From: an uncultured bacterium
GTDB taxonomy: Bacteria > Edwardsbacteria > AC1 > EtOH8
DNA: 64,000 nt
Assembly (NCBI GenBank): GCA_937863685.1
Contig: CALMGM010000005.1
Location: forward strand, 1-64,000
Direction of reading: 5' to 3'
The position numbers and the translations under genes were made by a program. Under the pieces are notes generated by a model. It searched no databases and was not told where the DNA came from. It saw only the letters and a program-made list of their open reading frames with translations. This document shows positions 1 through 64,000 of the stretch, piece by piece (positions within the stretch are counted from its first letter, which is position 1; each line of letters begins with the position of its first letter).

Positions 1-828
1 CGCCATTCATCCCGCTGCCCAGGGAATCCCAGGACGAGCCGTTCCATTTGGCTATACGATTGGCGCTCACCCCGTCGGCCGTGGTGAAAAGACCGCCGGC
101 ATAGACATCGCTGCCACTGACAACCAGGTCAAAGACTTCGCCATTCATCCCGCTGCCCAGGGAATCCCAGGACGAGCCGTTCCATTTGGCTATACGATTG
201 GCGCTCACCCCGTCGGCCGTGGTGAAAAGACCGCCGGCATAGACATCGCTGCCACTGACAACCAGGTCAAAGACTTCGCCATTCATCCCGCTGCCCAGGG
301 AATCCCAGGACGAGCCGTTCCATTTGGCTATGCGGTTGGCACTCACCCCGCCGGCCGCGGTGAAACGGCCGCCGACATAGACATCGCTATCACTTACCGC
401 CAGAGTAAAAACATGGTCATTTAGCCCGCTGCCCAGGGCCTCCCAGGACGTGCCGTTCCACTTGGCGATGCGGTTGGCGCTCATCCCGCCGGCGGTGGTG
501 AATTCGCCGCCGGCATAGACATCGCTGCCGATGACCGCCAGGTCATAGACTCGCTCATTCATTCCACTACCCATGGCCTCCCAGGACAAGCCGTTCCACT
601 TGGCAATGTAATTGGCGCTCACCCCGCCGGCCGTGGTGAAATCGCCGCCGACATAGACATCGCTGCCGATGACCAAAATGGCCCGGACTAGGTTATTCAT
701 CCCGCTGCCCAGGTCCTCCCAGGTCGTTCCGTTCCACTTGGCGATATAGTTGGCGCTCATCCCGCCGACGGTGTTGAAATTACCGCCGGCATATACGTTT
801 CCCATACTGTCCAGAGCGATTGCGAAAA
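1..828 (-). repeat. Tandem 138-bp coding repeats (six units)
   Basis: Units begin at 1, 139, 277, 415, 553 and 691 with an exact 138-bp period, equal to 46 codons, so every copy keeps the frame. Units 1 and 2 (1-138 and 139-276) are identical base for base, the third differs moderately and the rest are more diverged. Identity rises toward the window edge, which suggests recent expansion or gene conversion in the unseen part. Confidence 0.9.
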
Positions 829-1090
829 CTACACCGTTAACGCCCGAAAGCCCAAAACAGCTATCCCAGTTGCTGTCTTCCGTTGCTTTTGCGAACACCG
901 GGCCGCCGTCAGGTGCCGCCTGCATACTGTATCCGCAGGCGTCAAAACTGCCGGTAGTTATGTCGGGATGTATTTTACCGCTTTGGTCTAAAATTTCACT
1001 AAACGGGCGCAAGTTTTCCTGGGCGTAGGCACTGGCACATACAAGAATTAGTACTGTGCCTATGGTTAATGTGAAAGCAAAATTACGCAT
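1..1090 (-). CDS. Secreted repeat protein (46-residue beta-propeller-like repeats), 3' end cut by window
   Basis: The frame opens at an ATG on the minus strand with a good ribosome site (AAAGGTGAG, about 7 bases upstream) and runs off the left edge, so only the N-terminal ~363 residues are seen. Residues 1-23 form a signal peptide ending in ASAYA-Q. After a ~90-residue lead-in the protein consists of 46-residue repeats with the core W..LGSGMN, SDVYAGG.FTTAGG.SAN and IAKWNG. Repeats of this type occur in large exported proteins of environmental bacteria and probably form beta-propeller or Kelch/Rax2-like blades; this is an inference. The two leftmost repeats are identical at DNA level. No catalytic motif is visible. 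The product is probably surface-bound or secreted; its C-terminus, where an anchor or sorting domain might lie, is outside the window. Confidence 0.85.
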   Translation of the reverse strand, partial: MRNFAFTLTIGTVLILVCASAYAQENLRPFSEILDQSGKIHPDITTGSFDACGYSMQAAPDGGPVFAKATEDSNWDSCFGLSGVNGVVFAIALDSMGNVYAGGNFNTVGGMSANYIAKWNGTTWEDLGSGMNNLVRAILVIGSDVYVGGDFTTAGGVSANYIAKWNGLSWEAMGSGMNERVYDLAVIGSDVYAGGEFTTAGGMSANRIAKWNGTSWEALGSGLNDHVFTLAVSDSDVYVGGRFTAAGGVSANRIAKWNGSSWDSLGSGMNGEVFDLVVSGSDVYAGGLFTTADGVSANRIAKWNGSSWDSLGSGMNGEVFDLVVSGSDVYAGGLFTTADGVSANRIAKWNGSSWDSLGSGMNG

Positions 1091-1128
1091 TTTGAGCTCA
1101 CCTTTAATTATTAAGTATCTACATTTAA

Positions 1129-1156
1129 ATTATAGCACTATTAAATAGTTTGTCAA
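1129..1156 (-). promoter_or_regulatory. Sigma-70-type promoter of the repeat protein
   Basis: Read on the minus strand, TTGACA (1156-1151) and TATAAT (1134-1129) match both consensus hexamers with a 16-base spacer. The predicted start lies about 30 bases before the ATG at 1090. Confidence 0.75.
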
Positions 1157-1183
1157 GGAAAATATAACTGCTTTATTTGAACC

Positions 1184-1214
1184 AAAAAGCCCCTTCATTG
1201 CTGAAGGGGCTTTT
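1184..1214 (-). terminator. Rho-independent terminator of ppdK
   Basis: The arms AAAAGCCCCTTCA and TGAAGGGGCTTTT pair around a 4-base loop, and a T-run follows on the minus strand, just beyond the ppdK stop at 1228. The near-symmetric arms could also work on the other strand. Confidence 0.85.
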
Positions 1215-1227
1215 GATATAAGTCAGA

Positions 1228-4062
1228 TTACTTTCTGCCTTTTTTCTTAACAACTTTCTTGGCCTTAGCGGTCACCGAGCCGCGTCGAGGTGTCGCTTTA
1301 CGCTTCACGATCTTCGATTTCCGGTTTCCTGTTTTAGTTTTCTCCGCTTTCTTCATATCCTTGATCGCCGCCTGGGCCAGCGCCAGTCTGGCGATCGGCA
1401 CCCGGAACGGCGAACAGGAAACGTAATTCATCCCCACCCGGTGGCAGAATTCCACCGAGGACGGCTCCCCGCCGTGCTCCCCGCAGATGCCCACCTTCAG
1501 GTTGGGCCTGGCGGCCCGGCCCCGCTGGATGCCCAGGGCCACCAGCTCGCCCACCCCCTCCTGGTCCAGGATCTGGAACGGGTCGGCCGGCAGGATCTTC
1601 TTCTCCACGTAATCCGGCACGAACCCTCCGATATCGTCGCGGGAGAAGCCGAAGGTCATTTGGGTCAGGTCGTTGGTGCCGTAGGAAAAGAACTCGGCGG
1701 TCTCGGCTATCCGGCCGGCGGTCAATGCCGCCCGCGGGATCTCGATCATGGTGCCGTACATATAGTCTATCTTCTTGACTCCGTACTTGGCGCAAACCTC
1801 GGCGTAGATCTTATCGACCAGGACCTTCTGGTCGGCCAGCTCGTTCTTCATGCCCACCACCGGGACCATGATCTCAGGGCTGATCTTTTTTCCTTCTTTG
1901 ACCAGCTCTACGGTGGACTCCAGTACGGCCCGCACCTGCATCTCGGTGATCTCGGGATAGGTGACGCCCAGGCGCACTCCGCGGTGGCCCATCATGGGGT
2001 TGGACTCGTGCAGATCGTCGGCCCTTTTATCGAGCGCCTCGGCGGTGATGCCCAGAGCCTGGGCCAGCTTGTTGCGCTCGTCCTGGCGGGTGGGCACGAA
2101 CTCGTGCAGCGGCGGATCCAGCAACCGGATGGTGACCGGGAATCCGTCCATCACCTCCAAAGTGGCCTTGATGTCCTTTTTGACGAAGGGATAGAGTTCA
2201 TTGAGGGCCGCCCGGCGCTCCTCGACGCTCTGGGAGATGATCATCTTGCGCAGGCAAAACAGGGGAGCCTCCGAATTCTTGCCGTAGAACATGTGCTCGG
2301 TGCGGAACAGCCCGATGCCCTCGGCCCCGAATCCCCGGGCCTTGGCGGCATCCTCGGGAGTGTCGGCGTTGGTGCGGACCTTCAGCTGGCGGTAGGAATC
2401 CACATATTTCATGAAGCCCACGAAGCGGGGATTCTCGGTGGCGTCCATCATGGCCAGCTGTCCGGCATAGACGTAGCCCCGGGTCCCGTTGAGGGTGATA
2501 TGATCGCCTTCCTTGAAAACTTTATCGCCCACCTTCATGGTCTTGGTATGGGCGTCGATATGCAGGGAGCTGCTGCCCACGATGCAGCACTTGCCCCAGC
2601 CCCTGGCCACCAAGGCGGCGTGACTGGTCATGCCGCCCCGGGCGGTCAGGATGCCGATGGCGGCCCGCATGCCCTCCACATCCTCGGGGTTGGTCTCTTC
2701 GCGAACCAATATCACCTTCTTGCCCTGCTTCTGCCAGGCCACCGCATCGCTGGCGGTGAACACTATCTGTCCGTTGGCGCCGCCCGGTCCGGCCGGCAGG
2801 CCCTTGGCCAGCACCGCGGCCGACTTTTCGGCCGCCGGATCGACGATGGGATGCAGCAGTTCGTCCAGCTGGGCCGGGGATACCCGGGTGACGGCATCGG
2901 CCTTGGTGATCAACTTCTCTTCGACCATGTCCATGGCCATGTTAAGAGCGGCGGTGCCGGTGCGCTTGCCGATGCGGCACTGCAGCATCCACAGGCGGCC
3001 CTCCTGTATGGTGAACTCGATATCCTGCATGTCGCGGTAGTGCTTCTCCAGGCGGTTCCTGAAGCCGTTCAGCTCCGTGTAGACCTCCGGCATGGCGGTC
3101 TGCAGAGATGGCATATGCTTGTTCTGCTCGTTCTTGGTGTCCTCATTTAAGGGATTGGGAGTGCGGATGCCGGCCACCACATCCTCGCCCTGGGCGTTGA
3201 CCAGCCATTCGCCGTAAAAATGGTTGTCGCCGTTGGCCGGGTTGCGGGAGAAGGCCACCCCGGTGGCCGAGCTGTCGCCCATGTTGCCGAACACCATGGC
3301 CTGCACGTTCACCGCGGTTCCCCACTCGTCGGGGATGCCCTCGATCCGGCGGTAGGAGATGGCCCGCTTGCCGTTCCAGGAGGAGAATACCGCCCCGATG
3401 CCGCCCCACAGCTGATCCATGGCGTTATCCGGAAAATCTTTTCCGATGACCTCTTTGACCTTGGCCTTGAATCGGTCGCACAGATTGATAAGGTCGGCTT
3501 CGGTCAGGTCGGCATCGGTCTTGTAACCCTTGTTCTTCTTGACCTCGCCCAGCATGTCGTCCAGCTGCTTGCGGATGCCCTGGCCCTCCTTGGGTTCCAT
3601 TCCGGCGGCCTTCTCCATCACCACGTCGGAGTACATCATGATCAGGCGGCGGTAGGCGTCGTAGACGAAGCGGGGGTTGTTGGTCTTCTTTATCATTCCG
3701 GGGATGGTGGCCGAGCACAGGCCGACATTCAACACGGTCTCCATCATGCCAGGCATGGAGCTGCGGGCCCCGGAGCGCACCGAAAGCAGCAGAGGATCAT
3801 TTTTATCGCCGAACTTCATGCCCATCACCTTTTCCACCTTGGCCAGGGCGGTCTCCACCTGTTTTTTGAGCTCCGGCGGATATTTCTTGTTGTTCTTATA
3901 GAAGACGGTGCACATCTCGGTGGAGATGGTGAATCCGGCCGGCACCGGGAGCCCCAGATGGCACATCTCGGCCAGGTTGGCGCCCTTGCCGCCCAAAAGA
4001 TTCTTGTCGCTGGCGCTTCCTTCGGCCGATTTACCGCCGAAGAAATAGACATACTTGGACAT
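1228..4062 (-). CDS. ppdK: Pyruvate, phosphate dikinase with a basic C-terminal tail
   Basis: Pyruvate phosphate dikinase interconverts pyruvate + ATP + Pi and PEP + AMP + PPi in the cytoplasm. Visible in order are the N-terminal ATP-grasp domain (GGKGANLAEM near residue 25, SVRSGARSSMPGMM), the phosphohistidine domain (TARGGMTSHAALVARG, catalytic His) and the C-terminal TIM barrel (GLFRTEHMF, and GICGEHGGEP followed by the catalytic Cys in SCSPF). The start is placed at 4062 because AGGAGG lies just upstream; an in-frame start 60 bases further upstream has no such site. The 944 residues exceed the usual 870-900 because about 45 Lys/Arg/Ala/Thr-rich residues follow the barrel. Together with pckA at 13-14.6 kb it gives two routes between PEP and C3/C4 acids. 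It stands alone, with its own promoter and terminator. Confidence 0.97.
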   Translation of the reverse strand: MSKYVYFFGGKSAEGSASDKNLLGGKGANLAEMCHLGLPVPAGFTISTEMCTVFYKNNKKYPPELKKQVETALAKVEKVMGMKFGDKNDPLLLSVRSGARSSMPGMMETVLNVGLCSATIPGMIKKTNNPRFVYDAYRRLIMMYSDVVMEKAAGMEPKEGQGIRKQLDDMLGEVKKNKGYKTDADLTEADLINLCDRFKAKVKEVIGKDFPDNAMDQLWGGIGAVFSSWNGKRAISYRRIEGIPDEWGTAVNVQAMVFGNMGDSSATGVAFSRNPANGDNHFYGEWLVNAQGEDVVAGIRTPNPLNEDTKNEQNKHMPSLQTAMPEVYTELNGFRNRLEKHYRDMQDIEFTIQEGRLWMLQCRIGKRTGTAALNMAMDMVEEKLITKADAVTRVSPAQLDELLHPIVDPAAEKSAAVLAKGLPAGPGGANGQIVFTASDAVAWQKQGKKVILVREETNPEDVEGMRAAIGILTARGGMTSHAALVARGWGKCCIVGSSSLHIDAHTKTMKVGDKVFKEGDHITLNGTRGYVYAGQLAMMDATENPRFVGFMKYVDSYRQLKVRTNADTPEDAAKARGFGAEGIGLFRTEHMFYGKNSEAPLFCLRKMIISQSVEERRAALNELYPFVKKDIKATLEVMDGFPVTIRLLDPPLHEFVPTRQDERNKLAQALGITAEALDKRADDLHESNPMMGHRGVRLGVTYPEITEMQVRAVLESTVELVKEGKKISPEIMVPVVGMKNELADQKVLVDKIYAEVCAKYGVKKIDYMYGTMIEIPRAALTAGRIAETAEFFSYGTNDLTQMTFGFSRDDIGGFVPDYVEKKILPADPFQILDQEGVGELVALGIQRGRAARPNLKVGICGEHGGEPSSVEFCHRVGMNYVSCSPFRVPIARLALAQAAIKDMKKAEKTKTGNRKSKIVKRKATPRRGSVTAKAKKVVKKKGRK

Positions 4063-4133
4063 TTGAACTCCTCCTACCGTGATAGCACGGCAATATATAT
4101 GTTGTTGGGTTTTGGTTTTCAAAACAAGTGGTT

Positions 4134-4162
4134 ATTTTAGCACAAATGAATTTGATTTGCAA
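4134..4162 (-). promoter_or_regulatory. Promoter of ppdK
   Basis: On the minus strand TTGCAA (4162-4157) and TAAAAT (4139-4134) are separated by 17 bases. The start would fall near 4127, giving a leader of about 65 bases. Confidence 0.65.
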
Positions 4163-4186
4163 CGGGGAGATTACAGCCCTTTTTCT

Positions 4187-4226
4187 CCCTCTCCTAATGC
4201 TTTAGGAGAGGGCAGGGTGAGGTCAA
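4187..4226. repeat. Widespread 'CCCTCTCC..GGAGAGGG' intergenic element
   Basis: Arms CCCTCTCCTAA and TTAGGAGAGGG pair around TGCT (4187-4212), followed by CAGGGTGAGGT. From memory, this layout is common as a dispersed intergenic element in many unrelated bacteria. Two similar copies occur near 18754 and 34283. Confidence 0.6.
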
Positions 4227-4229
4227 AAT

Positions 4230-4264
4230 ACCATAGGGGCGGGTTTGAAACCCGCCCCTATGGT
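4230..4264. repeat. 35-bp inverted repeat, GGGGCGGG type
   Basis: Two perfect 17-base arms (ACCATAGGGGCGGGTTT and its complement) surround a single G. The core GGGGCGGGTTT.AAACCCGCCCC is a frequent dispersed palindrome in environmental genomes (recollection, not searched). It lies just behind the ASCH gene and could also act as its terminator hairpin, although no T-run follows. Confidence 0.65.
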
Positions 4265-4275
4265 TATAATAACAT

Positions 4276-4644
4276 TTATTGAAATATTATTTTCGTTTCA
4301 TCCAATTCCAATTCATAGATTTTCCTCTTGGCCGGAACCGGTGCAGGATAGCTGATTTTTCTTATATTCGACAAGATCCAGGCCAGATAACCATTTTCAT
4401 AGACTTTCGCGCATGATGCTGTCAGATCTTTTTCCTCCCAAGGCCGGACATCAATCACATCGGCCATTGCCACAATCATGCCAATTTCTTCCGGGTATTG
4501 CTTCGAAAGATAATTATCGTTTTCAATTATGATCAGATTCTTCAATGGGAAAGACGGCAGTTTCCACCTTCTGACCTCAATGGTCTTAATTCCTCTGGTT
4601 ATATTGTTGCCGTTGGGTTTTACGATTGACAGACATTTATATAT
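4276..4644 (-). CDS. ASCH-domain protein
   Basis: A 122-residue protein. Its core CLSIVKPNGNNITRGIKTIEVR followed by RWKLPSF matches the start of ASCH domains (a PUA-like fold), which bind RNA or modified nucleotides and include small hydrolases and putative coactivators. The start is placed at an internal ATG so that the domain begins at once; the longer frame to 4716 would run through a palindromic repeat. No clear ribosome site precedes either choice. It lies between palindromic elements and a Xer gene. Substrate unknown. Confidence 0.65.
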   Translation of the reverse strand: MYKCLSIVKPNGNNITRGIKTIEVRRWKLPSFPLKNLIIIENDNYLSKQYPEEIGMIVAMADVIDVRPWEEKDLTASCAKVYENGYLAWILSNIRKISYPAPVPAKRKIYELELDETKIIFQ

Positions 4645-4678
4645 CATGTTTTTTAAACAATCTATTGCTGGCATACAT

Positions 4679-4708
4679 TGTAGGGACACGGCATGCCGTG
4701 TCCCTACA
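4679..4708. repeat. Perfect 30-bp palindrome (family A, copy 1)
   Basis: The half-site TGTAGGGACACGGCA is followed directly by its exact complement, with no loop. The core AGGGACA..GCATGC..TGTCCCT recurs at 17891-17914. It lies between the ASCH and Xer genes. Confidence 0.85.
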
Positions 4709-4722
4709 ATTATCAAATATTA

Positions 4723-5592
4723 TTATTCATCCCCTTCATCATCCGCCCGGGGATGGGCCTGCTGGTAAACCTTCTTGAGCCGGTCGGTGGTGATGTGGGT
4801 GTATATCTGGGTGGTGGACAGGTTGGCATGGCCCAAAAGCTCCTTGACCGCCTTCAGGTCGGCTCCACGGTCCAGCAGATGGGTGGCGAACGAATGCCTC
4901 AGAACGTGGGGGCTGGCCTTGCCGCCGTAATGGGCCGAGCGGATGCGGGCCTGAACGATCCTCTGCAGTTGTCTTCGGTTAAGGGACTTCCCCCGCGCCC
5001 CCAGGAAAACGAACTGGTGATTCTCCCGCCCGGCAATGTATTTTTTTAAGGCACCTATGGATTCCCTGGTTAAAGGCACTATCCTTTGTTTGCTGCCCTT
5101 GCCCATGACCTTGACCTGCCCGCCCGAGATGTCCAGGTCCCCGACCTTAAGGCCCAGCAGTTCCGATGACCGCAGGCCGCTGCCGTATAACAACTCCATG
5201 ATGGCGTTGTTGCGGGCGGTCTCTTCCGGTTTCTCCTGGTTCGGCTGAACGGCCTGCTCTGCCTGCTGTTCGGAAAGGAACGAAGGCAGTTTTTTGTCCA
5301 GCTTGGGGGATCTTAAGCCCAGAGCGGGATTGACCGGAACGATATTCTCCCGGGCACAGTATTTGAAGAAGGCCTTGATGGCCGATAGCTTCCTGGCCGC
5401 CGAACGCTTGTCCAATCCCTGCCTTTGCAGTATTCCCAGGTAATTGCGGATGGAGTTGCGTTCGATCTTGTTCAGATCATTATGTTTAAGGTGATCGAAG
5501 AATTGCCGCAGGTCCCGCTGATAGGCCTGGCAGGTATTGTCGGCCAGATTGCGCTGGACCTTGATGTATGTTATGAATTTATTGATAGGCAT
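4723..5592 (-). CDS. xerD: Tyrosine site-specific recombinase, XerC/XerD type
   Basis: A 289-residue tyrosine recombinase of Xer size. The N-terminal SAM-like DNA-binding domain (YIKVQRNLADNTCQAYQRDL) is followed by a catalytic domain with the full set of residues: Arg in GSGLRSSE, Lys in GKGSKQR, His and Arg in HVLRHSF, His in LLGHANL and Tyr in QIYTH. Xer proteins resolve chromosome dimers at dif during division. XerC and XerD cannot be told apart here; the symbol is the best guess. A common repeated element lies directly upstream, and no strong ribosome site is seen at the ATG. Confidence 0.88.
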   Translation of the reverse strand: MPINKFITYIKVQRNLADNTCQAYQRDLRQFFDHLKHNDLNKIERNSIRNYLGILQRQGLDKRSAARKLSAIKAFFKYCARENIVPVNPALGLRSPKLDKKLPSFLSEQQAEQAVQPNQEKPEETARNNAIMELLYGSGLRSSELLGLKVGDLDISGGQVKVMGKGSKQRIVPLTRESIGALKKYIAGRENHQFVFLGARGKSLNRRQLQRIVQARIRSAHYGGKASPHVLRHSFATHLLDRGADLKAVKELLGHANLSTTQIYTHITTDRLKKVYQQAHPRADDEGDE

Positions 5593-5595
5593 GAT

Positions 5596-5707
5596 TTATT
5601 TGTCATTCTGAGCCAGGCAGCCTGTCTGGCATGCGAAGAATCTGAAATCCTTCGATAGTTTACTTGAGTGTCACCCTTAGACAGTAAAACCCTTTGTGCC
5701 TTGGTGG
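5596..5707. repeat. Dispersed repeat elements of the TGTCATTCTGAG type
   Basis: TGTCATTCTGAGC ... GCGAAGAATCT, followed by CTTTGTGCCTTGGTGGTTAAA, fills the gap between the Xer and diguanylate cyclase genes. Both motifs are familiar as short dispersed intergenic repeats in very different bacteria (recollection). No promoter or gene is seen here. Confidence 0.45.
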
Positions 5708-7735
5708 TTAAACCGGCTCTTTCTCCATCGCGGCGAATCTTACCACTTTGTTCCGCCCGCCCTTCTTGGCCGCATACAGCGCCTCGTCGGCCGCCTTGAT
5801 CAGCTCGGCCTTCTTTTTGGCGTCCTGGGGATAGGAAGCCACTCCCAGGCTGATGGTCACCGGCAGGTCACCGGCGGTGGTCTTGAACTTCTCCCCTTCT
5901 ATGGCCAGCCGTACCTGCTCGGCCAGCTGGGCGGCCTCCTTGTCGTTCCGTCCCGGCCACACCGCAATGAATTCCTCGCCCCCGTACCGGGCCACGAAAT
6001 CGAACGACGATATGCTTCTCTTTAGCCGAACGGCCACCTCCTTTAGCACTGCATCGCCTATGGGATGCCCGTAATTGTCATTGAGCTTTTTGAAGTGGTC
6101 GATATCGAACAGGGCTATGCCTACTGGCTGGCTGCCGGCCTTGGCGATGGTCTCCTCGAGATATTCCTGGAACCGGCGGTGGTTGGCCAACCCGGTCAGC
6201 CCGTCCCGGATGGCCAGGTTCTCCTTCTCCTCGTACATGGCGGCGCTCTTTAAAGCCAGTGCGAACTGCCCGGCGATGATGTGGATGGTGTCCCGGTCGG
6301 CCTCAAAGGCCTGTGGTTGGCGGCTCTCCAATACCAGCACGTAATGGCAAACGTCTTCGTATAAAAGAGGCGCCGCCAGCACCGAGCGGAATCCGTGGTC
6401 CGGCCTCTCCTCACCGGAGAAACGGTGAATGCCGATGGCCCGGCGGTAAAAATCGTCCACCGAGCGCCATTCCTTAAGGTTGACCGCCTGCTCGGAAAGA
6501 GACCCTGTCAGATCTATCTCCGTCCCGGGGGCGGGATAACCGGCGCTGGCCGGGTCGGACAACAGCACCCGGGCTTTCCCAGGATCGGACAGTATTTCCA
6601 ATAGGACGACATGATCGCAGGGCACCAGCCGGGGTATCAGCTCCTGGATTATTTTTATGACGTCGTTGACCTTCAGGCGGGAGGCCATCAGCTCCAGGCG
6701 GCTGTTCCACTGCTGCAGCCGGTCCTTTTCCAGCCCCAGGGCCGAGTGGCTCTGGTGGAAATGTATCAGCTTGGCCGCCTCCTCGGCAAACCCGGATAAA
6801 AGGATCTTGTCGGTCTCGTCGAATTCACCGGCCTGCTCGCTGTCTGCCACCAGCACTCCTATCACCTCGCTCTCCTGAAGCACCGGCACCGCCAGCACTG
6901 AGCGAACCTCCTCTGATTTCCGGTAATAACCCAGGTCCCGGGCATCCCGCTCATAACTGGCATATAACAATCCCTGGCGCTCCCGGGCCGCCCAGCCCAA
7001 AAGGCTGCTGCGGATCTCCAGGGAGGCATCCTTGATGATCTCGGCGCTGTAGCTTTTAAAAGCCGCCATATTCAGGGTGCCGGTAAGATGGTCTGCCCGG
7101 AAAATGGCGCTGGTCCTGATTTTCATGGCCGCCTGCACCAGTCCGCACAGCGAGGCTAGGTCCTCTTTAAGGTCTCGCTGGGTGGTGACCGGTTCGTCGA
7201 ACGACATCACCGGCAGGTTGTCGCCTGCGGCGCTGCGCCCCCGCCTGATGATCACCAGGCTGATGACATAGAGCAGCACCAGCCCGGCGGTGGTCGTTAT
7301 GCCCGGCAATAATTCCTGACGCCAGCGTCCGGCCAGAAAACTGGAGCCCAGCTCTATCAGCAGGATGGATGCCACAGGCACGGGTTTCCACTTGTCGCTA
7401 CGAAAGACCGAAAGGACTATCAACAGGCCGTACAAAAGCACCAGCGGCGAGACCAGGCCCCCGCTAAGCTGAACCGCCAGGCCGGTGACGGCAGTGAGGA
7501 TCAATACCTGGAACAGCTGCCAGCCCCCCCGTTTTACCACCCGCCAGTATTTGATCACCAGAATGGCATATATCGCCAAAAGGATCAGGCAAAAACCCAT
7601 GACCGTCAGGCTGGCGTTATTCCGCGGGGAGAATTCCAACGGCCGGTAAAAATACCCTGCGGTCAGGCCCACGATCATTGCCGTGGCCAGAAGGATCAGA
7701 AACACCTTGATGGGGTTTGTCTTGGATTTGGACAT
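5708..7735 (-). CDS. Membrane diguanylate cyclase with two GAF-like domains and GGDEF
   Basis: A 675-residue protein. The first ~170 residues contain about six hydrophobic segments (IKVFLILLATAMIVGLTAGY and later ones), then two GAF-like sensor regions (roughly 195-340 and 365-500), then a GGDEF domain with DGLTGLANHR, FDIDHFKKLND and the signature RYGGEEF. It should make cyclic di-GMP from two GTP. The RxxD inhibitory site normally found five residues before the signature reads SSFD, so the usual Arg is missing and product inhibition by that route is unlikely. The start has the ribosome site AGGGTGAAG. It lies 15 bases after uppP in the same direction and is probably co-transcribed. Confidence 0.92.
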   Translation of the reverse strand: MSKSKTNPIKVFLILLATAMIVGLTAGYFYRPLEFSPRNNASLTVMGFCLILLAIYAILVIKYWRVVKRGGWQLFQVLILTAVTGLAVQLSGGLVSPLVLLYGLLIVLSVFRSDKWKPVPVASILLIELGSSFLAGRWRQELLPGITTTAGLVLLYVISLVIIRRGRSAAGDNLPVMSFDEPVTTQRDLKEDLASLCGLVQAAMKIRTSAIFRADHLTGTLNMAAFKSYSAEIIKDASLEIRSSLLGWAARERQGLLYASYERDARDLGYYRKSEEVRSVLAVPVLQESEVIGVLVADSEQAGEFDETDKILLSGFAEEAAKLIHFHQSHSALGLEKDRLQQWNSRLELMASRLKVNDVIKIIQELIPRLVPCDHVVLLEILSDPGKARVLLSDPASAGYPAPGTEIDLTGSLSEQAVNLKEWRSVDDFYRRAIGIHRFSGEERPDHGFRSVLAAPLLYEDVCHYVLVLESRQPQAFEADRDTIHIIAGQFALALKSAAMYEEKENLAIRDGLTGLANHRRFQEYLEETIAKAGSQPVGIALFDIDHFKKLNDNYGHPIGDAVLKEVAVRLKRSISSFDFVARYGGEEFIAVWPGRNDKEAAQLAEQVRLAIEGEKFKTTAGDLPVTISLGVASYPQDAKKKAELIKAADEALYAAKKGGRNKVVRFAAMEKEPV

Positions 7736-7749
7736 ATCTTCACCCTAGG

Positions 7750-8565
7750 TTATTTAAAAAGCAGCCATGCCAGCGAGATCAGGCCCGCCGTCCAGCAGTA
7801 ATAGGCAAAATACTGCAGCTTGGAATTTCGGATTATTTTCAGCAGAATATTTATTGCTAGATAGCCCGCCAGCGCCGCCACCAACCCGCCTACGAGTATA
7901 GGGATCAACTCGCCTTTGGGCAGTCCGGTCTCCAGCACATCTTTGAATTTTAACAGTCCGGCGCCCAATATGACCGGGATGGATAATAGAAAGGAGAATT
8001 CAGCCGACTTCTCCTGATCGGCCCCGGAATAGATCCCGGCCGAAATGGTGGTTCCGGAGCGCGAGATGCCGGGCAATATGGCCAGGGCCTGGGAAAAGCC
8101 GATTATTAGGGAGTGCTTCCAGGCGATCTTCTCCTGCCGCTTGGCCACCTTACCGGTCCCGAAAAGAATGGCCCCGGTGGCCAGCAGGGCCAGAGATACC
8201 GCGATCGGATTGTTGAAAGCCTGCTCGATGAGATCATCAAATAGAATGCCTATTACCGCCGCCGGGATGGTGGCCAGTATCAGTATCAGAGCCAACCGGA
8301 GATTATCATCGCTGAACTGCCATTTCCCCTTTACCCGCCTTATCCGCCCGGTAAAAACGGCCTTTATCAGTTTGCCTATCCTCCGGCGGAAGGCGAAACA
8401 TACCGCCAGCAGGGTGGCCAGGTGCAGGGCTACCTCGAAGCGGAGATTGCTGGTGCCCAGCCCTAAAAATTTCTCGGCCAGCACCAGATGCCCGGAGCTG
8501 GACACCGGCAGAAATTCGGTCAAGCCCTGGATAAGGCCCAGTATCAGTGCATGAATGAGATTCAT
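7750..8565 (-). CDS. uppP: Undecaprenyl-diphosphatase
   Basis: A 271-residue polytopic membrane enzyme that recycles the undecaprenyl-PP lipid carrier for peptidoglycan and LPS synthesis. Both hallmark motifs are present: GLTEFLPVSSSGHL near residue 15 and GISRSGTTISAGI near residue 165. A GAGGAG ribosome site precedes the ATG. It lies 15 bases after the UbiA-like gene in a run of envelope genes. Confidence 0.96.
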   Translation of the reverse strand: MNLIHALILGLIQGLTEFLPVSSSGHLVLAEKFLGLGTSNLRFEVALHLATLLAVCFAFRRRIGKLIKAVFTGRIRRVKGKWQFSDDNLRLALILILATIPAAVIGILFDDLIEQAFNNPIAVSLALLATGAILFGTGKVAKRQEKIAWKHSLIIGFSQALAILPGISRSGTTISAGIYSGADQEKSAEFSFLLSIPVILGAGLLKFKDVLETGLPKGELIPILVGGLVAALAGYLAINILLKIIRNSKLQYFAYYCWTAGLISLAWLLFK

Positions 8566-8580
8566 ATGCTCCTCTGCTTA

Positions 8581-9417
8581 TTACGACATTCCCACAGCAA
8601 TGGCCATCAACCCGGCCAGCATGTCAATTTTCAGGATAAAACTTAATTTTGCATAGTCGGCCCCCATGGGATCTCTCAATAGGCGGAAGACCACCGGCAG
8701 CAGGACCAGGTCCACCCCCAGAATGACGGCCAGCAGGTATTTCAGGTTATAGACGCCCAGCAAGTACGGGACCGGACTGAGCGTTATCAACAGCAGCAGA
8801 CTGAAGGCCGAGACGGACAGGGCTTTTTTATGACCGGATCTGATGACCAAGGTTCTGGCTCCCGACTGTCGGTCGCCAGAAATGTCCTGAACGTCCTTGA
8901 TTATCTCCCGGGACAAGTGCATCAGGAAAGCAAATACCGCCGGAAATGCCGCCAGCACCGGATTTTTGACGGTCAATCCTCCGTAGATAAAAGCCAGGGC
9001 GCATATCAAAGCAATTATCAAGTTCCCGCCCAATCCCATTATCTTCCCCTTGAAGGCATAAAGCCAAAGCAAAATCGCCACGACGGAGGCCACCAGGCCG
9101 GTATCCCTGCCGATCAGCCATCCCAGGATAACGCCTGCGCCGTAACATATGATGCTGAAGATAAAAGCAAAACGGGGAGAAATGCGCCCCGAGGGTATCG
9201 GCCGTTCCGGCCGGTTCACGGCATCTGTCTTTTGGTCGTAGTAATCGTTCTGGGCGTTGCCTCCGGCGGCTATGATCATGGCCGAGGCTACCGCCAGTAT
9301 CACCCCCTGGATGTTGGCCGATTTGACGGCTCCCCCGGTGCCGATCAGCACCGAGAATCCGGTGATGGCCACATTGCCTGCCCTGGCAAGCTCCAGGATG
9401 CCTCTGATCTTTTTCAT
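8581..9417 (-). CDS. UbiA-family prenyltransferase, digeranylgeranylglyceryl-phosphate synthase-like
   Basis: A 278-residue membrane prenyltransferase with both Asp-rich motifs: NDYYDQKTD near residue 55 and KDVQDISGD near residue 175. The N-terminus (ELARAGNVAITGFSVLIG), the stretch RPERPIPSGRIS and the KDxxDxxGD form resemble archaeal enzymes that add the second geranylgeranyl chain to glycerol phosphate more than quinone-type UbiA. FCB-group bacteria have been reported to carry archaeal-type lipid genes. It follows the Wzi-like gene by 3 bases and has no ribosome site of its own, so translation is probably coupled. The substrate is inferred; a menaquinone or heme prenyltransferase remains possible. 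Confidence 0.8.
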   Translation of the reverse strand: MKKIRGILELARAGNVAITGFSVLIGTGGAVKSANIQGVILAVASAMIIAAGGNAQNDYYDQKTDAVNRPERPIPSGRISPRFAFIFSIICYGAGVILGWLIGRDTGLVASVVAILLWLYAFKGKIMGLGGNLIIALICALAFIYGGLTVKNPVLAAFPAVFAFLMHLSREIIKDVQDISGDRQSGARTLVIRSGHKKALSVSAFSLLLLITLSPVPYLLGVYNLKYLLAVILGVDLVLLPVVFRLLRDPMGADYAKLSFILKIDMLAGLMAIAVGMS

Positions 9418-9420
9418 CTG

Positions 9421-10932
9421 TTACAATTCTATATTGACCCTGAGATCCAGCCCCCGGTCATTGAAACCGGTTCCGGGCAGATTGCCAGGATTCTCTAGGT
9501 AGGACAGCCAAACGGCTGCCTCCAGGTTTGTCCAGTAAATCGGCTCCCATCTGAGAAACATCTGAACCTTGTCCTCCCGGCTGAAAATGCCGCTTAGAAA
9601 GGTCGTGTGCGGATCATCGTTGAAAAGATATCCCCTTTCCACCCGCCCCTCTCCATGCCTTTCCATCTGGTATCCAATCCCGGCATCCAGCCGGGGAAGG
9701 AACCGGTGTTCCATGACAATGTCCAGCACGTCGGCATCGGTGCCCACCCAGTGGCCCAGCAGGTTTACGGTATCGGCTCCCACATAACGGTTGGCGTATC
9801 TGCGGTGAGTGTAGACCCATTTTTGATTTCCGGCCCATTCTACCTTCAGGTCGGTATCTTTCAGACCGGCTGGATCGGCCCAATGGCCGCCCAGCAGGAA
9901 TCCCAATTTCTGCGGGGCCGGCGGGTCCTGTTCGTACTGCACGTCATCCATAAGCAGTTCGCCCCAGGCCGAAAACCCCAGCCCCGGGGTCCAGCGAATG
10001 TCGGCCGACCACAGTACATTGTCGTCATCCCTCTGGTTCCATTGGTTGGCATAGTATGGCAGCAGCGGGTTCATGTAGGCCGGATCTATCTGGTTGGCCT
10101 GATAGATCACCGTTTCGGAAAGCCCCAGGGTTATCATTCCTGGCAGCATCAGTCCCAGGCGGTGGCCGGATATGTACCTTTTCAGATCGGTGCTCAGCAC
10201 TCCGAAGAATGATTGAAATTCGACCCTTTTATAATTCAGCTTGATATCAGCTGCATCGAAACCTTCTGAATTGTCCGAAAGCAGCAGCGTACCGAAACTG
10301 CCGGGCCCCCACCATCTCTGCTGCCTGCCCAGGGTAAGGGACAGGCCGGAAGTGGCGGAACGGAAATAAGCCCACCCGGTGGAATACTCACCGCCTCTCC
10401 AGGTCTGAAGGCTTCCGGAAAGCCTTTCTGTCTTTTGGGACTCCTTTTCCAGGGCCAGGGTTATTTGCTGGTCAAAGACAACCAGCCCCGGCAATCCCCC
10501 CCAGGCATCAAACGCCGCCAATCCCCTGCTCCGAGGGGGTCCGGTATGGATGAAAGCGGTTCCCAGTCCCAGGCTGATATCGGCACTGATGGCGGCCCGG
10601 CCGTCATCGTAGGACAGCAGCTTCTGGTCGGAAAGACGGATATCCGTGATCCCGATATTGAGCTCCTGGCTCAGTTTGTCAAAATAAAAACGGTCGGCCT
10701 TTGACAGCTCCATCCTGCCGTCCATTTGGTTCCGCAACAGCTCCTGCAACAGCTCCGTTACCTGCCATCGTTGGTACGGTTTCGATGCCGGCAAGCTGGC
10801 GTAGCCTTTGGCCTGAAATCTCGCCAGCACCGGATATGACCAGTGATCCAGGGGAATGTCCCGGCGGTCCTCGTTGGCCCGGGCCCAAAAGGCAAGGGAC
10901 AGCAGGACGATTGAAATGATTGTTTTTCTCAT
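9421..10932 (-). CDS. Wzi/capsule-assembly-like outer-membrane beta-barrel protein
   Basis: A 503-residue exported protein: signal peptide to ARA-N, then an alpha-helical stretch starting DIPLDHWSYPVLARF, then alternating amphipathic strands through to the final ...LRVNIEL, which ends in a hydrophobic barrel-like strand. The segment with WGPGSFGTLLLSDNSEGFDA matches the Wzi-type capsule assembly family. Wzi is an outer-membrane lectin that holds capsule polysaccharide to the cell. The ribosome site AAAAGG precedes the ATG. It heads the run wzi-like, ubiA-like, uppP, diguanylate cyclase. Confidence 0.8.
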   Translation of the reverse strand: MRKTIISIVLLSLAFWARANEDRRDIPLDHWSYPVLARFQAKGYASLPASKPYQRWQVTELLQELLRNQMDGRMELSKADRFYFDKLSQELNIGITDIRLSDQKLLSYDDGRAAISADISLGLGTAFIHTGPPRSRGLAAFDAWGGLPGLVVFDQQITLALEKESQKTERLSGSLQTWRGGEYSTGWAYFRSATSGLSLTLGRQQRWWGPGSFGTLLLSDNSEGFDAADIKLNYKRVEFQSFFGVLSTDLKRYISGHRLGLMLPGMITLGLSETVIYQANQIDPAYMNPLLPYYANQWNQRDDDNVLWSADIRWTPGLGFSAWGELLMDDVQYEQDPPAPQKLGFLLGGHWADPAGLKDTDLKVEWAGNQKWVYTHRRYANRYVGADTVNLLGHWVGTDADVLDIVMEHRFLPRLDAGIGYQMERHGEGRVERGYLFNDDPHTTFLSGIFSREDKVQMFLRWEPIYWTNLEAAVWLSYLENPGNLPGTGFNDRGLDLRVNIEL

Positions 10933-10992
10933 ACCTTTTAAGTTATCATATTACAGGTATATTTTTCAAGCAATTTATTTGAAGACAAAAGA

Positions 10993-11016
10993 AAAAGGGC
11001 GGGAATCCGCCCTTTT
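10993..11016 (-). terminator. Terminator of the TPR lipoprotein gene
   Basis: GGGCGG and CCGCCC pair around GAAT, flanked by A4 and T4. Read on the minus strand it ends in a T-run, about 20 bases beyond the stop at 11036. Confidence 0.8.
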
Positions 11017-11035
11017 CATATATCCACAGTTGCTG

Positions 11036-12088
11036 CTATCTTTTCTTTTTCTTGGGTTTGGCCGGGACCTGGGTGGCCTCTTTCTGTTTTTTTGCATATT
11101 CCAGGTAATTCTTGTATTCCTGGGATTCCGGGTTAAGCTCCAGGGCCTTGGTATAAGCCTCTATGGCTTTGTCGAAATCGCCGATGGTGTTGTGCAGGGC
11201 CACCATGCCCAACAGGCTGTAGGCCTCGACATCCTTGCTGTCCAAGGCTATGACCTTATCCAGGGCCGCCATGGCGCTTTTTACATCGCTGCCCTCGAAA
11301 TAATAGGCCTGGGCCAGGTTGAACCAGGTGTTCTTCTCATCGGCCTTTAATGCTCCGGCCGCAATGAATGCCTTCTGGGCCTGGGGATAATCTCTTTTTT
11401 GCAGGTAGGCCACACCCAGCCAATAGAACCACTGGTCATTGTCCTTTTTGATCTGGGTGGCCTTGGTGATGTTCTTGATGCCTTCATCCCAATTCTGGGA
11501 CTCCATGGCCGCCCTCCCCACCTGGAAATAGGCATCTGCATTATTGGGATCGATCGATATTGCTTTTGCAAACAGGGCCTCCGATTCCTTGGTCTTGCCC
11601 ATATAGCGGTAAAGCAGGCCCTTGCGGATGAAGTTGTCGGCCTTGTTGGGGGAGAGGTCAATGGCGTCGTTTATCTGCTCCTCCGCCTTCTGTAAGTAGG
11701 CCATGCTGGAATCCTTCGGGCCCGTCACAGATTTCTTCAGGGAGATACCGGACATGGCATACAGGTCCTCCCAAGCGCCGTCCCAGGCCTTTTGCAGGGA
11801 ATCCTTCTGGGTGGGGCTGTATTCGATGGCGCTAGCGTAGGATTTCCCGGCCTCTTTGTATCTCTTGCTCTGAACGTAACAATATGCCAACAGCCCATGC
11901 ATTTCGGGATCCTTGGGGGCATATTCCAAACCCTCATTCAGGGTCAGTATGGCCGCATCATAATTAGGCGGATCCTCCTGTAATCGGACCTTGGCTCCGC
12001 TGATATATTGGTTGCAACCCATTACCCCCAGGCTGATCATCACGGCAACAATGATAAGCATGAAAGATTGATTCTTAAATCTAGCCAT
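11036..12088 (-). CDS. TPR-repeat lipoprotein
   Basis: A 350-residue protein with a lipoprotein signal (hydrophobic MLIIVAVMISLGVMGC, lipobox Cys near residue 25) and some six to seven tetratricopeptide repeats (for example KADNFIRKGLLYRYMGKTKE and AYSLLGMVALHN). The tail is very basic (KPKKKKR). Such proteins sit at the inner or outer membrane facing the periplasm and scaffold envelope machinery, but the partner here is unknown. It has its own near-consensus promoter and terminator, so it is probably a single-gene unit. Confidence 0.88.
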   Translation of the reverse strand: MARFKNQSFMLIIVAVMISLGVMGCNQYISGAKVRLQEDPPNYDAAILTLNEGLEYAPKDPEMHGLLAYCYVQSKRYKEAGKSYASAIEYSPTQKDSLQKAWDGAWEDLYAMSGISLKKSVTGPKDSSMAYLQKAEEQINDAIDLSPNKADNFIRKGLLYRYMGKTKESEALFAKAISIDPNNADAYFQVGRAAMESQNWDEGIKNITKATQIKKDNDQWFYWLGVAYLQKRDYPQAQKAFIAAGALKADEKNTWFNLAQAYYFEGSDVKSAMAALDKVIALDSKDVEAYSLLGMVALHNTIGDFDKAIEAYTKALELNPESQEYKNYLEYAKKQKEATQVPAKPKKKKR

Positions 12089-12132
12089 TTCTCTACCTTC
12101 CTTTTTGGTTTTATTGAATTCTTTGAGTTTTA

Positions 12133-12161
12133 ATTTTAACTCTTTATTATTTCAAAGTCAA
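12133..12161 (-). promoter_or_regulatory. Promoter of the TPR lipoprotein
   Basis: On the minus strand TTGACT (12161-12156) and TAAAAT (12138-12133) are spaced by 17 bases, about 45 bases before the ATG. It overlaps the region just behind kdsB. Confidence 0.7.
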
Positions 12162-12168
12162 GATTATT

Positions 12169-12933
12169 TTATCCTCTTTTTAACCTGCGGTTGGCCGCTT
12201 TAATGCTTATCTCTATTTTATTGATATCCCCGGGAGAATCGACTGCCAGACAGCGATAGTTCGTCCGAAGGACCTTTATCGCCGCCCCGTTTTCCAGGGC
12301 CCTAAGCTGTTCAAGTTTTTCCATTCTCTCCAGCCGGCCCTCGGGCCATTGGGTGAATTTTATCAAAAAGTTCTGGCGGTACGCATACATGCCAATATGT
12401 TTGAGATAATGTCCGACTCTCCCCGCATTTTCTTCCCTAATGAACGGTATGGGGAGCCGGGAAAAATAAAGGGCTCGGCCTTGTGTATCCGTCACCACCT
12501 TGGCGGTATTGGATTTTTCAATATCACCGGCATTCTCAAAACTTGTAGCCAGGGTGGCCATCATCTGTTTGGGATTGCCAGCCATTTCCCCGGCCAGCAG
12601 GTCTATGGCCCCGGGATCAATCAGGGGTTCATCGCCCTGGATATTGAGAATGATACTGAACCCCCGGTACCCCGGTTTCCTGATAAGCTCGGCTATACGG
12701 TCGCTGCCGGATCGATGTTTCTTTGAAGTCATCACAGCCTGCCCACCGAAACCCAGCACGCAATCGCAGATCCTTTTGTCATCGGTGGCCACCACCACCT
12801 TATCCAGCAGTTTGGCCCTTAGACATCTTTGGTAAACATGCTGTACCATCGGTTTTCCGTTTATCAAAGCCAACGGCTTCCCCGGGAAACGGGTGGAGCC
12901 GAAGCGGGCCGGGATCACGCCTAATATCTTCAT
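12169..12933 (-). CDS. kdsB: 3-deoxy-manno-octulosonate cytidylyltransferase
   Basis: KdsB activates Kdo with CTP to CMP-Kdo for lipid A-core synthesis. The 254 residues show the nucleotidyltransferase signature PARFGSTRFPGKPL at the N-terminus, HRSGSDRIAE near residue 75, NIQGDEPLI near 98 and the HIGMYAYR segment near 185. A GAGGAT ribosome site precedes the ATG. Its presence argues strongly for an LPS-bearing outer membrane. It lies 76 bases after pckA in the same direction. Confidence 0.95.
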   Translation of the reverse strand: MKILGVIPARFGSTRFPGKPLALINGKPMVQHVYQRCLRAKLLDKVVVATDDKRICDCVLGFGGQAVMTSKKHRSGSDRIAELIRKPGYRGFSIILNIQGDEPLIDPGAIDLLAGEMAGNPKQMMATLATSFENAGDIEKSNTAKVVTDTQGRALYFSRLPIPFIREENAGRVGHYLKHIGMYAYRQNFLIKFTQWPEGRLERMEKLEQLRALENGAAIKVLRTNYRCLAVDSPGDINKIEISIKAANRRLKRG

Positions 12934-13009
12934 TTATCCTCAAACTTAACCTCGAACAATTGATGTCAAAACGCAGGGATCAAGCATTTCATTGGATTTG
13001 AATATTTAT

Positions 13010-14590
13010 CTATGCCTTGGGTCCCGAATCGGTCACCTCTTTGGAGGCATAATCCTTGTATTGTTCGAAATTCCTGGCGAACATGGCCGCCAGTTCTCTG
13101 GCCTTTTTGTCGTAGGCCGCCTGGTCCGCCCAGGTGTTTTTAGGGGTCAGCACCTCGGAAGGCACTCCCTGGCAGGCGTCGGGTACCAGGATATTGAAGA
13201 CCGGATCGGGGGTGAAACTGGCTGTTTCCAGTTTTCCCTCTAGTGCCGCGGTCAGCAGTGCCCGGGTGATGGAGATCTTCATCCGGCTGCCCACTCCGGC
13301 CGGACCCCCCGACCATCCGGTATTAACCAGCCAACAGTTGGTTTTATGCTGGAAGAGTTTTTCGGCCAGCATGGAGGCGTACTTGGTGGGATGCAAAGGC
13401 ATGAACGGCGCCCCGAAACAGGTGGAAAAGGTGGGCTGCGGCTCGTCGATACCGGTCTCGGTCCCGGCCAGCTTGGAGGTAAACCCTGACAGGAAATGAT
13501 AGCTGGCCATCTCCGGGGTCAGCCGGGCGATGGGCGGCAGCACGCCGAAGGCGTCGCAGGTCAAGAAAAATACGTTGCGGGGATGCCCCCCAATACCCGG
13601 AATGACGCAGTTGGGGATGTGCTCCACCGGGTAGGTGGCCCGGGTATTCTCGGTGATGGCATCGGAGTTGTAATCTATCTGCCGGGTCTCCGGGTCGACG
13701 ACCACGTTCTCCAGCAATGATCCGAACCTGATGGCGCTGAAGATCTGGGGTTCGGCCTGGGCCGATAATTTGATGACCTTGGCATAGCAGCCGCCTTCGA
13801 AATTGAATATCCCGGTATCGGACCAGCCGTGCTCGTCGTCGCCGATCAGCCGGCGGTTGGGATCGGCTGACAGGGTGGTCTTGCCGGTGCCGGACAGGCC
13901 GAAGAACAGAGCGCTGTCGCCATCCTGGCCCAGATTGGCCGAGCAGTGCATGGGAAATACCTCCCGCTGGGGCATCAGGTAATTCATGATGGCGAAGATG
14001 CTCTTTTTGATCTCGCCGCCGTACATGCTGCCGATGACCAGGTTGATCTTCTTTTCAAAGCTGACCCCCACGAAAACGCTGGATTTGGTGCCGTCGGTCT
14101 TGGGGTCGGCCTTCAGGCTGCCGCAGCCCATCACCGTAAAGCCGGGAGTGAAATTTTCCAGCTCCTGCTTTGTGGGCCGGATGAACAGGGTCTGGGCGAA
14201 CAGACAGTGCCAGGCTGTATCGGTTACCACCCTGACAGCCAGCCGGTATTGGGGGTCGGCCCCGGCAAACCCGTCGAAGACATAGATCTCCTTGTCGCCG
14301 AGGTGCTGGTAGGCTTTGTGCAGCAGTTTGTCGAACTGCTCCGGCTGACATTTGACGTTGATCTTGCCCCAGGCTATCTGGTCTTTTATGGCCGGCTCCT
14401 CGGATATAAATCTGTCGTTGGGCGACCGCCCGGTCCGCTCACCGGTCTTGACCACCAGCGCTCCGTTGGAAGCCATGATCCCGTCGCCTGCAGTCAATGA
14501 TTTTTCAATCAGGGCCGCTGCCGGCAGATTGCGGTGCACGGATCGGGAGGTCTTTATGCCCGATTTTTCAAGCTCCTTTTGGATATCCAT
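13010..14590 (-). CDS. pckA: Phosphoenolpyruvate carboxykinase (ATP)
   Basis: Converts oxaloacetate + ATP to PEP + CO2 + ADP, or the reverse in fermenters. The 526 residues contain the P-loop GLSGTGKTTLSADP near 240, the metal site GDDEHGWSD, and RTGRSPNDRFI near residue 50, where substrate-binding Arg lies. This is the ATP-type enzyme of normal length. A CAAGGAG ribosome site is placed rather far (about 12 bases) upstream of the ATG. The 285-base gap upstream is heavily structured (see the entry at 14652). Confidence 0.97.
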   Translation of the reverse strand: MDIQKELEKSGIKTSRSVHRNLPAAALIEKSLTAGDGIMASNGALVVKTGERTGRSPNDRFISEEPAIKDQIAWGKINVKCQPEQFDKLLHKAYQHLGDKEIYVFDGFAGADPQYRLAVRVVTDTAWHCLFAQTLFIRPTKQELENFTPGFTVMGCGSLKADPKTDGTKSSVFVGVSFEKKINLVIGSMYGGEIKKSIFAIMNYLMPQREVFPMHCSANLGQDGDSALFFGLSGTGKTTLSADPNRRLIGDDEHGWSDTGIFNFEGGCYAKVIKLSAQAEPQIFSAIRFGSLLENVVVDPETRQIDYNSDAITENTRATYPVEHIPNCVIPGIGGHPRNVFFLTCDAFGVLPPIARLTPEMASYHFLSGFTSKLAGTETGIDEPQPTFSTCFGAPFMPLHPTKYASMLAEKLFQHKTNCWLVNTGWSGGPAGVGSRMKISITRALLTAALEGKLETASFTPDPVFNILVPDACQGVPSEVLTPKNTWADQAAYDKKARELAAMFARNFEQYKDYASKEVTDSGPKA

Positions 14591-14651
14591 ACAATGTTAG
14601 AACTCCTTGTTCAAAGAAATTTTATGTTGCTCGGTAAGACTGTCTGCTCTT

Positions 14652-14875
14652 TATAATTGTTTATATTACGGAACCGACGGCTTCACTGTGATTGGGCCGC
14701 TGCGGCTCGCTTCCAGCCATCGCCCACCCCTGGGGTTCTTCTGCTCCCCCGGGGTGGACCGCAGGAAGCCGGCAGGGCAGGGAAGTTCAAAGGCCGCCTT
14801 AAGGCACAAATCCCTTGCGGCGGCTGTTGGCTGGAAGGTATCGGAAAAACATCCGTTATCCGAACCAGCGGCAAA
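14652..14875. ncRNA. Structured intergenic region, possible unassigned RNA
   Basis: Three inverted repeats form a possible three-way junction: an outer stem CTTCCAGCCA (14710-14719) with TGGCTGGAAG (14828-14837); a hairpin with arms CCACCCCTGGGG and CCCCCGGGGTGG (14724-14757); and a hairpin with GCCGCC/GGCGGC (14793-14824). On the plus strand TATAAT (14652-14657) precedes it, but the best -35 (TTGCTC, 14627) is 19 bases away. No protein frame fits. I could not match it to 6S, SRP, tmRNA, RNase P or a known riboswitch. Strand and identity are open; a long REP-like element is the main alternative. Confidence 0.35.
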
Positions 14876-15535
14876 CTATAGCTTGAACGGCTTGAGCACC
14901 CATATCTCGATGCCCTGAGGCAGTGAAGCCTTGGTTATTTCGGCTTCGGAACCATTGATCGTTTTGACCTTGGCCCGGCCCGTGGTGAAATCCTCCAGCG
15001 GCCCCAGGTTGAAGCCGACGCTCTTGGTCTTGTAATGCATGGGCAGGCAGATGCTGGGGGAGAGAGACTCCATAACCTTTCCGGCCTCGCCGGCATCCAC
15101 TGTAAAGGTGCCGCCCACCGGGATCATCAGCACATCCACCGGACCGATCTCGGCCAGCTCGCTTTTGCTTAAGGTATGTCCCAGGTCGCCAAGATGGCAG
15201 AAGTTCATGCCGTCAATTGTATAGATGAAGGCTATGCTGGCGCCCCGCTCCGAGCCGCGGCTGGTGTCGTGGTACAGGCTGACGCCCCGGATGGTGATCC
15301 CCTTGAATACAAAGGTCCCGGTCTCGCGTATGATCCTGGCCTTGTCGTGTTCCCGGCTGATATAATTATGATCGGCATGGTTGTGGCTGATGGAGATGGC
15401 ATCAGTGGGCTCATCGATCTTCTTGTAGCCCACTGCCCCACCGTAGGATCCGGCCTCGTAGGGATCGGTAAGCAATCTGATTCCCTTGGCCGAGGTCAGC
15501 AAAAATGAAGAATGTGCAAAATATCTGATCTTCAT
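14876..15535 (-). CDS. MBL-fold metal-dependent hydrolase, UlaG-like
   Basis: A 219-residue metallo-beta-lactamase-fold protein with the metal motif SHNHADHNYI near residue 50 and further His/Asp in HLGDLGHTL, MIPVGGTFTVD and LPMHYKTK. This short beta-lactamase-like layout (starting MKIRYFAHSSFLL) is the UlaG/UPF0173-like group of putative hydrolases with undefined substrates. The start lacks a good ribosome site. It is separated from rpmA by 44 bases and a terminator. Confidence 0.85.
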   Translation of the reverse strand: MKIRYFAHSSFLLTSAKGIRLLTDPYEAGSYGGAVGYKKIDEPTDAISISHNHADHNYISREHDKARIIRETGTFVFKGITIRGVSLYHDTSRGSERGASIAFIYTIDGMNFCHLGDLGHTLSKSELAEIGPVDVLMIPVGGTFTVDAGEAGKVMESLSPSICLPMHYKTKSVGFNLGPLEDFTTGRAKVKTINGSEAEITKASLPQGIEIWVLKPFKL

Positions 15536-15565
15536 GTAGGAATCTTATAAATCAATATCCGGCAG

Positions 15566-15593
15566 GAAAAAACGGCGAGCTATTTGCTCGCCG
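15566..15593 (-). terminator. Terminator of the rplU-rpmA operon
   Basis: CGGCGAGC and GCTCGCCG pair around a 5-base loop, followed on the minus strand by T6. The hairpin includes the last codons and stop of rpmA. Confidence 0.88.
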
Positions 15594-15858
15594 CGTTGAC
15601 TTTGGGTTCGGGATATACGCTGATCTTTTTACTGTCCCGACCCCGTGATTCAAAACGAACGAATCCATCGGATATAGCAAACAGGGTGTCGTCCTTTCCC
15701 CGCATCACGTTGAGGCCGGGATAGAATTTGGTACCCCGCTGTCGGACCAATACTGCACCAGCGGTTACTTTCTGGTTGCCGAATGCCTTGATGCCCAACC
15801 GCTGGGCATTGCTCTCGCGGCCGTTTCTGGATGATCCTACGCCTTTTTTATGTGCCAT
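15580..15858 (-). CDS. rpmA: 50S ribosomal protein L27
   Basis: A 92-residue L27 with the conserved N-terminus [16 protein letters not shown] and the stretch [14 protein letters not shown]. It lies near the peptidyl transferase centre of the large subunit. Its start codon overlaps the rplU stop by one base (TAATG), so the two are translationally coupled. There is no N-terminal cleavage peptide of the Firmicute kind. Confidence 0.98.
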
Positions 15859-16292
15859 TATTCCTTATCTCCTTTGCCTGGGTTTTTCTTGGCCGCGGCG
15901 GGTTTGACAGCTTTGGCCTTCTTGGGGGCTTTTTTCTTTTCGATGGCTGGGGCTGCAGGTTTGGCTATGGCCTTGATCTTGGGGTGACTGACGGTGTTGA
16001 CCAGCAGGTCGGTGTAATGGGTCCTGGCTCCCCAGCGCCGGCGATAGTCTTTCTTGGGCTTGTAGACCATGGCCGATATCTTGGCCGAGCGGGAGTGGCC
16101 CACCACCGTCACCTCGACAATGGCGTCCTTGATCACCGGCTGGCCGATTATGACATCCTGTCCGTTGGAAAGCAGCAGCACCTTTTCCATCTTGTATTTC
16201 TGGCCTTCCTTGGCATCTATCCTGGGGATCCTCACCTTCTGATTTTCGGAGACCCTTACCTGAGTGCCTCCGCATTCGATTACTGCGTACAT
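15858..16292 (-). CDS. rplU: 50S ribosomal protein L21 with basic C-terminal extension
   Basis: The first ~103 residues are a normal L21 ([18 protein letters not shown], then [19 protein letters not shown]). About 40 further residues rich in Lys, Ala and Pro follow; such tails occur in L21 of several phyla and may bind rRNA. AAGGAG lies about 9 bases before the ATG. Order secG, rplU, rpmA. Confidence 0.97.
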
Positions 16293-16331
16293 CTGATGTT
16301 ACTCCTTAAAGCTACGATATATTTAGAACAG

Positions 16332-16679
16332 CTATTTGCCTGAGGGGACTTCCGGCATTTGATTCGCCGGCAGTTCGCCCGGCCTGCTTACAGGCTGTTG
16401 GTTTGATTTCTGTTCCTGTTGCATGGCCTTCTCTATGGCCGATGTGGCCCGGCGGCCTTTGCCGGAAATCAGAGCCAGGGACAGCGAGGTTATCATGAAT
16501 ACCACGGCTAGAACGGTGGTAGCCCGGGTCAGGAACGGAGCCGCGCCCCTCCCGCCGAAGAAGGTCTCGCCCCCTCCGCCCAGCGCGCTGCCCAGCCCGC
16601 CCTTGCCGCTCTGCATCAGCACCACGCCGATCAGCAGCAGACAGGTTATTAAATGGATCACCAATAAAAGGGTATACAC
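16332..16679 (-). CDS. secG: Protein translocase subunit SecG
   Basis: A 115-residue SecG: hydrophobic segment LLLVIHLITCLLLIGVVLMQ, the diagnostic GKGGLGSALGGGGETFFGGRG loop, then a second membrane segment (TTVLAVVFMITSLSLALI). It assists SecYE in protein export. The Gln/Pro-rich C-terminal tail of about 40 residues is variable in the family. It leads the unit that continues into rplU-rpmA. Confidence 0.96.
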   Translation of the reverse strand: MYTLLLVIHLITCLLLIGVVLMQSGKGGLGSALGGGGETFFGGRGAAPFLTRATTVLAVVFMITSLSLALISGKGRRATSAIEKAMQQEQKSNQQPVSRPGELPANQMPEVPSGK

Positions 16680-16752
16680 CTTCAGTAAACCTCCCTGTTG
16701 TCCGGAGATATGTTCGCCGGATCTTAAATTGTGATTTTACGCTAAGTTTTGT

Positions 16753-16781
16753 ATTATAACAAATTTAGATGAAATATTCAA
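16753..16781 (-). promoter_or_regulatory. Promoter of secG-rplU-rpmA
   Basis: On the minus strand TTGAAT (16781-16776) and TATAAT (16758-16753) are spaced by 17 bases, divergent from the trxB promoter 25 bases away. Confidence 0.7.
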
Positions 16782-16803
16782 GTATTTTTATTAAATTTTA
16801 GAA

Positions 16804-16832
16804 TTGACATCGGGGTTGTTATATAATATTAT
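16804..16832 (+). promoter_or_regulatory. Promoter of trxB
   Basis: TTGACA (16804-16809) and TATTAT (16827-16832) are spaced by 17 bases. The predicted start near 16839 lies only 8 bases before the first in-frame ATG (16847), but about 29 before the second (16868), which favours the latter. Confidence 0.65.
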
Positions 16833-16867
16833 CATATAGTTTATAAATGATTGATACAGGGGTTGTT

Positions 16868-17854
16868 ATGGAGCTATCCTCCTTGTCGTTCTCTTTTAAC
16901 CAGACACCGGAGACTGCTTTCCCCCCGGCCCGGCCTGGCAAGGATTACCAGCTGGCCATCATTGGAGGCGGCCCGGCCGGTCTGACCGCGGCGGTCTATG
17001 CCGCCCGAAAGAGGACGGATACGGTGCTGATAACCCACGACCTGGGCGGGCAGGTTCTGTGGACTTCCGGCGTTGAGAACTATCCCGGCTTCCAGTATAT
17101 CCAAGGCCGGGAGTTGATCGAGAAATTCAAGTCACAGGTGGGCCAATTCCCCATCGATGTCTCCCTGGGGCCTAAGGCCGTTTCGGTGAATCCCATCGCA
17201 AAGGGATACAATATTTCCTTGGAGGACGGCTCATATTTTACCGCCAGGGCGCTAATAATCGCCACCGGCAAGAAATACCGAAATCTTAACGTTCCCGGAG
17301 AGAAGGAGCTGATAGGAAAGGGCGTGGCCTTCTGCGCCACCTGCGACGCCCCGTTATTCGGCGGCAAAACAGTAGCGGTGGTGGGCGGTGGTAATTCGGC
17401 CCTGACCGCAGCCCAGGATCTTATGAGCTATGCCGATAAAATATTTATTATAAATATATCGCCCGAGATGCAGGGCGATCCTGTCCTGCTGGAGCCAATC
17501 AATAATTCGGATAAGATTGAATTGATTTTGAACCATAAGGTCATTGAGGTTCTGGGAAAAGATTTCGTCAGCGGCATAGTTATAGCCCCGGTCGAAGGCA
17601 AAGAAAAAAGGGAACTGGCGGTCTCCGGGGTGTTTGTGGAGATCGGGCTGATACCCAATTCGGATATATTCAAGGAACTGGTGAAGATGAATGAAAACGG
17701 AGAGGTCATGGTGGACTGCGCCTGCCGGACCTCGCGCGACGGGGTGTTCGCCGCCGGGGATGTAAGCACCGTGCCGGAAAAACAGATAATCGTGGCCGCC
17801 GGAGAAGGCGCCAAGGCGGCCTTGAGCGCCTATGAATGGCTGGCGAGGAATTAA
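16868..17854 (+). CDS. trxB: Thioredoxin-disulfide reductase
   Basis: A flavoprotein that passes electrons from NADPH to thioredoxin. It shows the FAD site AIIGGGPAGLTAAVY near residue 31, the redox pair in FCATCDAP near 155, the NADPH-site GGGNSA near 172 and the C-terminal FAD motif GVFAAGDVS near 290. The start at 16868 is chosen because CAGGGG sits about 7 bases upstream; a start at 16847 would add seven residues. An unusual ~25-residue Ser/Pro-rich segment precedes the FAD domain. It is alone on the plus strand, divergent from secG. Confidence 0.95.
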   Translation: MELSSLSFSFNQTPETAFPPARPGKDYQLAIIGGGPAGLTAAVYAARKRTDTVLITHDLGGQVLWTSGVENYPGFQYIQGRELIEKFKSQVGQFPIDVSLGPKAVSVNPIAKGYNISLEDGSYFTARALIIATGKKYRNLNVPGEKELIGKGVAFCATCDAPLFGGKTVAVVGGGNSALTAAQDLMSYADKIFIINISPEMQGDPVLLEPINNSDKIELILNHKVIEVLGKDFVSGIVIAPVEGKEKRELAVSGVFVEIGLIPNSDIFKELVKMNENGEVMVDCACRTSRDGVFAAGDVSTVPEKQIIVAAGEGAKAALSAYEWLARN

Positions 17855-17890
17855 TATATTTTCGGGATGCAGTACGAAAGATAGAACAGA

Positions 17891-17914
17891 AGGGACATAG
17901 CATGCTATGTCCCT
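17891..17914. repeat. Perfect 24-bp palindrome (family A, copy 2)
   Basis: AGGGACATAGCA is followed at once by its complement, without a loop. It differs from the 4679 copy in the two bases between AGGGACA and GCATGC, and the change is mirrored in the other arm. It lies 36 bases behind trxB and may double as its transcription end. Confidence 0.85.
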
Positions 17915-18069
17915 ATATTTATTTATGCCCTCATGAACCCTGCCCGCATCGGAAAAAATCTGCAAAGAAGAATTGGATTTTGTCAAGCGAAGTGAGCGGG
18001 GTTAAGATTATCGATAGATCCTTCCCCGGCATCCGGACAGTATGGCCTCGCGGATATGTTACGATGCCA

Positions 18070-18723
18070 TTATTTATAACTCTTCCCTTTGTACCGGAGC
18101 TCCGTCACGTAAAATACCTCACAGGAACCTCCGCCCTGATCTTCGCGGCTGAGCGAACTGTTCCAGGTGAACTCCTCTTCCCCTGCCGCCTGGCTGACAT
18201 TGACCAGGTACCCCGAGAGATCTATACTTTCCCCTTTCCGGACCAGCCCCAGGGCCGCCTTGATGTTGGGATTGGCCGGGATGATATGATTGTTGGAAGA
18301 ATATCGGGCCACAAAAGTATTGTCAAAAGGGAAATCTTCGTTATAGCGCCACAGATACCAACGCCCGGATTGCGACCACTTGAGCTGCTTGTAAAGTTTT
18401 GTCAGCACCAGTTTATTCCAGGCGATGGCCAGGTCGTAAGGGGCGATATCGGCCCCCCGATCGTAAACATATCTTTCCTTGCCCAGCACTATCCCGCTTA
18501 AGAAATACTCGGCCCTGGGCTTGATCAGGTATTTGTTTTTGTTTGGCTGGAATACAAATTCAGAAACATCATCGGCCGGGTATTGTTCCGGTTCCAGGTT
18601 GATCTCAATTGCTTCAGAATATGGCGTGCCCTGGGGCCTGGGGCCACAACCAATTAGGACCAACAAAAAAAAGAAGGTTACGAGTGCCGGCCAGAATATT
18701 TTATTGTTATGCTGGTTTGACAT
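18070..18723 (-). CDS. Conserved lipoprotein of unknown function
   Basis: A 217-residue lipoprotein: hydrophobic FFFLLVLIGC ends with the lipobox Cys near residue 26. The body (KPRAEYFLSGIVLGKERY, ADIAPYDLAIAWNKL, SNNHIIPANPNIKAALGLVR, WNSSLSREDQGGGSCEVFYV) matches an uncharacterised envelope family I recognise from proteobacteria by the SSLSR.D.G.G.C motif near the end. Function unknown. It is transcribed towards secG but separated by trxB, so it probably ends its own unit after asnS (68-base gap). Confidence 0.75.
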   Translation of the reverse strand: MSNQHNNKIFWPALVTFFFLLVLIGCGPRPQGTPYSEAIEINLEPEQYPADDVSEFVFQPNKNKYLIKPRAEYFLSGIVLGKERYVYDRGADIAPYDLAIAWNKLVLTKLYKQLKWSQSGRWYLWRYNEDFPFDNTFVARYSSNNHIIPANPNIKAALGLVRKGESIDLSGYLVNVSQAAGEEEFTWNSSLSREDQGGGSCEVFYVTELRYKGKSYK

Positions 18724-18753
18724 ATTTCTTTCATACAGAAATCACGTCTGTAA

Positions 18754-18790
18754 AAGCCCCTTCTCGCATAGGGAAGGAGTGGGGTTAGGT
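18754..18790. repeat. CCCCTTCTC..GGGAAGGAG intergenic element
   Basis: CCCCTTCTC and GGGAAGGAG surround a short loop, followed by TGGGGTTAGGTC, ending at the asnS stop codon. It is related in layout to the elements at 4187 and 34283. Confidence 0.45.
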
Positions 18791-20089
<1,299 letters not shown>

Positions 20090-20124
20090 ATGATCCCTGC
20101 ATTGATATTTTTGATTGAATGTTA

Positions 20125-20154
20125 AATTTACCAAACTTCGAGCCTGCAAGTCAA
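20125..20154 (-). promoter_or_regulatory. Promoter of asnS
   Basis: On the minus strand TTGACT (20154-20149) and TAAATT (20130-20125) are spaced by 18 bases, 36 bases before the chosen ATG. Confidence 0.6.
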
Positions 20155-20155
20155 G

Positions 20156-20183
20156 CAAAAAGCCCGTCTCGGGACGGGCTTTA
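20156..20183 (-). terminator. Terminator of the sorting-domain protein gene
   Basis: AGCCCGTC and GACGGGCT pair around TCGG, with T5 following on the minus strand. It lies just after the stop at 20197 and next to the asnS promoter. Confidence 0.82.
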
Positions 20184-20196
20184 AAACGACACCTGG

Positions 20197-21621
20197 TTAT
20201 TTCATTATCAGAAGTTTCCTGAAGACCGTTGTTTTTCCCTCAAATATGGCTCTCACAAAATAGAGCCCCTGGGGATTGGCGGCGGCAATATTCCAATCAA
20301 GTTCCGTTCGGCCCGATGCAAGGCCGCCCAATTCCTTTCGGCTTGCCACCTGGCCCAGGATGTTATACAGAATGATCTCAACCCTTCCCGGCCAGGGCAG
20401 GTCCAATGAAAACCTTGACCTGCCTGATGTGGGATTGGGAGTTATTCTCAGCGCCAATACACCGGGCAAAACACTGCCCGGCGGATCGGTGCAGATCCCA
20501 GAGGGGTCTTGCACCGCAAAGCCGTTGCTGGAGCCGGATATTAGGTTTCCGCTGTAATAAGAGCAGAACACCGTATCCAGCGGACAACCTGACCCAATGC
20601 TGATGCTCCCGCTCCAGATCCCTGCGGCAAAGGGACTGGCGGAATCGGGTGTAAGAGTGTCGGTTCTATCCCATAGGTCGGCTTGGCCGGAGAAGGAAAT
20701 GACCGGGTCGTCGAAGAAATCCATGGCCGTGATGGTGACGCCGAAAGGCACGTCCTTGGTTTGAGTGCCGATGGAGTCAATGGAAAAGTGATGCAATCCG
20801 GTGTTCACCACATCGAACAGATTGCTGGAATCCCTGGCTGTGCCGTCGTCGACCACTATATAGTTATTTCTGAAGGTATCATTAACGGCTACTGCTATTG
20901 AACCGATGCTGTTGGTGAATGATACCAGCATCGGCGAACTGGTGCCGGTAAGGTCTGAAATGAGGGCCGATCCGTTGTAGCTGGTGAGAGGCCCGCCCAG
21001 GGAGTCCAGGACCGTAATGCTGAGAGGAAAATACACCCCCACCGTCTCTGGGGAGGCTATGGGATCGATATGGAAACGATGGGTCTGCTCGACGTTCAAT
21101 GTATCAATATAGGTGACGGCGGCAAAGATGTGATTGACAAAATAGATCACCTTGCTGGTCCGGGCCTGGTATCTGATGGCGAGATCCCTGATGTCATCCC
21201 AGTTCCAGGTGCTGTCGGCCAGGGCAGTGTCCTGGGGCGTGATGTCAAAGGAAAACAGGGTTTCGGTGGTGCCTATCTTGAGATTCCCCGAGCGGTATCC
21301 CCTGTCGTTGTAGACCGGCCACAGCCAGAACATGGCCTTGGGATAATGGGTTCGCGCCTTGGCGTAAATTGTCACCTTGGTTATCAGCTTGTTCAAAGTA
21401 TCAACCGGATCAGCCAGGCCAACGGTGAAAGTGTCCAGTTTATTTGAAGAGCAGGTATCTATGGCATATAAATCGTCATCTAAATAAACATTCGGGACAT
21501 TATTCCAGCGCGGCGGTCCGGAAATTTCCTGATTAGCAGAAAAGACGGTAATACTACCTTGGGCATCCATGGGAAGCAACAATATCAATAAAGGAAAGCT
21601 GTATAAAAACGTCTTTTTCAT
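20197..21621 (-). CDS. Secreted protein with C-terminal sorting-type (T9SS/FlgD-like) domain
   Basis: A 474-residue exported protein. The signal peptide ([17 protein letters not shown], cut near DAQG) is followed by beta-rich, Ig-like segments with repeated phrases such as [17 protein letters not shown] and [16 protein letters not shown]. The last ~85 residues begin [19 protein letters not shown] and contain [13 protein letters not shown] and GLYFVRAIF, the layout of Bacteroidetes-type secretion sorting domains (and FlgD-like Ig folds). The product is probably exported and attached at the surface. No enzymatic motif is visible. It has its own promoter and terminator. Confidence 0.85.
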
Positions 21622-21663
21622 GACACATTCCTCTTGTCAAGTTTCTTGATATTTACACCTTTC

Positions 21664-21692
21664 CTTATAACCGAAGATAGGGCTTTTAACAA
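21664..21692 (-). promoter_or_regulatory. Promoter of the sorting-domain protein
   Basis: On the minus strand TTGTTA (21692-21687) and TATAAG (21669-21664) are spaced by 17 bases, about 40 bases before the ATG, which has AGAGGA upstream. Confidence 0.55.
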
Positions 21693-21913
21693 GAGACTAT
21701 TGTGTAAATATTTCATCTCAAAATATAGTAACGCATAATTTATGCCATATGAAAATCTTTTATAAAAGGGCCTTTTAAGCCCAATTAGGCGCAACTTTCA
21801 GCATGATAGCATTATATCATTTTATAAGGTATTGTTGTTTTGGTGTATGCTTTAGACCGTTGTATCAGGGGATGTTGAATGATATCCACCTAATCACTTA
21901 TCCTCCTTTTCTC

Positions 21914-21942
21914 TTGACATATTTGAGCTTTTAAGATACATT
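21914..21942 (+). promoter_or_regulatory. Putative promoter of the uridine-kinase-like gene
   Basis: TTGACA (21914-21919) and a weak TACATT (21937-21942) are spaced by 17 bases. The leader would be about 60 bases. Confidence 0.45.
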
Positions 21943-22007
21943 ATTGCATATACTGATGGCGGAGCTTTTATTGGCTTCGCCTTTAATTGCCAGAAAGGAC
22001 ATAAATC

Positions 22008-23669
22008 ATGGGACACAAACCGATCGAAGTATTAATGGATGGACAGCGCCTGCCAGCCAAGGCCGGGGAACAGGTACAGGGATTATTCAAGCGCTACCCT
22101 CCGCAGAACCCCGGCAAACTGCTGGCCGCCAAGATCAACCAGAATCTGGTCGCCCTGGATACCGTTCTGCACTCCAATTGCCGCCTGACCCCGGTATTTT
22201 ACACCGACCGCGAGGGCCTAGCGGTCTATCGGCGGACGGCCTGTCTGATATTATACGAGGCGGTGGAGGAGCTTTATCCCGAAGCCCGAGTGATTGTCGG
22301 TCAATCGCTGGCCAACGGCTATTATTTCGACTTTGTATCCGACAAGCCCATAGATCAGGAGATATTGAACAATATCGAAGCCCGGATGCGGCAGATTGTG
22401 GCCGAGAATCGGCCTTTTGTGAAAGAATCCATATCCATTGAGGAGGCCAAGGAATATTTTGAGACCGAGGGCTATCATGACAAGATAAAACTTCTGACCA
22501 CCACCCGCCTGACCGAGGCCAAGCTTATCGGCTGCGGGGTGTTCAAGGACATCCAGCACGGGCCGGTCACACCCGCCACTGGCTCGATTGACCGCTTCGA
22601 ACTGGCTCTTTATTCTCCGGGCTTTCTGCTTCGCTTTCCCCAGTCCAAGAACCCGGAGAGAATACCGGACCTCTCGCCCCAGACCAAGCTTTTCCAGATC
22701 TACAAGGAGACCAAGGATTGGAACCGGATCCTGGGGGTCACCAACGTGGGCGAGCTCAATGAGATCTGCCTTACCAAGGGCATAGGAGACCTGATCAGGA
22801 TCTCAGAGGGGTTTCATGAAAAGCGCATCGCCCAGATCGCCGATATCATCACCTCCCAGCGCGACAAGGTGAAACTGGTGCTGATCGCCGGACCGTCCTC
22901 GTCCGGCAAGACCACTTTCAGCAAAAGGCTGATGATCCAGCTTAAGGTCAACGGCCTAAGGCCCATCGCCCTGTCGACCGACAATTATTTCCTGGGACGC
23001 GATCAGACGCCGCTGGGCGACAACGGCAAGCCCGACTTCGAGTCCCTGCGGGCTGTGGACCTGGAGCTGTTCAATCAGCAAATGACCGACCTGCTCAAGG
23101 GCCAGGAGGTGGCCACCCCGATATATAATTTCCATACCGGGACCAGGGACGAAAAGACCATCAGCCTGAAGCTGGAACCTAATGATATCCTGCTGGTGGA
23201 GGGCATTCACGGATTGAATCAGAAGCTCACCCAGTCGGTGCCCCGGGAGAACAAGCTTAAGATATACATCAGCGCCCTAACCCAGCTCTGTCTTGACGAT
23301 CACAACCGTATCATGACCTCCGATGTCAGGCTGTTGCGAAGGATCGTGCGGGACCGCAAGTTCCGGGGTTACAGCGCCGCCCATACCCTGAAAGTATGGC
23401 CCTCGGTGCAGAGGGGGGAGGAGCACAACATCTTCCCCTTCCAGGAGGAGGCTGATGTGATATTCAACTCCACCCTGGTATACGAGCCGGCGGTGCTGCG
23501 GCTGTATGCCGAACGCTTTCTGTTGGAGGTGCCCACCGATGATGAAAGTTTCGGCGAGGCCTACCGTCTGCTGCATTTTGTCAGGATGTTCGTACCGGTA
23601 TTCGCTGATGAAGTGCCGCACACCTCAATTTTAAGGGAATTCATCGGCGGCAGTACTTTTGAGTATTGA
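22008..23669 (+). CDS. Nucleoside (uridine) kinase fused to TGS and ThrRS-like domains
   Basis: A 553-residue fusion of a known type. Residues 1-60 are a TGS-like domain and about 60-230 a threonyl-tRNA-synthetase second-additional-domain-like part (ANGYYFDF, KLIGCGVFKDIQHGPV). From ~290 a uridine kinase/PRK-type P-loop domain follows, with Walker A GPSSSGKTTFSKR, STDNYFLGRDQTP and VEGIHGLN. The kinase probably phosphorylates a nucleoside or related small molecule; family members are annotated as nucleoside kinases. The ThrRS-like part lacks the class II catalytic core and so cannot aminoacylate by itself. No ribosome site stands out, although AGAAAGGACA lies about 7 bases upstream. Confidence 0.85.
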   Translation: MGHKPIEVLMDGQRLPAKAGEQVQGLFKRYPPQNPGKLLAAKINQNLVALDTVLHSNCRLTPVFYTDREGLAVYRRTACLILYEAVEELYPEARVIVGQSLANGYYFDFVSDKPIDQEILNNIEARMRQIVAENRPFVKESISIEEAKEYFETEGYHDKIKLLTTTRLTEAKLIGCGVFKDIQHGPVTPATGSIDRFELALYSPGFLLRFPQSKNPERIPDLSPQTKLFQIYKETKDWNRILGVTNVGELNEICLTKGIGDLIRISEGFHEKRIAQIADIITSQRDKVKLVLIAGPSSSGKTTFSKRLMIQLKVNGLRPIALSTDNYFLGRDQTPLGDNGKPDFESLRAVDLELFNQQMTDLLKGQEVATPIYNFHTGTRDEKTISLKLEPNDILLVEGIHGLNQKLTQSVPRENKLKIYISALTQLCLDDHNRIMTSDVRLLRRIVRDRKFRGYSAAHTLKVWPSVQRGEEHNIFPFQEEADVIFNSTLVYEPAVLRLYAERFLLEVPTDDESFGEAYRLLHFVRMFVPVFADEVPHTSILREFIGGSTFEY

Positions 23670-23683
23670 CCATTTCAGACAAC

Positions 23684-23717
23684 AAAAAGCCCTTCCGCTT
23701 TCCCGGAAGGGCTTTTT
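23684..23717. terminator. Bidirectional terminator
   Basis: AAAAAGCCCTTCCG and CGGAAGGGCTTTTT pair around a short loop, giving T5 on both strands between two convergent genes. Confidence 0.88.
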
Positions 23718-23729
23718 ATAAAGGGCCTT

Positions 23730-24785
23730 TCATCTGATCCCCAGTTGATATCCTTTTTCCTCTTCGTTTTTATGATAGTCGAATGAAGAAATGATTTTCC
23801 GGTCGCCGGTTATTTCTTTCAGGCTTGTCGGATATTCATTATTAAGCATATAATAGACTTCTATCCTGTTTTTCAGCCAATTCATTCTGGCTCTAGCGGT
23901 CTCCCTTTGCACCAGGTTGTTTTCTTGTGCGGTCAGTTTATTGATCTTATACGCCCCAAACCCCGCCCCGCCCAAGATTGCCAGCCCGATCATGACGGAA
24001 AGGGCGGTCATGGCCTTTCCGGCCGCGCTGGCCATTCGTTCCGCCTGTTTTTCTGCCACTTTCACCTCCGGCTCCGGAGCGAAGATAATCTCAACCGCCC
24101 CGCCCTGCAACAACTGGTAGGCCGCATTGAAGGTTCTGAAGCGTCCGTAATAGCCGTCGTTGATCAGTTGCCCGATGGTCTTCTCCCCGTTGACCATCTC
24201 GTGAATCTGGATGACCTCAGCCGGAACCTGTTCCACAATCGGCACGATATCGGTCTTCTTGAGTATGATGCCGTCGGAGGGCAGGGTTCTGGCAATGGCC
24301 GGCCATTCATCCTTGCGTCTCAGGGTTTCCAACAGCAGCACCTCGGCCGGAATCGCCACCTGAGAACGGCTGTTCTGGTAAAGCCTTTCATCGGGATTGA
24401 ACTTATACCGGGCATCGCTCCAGGTAAAGACCTCATCCAGCACCTCCTGAATCTTGAAGGTCACCAAGCCGTTTATCTCCTCCTGGCTCATCAGGCCCTC
24501 TTTTAAAAGCAGATCACCCAAGGGGATCCCGGTTTCGTTTTGTATCTTCAGGATTGACTCCAGTTTTTCCCGGTCCACTTTTTTGGACCTCATCAGATAG
24601 TTATGCAACTGGTCCTGCCTGCCCTGACGGCCGTACACCGCTCCGGTTATCTTCCCGTAATCGAAAGCGATGGAGGCCTTGTCGTTCCGCGATGTCAATT
24701 GGAGCACCCCGGCTTTCTGGTTGCTGGAGATGAACTGCAGAACATCCGCCAGACCGAACTCTTTTACATTACCTTCAAGAGGCAT
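23730..24785 (-). CDS. DUF4388 protein with membrane segment and pseudopilin-like C-terminus
   Basis: A 351-residue protein starting MPLEGNVKEFGLADVLQFIS, the typical opening of DUF4388 (PatA N-terminal-like) domains, with LTSRNDKASIAFDYGKITGA following. A middle part (KIQEVLDEVFTWSDARYKF) belongs to the same architecture. Near residue 260-280 comes one membrane segment (ALSVMIGLAILGGAGFGAY), then a short tail (ARARMNWLKNRIEVYYMLNN) resembling a type II pseudopilin stem. The start at 24785 has AAGGAG six bases upstream and overlaps the upstream gene by 11 bases. DUF4388 is found in gliding, signalling and pilus-regulating proteins; the role here is unknown. Confidence 0.78.
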   Translation of the reverse strand: MPLEGNVKEFGLADVLQFISSNQKAGVLQLTSRNDKASIAFDYGKITGAVYGRQGRQDQLHNYLMRSKKVDREKLESILKIQNETGIPLGDLLLKEGLMSQEEINGLVTFKIQEVLDEVFTWSDARYKFNPDERLYQNSRSQVAIPAEVLLLETLRRKDEWPAIARTLPSDGIILKKTDIVPIVEQVPAEVIQIHEMVNGEKTIGQLINDGYYGRFRTFNAAYQLLQGGAVEIIFAPEPEVKVAEKQAERMASAAGKAMTALSVMIGLAILGGAGFGAYKINKLTAQENNLVQRETARARMNWLKNRIEVYYMLNNEYPTSLKEITGDRKIISSFDYHKNEEEKGYQLGIR

Positions 24786-26727
24786 CAGAAGCTCCTTGGT
24801 TCCTGAAATACTGAATATAGCCCCCCCAAGAAATGGCATATATGATCATCCCGGCGGCCCCGGCGACCCAATAGAAGGGATCAATCACGGAAAAGTCCAG
24901 CCGGGCTGCTACCCATGGCGAGGTGGACAATACCAGTCCGGCATAGATAAAGCCCAGGGTCAGGGAAACCAGCCATCCTTTTATGGCGCTGCCTTGCATT
25001 ACAAAGGAAGCCCCGGGCAGGAAAAGGTTTGCCAGGCCGGAGATAATTTTTTCCCTTTTCCCCGCTTTGCGGGCCAGCACTTCAGCCGCTTTCTGCTGCA
25101 ATTCCGATGACTGGATGGAAAAAACCTGGCGATGGCATTCCGGACAGTGCCGGTTACCATCCTGGGCCAGGAATTGGCAGCGGTTGCAGACGTAACGTCC
25201 GCACAACCAGCAACAGCTGACGGCCAGGTTGCTCTTTACCAGGACTGACCAGCCGATGGTCATCCCCAACAGCCCCAGCCAGATCCACCATGGCAGCCAG
25301 AGGTTCAGCATGGTAAGGTCCTTCATCTCACCCGGGGTAAACGAACCCAATGGGTTCCATCCTCGCCATACTTCCGGCCACAACATGGCCAGGTCAAGCT
25401 GGGCATCCATCACCATATTCCCGCCCGATTGGCGGCTTTTGCTTTCCATTTTGACCGGAGATAGCGTGGCTGCTTTCTCCAATTCCGCCCTGGCCAGGTT
25501 GAAATCGATAGCCTTGAAATAGACCTGACCCAGGTTATAATGGGCTTCGGCCAGGTGTTCGTCCGATTCAATGGCCCGGCGATAAAACGATGCTGCGCTG
25601 TCGAACTGGCCCTTTAGGAAATAGATATTTCCCATATTGTTCAGAGCGGTGGGATTGTTACCCGAGGCTTCAATGACTGCCGTCAAATATGTCTTTGCCC
25701 GATCCAAACCACCCCGGTTCTTTTCCATCAGGGACAGACCGTATATCGGTTTAAGGTCCGAAGGATCCTGTTGCTGCTGCCCTGCCAGGGACTGAACCAA
25801 CAAGTTGTTCCAGTCCGAAGTATTGGCCAAAGCCAGAGCCTCGACCCGCCCTTGGTCGCCAGCTTTAAAGAAGTGACAAACCAGGTTGAAGCCGACCGTC
25901 GCAGAACCGATCAGCCCCACGGTGATCCAGAACACGACCTTCTCCCGGGTCCTTCCCATGGCAATGACCGCTCCGGCCGGTATCATTAGGGCCAATGCCA
26001 GGCTGTAACCTGCTATGACCATCAACAGCCCGACACCCAGTGATGCTGTCAGGAATATCCGCCCGAAATACGGCCAATTCTGGGGCAACTGGTCTGCTGC
26101 CAGGTGGAACAGAAAGGGAAGATATTTTATCGTCAGCAATAGCAGGAAAAACAGACCTCCGGTCATCAGGGCAAGCGACAAACCAAAGCTTGTCAGCCAC
26201 AAAGCTCTGAACCTATAACGAAAATCCTGACGGTAGGATTTTAAGGTTTGTATCAGTTGTCCCAGGGCTGATGCGAACCCGGCCGAATGAATGTTCGTTT
26301 GGAACTGATAGATGATATTTTTAAAGGAATAATTATCGGCCAGTAGCGCTAAGCGGGAATATTGTTGAGCCTGCTGCCATTCTTTACTTCTTACTGCTTG
26401 ACGGGTTTTGTTTCCCCAATATGCCCCGACCACGGGGAGATCCAATCCCAGTGCTCGGCTTCGAACCAGCGAGGATTCGGCGGCGGCCAAAGCCTCCTCC
26501 GGCATCTTCTGGCTCTGATAATCAAGGCTGATTTCCTGCCATTTGCGCCATTGCATAAGTTCGGCCCACTGGGAGGCATCCCTTACAGCGACGGATTCAG
26601 GCAATACCTGGGCCGGCCTCGCTGATTCGACAGTATCCCCCTCATCTTCTGCAAAATCGTCTTCCTGAGTATAACCGAAGGCGGCCGCCAGGAATAAAAA
26701 GATAACTATTACCAGATGTTTCTTCAT
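24775..26727 (-). CDS. TPR membrane protein with zinc-ribbon
   Basis: A 650-residue protein: signal peptide (MKKHLVIVIFLFLAAAFGYT), acidic linker, N-terminal TPR-like helices, then about four membrane segments in the middle (SFGLSLALMTGGLFFLLLLT and others). TPR repeats follow (NPTALNNMGNIYFLKGQFDS, HLAEAHYNLGQVYFKAIDFN), another membrane segment, and a Cys cluster CCWLCGRYVCNRC ... CPECH that should bind zinc. The C-terminus has further membrane segments. It overlaps the DUF4388 gene, so the two are probably made together. The combination is unfamiliar; function unknown. Confidence 0.75.
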   Translation of the reverse strand: MKKHLVIVIFLFLAAAFGYTQEDDFAEDEGDTVESARPAQVLPESVAVRDASQWAELMQWRKWQEISLDYQSQKMPEEALAAAESSLVRSRALGLDLPVVGAYWGNKTRQAVRSKEWQQAQQYSRLALLADNYSFKNIIYQFQTNIHSAGFASALGQLIQTLKSYRQDFRYRFRALWLTSFGLSLALMTGGLFFLLLLTIKYLPFLFHLAADQLPQNWPYFGRIFLTASLGVGLLMVIAGYSLALALMIPAGAVIAMGRTREKVVFWITVGLIGSATVGFNLVCHFFKAGDQGRVEALALANTSDWNNLLVQSLAGQQQQDPSDLKPIYGLSLMEKNRGGLDRAKTYLTAVIEASGNNPTALNNMGNIYFLKGQFDSAASFYRRAIESDEHLAEAHYNLGQVYFKAIDFNLARAELEKAATLSPVKMESKSRQSGGNMVMDAQLDLAMLWPEVWRGWNPLGSFTPGEMKDLTMLNLWLPWWIWLGLLGMTIGWSVLVKSNLAVSCCWLCGRYVCNRCQFLAQDGNRHCPECHRQVFSIQSSELQQKAAEVLARKAGKREKIISGLANLFLPGASFVMQGSAIKGWLVSLTLGFIYAGLVLSTSPWVAARLDFSVIDPFYWVAGAAGMIIYAISWGGYIQYFRNQGASDAS

Positions 26728-26785
26728 TTTATAAATACCGGCTAAAAGAATGTCTTGATAAATATTGCTCGTTGAATACTTTTCA

Positions 26786-26815
26786 ATGATAGTGTATATA
26801 TCGGTTAAAAGTCAA
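26786..26815 (-). promoter_or_regulatory. Promoter of the TPR/zinc-ribbon - DUF4388 operon
   Basis: On the minus strand TTGACT (26815-26810) and TATCAT (26791-26786) are spaced by 18 bases. Confidence 0.6.
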
Positions 26816-26825
26816 GCAAAAAGGT

Positions 26826-26854
26826 TTGCAATTTAACAGCTTAATTGGTATCAT
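26826..26854 (+). promoter_or_regulatory. Promoter of rdgB, leaderless
   Basis: TTGCAA (26826-26831) and TATCAT (26849-26854) are spaced by 17 bases. The expected start at about 26861 falls directly before the ATG at 26862, so the transcript would be leaderless. Confidence 0.55.
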
Positions 26855-26861
26855 TATCTGC

Positions 26862-27473
26862 ATGGATATTTTGATAGCCACCAGAAATAAAGGTAAGATC
26901 CGGGAGATCTCGGAGATATTAGATTTGCCGGAAACCAGATTCATCGGACTTGATAGCTTCCCCGATTGCCCGGATGCCGAAGAGAACGGCCGGACCTTTG
27001 ATGACAATGCCCTGATCAAAGCCAGCCAGGCGGCTTATTACAGCGGCCTGTGGGCAATGGCTGACGACTCCGGTCTGTTGATAGATGCCTTGAGCGGCCA
27101 GCCAGGTATCCTTTCCGCCCGCTTTGCCGGCCCGGATGCCGATTACCGTGACAACTGGATGAAAGTGTTGGAGCTGATGCAAGGGATACCGGCCGGAAAA
27201 AGAACCGCTCGCTTTGTATGTGTAATGTGTCTGGTGGGAAACAATAACCGGGCATTCTTCACCCGGGGGGAGATCGAAGGGACAATAACCGCAGAACCAC
27301 GGGGCGACAGTGGATTCGGCTATGATCCCATTTTCATTCCAGCCGGGTCCGATAGGACATTTGCCGAGATGGATCCTGCAGAAAAGAACCAGATCAGCCA
27401 CCGGGCATTGGCCCTGAAAAAGATGCAACACCTAATCAACGGCCTGGTGCCATCCGGTCTGCCTAAAACATAG
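26862..27473 (+). CDS. rdgB: dITP/XTP pyrophosphatase (Ham1/RdgB)
   Basis: A 203-residue house-cleaning nucleotidase that removes deaminated purine triphosphates. It starts [16 protein letters not shown], with the substrate loop TRNKGK, then [13 protein letters not shown] near residue 65 and the C-terminal [13 protein letters not shown] and [10 protein letters not shown]. The start is chosen at 26862, since family members begin a few residues before the TRNKGK loop. No ribosome site precedes it, consistent with a leaderless message. Note that endonuclease Q, also a repair enzyme for deaminated bases, is encoded at 51.6-52.8 kb. Confidence 0.95.
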
Positions 27474-27474
27474 C

Positions 27475-27504
27475 TTGACAGATCAACCTTTGGTATAATA
27501 TAAT
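27475..27504 (+). promoter_or_regulatory. Promoter of the tRNA operon
   Basis: TTGACA (27475-27480) and TATAAT (27499-27504) are both perfect hexamers, 18 bases apart, with a start about 15 bases before the first tRNA. A second TATAAT at 27494 overlaps but is only 13 bases away. Confidence 0.8.
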
Positions 27505-27525
27505 TATTGTTTGCATAAGATGCCA

Positions 27526-27601
27526 CGGGGTGTGGCGCAGTTGGTAGCGCGCTTGCTTTGGGAGCAAGAAGCCCCCAGTTCGAGTCTGGGCACCCCGACC
27601 A
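27526..27601 (+). tRNA. tRNA-Pro (anticodon UGG)
   Basis: Acceptor CGGGGTG pairs with CACCCCG, the anticodon arm CTTGC-TTTGGGA-GCAAG gives TGG, and GTTCGAG sits in the T loop. CCA is encoded. Confidence 0.95.
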
Positions 27602-27661
27602 GATCTGCCGATCGATGCAAATGGCTTATGGATTCCCGGGGACATATCGTTCTATAGAAGT

Positions 27662-27738
<77 letters not shown>

Positions 27739-27831
27739 TTTTGGGGAAACTATGGGTGTCTGACAAGGGATCCCTGGTGGCGGATATGTTTGCCCGGTTA
27801 TCCGTTAATCAGCAAACCAATAATAAATTGC

Positions 27832-27908
27832 GCGCCTGTAGCTCAGTTGGATAGAGCATCTGCCTTCTAAGCAGAGGGTCACAGGTTCGAATCCTGTCAG
27901 GCGTACCA
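27832..27908 (+). tRNA. tRNA-Arg (anticodon UCU)
   Basis: Acceptor GCGCCTG pairs with CAGGCGT (one G-U), the anticodon arm TCTGC-CTTCTAA-GCAGA gives TCT, the T loop is GTTCGAAT, and CCA is encoded. Confidence 0.95.
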
Positions 27909-27918
27909 TAAATATCGT

Positions 27919-27996
27919 GGTGGATATAGTTCAACTGGTTAGAGCGCCGGACTGTGGCTCCGGAGGTTGGGGGTTCGAGTCCCCTTATCCACCCCA
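27919..27996 (+). tRNA. tRNA-His (anticodon GUG)
   Basis: Acceptor GTGGATA pairs with TATCCAC with the extra 5' G opposite C73 typical of tRNA-His. The anticodon arm CCGGA-CTGTGGC-TCCGG gives GTG, and CCA is encoded. Confidence 0.94.
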
Positions 27997-28009
27997 CCAA
28001 ATATACCAA

Positions 28010-28035
28010 AGCCCGAATGAGAAATCATTCGGGCT
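28010..28035. terminator. Terminator of the tRNA operon (bidirectional)
   Basis: AGCCCGAATGA and TCATTCGGGCT pair around GAAA, with a T-rich tail on the plus strand. It also lies 25 bases behind the convergent CPBP gene. Confidence 0.8.
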
Positions 28036-28059
28036 TCTATTTGTTGGTAATAACGAAAA

Positions 28060-28785
28060 TCACTTTCCATAGTAAAGTATAAAACCCAACGTCATGGCGA
28101 TCAAATCGAACACAGCATGGGCCGTTACCGCCTCCATGGCATTCCTCTTTCTCAGATAGACCAGCCCGTTAAGTAGCCCCAAAATTGCGGTGGATATTAT
28201 TCCCGAGGTTCCTTGATACGCATGCCCCAGCCCGAACATTAGCGAGAAAAATATCAGGGCAAAAATCAGGCCGGCAGCCTTAAAAGCCCTTTCGAACCGG
28301 GTCAGTACGAATATACGCCAGAGCTCTTCCAGAAATCCTCCCTTGAAAATACCCATGAATAACAAAATCGGAATATAATACAATTTGCTGAACAGATGCT
28401 TTATATTTTCGCCTTCGGCCGCGGCGTTGGGCAACAATGATTCCAGAACCGGGCTGATCAGAAAAGTGTCCAGGGCAAAGATGCCGATCCCGAACAATGC
28501 GCCTAGGGCTATCTGTTTTCCCAGTTTATTATTATTGAACCCCAGGGAACCGAAATTTTCATCGGTCAATTTCAGCAGATAATAGATTAACAGGAATGTG
28601 AAAACCCCCACCGTCAGAATATATAACGAGGCCTGCGGGAGGCTCTCACTCAGTTTGACCTTAAGGCCCAGTTGCTCGGCCAGCGAAGGTTTGGTCGAGA
28701 GGTAATTGAATACTTTCTGGATCCATCCTATGGCGATTATGCCGATAGACAGATTGATTGCATTTTTAACGGGTGGCCTTTTCAT
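28060..28785 (-). CDS. CPBP-family intramembrane metalloprotease
   Basis: A 241-residue polytopic membrane protein with the CPBP (Abi) motifs: EELWR near residue 150 for the EExxxR-type Glu pair, the His in GLGHAYQG near 190, and HAVFDL near 225. The family contains Rce1-like proteases and bacteriocin immunity proteins; the substrate here is unknown. The first motif reads GGFLEELWRI, so both catalytic Glu are present. It is downstream of, but convergent to, the tRNA operon. Confidence 0.85.
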   Translation of the reverse strand: MKRPPVKNAINLSIGIIAIGWIQKVFNYLSTKPSLAEQLGLKVKLSESLPQASLYILTVGVFTFLLIYYLLKLTDENFGSLGFNNNKLGKQIALGALFGIGIFALDTFLISPVLESLLPNAAAEGENIKHLFSKLYYIPILLFMGIFKGGFLEELWRIFVLTRFERAFKAAGLIFALIFFSLMFGLGHAYQGTSGIISTAILGLLNGLVYLRKRNAMEAVTAHAVFDLIAMTLGFILYYGK

Positions 28786-28839
28786 ATAACACCTTAGTAT
28801 TTATTAGATGGTGTTGTTTCCTATAAAAATATGCCCAAG

Positions 28840-29319
28840 CTATGATTTTGTTTCTATTATTTTGTGTATTTCATTAGCCATTTTGTTTATTTTCTGGAGA
28901 TAGTCATCTTTGACCAGAAATACTTCCCTCTCGTTTTGGTTAATCGGCTTGCTCGGGTCATCGTCAAATGTCTGGGTAAACAAATGGCAGTGCACATGCG
29001 GCATGAAATTACCCCAAATGCAATAATTTATCTTAGCCGGGTTATAGATTTCATAAAGAGCCCTTGCCACAAGAGATACTTCATCCCAAAATCCGGCCCT
29101 TTCCTCAGGGGTCAACTCAAATAATTCCGTAGCATGCTTTTTTAAGATCAGAGTTGTCCAGCCTTGCATATACTGATTTTTATTAAACCGTACAATAGAA
29201 TAATTAAGTTCTACCACTTTATAACTGTGCTGGTTTTCTTGCAAGTTGCTATCTCGGCAAAGCGGGCAATCAATCCCCGCTTTCAGGTTGTTCCACTCTT
29301 CAGCAGATTTCCATTTCAT
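28840..29319 (-). CDS. HIT-family nucleotide hydrolase/transferase
   Basis: A 159-residue histidine-triad protein with the motif HVHCHLF near residue 110 and an N-terminal CPLC pair (plus His at 31) that could bind zinc. HIT proteins hydrolyse or transfer nucleotidyl groups of dinucleoside polyphosphates and related compounds. It starts 20 bases after tdk, with which it is probably co-transcribed. A second, different HIT gene lies at 50272. Confidence 0.88.
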   Translation of the reverse strand: MKWKSAEEWNNLKAGIDCPLCRDSNLQENQHSYKVVELNYSIVRFNKNQYMQGWTTLILKKHATELFELTPEERAGFWDEVSLVARALYEIYNPAKINYCIWGNFMPHVHCHLFTQTFDDDPSKPINQNEREVFLVKDDYLQKINKMANEIHKIIETKS

Positions 29320-29339
29320 ATTTTCAGCTTTACCAAAAT

Positions 29340-29948
29340 TTAGATCTCCATCTGGGGTGACATACTGAACGGTTGTTTGCCCGGCTTATTGGGAACTACA
29401 TGACATTTGCGGCAGCGGGCCTCGTACTTCTCGGTTGAGCCGACCGAGACCACCTCGCTGTCATAGGGCGCCGGATGCCCGTCCAGCAGGCGCTGGGTGC
29501 GGGTGGCGGGCTCGGCGCAGACCGAGCAGATGGCCGAGAGTTTATCCACCTTTTCGGCCAGGGTCAAAAGATGCGGCATGGAGCCGAATGGCTCTCCCCT
29601 GAAATCCATGTCAAGCCCGGAGATTATCACCCGGATGCCATGATGGGCGATCTCTTCAATGGCTGGAATTATATCGTTCCCGTAGAATTGCACCTCGTCT
29701 ATGCCCACCACCTGTACTTTATTATCCATCGCGTTCATGATATCTCCGGCGGTCAGGCAGGTGACGGTGGGGAGTTTCAGACCGTAATGGGTGGTGATGC
29801 ACAGCTCGTCGTAGCGGTTGTCGAACGAATGCTTGAATATCTGCACTTTTTGTCTGGCGTAGTTGGCCCGTTTAAGCCGTCGGATCAACTCCTCGGTCTT
29901 GCCGCTGAACATACATCCGCAGATGACCTCAATTTGTCCCTGTTGCAT
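29340..29948 (-). CDS. tdk: Thymidine kinase
   Basis: A type II thymidine kinase of 202 residues, making dTMP in nucleoside salvage. The P-loop GCMFSGKTEELIRRL near residue 12, the Asp-Glu pair in VVGIDEVQFY near 90 and the lasso-region GLDMDFRGEPFG are present, as are zinc-binding Cys in ICSVCAEPA and CRKCH. The start at 29948 (MQQGQIEV) has AGGAT eight bases upstream; a longer frame to 29984 would overlap the promoter. Confidence 0.96.
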   Translation of the reverse strand: MQQGQIEVICGCMFSGKTEELIRRLKRANYARQKVQIFKHSFDNRYDELCITTHYGLKLPTVTCLTAGDIMNAMDNKVQVVGIDEVQFYGNDIIPAIEEIAHHGIRVIISGLDMDFRGEPFGSMPHLLTLAEKVDKLSAICSVCAEPATRTQRLLDGHPAPYDSEVVSVGSTEKYEARCRKCHVVPNKPGKQPFSMSPQMEI

Positions 29949-29975
29949 TTCAATCCTAACGATTAAGTTGAAATA

Positions 29976-30005
29976 AATATACACTTAAAGTAATGATAAA
30001 ATCAA
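29976..30005 (-). promoter_or_regulatory. Promoter of tdk-HIT
   Basis: On the minus strand TTGATT (30005-30000) and TATATT (29981-29976) are spaced by 18 bases, with an expected start about 20 bases before the ATG. Confidence 0.5.
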
Positions 30006-30073
30006 GGGAATATTAGACAACATCAATGGTAGCTACGTAACAGATGTAAATTATTTAAAGTTCAACTATCAGC

Positions 30074-30132
30074 AAAATCTGCGTGGATCAGCGTCCTATA
30101 AAACATGGATTTCCGACTTCTCGGGAATGACA
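30074..30132. repeat. Two dispersed-repeat motifs
   Basis: AAAATCTGCGTGGATCAGCG (30074-30093) and ATTTCCGA-CTTC-TCGGGAAT (30109-30128) are recognisable as widespread short intergenic elements of many bacteria (recollection). They fill the gap between tdk and the flavoprotein gene. Confidence 0.45.
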
Positions 30133-30135
30133 AGC

Positions 30136-30166
30136 AAAAAGCCCTGCGCATTTAAAACGCAGAGCT
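30136..30166 (-). terminator. Probable terminator of the flavoprotein gene
   Basis: GCCCTGCG and CGCAGAGC pair with one mismatch, and T5 follows on the minus strand, about 55 bases behind the stop at 30222. Confidence 0.6.
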
Positions 30167-30221
30167 CTTAATTTCAGACTTATCTCTTTCATCCCCGGTC
30201 GGCAAAAAACTGAGGACGGGG

Positions 30222-31304
30222 TCAATCCTTGCAGGCTCGGTGGTATTCTTCCAATAAATCCGCTATCAAATCTTTGACCGGAATGATTTCCTTGGTCCGG
30301 TAGGCATTGGCGCCGGCAAAGGCGAACCCTTCATCCAGCAGTCCTTTCTGGGCATTTAACAAAGCGAGCGCGATGCAGTAAGGAGTGTTCTTGAAATCAC
30401 AGGTTATTATGCAATGATGCGGACAGGTGAACGGCTTTCTCTCTCCACGGCTGACATCGTCAATGAACTTGTTGCGAATGGCCCGGCCCGGCATTCCCAC
30501 CGGGCTTTTTATAATGGTCACATCATTTTTACCCGAATTGATATATGCTTGTTTGAATATGACGGACGAATCGCATTCATCCGTCGTCACAAAACGCGTT
30601 CCCATCTGGACCCCGGCGGCTCCCATCATCAGGAATTTACAGACGTCCTCGCCGCTATATATCCCCCCGGCGGCGATCACCGGAATAGGTTTCCCGTACT
30701 TTTCGACATAGGGTTTAACCGCCTCGATGACTTCTGGAACCAGTTTTTCCAGGGTATACTTAGGATCGTCCAAGTGCTCTTCCTTGAACCCCAGATGCCC
30801 GCCGGCTTTTGGTCCTTCTACCACAATGGCATCGGGAAGGTAATTGTATTTATCCATCCACTTTTTGGCGATGATGGCCGCGGCCCTTCCCGACGATACT
30901 ATCGGCACCAATTTGGTCTTGGAATCCTTGTTTAAAAACCCCGGAAGATTGAAAGGCAGTCCGGCCCCGGAAAAAACGATATCAATCTCTTCTTCGACGG
31001 CGGTCTTGACCAGATCGGCATAATTGGAAAGCGCCACCATGATATTCACCCCCAGAATGCCCTTGGTAAGCCTTCTGGCTTTTTTAATTTCCTTCTTTAA
31101 GGCTCGAATGTTGGCTTCCAGGTAATTGGTGTTAAAGTCCGGCTCGAACATTCCAATGCCGGCTGTGGCGATGGTGCCCACTCCGCCCTGATTGGCCACT
31201 GCCGAAGCTAAACCCGCCAGGGATATGCCCACCCCCATACCGCCCTGGATGATCGGGAGTTTAATTAATAGGTTGCCTATTCTCAATTCTTTTATTTCAT
31301 TCAT
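30222..31304 (-). CDS. Nitronate monooxygenase / FabK-like flavoprotein
   Basis: A 360-residue TIM-barrel FMN protein: PIIQGGMGVGISLAGLASAV near residue 15, LGVNIMVAL near 85, the GGHLGF loop near 175 with the catalytic-type His, VIAAGGIYSG near 225 and GVQMGTRFVTT near 245. The family holds nitronate monooxygenases and FabK enoyl-ACP reductases. The C-terminal CPHHCIITCD Cys/His cluster is distinctive and typical of a subgroup with a possible metal site. The start at 31304 has AAAGGG upstream. The exact reaction cannot be settled from sequence alone. Confidence 0.85.
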   Translation of the reverse strand: MNEIKELRIGNLLIKLPIIQGGMGVGISLAGLASAVANQGGVGTIATAGIGMFEPDFNTNYLEANIRALKKEIKKARRLTKGILGVNIMVALSNYADLVKTAVEEEIDIVFSGAGLPFNLPGFLNKDSKTKLVPIVSSGRAAAIIAKKWMDKYNYLPDAIVVEGPKAGGHLGFKEEHLDDPKYTLEKLVPEVIEAVKPYVEKYGKPIPVIAAGGIYSGEDVCKFLMMGAAGVQMGTRFVTTDECDSSVIFKQAYINSGKNDVTIIKSPVGMPGRAIRNKFIDDVSRGERKPFTCPHHCIITCDFKNTPYCIALALLNAQKGLLDEGFAFAGANAYRTKEIIPVKDLIADLLEEYHRACKD

Positions 31305-31466
31305 CCACAAATTTCCCTTTAAATGCTTATGCACAACAGGCCGGAAGTTTTCCGGGAACAACCGGCAGGTTATGGCCGATATTGCCGAACTGCATGGTAA
31401 TGCCGGAATTCACGCTTTTAACTATCCGCCGGCCCATCCAATAGAAGTGCGACTTATTATATAATA

Positions 31467-31495
31467 ACTATACACTTAAAAAGGGGAAAAAGCAA
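31467..31495 (-). promoter_or_regulatory. Promoter of the NMO/FabK-like gene
   Basis: On the minus strand TTGCTT (31495-31490) and TATAGT (31472-31467) are spaced by 17 bases. It implies an unusually long leader of about 155 bases. Confidence 0.5.
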
Positions 31496-31572
31496 GACAT
31501 TAATAAACAGTATCACACCTTAAGTTGTTTTATTTGCTTTGTTTTAATAATAATACATTATCACTAATTTTC

Positions 31573-31601
31573 TTGCAATTACTTATTCAATCTTTTATAA
31601 T
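31573..31601 (+). promoter_or_regulatory. Promoter of the saccharopine-dehydrogenase-like gene
   Basis: TTGCAA (31573-31578) and TATAAT (31596-31601) are spaced by 17 bases; the start is about 43 bases before the ATG. Confidence 0.65.
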
Positions 31602-31650
31602 TGATCTGTTTGGGCAATCACAATAACTTAAATTGAAATGAGCGTTGATT

Positions 31651-32820
31651 ATGGCGTATAAATACGTGGTCCTAGGTGCCGGGCGGCAGGGCTTGGCCAT
31701 TGCCTATGATCTGGCAAAATTCTGCCAAGCAAAAAGTGTCACCGTTGCCGACTTTGACGGCAAGGTTTCCTCCGCCGGGGCCAAAAAGGTCAATGCCCTG
31801 TTGACAAAAAAGATCGTCAAAGCCCAGAAAGCAGATGCCGGAAACCCGTTATCATTGAAAAAATTATTCCAAGGAATGGATTGCGTGGTCAGCGCCGTTC
31901 CCTATCACTTCAATCACGGAGTGGCCAAGGCGGCGATCGATTCCGGCTGTAATTTCTGCGACTTGGGCGGCAACACCGGGGTGGTATTGAAAGAACTTTC
32001 TTTGGATCGGCAAGCCCGCCACGCCGGGGTCACCCTGGTTCCTGATACCGGCCTGATGCCCGGCATGGGCAACACCCTGGCGGTGCATGCCATAAAAAAG
32101 CTGGACCAACCAAGGGAGATCCATATCCGCTGCGGCGGATTGCCCCAAAAACCCAAACCGCCACTGAATTACAAACTGGTTTTCTCGGTTGAAGGGCTGA
32201 TCAATGAATATTTCGGCACCGCTTACATCATTCGGAATGGCAAGGCAGTTGCCGTTCCCACGTTTTCGGAATTGGAACAATTGGAGTTTCCCAAGCCCGT
32301 CGGCAGATGCGAAGCTTTCGTCACCAGCGGAGGGACATCGACCTGTCCCTGGACCTTGGAGGGTGTCGTCAAAGAATACGATTACAAAACCGTCCGCTAT
32401 GCCGGACATTACGAAAAGATCAAGGCCCTGCTGGATCTGGGGTTCTTTGAACAGGAGCCGGTGGCTGTCAAGGGCTGCAAAATAGTGCCCCGCCAATTGA
32501 GCCATGCCCTGCTGACTAAAAAGATAGATTTCCCCAGGGATAAGGACCTGATTGTGCTGAGGGTTACGGCTATGGGCAAAAAGAACGGCCGGGAGACCGA
32601 GATCGTATACGACCTGATGGATTTTCAGGATGACAGGACCGGATTCACCGCCATGGAACGCACCACTGGATTTCCTGCTGCAATTGTTGCCCATCACCTG
32701 GTGCAGGGCAAAGCCCCCAAAGGAGCCATACCCCTGGAGCTGGCCATTGATTCTGATGCCTTTGTGACTGATTTTAAAAAACGGGGGGTTGTGCTTAAAG
32801 AAAAGATCCGGACCAGATAA
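31651..32820 (+). CDS. Saccharopine dehydrogenase / lysine 6-dehydrogenase-like oxidoreductase
   Basis: A 389-residue NAD(P) enzyme with an N-terminal Rossmann fold (VVLGAGRQGLAIAYDLAKF), the stretch DCVVSAVPYHFNHGVAKAAI, then CDLGGN and VPDTGLMPGMGNTLA typical of the saccharopine dehydrogenase family. Members reduce or oxidise lysine-derived intermediates; lysine 6-dehydrogenase is closest in layout. The ATG at 31651 is chosen; an in-frame TTG two codons earlier is possible. A single gene with its own promoter and terminator. It may serve lysine breakdown or synthesis, in keeping with the amino-acid metabolism elsewhere in the window. Confidence 0.82.
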   Translation: MAYKYVVLGAGRQGLAIAYDLAKFCQAKSVTVADFDGKVSSAGAKKVNALLTKKIVKAQKADAGNPLSLKKLFQGMDCVVSAVPYHFNHGVAKAAIDSGCNFCDLGGNTGVVLKELSLDRQARHAGVTLVPDTGLMPGMGNTLAVHAIKKLDQPREIHIRCGGLPQKPKPPLNYKLVFSVEGLINEYFGTAYIIRNGKAVAVPTFSELEQLEFPKPVGRCEAFVTSGGTSTCPWTLEGVVKEYDYKTVRYAGHYEKIKALLDLGFFEQEPVAVKGCKIVPRQLSHALLTKKIDFPRDKDLIVLRVTAMGKKNGRETEIVYDLMDFQDDRTGFTAMERTTGFPAAIVAHHLVQGKAPKGAIPLELAIDSDAFVTDFKKRGVVLKEKIRTR

Positions 32821-32831
32821 AAAATCTATAC

Positions 32832-32862
32832 AAAAAGGGGCAGATTTTATCTGCCCCTTTTT
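32832..32862 (+). terminator. Terminator
   Basis: GGGGCAGAT and ATCTGCCCC pair around TTT, with A5 before and T5 after, directly behind the stop at 32820. Confidence 0.88.
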
Positions 32863-33117
32863 ACCGGCTATGTCTTGTAAATACCGGCATGGTCGATGTA
32901 GCTTTCCCGAGCATCTGTTAAACCTTTTAGCCAACAGATTAGTCAAAGTGTAGGTGATTTAAAATCTGTAACTCTCTTTGGCATTTAGGGTTGTTTGCAA
33001 ACTGATCTCCTTGCACCTTTACGATTTTCTATTGCAAGCAAATTTTTATGCCGCTTCTATTCCAAGTAATAATCCAAAATAATTTTTCGATCCCAAAATC
33101 AAATTGCATGACCTGAC
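32863..33117. other. Gap without recognisable gene
   Basis: Between the terminator and the Bat-operon promoter I see AT-rich sequence with no frame or structure of note. Confidence 0.5.
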
Positions 33118-33146
33118 TTGACACTAGGGGACCAATTTTTTATAAT
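33118..33146 (+). promoter_or_regulatory. Promoter of the MoxR-Bat operon
   Basis: TTGACA (33118-33123) and TATAAT (33141-33146) are both perfect consensus with a 17-base spacer, about 60 bases before the moxR start. Confidence 0.85.
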
Positions 33147-33211
33147 ATGCTATTGTGCCATAAAGTTTGATTTATAAATAATTTAATAATATATTTCCGG
33201 AGGATATTTTC

Positions 33212-34210
33212 ATGGGAAACAACAGCGATCAGATTAAACGGATAAACGATGAGATCGAGAAGAAAAGCATCATTATCCAGACCATCACTGCTGAGATCAG
33301 CCGGGCCATCGTAGGGCAGAATTATCTCGTCAGTCGATTGTTGGTGGGGCTCCTGGCCAACGGTCATATTCTGATCGAAGGCGTGCCCGGGCTGGCCAAG
33401 ACCTATGCCGTCCGGACGGTATCTGCAGCCATCAAAGCAAAATACCAGCGGATCCAGTTCACCCCGGACCTGCTGCCGGCCGATATCATAGGCACCATGA
33501 TCTATAATCAGAAGACCGGTGAGTTCATCACCAGCAAGGGCCCCATCTTTTCCAACCTGATCTTGGCCGACGAGATCAACCGCACCCCGCCCAAGGTCCA
33601 GAGCGCCCTGCTGGAGGCTATGCAGGAACGCCAGGTGACCATCGGCGAACATACCTTCAAGCTGGATGACCCTTTCCTGGTGCTGGCTACCCAGAACCCC
33701 ATCGAGCAGGAGGGCACCTATCCTTTGCCGGAAGCCCAACTGGACCGGTTTCTGCTGAAGATAAAGATAGATTACCCCACCAAGGAAGAGGAAAAGGAGA
33801 TCGTGGAGCGCATTGCTGTGCAGGGCGAGCCGTCCATCAAAGCTGTCATCACCCCGAGCGATATAATCAAGGCCCGGGAGCTATGCAAGGAGATTTATAT
33901 CGACCAGAAGATCAAAGATTACATCATTGATCTGATATTCGCCACCCGGGAGCCAGAAAAATACGGCCTGACCGAACTCAAAGGGATGATCCGTTTCGGA
34001 GCCTCTCCCAGGGCTTCGATCAATCTCACCACCACCGCCCGGGCCCTGGCTTTCCTGAAACGGCGCGGCTTCGTGATACCAGAAGATATCAAGGAACTGG
34101 CCGCTGACATCCTGCGTCATAGGATCATACTATCATACGAGGCCGAGGCCGAGGACGTGACCACGGACGACGTGGTTCAAAAAATCCTAGCGGGCGTCGA
34201 AGTTCCGTGA
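33212..34210 (+). CDS. moxR: MoxR-family AAA ATPase
   Basis: A 332-residue MoxR-type AAA+ ATPase: Walker A GVPGLAKTYAVR near 50, Walker B LILADEINR near 113, sensor region ATQNPIEQEGTYPLPEAQLDR near 155. MoxR proteins act with DUF58/VWA partners as chaperone-like factors for envelope or metalloprotein maturation. GGAGG sits 9 bases before the ATG. First gene of the operon. Confidence 0.95.
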   Translation: MGNNSDQIKRINDEIEKKSIIIQTITAEISRAIVGQNYLVSRLLVGLLANGHILIEGVPGLAKTYAVRTVSAAIKAKYQRIQFTPDLLPADIIGTMIYNQKTGEFITSKGPIFSNLILADEINRTPPKVQSALLEAMQERQVTIGEHTFKLDDPFLVLATQNPIEQEGTYPLPEAQLDRFLLKIKIDYPTKEEEKEIVERIAVQGEPSIKAVITPSDIIKARELCKEIYIDQKIKDYIIDLIFATREPEKYGLTELKGMIRFGASPRASINLTTTARALAFLKRRGFVIPEDIKELAADILRHRIILSYEAEAEDVTTDDVVQKILAGVEVP

Positions 34211-34245
34211 TGCTATTTCGTTAATAGTTATTTGTTATCAGGAAA

Positions 34246-34275
34246 ATGTCATTCCCGAGTCATCGGGAATCCAGA
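34246..34275. repeat. GTCATTCCCG..CGGGAATCC intergenic element
   Basis: ATTCCCGA and TCGGGAAT (34251-34270) pair around GTCA, flanked by GTC and CCAG. This is a common dispersed palindromic element in many bacteria. It sits inside the operon between moxR and the DUF58 gene. Confidence 0.6.
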
Positions 34276-34282
34276 TAATTTA

Positions 34283-34319
34283 ACCCCTCTCCTACCTCTC
34301 CCCGCAACGGAGAGAGGTT
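34283..34319. repeat. CCTCTCC..GGAGAGAGG intergenic element
   Basis: CTCTCC and GGAGAG pair around CCGCAAC. It is the second element in this 140-base moxR-DUF58 gap and is related to those at 4187 and 18754. Confidence 0.5.
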
Positions 34320-34350
34320 TGTTTGCAAATATTATTTCGAGTAAAATGTT

Positions 34351-35244
34351 GTGTTATCTCCTGAATTTATAAAGAAAATCCGCCAGATCGAGCTTCACAC
34401 CCGCAAGATCGTCAATACCACCTTTGCCGGGGAATATAAGTCCACCTTCAAGGGCACCGGCATGGAGTTCGTGGATGTCCGGGAATACCTGCCCGGCGAT
34501 GATATCCGCTCTATCGACTGGAAGGTAACCGCCCGGATGGGCCGCCCCTTCGTCAAGAAGTTCGTGGAGGAGCGCGAACTGACCGTCATCCTTTGCGTGG
34601 ACGCATCAGGCTCGGGATATTTCGGGACCAAAACCCAATTCAAACTGGAGCAAGCGGCCCAGGTGGCGGCCACCTTGGCCTTTTCGGCCGTCAAGAACAG
34701 CGACAAAGTGGGGCTGATGTTCTTCACCGACCGGGTGGAGAAATATATCCCGCCCAAGAAAGGCCGGCTGCACGTGATGCGGCTGATACGGGACATACTT
34801 TACTTCAAGCCGCAAAATAAAGGGACAGAACCGGCCGTGGCCCTGGAATCGCTGATGCACATCCTGAAACACAGGGCTATCATCTTTTTTATCAGCGATT
34901 TTTCGGGCAAAGGATTTTCACCCGATAATTTCAAGACCCCGCTGGGCATAGCCGCCCGCAAACACGACCTGGTGGCCATAGAAATATCCGACCGGGCCGA
35001 GGCTGAATTGCCCAAGGCCGGGTTGGTGGATTTTGAGGACCTGGAGACCGGGGAATTGGTCACCATCAATACCTCCGATCCTTCTTTGCGGCAGAGCTAC
35101 TTGCAATATAACCAGAACGAAAGACAAAAAAGGGAGCGACTGTTCAAATCGCTGAGCATAGATAATATCAGTCTTTCCACCGACGAGGATTTCGTACCCA
35201 AACTTCACAAATTCTTCCGGTTAAGAGCCAGAAGATTGCATTGA
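34351..35244 (+). CDS. DUF58 protein of the Bat operon
   Basis: A 297-residue DUF58 protein with the family core FVDVREYLPGDDIRSIDWKV near residue 45 and a degenerate VWA-like fold after it (CVDASGSGYFG, FTDR). It starts at GTG; an upstream ATG is in another frame and the ribosome site is weak. DUF58 proteins partner MoxR ATPases. Repeat elements separate it from moxR, but it is still the second gene of the operon. Confidence 0.9.
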   Translation: MLSPEFIKKIRQIELHTRKIVNTTFAGEYKSTFKGTGMEFVDVREYLPGDDIRSIDWKVTARMGRPFVKKFVEERELTVILCVDASGSGYFGTKTQFKLEQAAQVAATLAFSAVKNSDKVGLMFFTDRVEKYIPPKKGRLHVMRLIRDILYFKPQNKGTEPAVALESLMHILKHRAIIFFISDFSGKGFSPDNFKTPLGIAARKHDLVAIEISDRAEAELPKAGLVDFEDLETGELVTINTSDPSLRQSYLQYNQNERQKRERLFKSLSIDNISLSTDEDFVPKLHKFFRLRARRLH

Positions 35245-35271
35245 TATTAATAATGAAGATATTGAGACAAT

Positions 35272-36027
35272 ATGAAAAAGGTATTTTATATAATTCTTTT
35301 AATCTTTGTCTGTAAAGCATACAGTCAAACAACAACTGAATTAACTTTGAATAACTTTTTATATTCAAAAGATATTGAAGTTGCTCATAAATCGTATTTA
35401 CATATTATAAAAAATCAAAACAAATATAAGGACTTGATTTATAAAAACCTTATCAAATGTTCAAGAGACACAAAGCAAGTAAACATACCTGATAGGCTGA
35501 TATATATTGCCACCTATATTAAAGATAAGGATTTTATTAACCCCCTAACAGATTTAATAAGCAATAAAGATTATTCCGACAATTCTTGTATTTATTCTTG
35601 TCCTATAGTTTTTTCTTTAGCAATATATTCCTGTTTTACAGAATATAAATTATCTAGTAAATTTGATCCCAAAATTACCCCTGTGAAAGATTTAATGGAA
35701 ACAATCAAATATATTAATAAAATATCTTTGGCTAAAGAATCCCCAAGCAAAAACTGTCGAGGCCCAGGAATTGATAGCTTATTAAAAAGCACCGAGAAAC
35801 TTAGTTTTAATGAAATAATTAGACAAGCAGGCCCTCAAAATCATAATTATAAATCTCGTTACGCCGCCGCTGTTGTACTTGAAGCAACAACAGACGATGA
35901 TAAATATCTGGACGATTTGTATTGGTTGGCAATAACTGAAGTAAAAGATGCTTCTTGCGAATTTCGTAGCGCAATATATCAGGCTATTTATAGAGCTGAA
36001 ACTGCCCGAAGACTAAAAAACAAATAA
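35272..36027 (+). CDS. AT-rich secreted protein of unknown function inside the Bat operon
   Basis: A 251-residue protein with a signal peptide (MKKVFYIILLIFVCKAYS-Q) and a helical, Lys/Asn/Ile-rich body with several Cys (SCIYSCPIVF, NCRGPG). I recognise no family; the helices could be HEAT-like but this is unproven. Its codon use and base composition are clearly more AT-rich than both neighbours. It fits tightly (27 bases from the DUF58 stop, 7 bases to the next gene), with no promoter of its own, so it is expressed with the operon. It is not part of the normal Bat operon and looks acquired. Confidence 0.65.
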   Translation: MKKVFYIILLIFVCKAYSQTTTELTLNNFLYSKDIEVAHKSYLHIIKNQNKYKDLIYKNLIKCSRDTKQVNIPDRLIYIATYIKDKDFINPLTDLISNKDYSDNSCIYSCPIVFSLAIYSCFTEYKLSSKFDPKITPVKDLMETIKYINKISLAKESPSKNCRGPGIDSLLKSTEKLSFNEIIRQAGPQNHNYKSRYAAAVVLEATTDDDKYLDDLYWLAITEVKDASCEFRSAIYQAIYRAETARRLKNK

Positions 36028-36034
36028 ATACAAT

Positions 36035-36943
36035 ATGACTTATCTTTTTTTAACAATACTAATTTTTTCTCAGTTACAGGGACAGTCCTCTTTGAACACC
36101 AAGGTCGTTGCCGGAAAGCTTTCAGTTGGCGCACCGTTTGACCTAGTGATGGAGGTTCTTTATCCCAACACCGCCAAGGTGCTTGGCCCCATTGCCGATT
36201 CCACCGGCCCGTTCATGGTCATCGATCAGAAGATAAAGACCCATACTCGCGAGGGCAACAATACCAATATATACCGATTGAAGTTGGCCGGTTTCAAGCC
36301 CGGCGAACTGCCACTGCCTGTTTTCAAATTTTTAGTGAGCAACAAGGACAAAGTTGACACTTTGCGCAGCGATTCTCTAAAGGTGAAGATCGTAAGCGTT
36401 ATGTCCCCCCAAATGGCCGATATCAATGATATCAAGCCCGAAGAGAAATTCCCCAATTACTGGCTGTGGATCATCCCCGGAGCCATCCTTATCCTGGCCC
36501 TACTTGTCTATCTGGGATATCGATTATACCTGAAACTCCGAAAGATACAGGAATTGGCCAAGGCCCCACCCCTTCCCTGGGTTGAAGCCACAAACTCCCT
36601 GAATAACCTGCCTTTTAAGGAATGGCTAGACAAAGGTCTGGTACAACGATATTACTACGCCCTTTCCGAAATATTGAAACGATATATTGAGCGGCGTTTT
36701 GAGTTCAATGCCATGGAACAGACCACCACCGAGATCATTCACGACCTCAAAGCAAACAATATCCCATACCGGGAGGAATTCGGAGGCTTTTTGCATAAGG
36801 CCGACCGGGTCAAATACGCCAAGCTGATCCCCACCTATCAGGAGATCGAGGAAGCACTGCGGCAGGCCAAGGAACTGGTGCAAAAGACCACGCCCGAGGA
36901 AAAGCCCGAAGGGAAAGATGATGTCAAAAAGGAGATAAATTAG
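36035..36943 (+). CDS. Bat-operon membrane protein (BatD/DUF4381-like)
   Basis: A 302-residue protein. It has a short signal segment, a beta-rich periplasmic domain of about 120 residues (SVGAPFDLVMEVLYPNTAKV resembling a small BatD-type N-terminal), one membrane segment (WLWIIPGAILILALLVYLGY) near residue 150 and a cytoplasmic helical domain with YYALSEILKRYIERRFEFNA, as in DUF4381-like proteins of Bat/MoxR operons. There is no clear ribosome site; it follows the AT-rich gene after 7 bases. It probably links the ATPase side to the periplasmic Bat proteins. Confidence 0.72.
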   Translation: MTYLFLTILIFSQLQGQSSLNTKVVAGKLSVGAPFDLVMEVLYPNTAKVLGPIADSTGPFMVIDQKIKTHTREGNNTNIYRLKLAGFKPGELPLPVFKFLVSNKDKVDTLRSDSLKVKIVSVMSPQMADINDIKPEEKFPNYWLWIIPGAILILALLVYLGYRLYLKLRKIQELAKAPPLPWVEATNSLNNLPFKEWLDKGLVQRYYYALSEILKRYIERRFEFNAMEQTTTEIIHDLKANNIPYREEFGGFLHKADRVKYAKLIPTYQEIEEALRQAKELVQKTTPEEKPEGKDDVKKEIN

Positions 36944-36945
36944 AT

Positions 36946-37923
36946 ATGCGTTTCGCTTCTCCTTTATACCTTCTGCTTTTGATTCCTATGCTTGGCCTGA
37001 TCTGGCTGGAATTAAAGAAAAAGACCGCCGCAGTAAGATTCTCCAATACCGAATTCTTCAAAATAAATCCCGGGTACGGCAAATTTATCAAACATACCCC
37101 CTTTGTCTTGAGTGTTGCCGCTCTATTATTCATGATAATCGCCCTGGCCCGGCCCCAGAAAGGCCGGGTGTACGAGGAGATCGAGGACAAGGGTATCGAT
37201 ATCATGCTGTGTATGGATATATCCGGGACCATGCAGGCTGAGGATTTCAGCCCCAAAAACCGCCTGTTCGTGGCCAAGGAACGGGCCAAGGAATTTGTAA
37301 ATAAAAGAAAAGGCGACCGGATCGGTTTGGTACTCTTCGCCGGCCAGGCTCTGACTCAGTGCCCGCTTACCACCGATAAGAAGATACTTTCCGATCTGAT
37401 AGATCGGCTCGATTTTGGATTGGTGGCCGACGGCACGGCCATCGGCATGGGCCTGGCTTCGGCCGTGGGAAGGCTTAAGGATTCGAAATCCAAAAGCCGG
37501 ATAATCATCCTTTTGACCGATGGATTGAACAACACCGGGGAGGTCGATCCAATCACGGCCGCCAAGCTGGCCCAGACTTACGGAATAAAGATTTACAGCA
37601 TCGGCGTCGGCTCCAAAGGCCCGGTGCCGTTCCCGGTGGACGATCCGATATTCGGCCGCAGATACGTTCAGGCCCAGTTCGACCTCGATATGCCGGCATT
37701 GGAAGAGATTTCCCGGCTGACCGACGGCCAGTCTTTCCTAGCCAGCGATGCCGAAGCTTTAAAGCTGATATATGATGAAATAGACCGCATGGAACCCACC
37801 ACCTACAAGGTTACCCGCCATACCGTATATTCCGAAAAGGCCGGCATATTCATGTTGGCAGCCTTGATATTATTCCTGCTGAACCTGTTATTATCATTCA
37901 CCTTTTTAAGGAGGCTGCCATGA
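36946..37923 (+). CDS. batA: BatA, VWA-domain membrane protein
   Basis: A 325-residue BatA: two N-terminal membrane segments, VWA domain with metal-site motifs DISGTMQAE near residue 90, TQCPLT near 140 and LLTDGLNNTG near 190, and a C-terminal membrane segment (FMLAALILFLLNLLLSFTF). The first MIDAS motif has Thr where Ser is more usual. GGAGA lies about 12 bases before the ATG. Bat proteins have been linked to aerotolerance and envelope integrity. Confidence 0.92.
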   Translation: MRFASPLYLLLLIPMLGLIWLELKKKTAAVRFSNTEFFKINPGYGKFIKHTPFVLSVAALLFMIIALARPQKGRVYEEIEDKGIDIMLCMDISGTMQAEDFSPKNRLFVAKERAKEFVNKRKGDRIGLVLFAGQALTQCPLTTDKKILSDLIDRLDFGLVADGTAIGMGLASAVGRLKDSKSKSRIIILLTDGLNNTGEVDPITAAKLAQTYGIKIYSIGVGSKGPVPFPVDDPIFGRRYVQAQFDLDMPALEEISRLTDGQSFLASDAEALKLIYDEIDRMEPTTYKVTRHTVYSEKAGIFMLAALILFLLNLLLSFTFLRRLP

Positions 37924-39581
37924 TCAAGTGGGCTGCTTCCCAATATCTTTACCTTCTCTTGGCCATACCTTTGGTGATCGCCGGAATTTTTATCTCCTAT
38001 GTGCTTAAAAAAAAGGCCTTCAAGTCTCTGGCCGACCAGCATCTGATATCCCGGCTAGCAGACAGCTTGAACCCAAAATTGTGGTGGTTAAAATCAATTC
38101 TATTGATTTTAGGCCTATTTTTCTTGATCTTGGGCCTATCCCGTCCCAAATGGGGTGAAAAATTGCAGATATACAAAGGTCGCGGAATAGATATCGTCTT
38201 CTGCATCGATGCCTCCAAGAGCATGAATTCGCAGGATATCAAACCATCCCGTTTGGATTGGGCCAAGCTCCAGGCCTCTTCCCTGCTTGACAATTTGAGC
38301 ACCAATCAGGTGGCCATCACCGCCTTTGCCGGAGATTGCTACGTAATGTGCCCCATGACCTCGGATGTCGAGGCCGCTAAACTGTTTTTGGATATCATCG
38401 AGCCAAACAACATTCCCAAACCGGGAACCAATATCCAGAAGGCTATCGAAGTCTCGGCTGGACTTTTCAACCCCAAGGAAGGAACGTCAAAAGCCCTGAT
38501 ACTGGTCACCGACGGGGACAACCTTGATGGCGACCCCATGGCTGCCGTCAAACAGGCTGCCGAATTGGGCATCCGGCTTTACATAATCGGTATAGGCACT
38601 TTGCAGGGCTCAACCATTCCCGAGACCGATTACCGCGGCAATCTGGTCTCCTACAAGAAAGACAATGAAGACAAGATAGTGGTTTCACGTCTGGCAGAGC
38701 GTTTACTGCTGGTAATGGCCAAGGCCACCGACGGACGTTATTACCGGGCCGAAGGATTCAATGTAAACAATCTGGTGTCGGAACTTGATAATATGAAAAA
38801 GAAGGAACTGGAAGGCGGGGAATACGTGGATTATGTGGAAAGATATCAGTATTTTCTGGTGATCTCATTTATATTGATCTTTCTGGGGCTATTTTTGAGC
38901 GACCGTCGTGGCAAATGGTTTTCGACTTTGAGAATATCCCGATCCAAATTATTCATTTTGATTTTTATAATTTACATTTTGCATTCTTCCTCTGCATATG
39001 CCGGAGTCGGATCGACCATGCGGTCCGGAAACAAGGCCCTTAATAAGGGAGACATCGAACAGGCTTTGGAGAAATATCAGGAAGCCTTGGTACAGGAGCC
39101 GGATAACGAAAAGATACATTATAATATCGGCCGGGCTTTGTATAAACTGCAGAAATACCCCGAAGCCATATCGGAGTTCCAGCTTGGACTATTGACCAAA
39201 AATAAAAGTTTTCAGGCCAAAACACTTTATAATATCGGTAACTGTCACTATAAACAGGGCAAGCTGGACGAGGCAGTTAGTAGCTATATTTCATCCCTTC
39301 TTTTGAACCCAAATGATATAAAAACTAAACAAAATTTGGAATTCTGTTTAAAGCAGAAGGATGAGCAAGAACATAAAAAGAATCAAAATGATGAGCCGCT
39401 GCCAGAGCCCAGCGATCATGCAAAAAAAATAAAACAGCAGGCCGATGAACTTATCGCTAAAAGGCAGTATAAAAAAGCTTTGATACTTATGACCGATCTT
39501 ATGAAAACTGATCAGACAGCCGTTGTTTTTCAAGATTATACTAAGAGGTTGAGTGATGTTGCAGAAATATATCCTTATTAG
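37920..39581 (+). CDS. batB: BatB VWA protein fused to a TPR domain
   Basis: A 553-residue protein whose first ~330 residues are BatB (MIDAS motif CIDASKSMNSQD near 95, MCPMTSD near 145, LVTDGDN near 200, a membrane segment LVISFILIFLGLFL near 315). A second hydrophobic stretch (LFILIFIIYILHSSSAYAG near 345) looks just like the signal peptide of a stand-alone TPR gene and is followed by TPR repeats (EKIHYNIGRALYKLQKYPEA). It overlaps batA by 4 bases (ATGA). Most Bat operons encode these parts separately, so this is probably a gene fusion. Confidence 0.88.
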   Translation: MIKWAASQYLYLLLAIPLVIAGIFISYVLKKKAFKSLADQHLISRLADSLNPKLWWLKSILLILGLFFLILGLSRPKWGEKLQIYKGRGIDIVFCIDASKSMNSQDIKPSRLDWAKLQASSLLDNLSTNQVAITAFAGDCYVMCPMTSDVEAAKLFLDIIEPNNIPKPGTNIQKAIEVSAGLFNPKEGTSKALILVTDGDNLDGDPMAAVKQAAELGIRLYIIGIGTLQGSTIPETDYRGNLVSYKKDNEDKIVVSRLAERLLLVMAKATDGRYYRAEGFNVNNLVSELDNMKKKELEGGEYVDYVERYQYFLVISFILIFLGLFLSDRRGKWFSTLRISRSKLFILIFIIYILHSSSAYAGVGSTMRSGNKALNKGDIEQALEKYQEALVQEPDNEKIHYNIGRALYKLQKYPEAISEFQLGLLTKNKSFQAKTLYNIGNCHYKQGKLDEAVSSYISSLLLNPNDIKTKQNLEFCLKQKDEQEHKKNQNDEPLPEPSDHAKKIKQQADELIAKRQYKKALILMTDLMKTDQTAVVFQDYTKRLSDVAEIYPY

Positions 39582-39984
39582 CTGTCTACTCATCGGGTAT
39601 CCGGTGATCTCAATAGCTCAAACAGCCGACGACTATTTTCATATGGCTTCACAGAAATATATTAATGGCAATTATAAAGAAAGTAAGCAGTTGGTTTCCG
39701 AGGGCTTGGCTAAATACCCTTCTGATCCCAAGCTTAATGCTTTAAATTCCAAAATCAAAGAACCGTCACCTCAGGATCAGAACCAGCAGCAACAAAACCA
39801 ACAACAAAATCAGGATCAAAAACAACAACAGGCTCAACAGCCCAAACCTCAACCCCAAAAGGGGCAGATGAACAAGGACGAGGCCGACCGTATCCTGCAA
39901 GCTCTCCAGAACAAAGAAAAAGAAAACATGAAAAAACAAAAAGAACAGCCCCAAAAGCAGGAAAAGGTGGACAAAGACTGGTAA
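39556..39984 (+). CDS. batC: BatC-like protein with Gln-rich linker
   Basis: A 142-residue protein: signal peptide (ILISCLLIGYPVISIAQ), one TPR-like pair (DDYFHMASQKYINGNYKESK), a long Gln/Asn/Lys-rich linker and the BatC-type end MNKDEADRILQALQNKEKE ... VDKDW. AAGAGG lies about 9 bases upstream of the ATG; a GTG one codon earlier is possible. It overlaps the end of batB by 26 bases in another frame. Confidence 0.8.
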   Translation: MLQKYILISCLLIGYPVISIAQTADDYFHMASQKYINGNYKESKQLVSEGLAKYPSDPKLNALNSKIKEPSPQDQNQQQQNQQQNQDQKQQQAQQPKPQPQKGQMNKDEADRILQALQNKEKENMKKQKEQPQKQEKVDKDW

Positions 39985-40030
39985 AACTTATATAATTATT
40001 GCAATCTTTTTGATCGTTTTATATCGCCTA

Positions 40031-41812
40031 ATGATAAGAGCTAAGTTAAAATACTTTTACCCCATATTATCGGCTGTTATTCTCGCTTCGTCGATTCATG
40101 CAGCCGAAATCGATTTTAATGCCTCGGTGGACCAGACTACCGTAGGGTTGGGTGATCAATTCACTTTGACCGTCACCGTCCAGGGACAGGATATGGCCAG
40201 CGTCCCCAAGCCGGAACTGCCCGATATGCCCGATTTCAACCTGCTGGGCAATTCATCCTCGCAATCCACCAATATCCAGTTCGTCAACGGTCAAATGTCC
40301 AAGCAGGCTTCGGTTAATTTCATTTATTATCTCAGCGCCAGGAAACTGGGCAAACTGACCATCGATCCCTGTAAGATAAAATACAAAGATCAGGAATATA
40401 CTTCCCAGCCGATACAGATTGAGGTCACAAAAACCTCGACCGTCAGAGCCCAGCCATCTCAGCCTGGACGAACTTCAGGAGGACAGTCAAATATCCCGCT
40501 TGAAGAAAATCTTTTCTTGTCAGCTAATTCAGATAAAAGAACGGTCTATGTCGGCGAACAGATAAACGTGGATTTCACTCTTTATAACCGTTTTCAAATA
40601 TCTGATGCTCGTATCGCCGATATGCCCGCCTTCAGTGGTTTTTGGACGGAAAAGATCTACGATGCTGAAAAATTCAATTGGAAACAAAAGACCCTTGACG
40701 GCAAACAGTATCAATATATGATGCTGAAAAAAGTGGCCTTGTTCCCCATGTCCAGCGGAGAATTTGCCGTAAGTCCCATGGCTATGAACATCGCCGTGGT
40801 TCAATCGTCGAGGGATTTTTTTGATTTCTTCGGAACCACCAAGAGCGTTAAAATAGAATCCAAGCTAATAAACATCAATGTCAAGCCTCTGCCCGAGAAC
40901 ATGCCTGCGGAATTCACCGGCGGAGTCGGCAAATTTTCCATACAGGCATCTTTGGATAGAAATACCGCTACCGGGAATGAACCCATAAACCTTACCGTCA
41001 AGATAACCGGCTCTGGTAATATCAGATTGATTGAAAAACCCCTTATCGCCGCCATCCCCGGCCTGAAAATAATGGATCCCGAAATAAAAGAAAACATCCA
41101 AGTTTCCGGGGATGTCATCAAGGGCAGCAAGACCTTCAATTTTCCCATAATCCCTCAGACAGACGGCAAGTATGTCATACCCACGGTAAATATGGCTTAT
41201 TTTGACCCCGCCGATAAAAGCTATCATACCATCCAGACCCAGCAGTTTGAATGCACCGCTTCGGGCTGTACGCAAAGCGCCCCCCTGGTGGAAGCAACCG
41301 GAATGAAGGTGCTGGGAACCGATATAAATTACATCAAGCCCAACGTTTCGGTTTTGGCTGGCTCTTCGTTTAATATCCCACAATGGGCTTGGTATATATA
41401 TCTGCTGTTTCCAGCCATGATATTATCAGCTTTCTGGTATCGCGGCCATCAGGAAAAACTATCCACCGATAAGGGTTATGCCCGCAAACACCGCTCCGAA
41501 GGGCTGGCAAAGAAAAGGCTGCGTCAATCGGAAAGATATCTCAAAGACAAAGATATTAAGAACTTCTATTCATCCCTTTCCCAGGCTGTGCTTGGTTTCA
41601 TAGGAGACCGCTATAATCTTGACACCAGTGCTTTGACCAGGGATCAGTTGAAAATGAATCTGGCGTCTCGCAATATTCAGGAAAATATTATATCCGAGCT
41701 TCTCCGGTTGATAGATGATTGCGATCTGGCCCGTTTTTCACCCTCAGCCGCATCGGATTTGGATCCATTTCGACTGCAGGAAAAAGCCAAGGAGGTATTG
41801 AGTCAGTTATGA
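40031..41812 (+). CDS. batD: BatD, oxygen tolerance protein
   Basis: A 593-residue BatD: signal peptide (ILSAVILASSIHAAE), large beta-rich periplasmic part with repeated domains (EIDFNASVDQTTVGLGDQFT, TVYVGEQINVDFTLYNRFQI, GNEPINLTVKITGSG), one membrane segment (WAWYIYLLFPAMILSAFWYR) near 460 and a helical cytoplasmic end. The ATG at 40031 is chosen because the signal peptide begins soon after; a TTG seven codons upstream is the alternative. It ends in an ATGA overlap with batE. Confidence 0.9.
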   Translation: MIRAKLKYFYPILSAVILASSIHAAEIDFNASVDQTTVGLGDQFTLTVTVQGQDMASVPKPELPDMPDFNLLGNSSSQSTNIQFVNGQMSKQASVNFIYYLSARKLGKLTIDPCKIKYKDQEYTSQPIQIEVTKTSTVRAQPSQPGRTSGGQSNIPLEENLFLSANSDKRTVYVGEQINVDFTLYNRFQISDARIADMPAFSGFWTEKIYDAEKFNWKQKTLDGKQYQYMMLKKVALFPMSSGEFAVSPMAMNIAVVQSSRDFFDFFGTTKSVKIESKLININVKPLPENMPAEFTGGVGKFSIQASLDRNTATGNEPINLTVKITGSGNIRLIEKPLIAAIPGLKIMDPEIKENIQVSGDVIKGSKTFNFPIIPQTDGKYVIPTVNMAYFDPADKSYHTIQTQQFECTASGCTQSAPLVEATGMKVLGTDINYIKPNVSVLAGSSFNIPQWAWYIYLLFPAMILSAFWYRGHQEKLSTDKGYARKHRSEGLAKKRLRQSERYLKDKDIKNFYSSLSQAVLGFIGDRYNLDTSALTRDQLKMNLASRNIQENIISELLRLIDDCDLARFSPSAASDLDPFRLQEKAKEVLSQL

Positions 41813-42522
41813 TGAATTTCTTGATTTTGGTCTTTTTAGCCGTTTCTCCGGTTGATTCGTATAACCAGGGCAATAGCTACTATGAAAACGGGAATTATCC
41901 GGCAGCAATAACGGAATACCAAAATGCTTTGATATCTGCCCCGTCCTCATATATTTATTATAATTTAGGCAATGCCTATTTTAAAAACGGCCAGATCGGC
42001 CAGGCAATAATTAACTATCGCCGCGCTAGATTTTTGGATCCACGTGATCCGGACATCAACAATAACCTTGTATTTGCCCGTAATTACAGGATTGACAAGG
42101 TGCTTGCCAACCCGGGCCCGATAATCAGTCTTATCGACCGTCTGCTTCACTATGTTTCTTCGACCGAAGCTTTTTGGCTGTGCCTTGTTTCCTTCGGTTC
42201 GTTATCTTTGCTTTTCTCGTTTTTCATTCTTAACCGCCGCCGGGGCTTTTTATATGCTTCATCCATACCCGGGCTGTTATTCCTGATATTATTGCTCAGC
42301 CTGATTACTTGGCAAAATGAAAAAAGATCATCTCCGGCAGTCGTAACAGCCCCAGAAGTAAGCGCATTAAGCGGCCCCGGCGAAGAATTCAAACAGATCC
42401 TTCTGTTGCATGACGGCACCGAAGTGCTTATAAAGGAACAGCGGAACGATTATCTTCTGGTTCAAACCCCCGGAGGGGCCGGAGGTTGGATAAGCCGTTT
42501 AACGCTGAAAATGGTTTATTAA
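41809..42522 (+). CDS. batE: BatE, TPR and SH3-like protein
   Basis: A 237-residue protein: signal peptide, two to three TPR repeats (YNQGNSYYENGNYPAAITEY, YYNLGNAYFKNGQIGQAIIN), two membrane segments (FWLCLVSFGSLSLLFSFFIL, GLLFLILLLSLITW) and a short SH3-like end (ALSGPGEEFKQI, GGWISRL). The start at 41809 overlaps the batD stop and has AAGGAGG upstream, albeit about 13 bases away. Last gene of the operon. Confidence 0.88.
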   Translation: MMNFLILVFLAVSPVDSYNQGNSYYENGNYPAAITEYQNALISAPSSYIYYNLGNAYFKNGQIGQAIINYRRARFLDPRDPDINNNLVFARNYRIDKVLANPGPIISLIDRLLHYVSSTEAFWLCLVSFGSLSLLFSFFILNRRRGFLYASSIPGLLFLILLLSLITWQNEKRSSPAVVTAPEVSALSGPGEEFKQILLLHDGTEVLIKEQRNDYLLVQTPGGAGGWISRLTLKMVY

Positions 42523-42555
42523 CAAGGCCCCGATTAAATCGGGGCCTTGCTCCTT
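42523..42555. terminator. Terminator of the Bat operon (bidirectional)
   Basis: The arms CAAGGCCCCGATT and AATCGGGGCCTTG are perfect, separated by one base. T-rich sequence follows on the plus strand. The convergent HD-GYP gene ends 15 bases further on. Confidence 0.78.
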
Positions 42556-42569
42556 TCTATGGGATATTC

Positions 42570-43934
42570 TTAAATGGTCTCTTTCAATTTATCTATTATC
42601 AAAGGATCGAGCTGGGTACCCGCCGCCTTGTCCAACCTTTTCAGCGCCACTTTTATTTCGTATGCCTTGCGGTAAGGACGATCTGATATCATAGATTCAT
42701 AGGCATCAGCCACCCCGATTATCCTGGCTTCTATCGGAATCTCTTCCCCTTGCAGTCCTATGGGGTATCCGCTCCCGTCGAAATTCTCATGGTGGGCAGA
42801 GATGATGGGAGCGACTTCTTTTAATAGCGCTATCCCTTCCACAAGCTTGCCTCCTATCACGGGATGGGTCTTGACCTGCTCATACTCTTCCGGGGTCAAG
42901 CTGGATTTTTTTGTAAGCAGCAGGTCACTGATGCCTATTTTCCCGATATCATGCAGCAGGGCGGCATAGGACAGCTTTTTCATTGATTCGCCGGATAACC
43001 CCAGTTTATCCCCGATGCTCATGGCAATATCCCGCACTCTTTCAGAATGGCCCCTGGTATATGAATCTTTGGCATCCATAGCTGCGGTAATTGCTATTAT
43101 CGTATCATTATAACTCCTCTGCAGCTCGGCATTGGCTTTTGCCAGTTCGGCGGTCCGCTGAGCCACCCGGATTTCAAGCTCTTCTTTGGCTTTTATCAGA
43201 GCTTCCTGGGCCATCTTTCTTTCTGTTATATCCTCGGCCACTGCCAGTATGCCCCAAGGCGTGCGATAGATGCTGGAGCTCAGAAATCGATTTTCGAATT
43301 TTCCTTCCACCACCATGGTTTTCCCCGTTTTTAGCACATCAAGGTATGCTCTGTATGTTTCCGAATTGGCTATTTTAGGGAATACGTCCATTAATATTTT
43401 CCCCTCAAGCCGTTCAATAGGCAATTTTACAAATTCGGCATATGTATCGTTGCAATAGAATATGATTAAATTTTCTTTAAGCGCCAGGATGGGTGTTTTA
43501 ATACTGTTTAAAAGGACCCTGTGTTTGATCTCGCTTTCTTTAAATGCATCTTCCGCCTTTTTTCTTTCCATCACATTATTTATCGTAGCGGGAAGAACAA
43601 TCAGATAATTTCTTTCCGGATCTTTTATCAAGTAATCATAGGCTCCTCCCCTAAGGGCCTGCACCGCTATATTCTCATCCCCGCTACCAGTTACAAATAT
43701 CACTGGAACATCTTTCGCCGCTTTTAAGAGATCCAGCCCTTTACCGTCAGGCAGCAAGTAATCCAGTAGAGCTATATCATAGTCATTGTTCATAAAATTA
43801 TGCCGGGCCTCCGATAACGAAGTAACCATATCTATTTCGTATTGCAGATTTTCCTTCTGAACATAACGGCTTATGGCCATTCTGTCGACCTCATCATCGT
43901 CCAGGAGAAGTATCCTCAGTTTATCTGATTCCAT
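42570..43934 (-). CDS. Response regulator with REC, PAS and HD-GYP domains
   Basis: A 454-residue protein: receiver (LLLDDDEVDR, phosphoacceptor in ALLDYLLPDG, LIKDPE), a PAS domain (about 140-240), a coiled coil and an HD-GYP phosphodiesterase domain (HSERVRDIA, LLHDIGKIGI, HPVIGGKLVEG, HHENFDGSGYP). HD-GYP enzymes break down cyclic di-GMP, so this opposes the diguanylate cyclase at 5.7-7.7 kb. The ATG at 43934 has AGGAAGG upstream; a GTG two codons earlier is possible. Last gene of a three-gene signalling operon. Confidence 0.93.
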   Translation of the reverse strand: MESDKLRILLLDDDEVDRMAISRYVQKENLQYEIDMVTSLSEARHNFMNNDYDIALLDYLLPDGKGLDLLKAAKDVPVIFVTGSGDENIAVQALRGGAYDYLIKDPERNYLIVLPATINNVMERKKAEDAFKESEIKHRVLLNSIKTPILALKENLIIFYCNDTYAEFVKLPIERLEGKILMDVFPKIANSETYRAYLDVLKTGKTMVVEGKFENRFLSSSIYRTPWGILAVAEDITERKMAQEALIKAKEELEIRVAQRTAELAKANAELQRSYNDTIIAITAAMDAKDSYTRGHSERVRDIAMSIGDKLGLSGESMKKLSYAALLHDIGKIGISDLLLTKKSSLTPEEYEQVKTHPVIGGKLVEGIALLKEVAPIISAHHENFDGSGYPIGLQGEEIPIEARIIGVADAYESMISDRPYRKAYEIKVALKRLDKAAGTQLDPLIIDKLKETI

Positions 43935-43947
43935 AAACACCTTCCTG

Positions 43948-44379
43948 TTATGGTAATTCGCTTAGGGTCCAATACAGATTAAGCACCCTGACCGCCTCGA
44001 CAAACTTTTCAAACTCGACAGGTTTAATGATATATCCCGCTACGCTCAAATTGAAGCTTTCCACCCTGTCGTTTTCTTCTTTTGAAGTTGTCAACACTAT
44101 TACAGGTATTTTTTTCAATTCGCCGTCAGACTTGACGATTTTCAGGAATTCGATCCCGTTCATAATGGGCATGTTTAAATCCAGCAGAATTATGCCGGGA
44201 CGGGGAGAAGTTTTGGGATTTTTGCATTTTCCCTCCTGTTTTAAATAATCCAGCGCCTCCCGGCCATTTCCCACGATATAAAGAGGATTGATAATATTGT
44301 TGACCTTGAACGCCCTTTGAACGGTCATGATATCGACCTGATCGTCATCCACCAAAAGGACTGGAATGTTATTTCTCAT
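43948..44379 (-). CDS. Single-domain response regulator
   Basis: A 143-residue receiver with VDDDQVDIMTVQRAF, the phosphoacceptor Asp in ILLDLNMPIMNG and the Lys in GYIIKPVEFEKF. It is of the Rcp1-like kind that pairs with phytochrome-type kinases. GGAGG lies 7 bases before the ATG. It overlaps the kinase gene by 11 bases, so it is the likely direct partner. The output is probably protein interaction. Confidence 0.92.
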   Translation of the reverse strand: MRNNIPVLLVDDDQVDIMTVQRAFKVNNIINPLYIVGNGREALDYLKQEGKCKNPKTSPRPGIILLDLNMPIMNGIEFLKIVKSDGELKKIPVIVLTTSKEENDRVESFNLSVAGYIIKPVEFEKFVEAVRVLNLYWTLSELP

Positions 44380-46531
44380 TTATTTGTCCTCCCAACAATT
44401 GTTTACCACTTTCCTCGGGCTCCAACTGCAGATTCCCGGGAATAGTGAAACGGAATTCACTACCCCTGCCGGGCTGCGAGATCAATTTGATGGTTCCTCC
44501 ATAATATTCGACTATCTTCTTGACAATGGTCAACCCGATGCCAGTCGATTCAAACTCATCCCGGGGTTTAAGACTTTGGAATATTTTGAAGATCCGGTCG
44601 AAATGCTGTTCCTCGATGCCCAGACCGTTATCCGAAACCAGATACTCCCAATATCCTTCGGACTGTCGGCAGGAGATATTTACCAGACCATATTCCTTAT
44701 CATTATATTTTATGGCATTGCTGATCAGGTTCTGCATAATCTGGTTGAAATGGATCCGGTCGTATATTATCACCGGGAGTTCTCCGTTGATGGCTATCTC
44801 AATGTGATCCGGCGGGGACAAGAGATCGATTATCTGTCTGGTTTCTTCGTGGCTGTCTATCCGGCACATGGTCGGTTTCATCCTTCCCAGCCGGGAATAG
44901 GCCAGCACTCCTTCGATCAGATTATGCATTCTTTTGGTGCGCCCCAGCAAAAGCCCCACCTTTTCTTTCCCCTCTTCGTCCAGGATTTCTCTGTAATCTT
45001 CGCTCAGCCATTGTGCCAAGGATGATATGGCCCTTAACGGGGCTTTAAGGTCATGGGAGACAATATAAGCGAATTCCGCCAGCTCCCGATTGGCTTTCTG
45101 CAATTCCTGAAGCAAGGTCTCCTTGACCGATTCTTGATATTTGTTAATGGTTATATCGCTCACCACGCCATAGACCGTCACCTGGCCGCTTTGCTTGTCA
45201 AGGCTTGCCCTGCCGCTGTCTCTGACCCAGATGGACTCCCCGTCGCTCTTGGTAATGCGGTACTCCACCTGGCTATCCCATCCCTGCTTAAAATTCTCCA
45301 CCTGGACCCTGGCTGCGGCTCGATCCTCTGGATGGATGAGGTCATTTGCCCAAAATCCCCAATCCTCAAGGAATCGGGAATGGGGGTATCCCGTCAGCTT
45401 TTCCACGTTCGGTGAAATATAGGCGTTGGTCGGGATACCTTCCGATGAATAATTGGTCATATATATATGATCGCTTATCGAGGCGATCACCTTTCTGAAC
45501 CTTTCCTCGCTGGAAACCAAGGCGTTTTCCCATTTCTTCCTTTCGCTAACATCAGAATATATGAAAACGCTGCCGATGGTTCTGCCGGCATGGTCATTTA
45601 TAGCATTAATCCGCAGATATGTTTGGACTGTGCTGTTATCCTTCCTCTTAACCTCAACTTCGCCGGTCCAAGACCCTCCCTTTTTTACAATTTCCTGAAT
45701 GGTCTTTCCCATGGCCGAATCGCTGAATAAATGAGCAAACCCCCCGTATGCGTTGAGGCCGGAAACGGAAAAATTGAACAGGTTGTAAAAAGCTTTATTA
45801 TGGTACAAGTGGGTCCCGTCAATATCTTCGATGGCAATGGCATCGCTGGAACTTCTGACCGCCTGGCTGATCCTGAGCAGCTCATCTTCCGCTTTCTGTC
45901 TTTGGGCCATTTCGTTCTTAATTATTTGGCTCGTCTCCCGGAGTTTTAGATTATGTGCTTCGACAACCTTTTCTTCGTTCTCCATCACTTTGGCATAGTA
46001 ACAAACCAAGGCGGATTCTATCAAAAGGCTTGCCAGCATGTGTATGGTCGTTCCAAAATCGTAGGCTACAAAAATGCCTCTGGTCCGGGATGCTAACTGA
46101 AGCCCTAAAATAGAGATATACAAAATGCCCATCCATATTAATCCCCATCTTATTCCGTATAAAAAAAAGGATATGACGGGGAAAAAATAAATCCAGTAGA
46201 TACCGGTCCGGTTCGCACCGCCGGTGATGAAAAGGAATAGTATCAGACCCAGCAGGCAGCCCGTGCCAAGGGAGCTTGCCAACATTACATTTTTGCTGAA
46301 CCTGAGCACTATCAGATTCAAGATCATGAAACACCCCACTGCCAAGTCGGTCAATCCGATAAGATAATATCCTGAAATAATCCTGTCGGTGCCAAATCCC
46401 AGCAGGGTCAGGATTCCCAAAAAAGAAAGGGCATTGGCAAATTTGATCCGTCTTAAATAAGTACGGTCAACTACTTCGCCAAGCCCGCTGCTAACAAAAT
46501 CGTTCCAAATCTTTTCTAATTGCGTAACCAT
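44369..46531 (-). CDS. Membrane sensor histidine kinase with two PAS domains
   Basis: A 720-residue kinase: about six membrane segments in the first 190 residues (a MASE-like sensor), a coiled coil, two PAS/PAC modules (about 205-320 and 330-460), the phosphoacceptor FAYIVSHDLKAPLRAISS near 485 and a HATPase domain (NLISNAIKYND, DNGLGIEEQHF, GIGLTIVKKIVE). The ligand cannot be told. The first gene of kinase, response regulator and HD-GYP. Confidence 0.93.
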   Translation of the reverse strand: MVTQLEKIWNDFVSSGLGEVVDRTYLRRIKFANALSFLGILTLLGFGTDRIISGYYLIGLTDLAVGCFMILNLIVLRFSKNVMLASSLGTGCLLGLILFLFITGGANRTGIYWIYFFPVISFFLYGIRWGLIWMGILYISILGLQLASRTRGIFVAYDFGTTIHMLASLLIESALVCYYAKVMENEEKVVEAHNLKLRETSQIIKNEMAQRQKAEDELLRISQAVRSSSDAIAIEDIDGTHLYHNKAFYNLFNFSVSGLNAYGGFAHLFSDSAMGKTIQEIVKKGGSWTGEVEVKRKDNSTVQTYLRINAINDHAGRTIGSVFIYSDVSERKKWENALVSSEERFRKVIASISDHIYMTNYSSEGIPTNAYISPNVEKLTGYPHSRFLEDWGFWANDLIHPEDRAAARVQVENFKQGWDSQVEYRITKSDGESIWVRDSGRASLDKQSGQVTVYGVVSDITINKYQESVKETLLQELQKANRELAEFAYIVSHDLKAPLRAISSLAQWLSEDYREILDEEGKEKVGLLLGRTKRMHNLIEGVLAYSRLGRMKPTMCRIDSHEETRQIIDLLSPPDHIEIAINGELPVIIYDRIHFNQIMQNLISNAIKYNDKEYGLVNISCRQSEGYWEYLVSDNGLGIEEQHFDRIFKIFQSLKPRDEFESTGIGLTIVKKIVEYYGGTIKLISQPGRGSEFRFTIPGNLQLEPEESGKQLLGGQINEK

Positions 46532-46560
46532 AATACGCTTATACCATCTTCATTGGAATA

Positions 46561-46589
46561 ACTATACAATTTATACGTCACAATTTCAA
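46561..46589 (-). promoter_or_regulatory. Promoter of the kinase operon
   Basis: On the minus strand TTGAAA (46589-46584) and TATAGT (46566-46561) are spaced by 17 bases, 30 bases before the ATG. Confidence 0.6.
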
Positions 46590-46596
46590 GTAAGAA

Positions 46597-48210
46597 ATGA
46601 AAATATTTACTTGTGCAAAATGTTTCATGGATTTGGGACTTGTATTCCCGGGTCGAAATATATTATTATTGATTATGCTCTATAGAAGCGATAAATATTG
46701 TCCGGCTAATATCCCGTTCTATTTCCTGTCTTTGGTTTCCCTTGCTGGGGTATTGATCCTTCTCTGGCTTACCCGATGGGGCATTGCCATAAATAATGAC
46801 TCCACGGTATACCTGGCTTCGGCCCTTAACTATTCCCGAGGCGCCGGGCTGAGTGAATGGGCCGACGTCGGTCAGCTGAAGCCCATGACCCATTTCCCTC
46901 CCCTATACCCCCTTCTGTTGGCTTATGCCTACAAGCTTGGCTTAGACATACTAGTTGCATCAAGATGGCTGAACGCTCTCCTTTTTGGATCCAATATATA
47001 TTTAGCCGGTCTTCTTTCATCAAAACTGGGCAGGTGGAAAAGCTCTGCCTTTATTTCACCTTTGTTTTTCCTTTTTTCCACCCATTTATTGCTTATTCAC
47101 ATGATGGCCATTTCCGAACCGCTTTTTATTTTGCTCGCACTACTTGGGTTCTGGTTCTTTATACAGTATATGGAGAACCCTTCATTTTCCGCACTTTTAC
47201 TCTCGGGACTTTTCTTGGGCCTGGCTTCGCTTTCACGTTACATAGGTGTCGCCTTTATAATAGCGGAAGTTATTATTCTTTTATCATTAAGGAAGACGGC
47301 AAACAAAACAACCGCTCTTCGCCTCATTTCATTCATTTCCGTTTCCTTTTCCGGAATAGCCCTCTGGGTAGTAAGGAATATTTGCCGCACTTCTTCAACT
47401 GCCGATCGCTCATTTGATATATATCCGGTGGCTAAACTTTCTTTGCTTAAGGGCGTTCAGACGATCCTGTGGTGGTTGATGTTAGAAATAGATATGAATT
47501 TTATTGGTTTTATGAGATTTATTTTATTTGCCGTTATATTGGTTTTCATATTTAAGCATTGGTCTTCCAGGGTAAAATCCGTTCCCCGCAAAAGGATTCC
47601 GGCGATATTCCCCAAGCCTGTTGTTTTTATTATTCTGTGTCTGGCCTCCTATCTATCAATGCTATTTGTAGCAATAATATTTTTCGATCCTGCCATCACG
47701 CTTGATTATCGCATACTTTCGCCTGTTTACATTTTACTGCTTCTAATATTTCCCATGACGCTGAAATCCATTAAATTGAACCTGCTTTTGATGTTAGTTA
47801 TCGCGCTTTGGACGGCATCCGCTGTAGCCTATGAGATCTGCTGGGGAATAGATGTTACAACGTCTGTAAAATGGAATGCTTATCAGCGCTTTAACTGGCG
47901 TAAAATGGAATCGCTTGCCTTGCTGGGCCGCCTGCCGGATGATGCCGTTTATCTTACAAATGACCCAGAGCTTTTATATGCCCTATCGGGAAAAATTCCC
48001 GTCCTTTTAAACCGGGATAAGCTTTTAACTCTGATCAATCCTGAAGTTACCAGTCCTTTGACAAAAATAAAGCCGGACACTTATCTGGTCTTTTTCAAAC
48101 AGAAGGTCTCTAAGCCATTTCTACCCGATGTTAACGACATCATTAAGATCCCAGATCGGTTAATTGTAAATGATTCTCCTCAAATCAGTATTTACCTAAT
48201 AAAACCCTGA
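46597..48210 (+). CDS. Polytopic membrane protein, PMT-type glycosyltransferase-like
   Basis: A 537-residue membrane protein with about ten hydrophobic segments and a C-terminal periplasmic-type tail of ~90 residues. The first loop contains INNDSTVYLASALNYSRGAG and MTHFPPLYPLLLA, in the place where GT-C/PMT-type glycosyltransferases carry their acidic catalytic motif (here NND). It probably uses a polyprenyl-linked sugar at the outer face of the inner membrane. The start is uncertain: a shorter version from 46675 is equally possible, and neither has a good ribosome site. Confidence 0.65.
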   Translation: MKIFTCAKCFMDLGLVFPGRNILLLIMLYRSDKYCPANIPFYFLSLVSLAGVLILLWLTRWGIAINNDSTVYLASALNYSRGAGLSEWADVGQLKPMTHFPPLYPLLLAYAYKLGLDILVASRWLNALLFGSNIYLAGLLSSKLGRWKSSAFISPLFFLFSTHLLLIHMMAISEPLFILLALLGFWFFIQYMENPSFSALLLSGLFLGLASLSRYIGVAFIIAEVIILLSLRKTANKTTALRLISFISVSFSGIALWVVRNICRTSSTADRSFDIYPVAKLSLLKGVQTILWWLMLEIDMNFIGFMRFILFAVILVFIFKHWSSRVKSVPRKRIPAIFPKPVVFIILCLASYLSMLFVAIIFFDPAITLDYRILSPVYILLLLIFPMTLKSIKLNLLLMLVIALWTASAVAYEICWGIDVTTSVKWNAYQRFNWRKMESLALLGRLPDDAVYLTNDPELLYALSGKIPVLLNRDKLLTLINPEVTSPLTKIKPDTYLVFFKQKVSKPFLPDVNDIIKIPDRLIVNDSPQISIYLIKP

Positions 48211-48236
48211 CATTTCCTGTCCCTTGATAGAACCTA

Positions 48237-48265
48237 TTGTTTTTTTAAGTAAAATGTTATATACT
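48237..48265 (+). promoter_or_regulatory. Promoter of the LolA-like gene
   Basis: TTGTTT (48237-48242) and TATACT (48260-48265) are spaced by 17 bases, 40-50 bases before the ATG. Confidence 0.45.
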
Positions 48266-48314
48266 ACCAAACTGGTGATATTTAATTAACCATAAATAAT
48301 TATCGGAGGATTTC

Positions 48315-49115
48315 ATGAAGAACAGGTTATTTTTACTGTCCTTGACCGCCATATTGATATCCCTTTCCGCGGCCAGGGCTACGGCTCAGGATATCACTGA
48401 GCTGGCCCAAAAATTCCAGGATCGATACGGCAAGCTGGAAAATCAGATCAAAGATATGACCATGGTCCAGGAGATAACCATGATTAGCAAAGACGGCAAC
48501 ATCGTAAGTGATGTCCTCTACTACTATAAAGGCGATAAATTCAGGATGGACACCAAGACCAATACCGGTAAGGAAAAAGGCATGAAAATGGAAACGACGA
48601 TACTTTTCGACGGCACCGACATGTGGATGATAGCTCCTTTTATGGGTAAAAAGAAGATATCCGATAAAGAGCAGACAAAATACCAAAAGGACAAATCATG
48701 GAAATGGTGGGCGGATCTAGCTAAGAATGGCAAGATCACCGGAACGGAAAAGATCGGCGACCGTAATTGTTTTATCATAGAATATGTTTCTGCTAAAAAG
48801 GACGAGCAGGCTCCTTTTGATAAAATATGGATAGATATGGACAATCTGGTACAGGTCAAGGCTGAAATGACAGTCGAAAAGAAGAAAAAGGCCATTGCCC
48901 TTTATTCCGATTTCCGCAAGGTTCCCGGAAACTGGGAGATGCCCTTCAAGACAGAATTTTTCTATGAAAAAGATAAACAACCAATTTCGATTATCATTGT
49001 CAAATCGGTGGATATCAACAAGGGCGTTGATGATGCCCTGTTTGAGATAGGCAAGACAGAAAAGAAGGCCGGATTCAAGGATATGTTCAAGGGAATGGTT
49101 CCCGGAGGACAATGA
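48315..49115 (+). CDS. LolA-like outer-membrane lipoprotein-sorting protein
   Basis: A 266-residue periplasmic protein: signal peptide (MKNRLFLLSLTAILISLSAA), then LAQKFQDRYGKLENQIKDMT and beta strands with DVLYYYKGDKFRMD, LFDGTDMWMIAPFMGKKKI and WIDMDNLVQVKAEM. This half-barrel pattern is typical of LolA/LolB- and YjdB-like lipid carriers of environmental bacteria. GGAGG sits eight bases before the ATG. It is probably involved in lipoprotein or lipid transport; the cargo is unknown. Confidence 0.75.
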   Translation: MKNRLFLLSLTAILISLSAARATAQDITELAQKFQDRYGKLENQIKDMTMVQEITMISKDGNIVSDVLYYYKGDKFRMDTKTNTGKEKGMKMETTILFDGTDMWMIAPFMGKKKISDKEQTKYQKDKSWKWWADLAKNGKITGTEKIGDRNCFIIEYVSAKKDEQAPFDKIWIDMDNLVQVKAEMTVEKKKKAIALYSDFRKVPGNWEMPFKTEFFYEKDKQPISIIIVKSVDINKGVDDALFEIGKTEKKAGFKDMFKGMVPGGQ

Positions 49116-49130
49116 TATTGGCTTAAGGGG

Positions 49131-49161
49131 AAGAGGTCCGGTCATAATGACCGGACCTCTT
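49131..49161. terminator. Bidirectional terminator
   Basis: AAGAGGTCCGGTCA and its exact complement pair around TAA, with T-rich DNA on the plus side. It overlaps the last base pairs of mnmA. Confidence 0.82.
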
Positions 49162-50227
49162 ATTTTATAAAACCGCCTCCGATCACCAGATTGCCCCGAT
49201 AGAAAACAGCCGATTGCCCGGGTGTTATGGCCCTTTGTTTTTCAAGAAATATGATTCGGGCGGTTTTACCATCAAGAGGTTTTATAACAGCGGCAGAGCC
49301 TTTGTGTTGATTTCTTATCTTTACTGAAGCTTTAACCTGGCGTTGAGGAGCCTTTATGAACCAATTCACATCACTAACATCCATGACGTCTTTATAAAGG
49401 TATCTGTCATCCCCTACGATCACCAGATCCTTTGAAGGATCAAGACCGATCACATATAGCGGTCTCCCCAAGGCAATTCCCAGTCTCTCCCGCTGCCCTA
49501 TGGTATAATTGACTATCCCCCGGTGCCGACCCAGGATTTTACCGTTTATGTCAATTATATCCCCGTCCGAGGAGATCATGTTGTTTTTCAGATACTGACT
49601 GTAATGTCCCTGAGGAACAAAGCATATCTCCTGGCTTTCCGGCTTATCGGATGATTCTATCCCGAGATCTGCCGCTATCTCCCTGATCTTTTGTTTTTCA
49701 TAAGAACCTAACGGGAACAAAGCGTGTTCCAATTGTTTCTGGCTCAGCATCCACAAAAAATAGGATTGATCCTTATCAATGTCCCTGGCTTTTGCCAGGA
49801 TAAGTCTCCCCTGTCTTTCATGTATTTGGGCATAATGGCCGGTAGTCAACTGATCGCAGCCCATTTCTTTTGCCGATTCCATCAACAAGCCGAATTTGAC
49901 TGTTTTATTGCATATCACGCATGGATTGGGCGTCCGGGCTTTGGTATATTCGCTTAGAAAATTGCTTATCACCTTTTGCTCAAATTCCTTCTCGCAATCG
50001 ATCACCCGATGTTCTATGCCCAACATTGCTGCCGTCCTTTGGGCTGAATTTATGGCTTCATCGGCACAATAACCGGTTGATGAATGAGCGATTGAAGAAG
50101 GAAAAAGCTTCATGGTCAATCCGATGACCCTGAAGCCCTTTTTCAACATCAACGCCGCCGCCACGCTGCTATCCACCCCTCCGGACATGGCTACTGCCAC
50201 TGTAATATTTATATTTCTCGTTGACAT
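49160..50227 (-). CDS. mnmA: tRNA-specific 2-thiouridylase
   Basis: A 355-residue MnmA making the 2-thiouridine at position 34 of tRNA. The PP-loop AVAMSGGVDSSVAA lies near residue 10, the first catalytic Cys in NPCVICNK near 105, and the second in ESQEICFVP near 200. The ATG at 50227 is chosen; five residues more with a TTG start are possible. It comes 30 bases after the HIT gene, at the end of a long co-directional run. Confidence 0.97.
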   Translation of the reverse strand: MSTRNINITVAVAMSGGVDSSVAAALMLKKGFRVIGLTMKLFPSSIAHSSTGYCADEAINSAQRTAAMLGIEHRVIDCEKEFEQKVISNFLSEYTKARTPNPCVICNKTVKFGLLMESAKEMGCDQLTTGHYAQIHERQGRLILAKARDIDKDQSYFLWMLSQKQLEHALFPLGSYEKQKIREIAADLGIESSDKPESQEICFVPQGHYSQYLKNNMISSDGDIIDINGKILGRHRGIVNYTIGQRERLGIALGRPLYVIGLDPSKDLVIVGDDRYLYKDVMDVSDVNWFIKAPQRQVKASVKIRNQHKGSAAVIKPLDGKTARIIFLEKQRAITPGQSAVFYRGNLVIGGGFIK

Positions 50228-50271
50228 GTATCCAATGCACAATCATCAATCAGAATATTTATTTTTGCATT

Positions 50272-50781
50272 TTATTGTTTTGTATTCTTATTGATATTAT
50301 CCAATTCCCTTTTCAGTTTTTTATAGGTATCTTCCAAGGCTTCCGAGACCACTTTTGTATCGGCCAGTACCGGCATGAAATTGGTGTCACCGTTCCAGCG
50401 CGGCACCAGATGCAGATGGACATGATCCTCTATCCCAGCCCCCGCCACCCGGCCCAGGTTGAATCCCAGGTTGTAGCCTTGCGGCTTCATCACTGCCGAC
50501 ATGGCCTTTTGGCAAGCCTGGGCCAGCTGCATGATATCAAGAAGCTCCGCATCGTTCAGGGCGGGAAAATCTCCCACATGACGGTAGGGCGCGATCATCA
50601 GATGCCCATTGTTGTAGGGAAAGATGTTCATTATAACGAATGCTTTCTGGCCTCGGTACAGAATGTAATTCCTCTGGTCGGCCTTGCCTGCTGGCTTATT
50701 GCAGAAGATACAGCCCCTTTGGTTTTTATCAGCCGCACCGGTGATATATTTCATACGCCAGGGCGCCCACAGCTTTTTCAT
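50272..50781 (-). CDS. HIT-family protein, Ap4A-phosphorylase-like
   Basis: A 169-residue HIT protein: CIFCNKPAGKAD near residue 23, NGHLMIAPYRHVGDF near 55 and the triad HVHLHLVPRW near 118. This form is often annotated as an Ap4A phosphorylase or hydrolase. Its start overlaps the HAD stop by 4 bases (ATGA), so they are translationally coupled. Confidence 0.9.
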   Translation of the reverse strand: MKKLWAPWRMKYITGAADKNQRGCIFCNKPAGKADQRNYILYRGQKAFVIMNIFPYNNGHLMIAPYRHVGDFPALNDAELLDIMQLAQACQKAMSAVMKPQGYNLGFNLGRVAGAGIEDHVHLHLVPRWNGDTNFMPVLADTKVVSEALEDTYKKLKRELDNINKNTKQ

Positions 50782-51572
50782 CCGGCCACCTCCTGTTTTG
50801 CCGATATTGATTCAATTGCCTGCGGAAGCTCCTCAAGATCTGTTATGACGGCATCCGGTTCATACTCCGAGCCCTTATAAGACTGATCTATCCCTGTTAT
50901 CCGCAGGTAGCTTTCGATATAAAGTCTTTCATAATTGTCCGCCGGCTGATAATCCATCAGGCGGTAGTCCATATTCAGCCAGACGGTCCTCATCCCGGCC
51001 ATTCTGGCAGGGCGGACATCATTATCTACCCGGTCCCCTACCATCAGGCATTGCTCCGGCCTGGCTCCAACCAATTCTACAGCATACCGGTATATTTCCG
51101 GATCCGGTTTGTGATAGCCGACCACATCGCTGATTATGATATGTTTAAAATATCCTTCCAACCGGTATCTTTTCAGCTCATCCATGGCCATAGGAGGCTG
51201 ATTGGCAATTATCCCCAGGCTGTATTTTTTCTGAAGAATTGTTAACGTGTCAAATATGCCCCTTACTGGATAATTCGAACCAGGATAGACCGGCAGCCAT
51301 TGATTTACAGCCCGGTCCACTATTTTCTTATCAATATGCCCGGCAAATTTATCGACGATCATTTTCCTGGGATTCTTCTCAGGAGAGTTTTTCTCCAGCA
51401 GCTTCTCCCTTTCCCTGAGCACCTCCTCAAATGACAGACCGAGCCCGCCTTCTTTCAAGACCAGATAAAAATATCTCCAGATCCTGGCCAATAGGGGCAG
51501 GTCGTAAAATATGACATTCCCCATATCAAGGAACACCCATTTCCGTCCGTTGCCGTTTCCCTGGGTATCCAT
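50778..51572 (-). CDS. HAD-superfamily hydrolase
   Basis: A 264-residue haloacid-dehalogenase-type hydrolase. Motif I (FLDMGNVIF) has Asp-Met-Gly, so the second Asp is replaced by Gly, as seen in some HAD subgroups. Motif II lies in LGIIANQPP, then HKPDPEIYRYA and the motif IV MVGDRVDNDVRPARMAGM. The reaction is probably a phosphatase. The start overlaps the endonuclease Q stop by one base (TGATG). Confidence 0.85.
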   Translation of the reverse strand: MDTQGNGNGRKWVFLDMGNVIFYDLPLLARIWRYFYLVLKEGGLGLSFEEVLREREKLLEKNSPEKNPRKMIVDKFAGHIDKKIVDRAVNQWLPVYPGSNYPVRGIFDTLTILQKKYSLGIIANQPPMAMDELKRYRLEGYFKHIIISDVVGYHKPDPEIYRYAVELVGARPEQCLMVGDRVDNDVRPARMAGMRTVWLNMDYRLMDYQPADNYERLYIESYLRITGIDQSYKGSEYEPDAVITDLEELPQAIESISAKQEVAG

Positions 51573-52822
51573 CAAAATATCTCCAGCTGTTCTTCCGGAT
51601 CATTGGTCTTATGGGACTGGCGGCGGTCCCCGTCAAATATGTTCAGCTTCCCGTACTCCCCGTCATAACCGGGGGTGATGGTGACCTTCCCCTGCCGCAC
51701 TCTGACAATCCCGTCGGCCACTTTGTTATTGGTCGCTTCGTTCAGTTCGGATTTGGTGGCCTCCAGCAAAACGGTGAATTCGTTGCCAAAAGCTTTTACC
51801 AGCTTGTGGTATTCATGCAGGACCGCTTGAGTCCCGGTTCCCTGTCCGAAGGCCATGGCTATTATCTCCTCCAGCGGCACCAGATGCCTGAAGGGAACGG
51901 CGTTGGCCGGCTTTATCCCCGGCAGTCTGTCGGACAACTCTTCGATCCGGTGCATAACCCCGATGGTCAGCTTTTTGTCGCAAACCGGACATTTGTTATC
52001 TCCGTCCCTGGCTTCTTTTGGTGCCAGGCGGCAAAGGCACTTGCGATGCCCGTCATGGAAATATTTTCCCTCCTCGGGAAAGTATTCAATGGTATACAAA
52101 AACCGGGATATATCCTGACGCTTCAGGGCCTGGCAAATGGCCCTGTAATCCATATCGCAGTCAAAAACATTAGCCTCCCTTCCCAGCCGTGGCGGGCTGT
52201 GGGCGTCTGAATTGGATATCAGGGAATGCTTGTCCAAACCAGTCAGCCGCCAGTTCATGGAAGGATCGGAGGAAAGCCCCGTCTCCAGCACATGGATGTT
52301 CTCGGTCTGGTCCTCATAGCATTCCTCCAAACTGTCGAAACCGAAAGTTGCCCCGAACAGGGAGAAATGGGGCGTCCAGATATGGGCCGGGATCACCAGG
52401 CAGTCCGGGGATATATCCATCACCAGTTCGACCAGACGTGACGCATAAAGGGTCACTATGGGGCGGCCGTCCATCGAAAGATCGGAATAGCGCTTCAACT
52501 GGCGGTTGATTCCCTCAACCACCTCAAACGAAGGTGCGAAGATAATATTGTGGACCTTGCGGCTCCTGCTGTCCTTGGTGAATATGTTGCATACCTCGGC
52601 GGTCAGCATGAAGTCGACCCCCCGGTAGTGATAGATGCCATTGTCCCTGGATTCCAGCTTGAACCTCAGTTCCTTAAGCCAGGCAGGATGAGTGAAATCG
52701 CCGCTGCCCAAAAGCCCCAGTCCCTTGTATTGGGCCCATTCGGCAATATGTTCCAGGTCCATATCCGGGCTGGTGGCCCGGCTGTACTTGGAATGGATAT
52801 GCAGGTCGGCAATGAAACGCAT
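51572..52822 (-). CDS. Endonuclease Q-like (PHP domain plus zinc module)
   Basis: A 416-residue protein with an N-terminal PHP domain (ADLHIHSKYSRATSPDM, GSGDFTHPAWL, PAHIWTPHF, SNSDAHSPPRLGREANVFD) and a Cys-rich zinc module near residue 265 (CLCRLAP ... CPVCDKK). This layout is that of endonuclease Q, which cleaves DNA 5' to uracil, hypoxanthine, xanthine and AP sites; it was described in Thermococcales and a few bacteria. The metal-binding His and Asp are intact. It leads the tight cluster endoQ, HAD, HIT. Related PHP proteins of other function cannot be fully ruled out. Confidence 0.85.
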   Translation of the reverse strand: MRFIADLHIHSKYSRATSPDMDLEHIAEWAQYKGLGLLGSGDFTHPAWLKELRFKLESRDNGIYHYRGVDFMLTAEVCNIFTKDSRSRKVHNIIFAPSFEVVEGINRQLKRYSDLSMDGRPIVTLYASRLVELVMDISPDCLVIPAHIWTPHFSLFGATFGFDSLEECYEDQTENIHVLETGLSSDPSMNWRLTGLDKHSLISNSDAHSPPRLGREANVFDCDMDYRAICQALKRQDISRFLYTIEYFPEEGKYFHDGHRKCLCRLAPKEARDGDNKCPVCDKKLTIGVMHRIEELSDRLPGIKPANAVPFRHLVPLEEIIAMAFGQGTGTQAVLHEYHKLVKAFGNEFTVLLEATKSELNEATNNKVADGIVRVRQGKVTITPGYDGEYGKLNIFDGDRRQSHKTNDPEEQLEIF

Positions 52823-52823
52823 T

Positions 52824-53576
52824 TTATATCTTATAAGCTATTAAAGTGACCCTGATGGTATTTGGTTGTGGCGGTTCTGTGGTCAGATGCCTGAATACTT
52901 CTATCTTTCCAAAACCGGCCGTTTCAAGCATCTTCCCGACCTCATCCAGAGCGAAAGCCTTTTCCCGATGAAACTCATCGATCCTTCGGTATCCCTTGCC
53001 CTGAGGAGTGAACAGGGTCAGCGACAGGTTGGCATAACGGTTGACCAGATCGTAATTGTTTCTCCAGATGGAGACCACCCCTCCGGCCTCTTTTACTTCC
53101 AGCTTTCTGTCCCAGTATCTGGTGAGGGCAAAGATGGTGTTCAGATCGAATATAAAGGCCCCCGGCTGTGACAAGGCCTTATGTGCGCATTTACAGGCGC
53201 TCTGGAAGTCTTTTTCATTCAGCAGATAATTCATGCTGTCGAACAGGCAGGTCACCGCCTTGGTTTTCTTTTTGACGGAGAATTTCCGGATATCGCCGGG
53301 GAAATATCTTATATTAAGATTGGTTTTCTTGGCTTTGGCCTCGGCAGCCTCCAGCATCCCCGGAGAGAGGTCCATCCCGCTTACTTTATATCCTCCCCGG
53401 GCAAAGAATATGGCTGACGTTCCTGTGCCGCAAGCCATGTCCAGCAGCGAGCTGCCTTTGGCTACGCCCGCCCGGTCAAGCAGATGCATTATATAGTCGG
53501 TCCACTCTTGATAATCCACCTCCTGCATCAGCAGGTCGTAATAGGGCGATATATCGGCAAAGGGATTCATGACCAT
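52824..53576 (-). CDS. SAM-dependent class I methyltransferase
   Basis: A 250-residue methyltransferase with SAM motif I LLDMACGTGTSAIFFARGG near residue 42, DLSPGMLEAAEAKA near 68 and FDLNTIFALTRYW near 145. The substrate is unknown. It ends one base before the endonuclease Q start and starts eight bases after iorB, so it belongs to the same transcript. Confidence 0.85.
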   Translation of the reverse strand: MVMNPFADISPYYDLLMQEVDYQEWTDYIMHLLDRAGVAKGSSLLDMACGTGTSAIFFARGGYKVSGMDLSPGMLEAAEAKAKKTNLNIRYFPGDIRKFSVKKKTKAVTCLFDSMNYLLNEKDFQSACKCAHKALSQPGAFIFDLNTIFALTRYWDRKLEVKEAGGVVSIWRNNYDLVNRYANLSLTLFTPQGKGYRRIDEFHREKAFALDEVGKMLETAGFGKIEVFRHLTTEPPQPNTIRVTLIAYKI

Positions 53577-53584
53577 CCTGCCTG

Positions 53585-54160
53585 TTATTGCTGACTGTAT
53601 CCCGATTCAAAGGCCTTTTTATTCAGTTCCACAGTCTTGGCCGGAACCCTCCGGGAGATGACCTCTTGCCATTTACCGGGAGCCAGTTCTAGTTTCCTGG
53701 CCAGAGCCCCTAAAAGAACTGTATTGACAGCCTTGGCGCTGCCAGACTTCTCGGCCAGTTCCATACCGGGGCAAAGCAATATGTCCTTCACCTGTTGTTT
53801 GATCCTCTCCACGACATCGACCGGATATTCCGCCTGCCCGGTGGCCACCGACATAGGGATCACCTGCTGCCGATTGATGATCAGGCAACCGCCGGCTTTC
53901 AGGAATTGCAGATACCGGGCGGTCTCCATCTCCTCAAATGACAATATGACATCGGCCTCCCCCTGGCGGATCAGCGGGGAGTTGACCTTCTGGCCGAACC
54001 GGACGTGGCTGACCACGCTGCCGCCCCGCTGGGCCATACCGTGGACCTCGCTCTTCTTGGCGTCGAACCCGCTGGCAATGGCGGTCTCGGCGATGATGTC
54101 CCCGGCCAGCAGCACCCCCTGCCCGCCCACCCCGCAGATCAATATATTTACAGTTTTCAT
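53585..54160 (-). CDS. iorB: Indolepyruvate:ferredoxin oxidoreductase, beta subunit
   Basis: A 191-residue gamma/beta-type subunit with ILICGVGGQGVLLAGDII at the N-terminus, SEVHGMAQRGGSVVSHVRFG and DVILSFEEMETARYL. With IorA it oxidatively decarboxylates arylpyruvates from aromatic amino acids to acyl-CoA, giving reduced ferredoxin. The second of two consecutive ATG codons is chosen, five bases after AAAGGAGC. Confidence 0.94.
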   Translation of the reverse strand: MKTVNILICGVGGQGVLLAGDIIAETAIASGFDAKKSEVHGMAQRGGSVVSHVRFGQKVNSPLIRQGEADVILSFEEMETARYLQFLKAGGCLIINRQQVIPMSVATGQAEYPVDVVERIKQQVKDILLCPGMELAEKSGSAKAVNTVLLGALARKLELAPGKWQEVISRRVPAKTVELNKKAFESGYSQQ

Positions 54161-54174
54161 CATTGCTCCTTTTG

Positions 54175-55932
54175 CTATTTGTGACCCATGGCCTGCTTGG
54201 GGCACAGCGAAGCGCAGACCTCGCAGCCGATGCAGAATATGGGATCTATCTTCGATTTCTTTTTGACCTTATCGAATGATATGGCCGGGCAGCCCAGTTT
54301 CAGGCAGATCTTGCAACCGATGCATTTGTCTTCGTCCACTTTTAAGGCCGGCTTGAATTTCTTTTCGATCAGAATGCAGGGTGACTTGGCGATGATCACC
54401 GAGACACCCGGGTTATTGATCGCTTCTTTGATGGCCGCCTCGGTCTGCTTCAGGTCCAAGGGATCGATCAGCTGAACATGCTTCACTCCGCAGGACCTGA
54501 CCAGCGGCTCCAGTTCGATTATTGGCGCATCCTGCCCCTGCAGGGTCTTGCCGGTGCCGGGGTTCTCCTGGTGTCCGGTCATGGCGGTGATCCGGTTGTC
54601 CAGGATGATCGCCGTGCCTTTAGAATTGTTGTAGACCATGTCCACCAGCCCGGTGATTCCGGAATGAAAGAAAGTGGAGTCCCCGATAACCGCCACGGTC
54701 TTTTGTGCCATCTCCGGCCCCAGGGCCTTTTCCAGCCCCATGGCCGCGGTGACGCTGCCCCCCATACAGACCACGGTGTCCATGGCGTTGAGCGGGTCCA
54801 TCATGCCCAGGGTATAGCAGCCGATATCTCCGGTTACGGTAAGCTTAAGCTTGTTGAGGGCATAAAAGACTCCGCGATGCGGGCATCCCGGACACAGCAC
54901 CGGAGGGCGGGCCGGCAGTTCCAATGGTTTGTAGGGCGATTCTTTCTGCAGGCCGAATGCCTTGGCCAACACTGTGGGATCAAGTTCTCCTACGATCGGA
55001 ATTTTAGTCTTTCCGGTGATCTCCTTCTCATAGGCGCATTTGCCTGAGACCTTATAACCAAGGGCTTTTATCTGTTCCTCCAGAAAAGTGTCGTTCTCTT
55101 CAATCACATATATCTCATCGGCCGAGTTGATGAATTCGGATATTTTTTTTCCCGGCAAAGGAAAAGTCAATGCCAACTTTAAGTATGAAGCGGTGGGGAA
55201 AATATCCTTGGCATACTGGTAGGAAATGCCGCTGGTGATGATCCCCAATTTCTGATCCCCTGGTTCGATCTTATTGTAGGAGAAGCTTTCGCCGTATTCG
55301 GCCAGCTTTTTCAGGCGCTCCTCCACCTTGACATGCATCTTTCGGGCATGGGCCGGAATGGTTATGTTCTTGGCCACGTCCTTGACATAGCCGGTGGGTT
55401 TGTGCTCCTTCCTTTCACCAGTCTCCACCACCCCTTTGGAATGGGATATGCGGGTGGTCAGCCGCAGCAACACCGGGGTGTCGAATTTCTCGGAGAGATC
55501 GAAAGCCAGCTTGGCCATCTCCAGGCATTCCTGGCTGTCCGACGGCTCCAGGCAGGGAATCTTGGCCATCTTGGCGTAATAGCGATTGTCCTGCTCGTTC
55601 TGAGACGAATGCATGCCCGGGTCATCAGCGCTGACCACCACGAACCCGCCCCTGGCCCCGATATAGGCCATGGAGAAAAGCGGATCTGCCGCCACGTTAA
55701 GGCCCACATGCTTCATGCAGGTCAGGGCCCTGGCCCCGGCGAAAGAAGCCCCGGCCGCCACTTCCAGCCCCACCTTTTCGTTAGTGGCCAGCTCGGCATA
55801 TATTTCCTTGTATTTTCCCAGATTTTCCAGGATCTCGGTGGATGGCGTGCCGGGATAGGCCGAGACCACATTTACCCCGGCCTCCCAAGCCCCCCTGGCC
55901 ACCGCCTCGTTTCCCGATAGAAACATTTTCAT
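54175..55932 (-). CDS. iorA: Indolepyruvate:ferredoxin oxidoreductase, alpha subunit
   Basis: A 585-residue subunit: N-terminal pyrimidine-binding domain (GVNVVSAYPGTPSTEI, NEKVGLEVAAGASFAGARA), TPP-binding domain (LCPGCPHRGVFYAL, GDIGCYTLG, GDSTFFHSGITGL) and two [4Fe-4S] ferredoxin motifs at the end (CIGCKICLKLGCP, CIGCEVCASLCP). The start at 55932 has GCGGAGA upstream and gives the family's usual N-terminus. Fourteen bases separate it from iorB. Confidence 0.96.
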   Translation of the reverse strand: MKMFLSGNEAVARGAWEAGVNVVSAYPGTPSTEILENLGKYKEIYAELATNEKVGLEVAAGASFAGARALTCMKHVGLNVAADPLFSMAYIGARGGFVVVSADDPGMHSSQNEQDNRYYAKMAKIPCLEPSDSQECLEMAKLAFDLSEKFDTPVLLRLTTRISHSKGVVETGERKEHKPTGYVKDVAKNITIPAHARKMHVKVEERLKKLAEYGESFSYNKIEPGDQKLGIITSGISYQYAKDIFPTASYLKLALTFPLPGKKISEFINSADEIYVIEENDTFLEEQIKALGYKVSGKCAYEKEITGKTKIPIVGELDPTVLAKAFGLQKESPYKPLELPARPPVLCPGCPHRGVFYALNKLKLTVTGDIGCYTLGMMDPLNAMDTVVCMGGSVTAAMGLEKALGPEMAQKTVAVIGDSTFFHSGITGLVDMVYNNSKGTAIILDNRITAMTGHQENPGTGKTLQGQDAPIIELEPLVRSCGVKHVQLIDPLDLKQTEAAIKEAINNPGVSVIIAKSPCILIEKKFKPALKVDEDKCIGCKICLKLGCPAISFDKVKKKSKIDPIFCIGCEVCASLCPKQAMGHK

Positions 55933-55970
55933 AAAAGTCTCCGCAATGCTAAATGAATTTGATTTAACTA

Positions 55971-55998
55971 CGCAGCCCAGGCTAAAGCCTGGGCTGCT
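55971..55998. repeat. GCAGCCCAGGC-TAAA-GCCTGGGCTGC inverted repeat
   Basis: Perfect 11-base arms around TAAA, in the short rocD-iorA gap. Without a T-run it is a poor terminator; elements with GGCTAAAGCC-type centres are often dispersed palindromes. A coupled role as partial attenuator is possible. Confidence 0.55.
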
Positions 55999-56005
55999 TC
56001 GAATA

Positions 56006-57208
56006 TCAGCCTTCCAAAGCTTTGGCAATAACCTTAACCGCCCAGTCCACTTCCTTTTTGGTTATCACCAGCGGCGGGGCAAAGCGGATGGTCTGCTCGT
56101 GGGTATCCTTGGCCAGCATCCCCATCTCCTTCATTTTCAGGCAGTAGGGCCTGGCTTTCCCGGCCGAGGTATGGAGCTCCATGCCGGTCAGCAATCCTTT
56201 GCCTCTGATATCCTTGATCTTTTTGGTCTTGATCTTGGCCAGTTGGGAGCGGAAGTAATCGCCCAATTGTTGCGATCTTATATCCAGCTTCTCTTTGGCC
56301 AGGACGTCCAGGGCCGCAGTGCCGACGGCGCAGGCCAGCGGATTGCCTCCGAAGGTGCTGCCATGCTGGCCGGGCTTGATGACCTTCATGATGCTCCAGG
56401 AGCTTAGAATGGCTGAGACCGGGTACACTCCCCCGCCCAGGGCCTTGCCCACGATCATGATATCAGGCTTGGCGTTCTCATGCTGCCAGCAGAACCACTT
56501 CCCGGTGCGGCAGAAGCCGGTCTGGACCTCATCGGCAATGAATAAAACATTGTGCTTTTTACAGATCTGCTTGACCTTTGTCAGATAACCCTTGGTTGGG
56601 ACTTTGACCCCGGCCTCTCCTTGGATGGGTTCGACCAAAAAGCCCACGGTGTTCTTGGTGATGGCCTTTTCCAGCGCCTTGGTGTCGTTGTAGGGTATGA
56701 CCTTGAATCCCGGGGTGGCCGGACCGAATCCAGTATAGGCGTCGGGATCGGTGGAAAAGCCGACGATGGTGGTGGTCCGGCCGTGGAAATTCTCGGCGCA
56801 GACGATGATCTCGGCCTTGTTCTTGGGCACCCTTTTGACCTCGTAACCCCATTTGCGGGCCAGTTTGATGGATGTCTCCACCGCCTCTGCCCCGGTATTC
56901 ATCGGCAGAGCCACCTCCATCTGCGAGACTTTGCAGAGCTTCTGCAGGAAAGGTCCCAGTTTGTCATTATGGAAAGCCCGGCTGGTAAGGGTCACCCTTT
57001 CCAACTGGTCTTTTAGGGCCTTCAGTACCGCCGGATGTCGGTGCCCCTGATTGACCGCCGAGTAGGCTGAAAGCATATCCAGATATTTTTTGCCCTCCAC
57101 ATCCCACACCCAGATGCCCTTGGCTTTGGATATCACCACCGGCAGTGGATGGTAGTTGTGGGCCCCGTATTTCTCGGTGATCCTGATCAGCTCTTTGCTG
57201 CTGGCCAT
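56006..57208 (-). CDS. rocD: Ornithine aminotransferase
   Basis: A 400-residue class III PLP aminotransferase: KYGAHNYHPLPVVISKAKG at the N-terminus, MNTGAEAVETSIKLARKWGY near 105, NFHGRTTTIVGFSTD near 140, the DEVQTGFCRTG loop near 220 and the PLP-Lys in VGKALGGGVYPVSAIL near 250. This is the closest match for ornithine delta-aminotransferase, making glutamate semialdehyde. An AGGAGAAAG ribosome site precedes the ATG. Followed by iorA. Confidence 0.93.
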   Translation of the reverse strand: MASSKELIRITEKYGAHNYHPLPVVISKAKGIWVWDVEGKKYLDMLSAYSAVNQGHRHPAVLKALKDQLERVTLTSRAFHNDKLGPFLQKLCKVSQMEVALPMNTGAEAVETSIKLARKWGYEVKRVPKNKAEIIVCAENFHGRTTTIVGFSTDPDAYTGFGPATPGFKVIPYNDTKALEKAITKNTVGFLVEPIQGEAGVKVPTKGYLTKVKQICKKHNVLFIADEVQTGFCRTGKWFCWQHENAKPDIMIVGKALGGGVYPVSAILSSWSIMKVIKPGQHGSTFGGNPLACAVGTAALDVLAKEKLDIRSQQLGDYFRSQLAKIKTKKIKDIRGKGLLTGMELHTSAGKARPYCLKMKEMGMLAKDTHEQTIRFAPPLVITKKEVDWAVKVIAKALEG

Positions 57209-57289
57209 TTCTTTCTCCTGTAATAGATATTTTTTATTGATTATTGATTGATTTTATAATTAGGTGGATGCTTCTATGGGGCCAAATTA

Positions 57290-57332
57290 AAACGAAAGGC
57301 AGAGTCCATTTGTATTATAACGGCACTCTGCC
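57290..57332 (-). terminator. Probable partial terminator behind the class III aminotransferase
   Basis: GGCAGAGT and ACTCTGCC pair across a 19-base loop, and TTTCGTTTTAATTT follows on the minus strand. It could reduce read-through to rocD. Confidence 0.55.
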
Positions 57333-57363
57333 CCCAAGGTTTAATGATTTGTTGTATCGGCCG

Positions 57364-58704
57364 TTATTTTTTCTTGGCGACCTTTTTCAGCACTTGGTCC
57401 AGAATGTCCAGCCCGACCTTGGCTTCTTCCTTGGTGATGATCAACGGCGGACAGATGCGCAAAGTGTTGGTGCCACAACCCAGCATCAGCAGGCCGCGCT
57501 TGAAGGCCTCCTGGACCACCGCCTCCATCAGGTTGTGGTCCTTCTCCCGGGTCTTGCGGTTCTTGACCAACTCCACCCCGATCATCAGTCCCTTGCCGCG
57601 GATGTCGCCGATGACCGGATGCTTTTTCTGCATCTTCCTCAACTCGGCCATCATGTAGTTGCCCACCACGGCAGAATTCTTCATCAGGTCCTTTTTGATC
57701 ACCTCATAGGTGGCGATGCCGGCCGCACAGCATACCGGGTTGCCGCTGAAAGTGTTGCCGTGGGAGCCCGGTTTCCAGCTCATGACCTTGGATGACGCTA
57801 TGATGGCACCCATCGGCATGCCGGAGGCGATGCCCTTGGCCATGGTGATGATGTCGGGTTTTACTCCAAAATGTTCCATGGCGAACCACTTGCCGGTCCG
57901 GCCCATGCCCGACTGGATCTCGTCGGAGATCAGCAGCATGCCGTGTTTATCGGCCAGCTTTCGCAGGGCCACCACCGCCTCTTTGGGTGGCACCACATAT
58001 CCGCCCTCGCCCTGTATGGGCTCGAACACTATGGCCGCCACTTCCTCGGGAGGAAGAATGGTCTTGAGCACTACGTCTTCGATGTATTTGATGCACTCCA
58101 GCTTGCAGCCGGGATAGGTCTTGTTGAAGACACAGTGGTAGCAGTTGGGGTACGGCACATGGGTCACGCCCGGCATGGTGGGAAAGAAGCCTTTCTTCTG
58201 GGTGGTCTTGGAACCAGTGCAGGACACCGCCCCCAGGGTCCGGCCGTGAAAGGCCCCGATGAATGCTATGAACTGGGGACGCTTGGTGTAATAACGGGCC
58301 AGCTTAAGGGCGCCCTCGACTGCTTCGGCTCCCGAATTGCAGAAGAAAACCCGGTTATCCTTTCCGGTGGGGGACACGGCATTCAGCCTTTCGGCCAATT
58401 CAACTTCCGGAGAGTAATAGAAATCGGTTCCCGAATAATGCAAGAATTTGTTGGCCTGTTCGGTGATGGCCTTCACCACCTGGGGATGGCAGTGCCCGGT
58501 GGAATTGACGGCTATGCCGGCGCAGAAATCCAGCAGCACATTGCCGTCCACGTCGGTCATCCAGACGCCCTGGGCCTTTTCGATGACCGCCGGATAGGAG
58601 CGGGTGTATGAGGGAGACAATGATTTATGGTCGCGCTCCACGATGGCCCTGGCCTTGGGCCCTGGAAAGGCGCCCCTTAAGATCGGTTTTTTCAACACTT
58701 TCAT
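57364..58704 (-). CDS. Class III aminotransferase (acetylornithine/4-aminobutyrate-type)
   Basis: A 446-residue PLP aminotransferase: DGNVLLDFCAGIAVNSTGHC near residue 55, FCNSGAEAVEGALKLAR near 120, AFHGRTLGAVSCTGSKTTQK near 150, DEIQSGMGRTGKWFAMEHFG near 260 and the PLP-Lys in TMAKGIASGMPMGAII near 285. Such enzymes, also common in Thermococcales, act as ornithine, GABA or broad amino-acid aminotransferases or racemases; the substrate is open. It heads the run with rocD and iorAB, suggesting amino-acid breakdown through 2-oxoacids. Confidence 0.88.
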   Translation of the reverse strand: MKVLKKPILRGAFPGPKARAIVERDHKSLSPSYTRSYPAVIEKAQGVWMTDVDGNVLLDFCAGIAVNSTGHCHPQVVKAITEQANKFLHYSGTDFYYSPEVELAERLNAVSPTGKDNRVFFCNSGAEAVEGALKLARYYTKRPQFIAFIGAFHGRTLGAVSCTGSKTTQKKGFFPTMPGVTHVPYPNCYHCVFNKTYPGCKLECIKYIEDVVLKTILPPEEVAAIVFEPIQGEGGYVVPPKEAVVALRKLADKHGMLLISDEIQSGMGRTGKWFAMEHFGVKPDIITMAKGIASGMPMGAIIASSKVMSWKPGSHGNTFSGNPVCCAAGIATYEVIKKDLMKNSAVVGNYMMAELRKMQKKHPVIGDIRGKGLMIGVELVKNRKTREKDHNLMEAVVQEAFKRGLLMLGCGTNTLRICPPLIITKEEAKVGLDILDQVLKKVAKKK

Positions 58705-58754
58705 GGAAGAATCCCTTCTATATGGTATTATAAATGTACTTGCTAAAGCATTAT

Positions 58755-58783
58755 ATTTTAACAGAATTATCGTTTAGTGTCAA
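58755..58783 (-). promoter_or_regulatory. Promoter of the aminotransferase-iorAB run
   Basis: On the minus strand TTGACA (58783-58778) and TAAAAT (58760-58755) are spaced by 17 bases, about 50 bases before the ATG at 58704. Confidence 0.72.
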
Positions 58784-58829
58784 CCCACTAGATTTGACAT
58801 CCTAATTGGCCTCGGTATGATTTTCCCAA

Positions 58830-58858
58830 TTGACAAGTGCCTTGATTTGATATATAAT
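58830..58858 (+). promoter_or_regulatory. Promoter of tRNA-Gln
   Basis: TTGACA (58830-58835) and TATAAT (58853-58858) are perfect hexamers with a 17-base spacer, 24 bases before the tRNA. The stop codon of the antisense recombinase overlaps the -10 box. Confidence 0.8.
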
Positions 58859-60405
58859 TACAAACCTTGATCTTTTTGAAATTGGGGGATCGTCCAACGG
58901 CAGGACACATGGCTCTGGACCATGGTATCGGGGTTCGAATCCCTGTCCCCCAGCCACTTAGAACGGGTAGGCCCTTTAGCGAAAAAGCTAAAGGGCTTTT
59001 TGTATGTGGGACAAAGGGTTGCGTTAAGGAGAGTGTAGTTCGAAGCTATCAAGCCAGCCAGCTTTGCCTGTTCTGAGGGGTTCCCTTTCAAGTATAATTT
59101 TGGCAACACTTTAGCGAGTTCGAAGGTTCTGCTGAGTATTTCCGGGCCGTTTTTATTAACCTCCGAGGTTGAGTCCAATTGCTGTTTGAGCTCGACAATC
59201 TGGTTTTTATATTCTTTTTCTTTGCGTTTAAAATCATCCTCATCAATTTCTTTGTCGAACTTAGCATCTATAAGTTTATCCAGCCGCCGCTGCATCCGTT
59301 CTAATTCCCTCTTATTGGCTTCTTTTTTGGTCTCAATAAAATTTTCTTTTTTATTGAGACTTTCGTCCAGGGCTTTTGATAGCAAAGACTGGACATCCTC
59401 CGGTATCTGAATTCTGCTTATTGACTCAAACAACTGCTTGGCCACGTAATCTTCTGTCAGATAGTGCTGCCCCTTATGCCTTCCCTTGGAGAAAGTGCAG
59501 TGGTAGTATATGTGTTTGTTTTTCTTTATTTCTGCAATCACCTTGCTCCCACAGACCCCGCAAGTCATCAGGTTAGTAAAGGCAAAATTTTTCCTCTGAA
59601 TCGAATAATGATTTTTACCCTGCAACACTTCCAGTGCTTTGTCAAAAAGCTCCTTGCTGATTAGCGGCGTATGCTGTCCCATATATTTTTTCCCGCCCCA
59701 GGTGAAGACGCCATAGTAAACTGTATTGTGCAGCATACGGTGGATAGAACTCTTGTCAACCATTCGGTTGCCCCGGCTTCGGAACCCTTCCTTGTAAAGC
59801 GTCTGGGAAACCATTTTAATTGAGTTTGTCCCCGAGGCTACCATTTCAAATGCCCGCCTTACATAGGGAGCGAGGTCATGGTCTATTTCTATGGTCTTAA
59901 GTTTTAGGTTGTTGACATAGCCGATAGGGGCATAGGATGGATACAAGCCCTGCTCCGCCTTTTCTGCCTGACCAATGCTGGCTCTTTTGGAGGTTTCATT
60001 TGACGACTTTTTGGCCACGGCGACTTCTATGTCCAGCATAAAGAAATCATCGGAGCCGGAATCTTTGTTTATTAATTTATTCGACCGGGAGAAATGGATT
60101 GTCTTGCCATAGAATTTAATCAGGTCGTTCACCTTCATTTTATCCAAATCGTTCCGTGTCATCCTGTCGGCAATGTCAAATATAATATGCTCAATCTCCG
60201 GGTGCTTTTTAGCATAGTCAATCATCAGGTTGAAAGAAGTCCGAGAGACGCTCCAGGCTGACTCGGACACCTTCCATCTTTTGACTATTTCCAAACCCTT
60301 CCTCTTAGCGTATTCAAGCCCCAGCTTCTCCTGGGCATCCAAAGAGAAACCTTCCAGTTCCTGCTCTTTGGTGGAAACTCTGACGTATAGGAGAGCTTTG
60401 TTCAT
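58858..60405 (-). CDS. Large serine recombinase (integrase of the mobile element)
   Basis: A 515-residue serine integrase. The resolvase domain has the catalytic Ser in LLYVRVSTKEQE and DRMTRNDLD; a recombinase domain follows (about 165-265), then a zinc ribbon TCGVCGSKV ... YYHC, a long coiled coil (residues 345-415) and a C-terminal YKKPFSFF segment normal for the family. The last 30-odd residues come from the antisense strand of tRNA-Gln (GDRDSNPDTMVQSH), and the stop lies in the tRNA's -10 box. These integrases insert and excise DNA between short att sites without host help, with a directionality factor. It overlaps the XRE gene by 4 bases. Confidence 0.92.
   Translation of the reverse strand: MNKALLYVRVSTKEQELEGFSLDAQEKLGLEYAKRKGLEIVKRWKVSESAWSVSRTSFNLMIDYAKKHPEIEHIIFDIADRMTRNDLDKMKVNDLIKFYGKTIHFSRSNKLINKDSGSDDFFMLDIEVAVAKKSSNETSKRASIGQAEKAEQGLYPSYAPIGYVNNLKLKTIEIDHDLAPYVRRAFEMVASGTNSIKMVSQTLYKEGFRSRGNRMVDKSSIHRMLHNTVYYGVFTWGGKKYMGQHTPLISKELFDKALEVLQGKNHYSIQRKNFAFTNLMTCGVCGSKVIAEIKKNKHIYYHCTFSKGRHKGQHYLTEDYVAKQLFESISRIQIPEDVQSLLSKALDESLNKKENFIETKKEANKRELERMQRRLDKLIDAKFDKEIDEDDFKRKEKEYKNQIVELKQQLDSTSEVNKNGPEILSRTFELAKVLPKLYLKGNPSEQAKLAGLIASNYTLLNATLCPTYKKPFSFFAKGPTRSKWLGDRDSNPDTMVQSHVSCRWTIPQFQKDQGL
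58883..58956 (+). tRNA. tRNA-Gln (anticodon CUG), integration target
   Basis: Acceptor TGGGGGA pairs with TCCCCCA, the anticodon arm CATGG-CTCTGGA-CCATG gives CTG, the T loop is GTTCGAAT, and CCA is encoded. It is intact, and the recombinase gene reads antisense over its whole length. Confidence 0.95.
58930..58960. other. Inferred attachment site (left end of the element)
   Basis: The adjacent recombinase frame crosses the 3' half of an intact tRNA gene, which is the usual picture for an attL. The exact crossover cannot be read without the right end, which is outside the window. Confidence 0.4.
58971..59001 (+). terminator. Terminator behind tRNA-Gln
   Basis: GCCCTTTAGC and GCTAAAGGGC pair around GAAAAA, with T5 following on the plus strand. 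The antisense strand encodes the KPFSFFAKG part of the recombinase. If crossover is in the tRNA, this terminator is supplied by the element. Confidence 0.82.
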
Positions 60406-60596
60406 GCGTTCACCTTCTTGCTTTTCTGGGCCAGGAATTTCTCTATATGGTAGCGCTGGATTGGCCTGGGCATAGCTTTACCATTGAACCAGCGATTGAT
60501 GGTGGGGAAGGATACTTCCAGGAGCTGGGCCAACTGTTGCTGCGTGATTCTGTTTTCCAGCCTGTAATTATTGAGTTTTTCAATTAATTCGTCCAT
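60402..60596 (-). CDS. XRE-family helix-turn-helix regulator
   Basis: A 64-residue protein: helix-turn-helix of the Cro/CI type (RLENRITQQQLAQLLEVSFP, then TINRWFNGKAMPRP), and a short C-terminal helix. Its size fits a repressor, an excisionase or a recombination directionality factor. The predicted promoter places its 5' end at the ATG, leaving no leader, as with lambda cI from PRM. It overlaps the recombinase start by 4 bases, so it probably tunes the integrase. Confidence 0.85.
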   Translation of the reverse strand: MDELIEKLNNYRLENRITQQQLAQLLEVSFPTINRWFNGKAMPRPIQRYHIEKFLAQKSKKVNA

Positions 60597-60603
60597 ATGT
60601 CAT

Positions 60604-60632
60604 ATTATATCATTTTATAAAGTGTAATACAA
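60604..60632 (-). promoter_or_regulatory. Promoter of the XRE-recombinase operon, leaderless
   Basis: On the minus strand TTGTAT (60632-60627) and TATAAT (60609-60604) are spaced by 17 bases. The start is expected around 60597, one base before the ATG at 60596. Confidence 0.62.
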
Positions 60633-60645
60633 TAGGTATTAACAG

Positions 60646-60840
60646 CTAATTTGTGGCACTGCCAGGAATGTTGTATTTCCGGGCCAGATAAAAGCAATGC
60701 TCGTGGAGATTAACCATGTTGTCAATGCACTCCTCGGCATCAGCGTAGGTTAACTTCACCTTCGAATAGGGTTGCAAGACCAAGAGAGCCTGGTCTAACA
60801 ATTCTTGCGAATATTTATATGTCGACTGGATTGGGGGCAT
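60646..60840 (-). CDS. Small protein of unknown function
   Basis: A 64-residue protein, mostly helical with His/Cys-rich EECIDNMVNLHEHCFYLARK. No family recognised. A stop codon lies in frame just upstream, so the ATG at 60840 is the natural start, although without a ribosome site. Two direct repeats of GTTCTAAC lie immediately before it. It is between the XRE and 177-residue genes in the same direction. Confidence 0.55.
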   Translation of the reverse strand: MPPIQSTYKYSQELLDQALLVLQPYSKVKLTYADAEECIDNMVNLHEHCFYLARKYNIPGSATN

Positions 60841-60842
60841 AA

Positions 60843-60862
60843 GTTCTAACTAAGGTTCTAAC
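60843..60862. promoter_or_regulatory. Direct repeats GTTCTAAC, possible operator
   Basis: GTTCTAAC occurs at 60843-60850 and 60855-60862, 12 bases apart (about one helical turn), just upstream of the small gene. This could be a binding site for the nearby XRE protein; inferred only from position. Confidence 0.35.
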
Positions 60863-60941
60863 CTATTCGTTTATAAATTTAAATCAGGGGCAACTGGGCT
60901 CTGGGCCGGGCCGGTTCAATAGGTGCAATTGATTGCAGAAA

Positions 60942-61475
60942 TTACTCTGGGAGGTGAAGTTGCCGTGATTCACTGTCCCGGCCCCGTTCATCTTTTCCTC
61001 CAGTATAAGAAACTATTGCTTTTGTTCCAAGACCAATTCTCAACCCCTTAGTCTCTTCCTGCTTGCTGATGATATTCACCAAGGACAGCCCGAAGGTTGA
61101 AATAATATTTATCGTGGGACTGGAGTTCTCTTCCATCTTCCATTTCTTAGACAGCTCACTCCAGTTGTCAAAAATATATCCAATAATATTTATGGCCCTG
61201 TCCATCCCACCGACCTTCCCAGCAAATCTCTTAGCTATTGCCATTTCCTTCCGCTCCCATCCAGGGACTCTAATGTTATTTTCATTTGCCTTCTGTATAT
61301 AACAATTCCACAGGAGCCGGGAAGATATCTCATCATCTTTCTTCTCCAGCCAGCTTTTTTCCCTGACCTTCTTGTTTATCAACCTCTCGGCTTTTTTAAC
61401 CAGGGCTGCCCCATTATTTTCCCTTGCCCGCATCTCCAGGGTGCGGGTTTTATTATTGACCGGGGTTGTTGCCAT
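60942..61475 (-). CDS. Element protein of unknown function
   Basis: A 177-residue, highly charged protein: basic helical N-terminus (ALVKKAERLINKKVREKSWL), then KEMAIAKRFAGKVGGMDRAI and a hydrophobic INIIGYIFDNW segment. I recognise no family; its position between the origin-like region and the regulator suggests a replication or loading role (inference). A strong AGGAGGAG ribosome site precedes the ATG at 61475. Confidence 0.6.
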   Translation of the reverse strand: MATTPVNNKTRTLEMRARENNGAALVKKAERLINKKVREKSWLEKKDDEISSRLLWNCYIQKANENNIRVPGWERKEMAIAKRFAGKVGGMDRAINIIGYIFDNWSELSKKWKMEENSSPTINIISTFGLSLVNIISKQEETKGLRIGLGTKAIVSYTGGKDERGRDSESRQLHLPE

Positions 61476-61559
61476 AGTCTTTTCTCCTCCTCCTGGTGGT
61501 GGTTGGTGGTAATCGTCCTTCCTGGGATTGTTATCGTATTTTAAAGCCGAAGCAATCTG

Positions 61560-61589
61560 AGTCGACTTTCGCTTTAGCGAAAGTCGACT
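61560..61589. repeat. 30-bp palindrome in the origin region
   Basis: Arms GTCGACTTTCGCT and AGCGAAAGTCGAC surround TT, extended by one A-T pair. The stem-loop lies immediately beside three AT-rich 13-mers. Confidence 0.85.
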
Positions 61590-61593
61590 ACTT

Positions 61594-61632
61594 TACCGTT
61601 TTCTATTACCGTTTTCTATTACCGTTTTCTAT
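61594..61632. repeat. Three exact AT-rich 13-mers (unwinding-type repeats)
   Basis: TACCGTTTTCTAT occurs three times head to tail (61594, 61607, 61620), followed by a diverged TAATTATTTATCTAT. This resembles the AT-rich 13-mers at which replication origins open. Confidence 0.8.
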
Positions 61633-61668
61633 TAATTATTTATCTATTAGAGGGATTTTTACATTGGT

Positions 61669-62373
61669 TTACTTTTTGCCCTGCATAGGTTTATTGTTGT
61701 CAATAGTGTTTCTTGACGGCAACGGTATGTTTCCCGTTGGCAACGGAGCGTTTCCCGTTGGCAACGGAGCGTTTCCCGTTGGCAACAATATGTTTCCCGT
61801 TGGCAACGGAGCGTTTCCCGTTGGCAACAGTTTGTCTTGGGAAACCACAGCATCAACTTTTGACTCCTCTGCCTCGTCATTATCATAAATACATGTCAAC
61901 ACATCACTATCCTTAAATTTTTGCTGCTCCCCATTTTCCCATTTTTCTACAACATCATTCATTTCCGCTTCATAAAAATATAATTCTTCAGGTCTCTTTA
62001 ATCCTGTATCTTCGTTTACTTCATATAAAATATTCCCTTCTCTATCTTTCTTGAGATTACCGAGAATATAGGTGTAAGGCATTCCCCTTTTATCCGCACC
62101 TTGAATTGCAATCCATTTTGCCATTAAAAGCGCCTTAATCCTCTTAGAAACCTCTCCGGGACTTAATTTCATCTGAGCAGCAAGTTTTCGACAGGATATA
62201 CGAGAAACCAAATACCCCTCCTTATAATATTTCCCCAGTGGCCCGGTAGTTCTACGCCATATTCCGCATCGTAGGTGAAAATATACCCTTATGTTGTCCC
62301 AGCCGACATCATTATCGTATCCGGTATAAAACAATGGATATGGCACTATTATATATAATTCAGAACGTTCCAC
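61669..62373 (-). CDS. Winged-helix replication-initiator-like protein with iterons in its own gene
   Basis: A 234-residue protein. The N-terminal part has a winged-helix/MarR-like region (ISCRKLAAQMKLSPGEVSKR, then AKWIAIQGADKRGMPYTYIL). The C-terminal part is mostly made of a seven-residue repeat of the type LPTGNAP, which mirrors the 21-bp DNA repeat. The GTG at 62373 is chosen because AAGGAGG lies nine bases upstream; the frame extends to a TTG at 62394 that would swallow this ribosome site. By layout it resembles lambda O. No helicase-loader motif is seen. Confidence 0.7.
   Translation of the reverse strand: MERSELYIIVPYPLFYTGYDNDVGWDNIRVYFHLRCGIWRRTTGPLGKYYKEGYLVSRISCRKLAAQMKLSPGEVSKRIKALLMAKWIAIQGADKRGMPYTYILGNLKKDREGNILYEVNEDTGLKRPEELYFYEAEMNDVVEKWENGEQQKFKDSDVLTCIYDNDEAEESKVDAVVSQDKLLPTGNAPLPTGNILLPTGNAPLPTGNAPLPTGNIPLPSRNTIDNNKPMQGKK
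61709..61834 (-). repeat. 21-bp iterons with internal dyad
   Basis: TTTCCCGTTGGCAAC starts at 61730, 61751, 61772, 61793 and 61814, exactly 21 bases apart, with a diverged unit at 61709. Three full copies contain the 13-base dyad CCGTTGGCAACGG. The period is two helical turns and equals seven codons, so spacing is kept for both reading frame and DNA face. Confidence 0.9.
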
Positions 62374-62450
62374 AATTAATAACCTCCTTAACAATTCTAT
62401 TATTGTTTGACATATAGCAACCGATACTTTTGACTCGCATTTTGGGAAAC

Positions 62451-62476
62451 AAAAAAGGCCCAGCCCGAAGGCTGAG
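62451..62476 (-). terminator. Terminator of the zinc-finger gene
   Basis: On the minus strand GCTCAGCC and GGCTGGGC pair (one G-T) around TTCG, followed by CTTTTTTG. Confidence 0.75.
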
Positions 62477-62544
62477 CAATAATAACATAACCATAGAATA
62501 TGTCAAAACCCTTGAACAGTGCTCTTTTTAACGTTGTTTAAGTA

Positions 62545-62580
62545 TACTGAAACAATTGTTTTTCTATTATTGTTTCAGTA
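62545..62580. repeat. 12-bp inverted repeat
   Basis: TACTGAAACAAT and ATTGTTTCAGTA are perfect arms around 12 AT-rich bases. It lies just after the stop of the zinc-finger gene and could be a hairpin or a protein-binding site. Confidence 0.65.
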
Positions 62581-62585
62581 GGCCC

Positions 62586-63761
62586 CTATTTTTCAACCCC
62601 CTTGTCTTTGTATAACGCCCGTGTCTCTCTCATCGCTACTTTAGCTTTCGGACGTATCTTCCATTGATTCTTTTTGTAATATGACTTGCTGTAATATTTT
62701 CTACTACAATTTTTTCCCTCACCCGTCAAGGAACAATATTTTCTGCCCTTTTTATATTTATAAATATTCCCACAAGCGAGGCATTGCCATATCTTCTCCT
62801 TGGCATTTAAATCTGCCACGAGGTCATTGAAAAAGCTACTGTAAAATTCATAGTAAGGTTCGGGATGTTTCCTTGATTTATCGTTAAATGCTACTAATAT
62901 TTTCAAGTAACGGCTTGATACTTTCCCTTCTGCGTCTGCCCATCTAAGTCCAAGTTCAGCTATATCTCCTATAAGAGAATTACAATCATTTTTACTTAGG
63001 GTTCTATGCTTCAATATATTATATACAGTGTGGTGCACATGGTCAAATATGATGCTAAGGTCACGGTTTGAAGGCGTGCCATCTTCAATTATCCTATCAA
63101 AAGATTTGAGGTAATACGGCAGCACGTGGATTTTATCGAGATGATACTTTTGCTCCAAAACTGCCTGGGGTGTCTTACCGTCACCGCAAGAATCATATAT
63201 TATTCCCAGATAAAGCAAAATAGTATTCTTTTTCTTTTTAATAGATTGCAGTAGCTGTAAAGTGTTTTTGATTTCCAGTTGTTCTAATTTAACTTCTAAT
63301 GGTTTATTTGCCTTCACATGTTTGTTGTGTATATCTTTTAGGGTTGGATATGTTGACCTTGAATTCTCTTTCTGAATATTTATAAATTCCTCTTTTGTTC
63401 GCCCATAAAAATCACCAAATCCAGGATAATCCATGCATATAGTGGGATTTTCATCCCTGTCTGTAAAATAACTCTCGGACAGCAAAATTAAGACGGTTAT
63501 ATTGTAGGAGACATCCGCATACCCCTTGGGGAAATGAGAATCGTATATTTTCTCCCGGACATTGAGTATTTGGCCCCTTATAAAATAACCCATATATTTA
63601 TCCTTGCAGAATATTTCGATGGGTTGTTTTGGGTCGTTGAATATAATCCGGCTTTTGGGTGAGCCACCAACCTTGTTGCCCACGCCATAACTGGTCAGGG
63701 CAGCCATATCGATAGCTTTCCCTAAATGGTTATTACTTTTTATTTTTAGAGAGTCATTCAT
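62586..63761 (-). CDS. Element protein with C-terminal zinc finger, unknown function
   Basis: A 391-residue protein. The main part is mixed helices and strands with no motif I recognise (PICMDYPGFG-like segment TICMDYPGFGDFYGRTKEEF; SIIFDHVHHTVYNIL). Near the end CLACGNIYKYKKGRKYCSL ... CSRKYY could bind zinc, and the last 45 residues are strongly basic, suggesting DNA or RNA contact. The ATG at 63761 is chosen, but a TTG at 63785 is also possible, and neither has a ribosome site. Confidence 0.6.
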   Translation of the reverse strand: MNDSLKIKSNNHLGKAIDMAALTSYGVGNKVGGSPKSRIIFNDPKQPIEIFCKDKYMGYFIRGQILNVREKIYDSHFPKGYADVSYNITVLILLSESYFTDRDENPTICMDYPGFGDFYGRTKEEFINIQKENSRSTYPTLKDIHNKHVKANKPLEVKLEQLEIKNTLQLLQSIKKKKNTILLYLGIIYDSCGDGKTPQAVLEQKYHLDKIHVLPYYLKSFDRIIEDGTPSNRDLSIIFDHVHHTVYNILKHRTLSKNDCNSLIGDIAELGLRWADAEGKVSSRYLKILVAFNDKSRKHPEPYYEFYSSFFNDLVADLNAKEKIWQCLACGNIYKYKKGRKYCSLTGEGKNCSRKYYSKSYYKKNQWKIRPKAKVAMRETRALYKDKGVEK

Positions 63762-63793
63762 ATTTTCGGATTTAGTAGGAACCAAGTTCGTTG

Positions 63794-64000
63794 TTATATA
63801 ATTGTTGCCAGCCGCTCGAAAACCTTCAGCGCCTCGGCCACATAGTAGTTTATTAACCTTACGAAGCTGCCCCCATATTGCTTTGTATTACTGTTACGGC
63901 CATTATATCGAAGATACCGCCGAGGTCGGTGTATTTGGGGTCTGCCAACTCTTCGTAGCGGTCATATTCATTATATGACTGCTTTATTTTCCCGTTTACC
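63794..64000 (-). pseudogene. Partial gene with apparent one-base deletion
   Basis: From the right edge one frame reads DRYEELADPKYTDLGGIFD and continues to a stop at 63859. A second frame then gives QYGGSFVRLINYYVAEALKV to a stop at 63794. The two join smoothly (...VIQKQYGGS...) if one A is added to the AAA run near 63881-63886. So this is a frameshifted gene, or an assembly error. The N-terminus is outside the window and no family is recognised. Confidence 0.5.

Follow-up and report, generated by a model that had tools for sequence, protein, structure and literature searches.

A winged-helix-like gene with an in-gene iteron array as a candidate replication module of a tRNA-Gln-integrated island

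Origins of replication located inside a gene are known from lambdoid phages and from Gram-positive plasmids. In the lambdoid phages the origin sits in the middle of the O gene (PMC7466680), and in plasmid pSK41 it is reported to be central in rep, and the stretch of protein that it encodes there to be dispensable (PMC5703833). In the V. cholerae satellite PLE a large serine recombinase occurs together with a winged-helix RepA and with semi-palindromic iterons; PICIs have an AT-rich region flanked by two sets of iterons, and the replication proteins of SaPIs have primase and helicase activity (PMC7145576). The pri-rep-ori modules of PICIs and SaPIs place rep on the island together with an iteron origin (PMC6092414).

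Here we describe a locus in a 64,000-nucleotide stretch of DNA from an uncultured bacterium, referred to below as the window, which corresponds to positions 1-64000 of a 1.21-Mb contig. On an integrated island, a winged-helix-like gene carries an array of tandem repeats at its 3' end, close to AT-rich 13-mers (Table 1). With moderate confidence, we interpret this locus as the replication module of the island, in which an initiator gene harbours its own origin. Since the layout matches known replication starts of phages and plasmids, the island is possibly capable of its own replication.

Table 1. Features of the island's left end and of the candidate replication locus (window coordinates unless marked as contig).
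Feature	Position	Strand	Remarks
Large serine integrase	58858..60405	-	last codons read through tRNA-Gln
Left attachment core, 10 bp	58947..58956	+	CCCCCAGCCA; 3' end of tRNA-Gln (58883-58956)
Small XRE-type HTH regulator	60402..60596	-	common to G006 sister island
64-aa gene	60646..60840	-	common to G006 sister island
Orphan gene, 177 aa	60942..61475	-	just downstream of presumed origin, in helicase-loader position
30-bp palindrome	61560..61589	.	perfect 14-bp arms, 2-bp centre; can form a hairpin
Three tandem 13-mers, exact	61594..61632	+	TACCGTTTTCTAT; starts 61594, 61607, 61620
Candidate DNA-unwinding element	61612..61661	.	from nearest-neighbour stability profile
Winged-helix-like gene, putative replication initiator, 234 aa	61669..62373	-	ORF, GTG start 62373
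Iteron array (putative)	61729..61828	-	16-bp cores start 61729, 61750, 61771, 61792, 61813
Sigma-70-like promoter, strong	62458..62506	-	TTGACA-16-TATTAT, TG before -10; upstream of winged-helix-like gene
Orphan gene, 399 aa	62586..63785	-	upstream of winged-helix-like gene, terminator between
Right attachment core	contig 102430-102439		second copy of last ten tRNA-Gln bases; outside window

The first-pass annotation of this DNA had placed the locus on an integrated element, and the ends of that element can be defined. The ten-base core recurs beyond the right edge of the window, and in a congener (G002) the site is empty, with tRNA-Gln running straight into the sequence found after the right copy. 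The two core copies together with this empty site delimit an island of 43.5 kb, which has a GC content of 46% against 51-53% in its flanks. The integrase reading frame passes through the antisense of tRNA-Gln (58858-58956), so the attachment site supplies the last integrase codons, which excision would alter. Elsewhere in the genome (G000:C5:281699-283105) there is another serine integrase, distantly related (26% identity), and no relatives of the large serine integrase were found in IMG/VR. Another congener, G001, has the last 20 tRNA-Gln bases repeated about 170 bp further on (GAATCCCTGTCCCCCAGCCA; L031, G001:C81, 1824-2090) and a partial tRNA upstream; these are traces that other integrations have left at this hotspot. 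Outside the island, a 138-bp unit is repeated in tandem (5.7 copies) at window positions 1-793.

Besides the serine integrase and the XRE regulator, the island carries type I restriction-modification, ABC-3C/Lamassu-like, UmuDC-like, RmuC, lipid-transport-type and kdp genes. Defence-type cargo occupies contig 63.9-80.4 kb (L003 8859-14507, L004 974-5390), where type I restriction-modification genes are accompanied by TPR proteins and by a DUF2326 protein with SMEK/ABC-3C CTD12 (Lamassu-like models), and a gene with a HEPN domain is found further to the right. The island's right end holds a kdp-type potassium-transport operon (contig 94587-102280, L004/L005; E1-E2 ATPase, KdpC, KdpD and a response regulator), which is unusual next to defence-type cargo. 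Among the island genes scanned, several of which are orphans, we found no relaxase, secretion or phage structural genes and no packaging, interference or capsid-related genes.

A sister island is present at the tRNA-Gln of G006, which belongs to another genus. Its integrase, XRE and 64-aa genes are the same, with 91% identity over 58883-60860; neither the winged-helix gene nor tandem repeats were found in the 18 kb read past the shared region. This island, with the same integrase and without the module in that 18 kb, counts against the origin reading and indicates that members of this integrase family do not always come with the module. Also on the sister island is a major head protein fragment (phrog_138, E 8.5e-14; L030, G006:C12, 4716-5093), T4-like by eye and apparently a phage remnant.

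The array consists of five copies at a constant spacing of 21 bp, two turns of the helix. It had been described at first as five exact 21-bp repeats with a 13-base dyad. The copy number and spacing hold, but the exact part is a 16-bp core, GTTTCCCGTTGGCAAC, identical in all five copies, and identity over the full 21 bp is limited to three of them. Likewise, the 13-base dyad (CCGTTGGCAACGG) is complete in three copies, and the others share only the 9-base dyad (GTTGGCAAC) that is common to all five. On the coding strand each unit reads TTG CCA ACG GGA AAC followed by a 6-bp spacer, the G before it completing the 16-bp core, and the varying part is the spacer: in order, GCTCCG, ATATTG, GCTCCG, GCTCCG and ATACCG. 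A degenerate sixth copy with 4 mismatches out of 16 is located at 61708-61723. Beyond the array, no copy of the core with fewer than two mismatches was found in the whole genome or in nine other genomes of the family.

These repeats are not a product of chance. Sixty first-order Markov sequences of 64 kb each contained no 16-mer recurring nearby and no 13-mer with three close copies, and when 115 kb of the contig was scanned in bins, three or more close copies of any 13-mer turned up in the 61.5-kb bin alone.

Because the 21-bp period is a multiple of three, an expansion preserves the reading frame, and the array might be a coding minisatellite with no role in replication, formed when a 21-bp unit expanded in tandem within a tail that an ordinary winged-helix regulator can do without, the 13-mers being a second local expansion. 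Similar heptapeptide repeats in unrelated places keep this the main rival explanation: 21-bp LPTGN-encoding arrays are found in unrelated genomes, mostly non-genic or heptamer-based, a PglX model has similar repeats at its C-terminus, and no relatives of the protein were found that could show conservation. Variation in the array, however, is limited to five positions of the 6-bp spacer, and the other 16 bp are identical, synonymous sites included. The LPTGN codons are the same in all five units, where 768 spellings of these five residues are possible, and the spacer differences alter amino acids (Ala/Ile, Pro/Leu), which suggests that selection acts on the DNA of the array rather than on the encoded protein. 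That all five variable positions out of 21 fall in one 6-bp stretch has, by our calculation, a p of about 0.005 if positions vary independently, which is supportive and not decisive since the changes may be two block events. An expansion would also have to account for two unrelated tandem arrays, a palindrome and a duplex-stability minimum within 270 bp, with no other such array in the genome and no other close 13-mer triple in 115 kb. We consider it rather unlikely. A scan for DNA patterns coding for (LPTGNxx)3 gave no match in IMG/VR and seven in GTDB contigs; all seven were rejected as kin of this locus, being unrelated repeats with none beside a winged-helix gene.

The three exact 13-mers of the first-pass annotation are present, in an AT-rich stretch just beyond the stop codon of the winged-helix-like gene. 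The candidate unwinding element overlaps them and is the least stable 50 bp of 61500-62450, within the lowest 0.3% of both the island and the window. It lies about 70 bp from the array, on the downstream side and outside the gene; in lambda the unwinding stretch is likewise downstream of the iterons. The palindrome is perfect, as had been noted, and its hairpin has a folding energy of -15 kcal/mol. It has no T-run and so is not a standard intrinsic terminator, and by itself it is not rare, with perfect 14-bp-arm hairpins in about eight places elsewhere in 115 kb of the contig. Both features had been placed within 100 bases of the array, which is right for the 13-mers (about 95 bp) but not for the palindrome (about 140 bp). 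There is no cluster of DnaA boxes, a single one-mismatch site corresponding to the background rate, and this speaks against the origin reading. An Rfam search returned the tRNA as its sole match.

The reading frame of the winged-helix-like gene is open from an upstream TTG at 62394 (241 aa). We favour the GTG as the start because of a Shine-Dalgarno sequence, GGAGG, identified by inspection at 62383-62387. The protein ends in the repeats, which form a C-terminal tail of (LPTGNxx)5. Pfam gave weak HTH_24, AsnC and MarR matches over residues 64-95, the HTH_24 match (E 8e-4) scoring 19.3 bits against a cut-off of 21.9; the open reading frame and these weak matches agree with the original placement of the array inside the 3' end of a gene with winged-helix similarity. 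The protein had also been called no obvious O homologue, and indeed its match to the O-like phrog_678 (E 0.22-0.3) is not significant and Phage_rep_O is absent among its Pfam matches. Neither the RepA_N (PF06970) nor the HTH_36 model picks it up, and BLASTP against pSK41 Rep gave nothing significant. With hhalign the domain aligns in sensible register on the N-termini of RepA_N and lambda O, at a probability of about 1% for each and with 2 of 100 (RepA_N) and 1 of 100 (lambda O) shuffled queries scoring as well, a test that has little power since lambda O against RepA_N scores no better. AlphaFold without an alignment was uninformative (pLDDT 34 for the whole protein, 40 for the N-terminal part), and no C-terminal loader- or primase-binding domain was found. 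Searches of GTDB contigs, IMG/VR, phages, plasmids and 386 genomes returned no relatives, where the GTDB-contig and IMG/VR scans reach close relatives only and the phylum is represented in the set by ten genomes. Weak matches (E 0.001-0.01; L040-L044) of the winged-helix-like, 177-aa and 399-aa proteins were rejected as unrelated or broken frames. As judged from these comparisons, the lack of any family model that places the protein in replication, with weak HTH matches only, counts against the origin reading, and so does the absence of relatives, of a loader- or primase-binding domain and of a recognisable loader gene next door.

The best domain matches are to transcription-factor families (AsnC/MarR), as would be expected if the repeats were operators through which a winged-helix transcription factor controls itself and the downstream 177-aa gene. 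Half-iterons (GTTTCCC) are found in the opposite orientation at 62444, near the promoter, and at 61839, at the upstream edge of the array; these are possible autoregulatory sites, and such 7-mers arise by chance too. The array, however, is about 250 bp upstream of the next gene, in the regulator's own 3' end and far from its promoter, and five phased in-gene copies together with an unwinding-prone repeat would in general be unusual for an operator. Control of transcription as the function of the array is, in our view, very unlikely. The promoter of the winged-helix-like gene overlaps an intrinsic-terminator-like hairpin.

For the 177-aa product we found no similarity and no recognisable loader; it was rejected as an O C-terminal domain, with 81 of 100 shuffles scoring as well. 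The 399-aa gene is probably outside the replication module. In type III partition, too, phased tandem sites are known to which a winged-helix protein binds, as TubR does to tubC, and the array could by that analogy be a centromere-like partition site. The genes scanned include no ParA-, ParM- or TubZ-like motor, and an AT-rich melting element would not be expected at such a site, which makes partition highly improbable.

As a candidate origin, the locus has an anatomy that fits pSK41 rep even better than lambda O/ori. Like RepA_N initiators such as pSK41 Rep (PF06970), with their winged-helix N-terminal domain, it has semi-palindromic iterons inside the gene (23 bp there, 21 bp here) and three adjoining AT-rich tandem repeats. 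Run as a control on pSK41 rep, the same repeat finder returned semi-palindromic repeats of 23 bp and, after them, three AT-rich repeats of 15 bp, all inside rep; on lambda O it returned four iterons at spacings of 20, 24 and 23. The iterons of pSK41 encode a central linker, whereas those described here encode the extreme C-terminus of a protein that has neither a PF06970 match nor a C-terminal primase-interaction domain. The AT-rich repeats here are outside the gene, and the locus is on a chromosomal island in a phylum that has been sampled sparsely.

The first-pass annotation had called the origin Lambda-O-style, and this is apt for the architecture: a putative DNA-binding domain, dyad-bearing iterons inside the initiator gene and an adjacent AT-rich tract follow each other in the direction of transcription, and an orphan gene occupies the position of P. 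It does not extend to the protein, which has no significant O match (E 0.2-0.3) and no O-type C-terminal domain, nor to the next gene, which is not O-C-terminus-like. The iteron sequences are unrelated, and the AT-rich tract here is outside the gene.

PLE resembles this system in being an integrative island with a large serine recombinase, semi-palindromic iterons and an initiator of the winged-helix type (putative here) for which neither primase nor helicase activity is predicted (PMC7145576). As in PLE, the gene lies on an integrative island, here with a serine integrase and clearly delimited ends, which speaks for the origin reading. The iterons of PLE, however, are in a separate non-coding region (NCR3), and no phage-satellite genes or helper phage were identified for the island described here. 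PICIs and SaPIs also have an island-borne rep with an iteron origin (PMC6092414), but neither their double iteron sets around an AT-rich region nor primase or helicase activity is seen here.

If the locus is an origin, the protein would use its winged-helix N-terminal part to bind the five iterons, all on the same face of the DNA, in the 3' end of its own gene. The nucleoprotein complex so formed would melt the AT-rich 13-mer stretch past the stop codon, where a loader encoded by the host or by the island could place the replicative helicase. On this reading the (LPTGNxx)5 tail would for the most part be a side effect of accommodating iterons in an open frame. Autonomous replication of the excised island, as foreseen in the first-pass annotation should the origin be real, is a hypothesis. 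A broader proposal, which we judge unlikely, is that the protein represents an undescribed family of initiators with a split design, in which a winged-helix origin binder carries the iteron array as its gene tail, the melting element and the loader (encoded by the 177-aa orphan) are placed outside, and excised defence islands are replicated in a sparsely sampled phylum.

The locus is a small and clean test case of about 1.6 kb, although the mechanism itself would not be new. If our interpretation is correct, an in-gene origin within an unassigned initiator gene on a defence-carrying chromosomal island in a sparsely sampled phylum would suggest that this arrangement arises repeatedly. It would also provide a handle on the spread of such islands and a possible replicon for an uncultured lineage.
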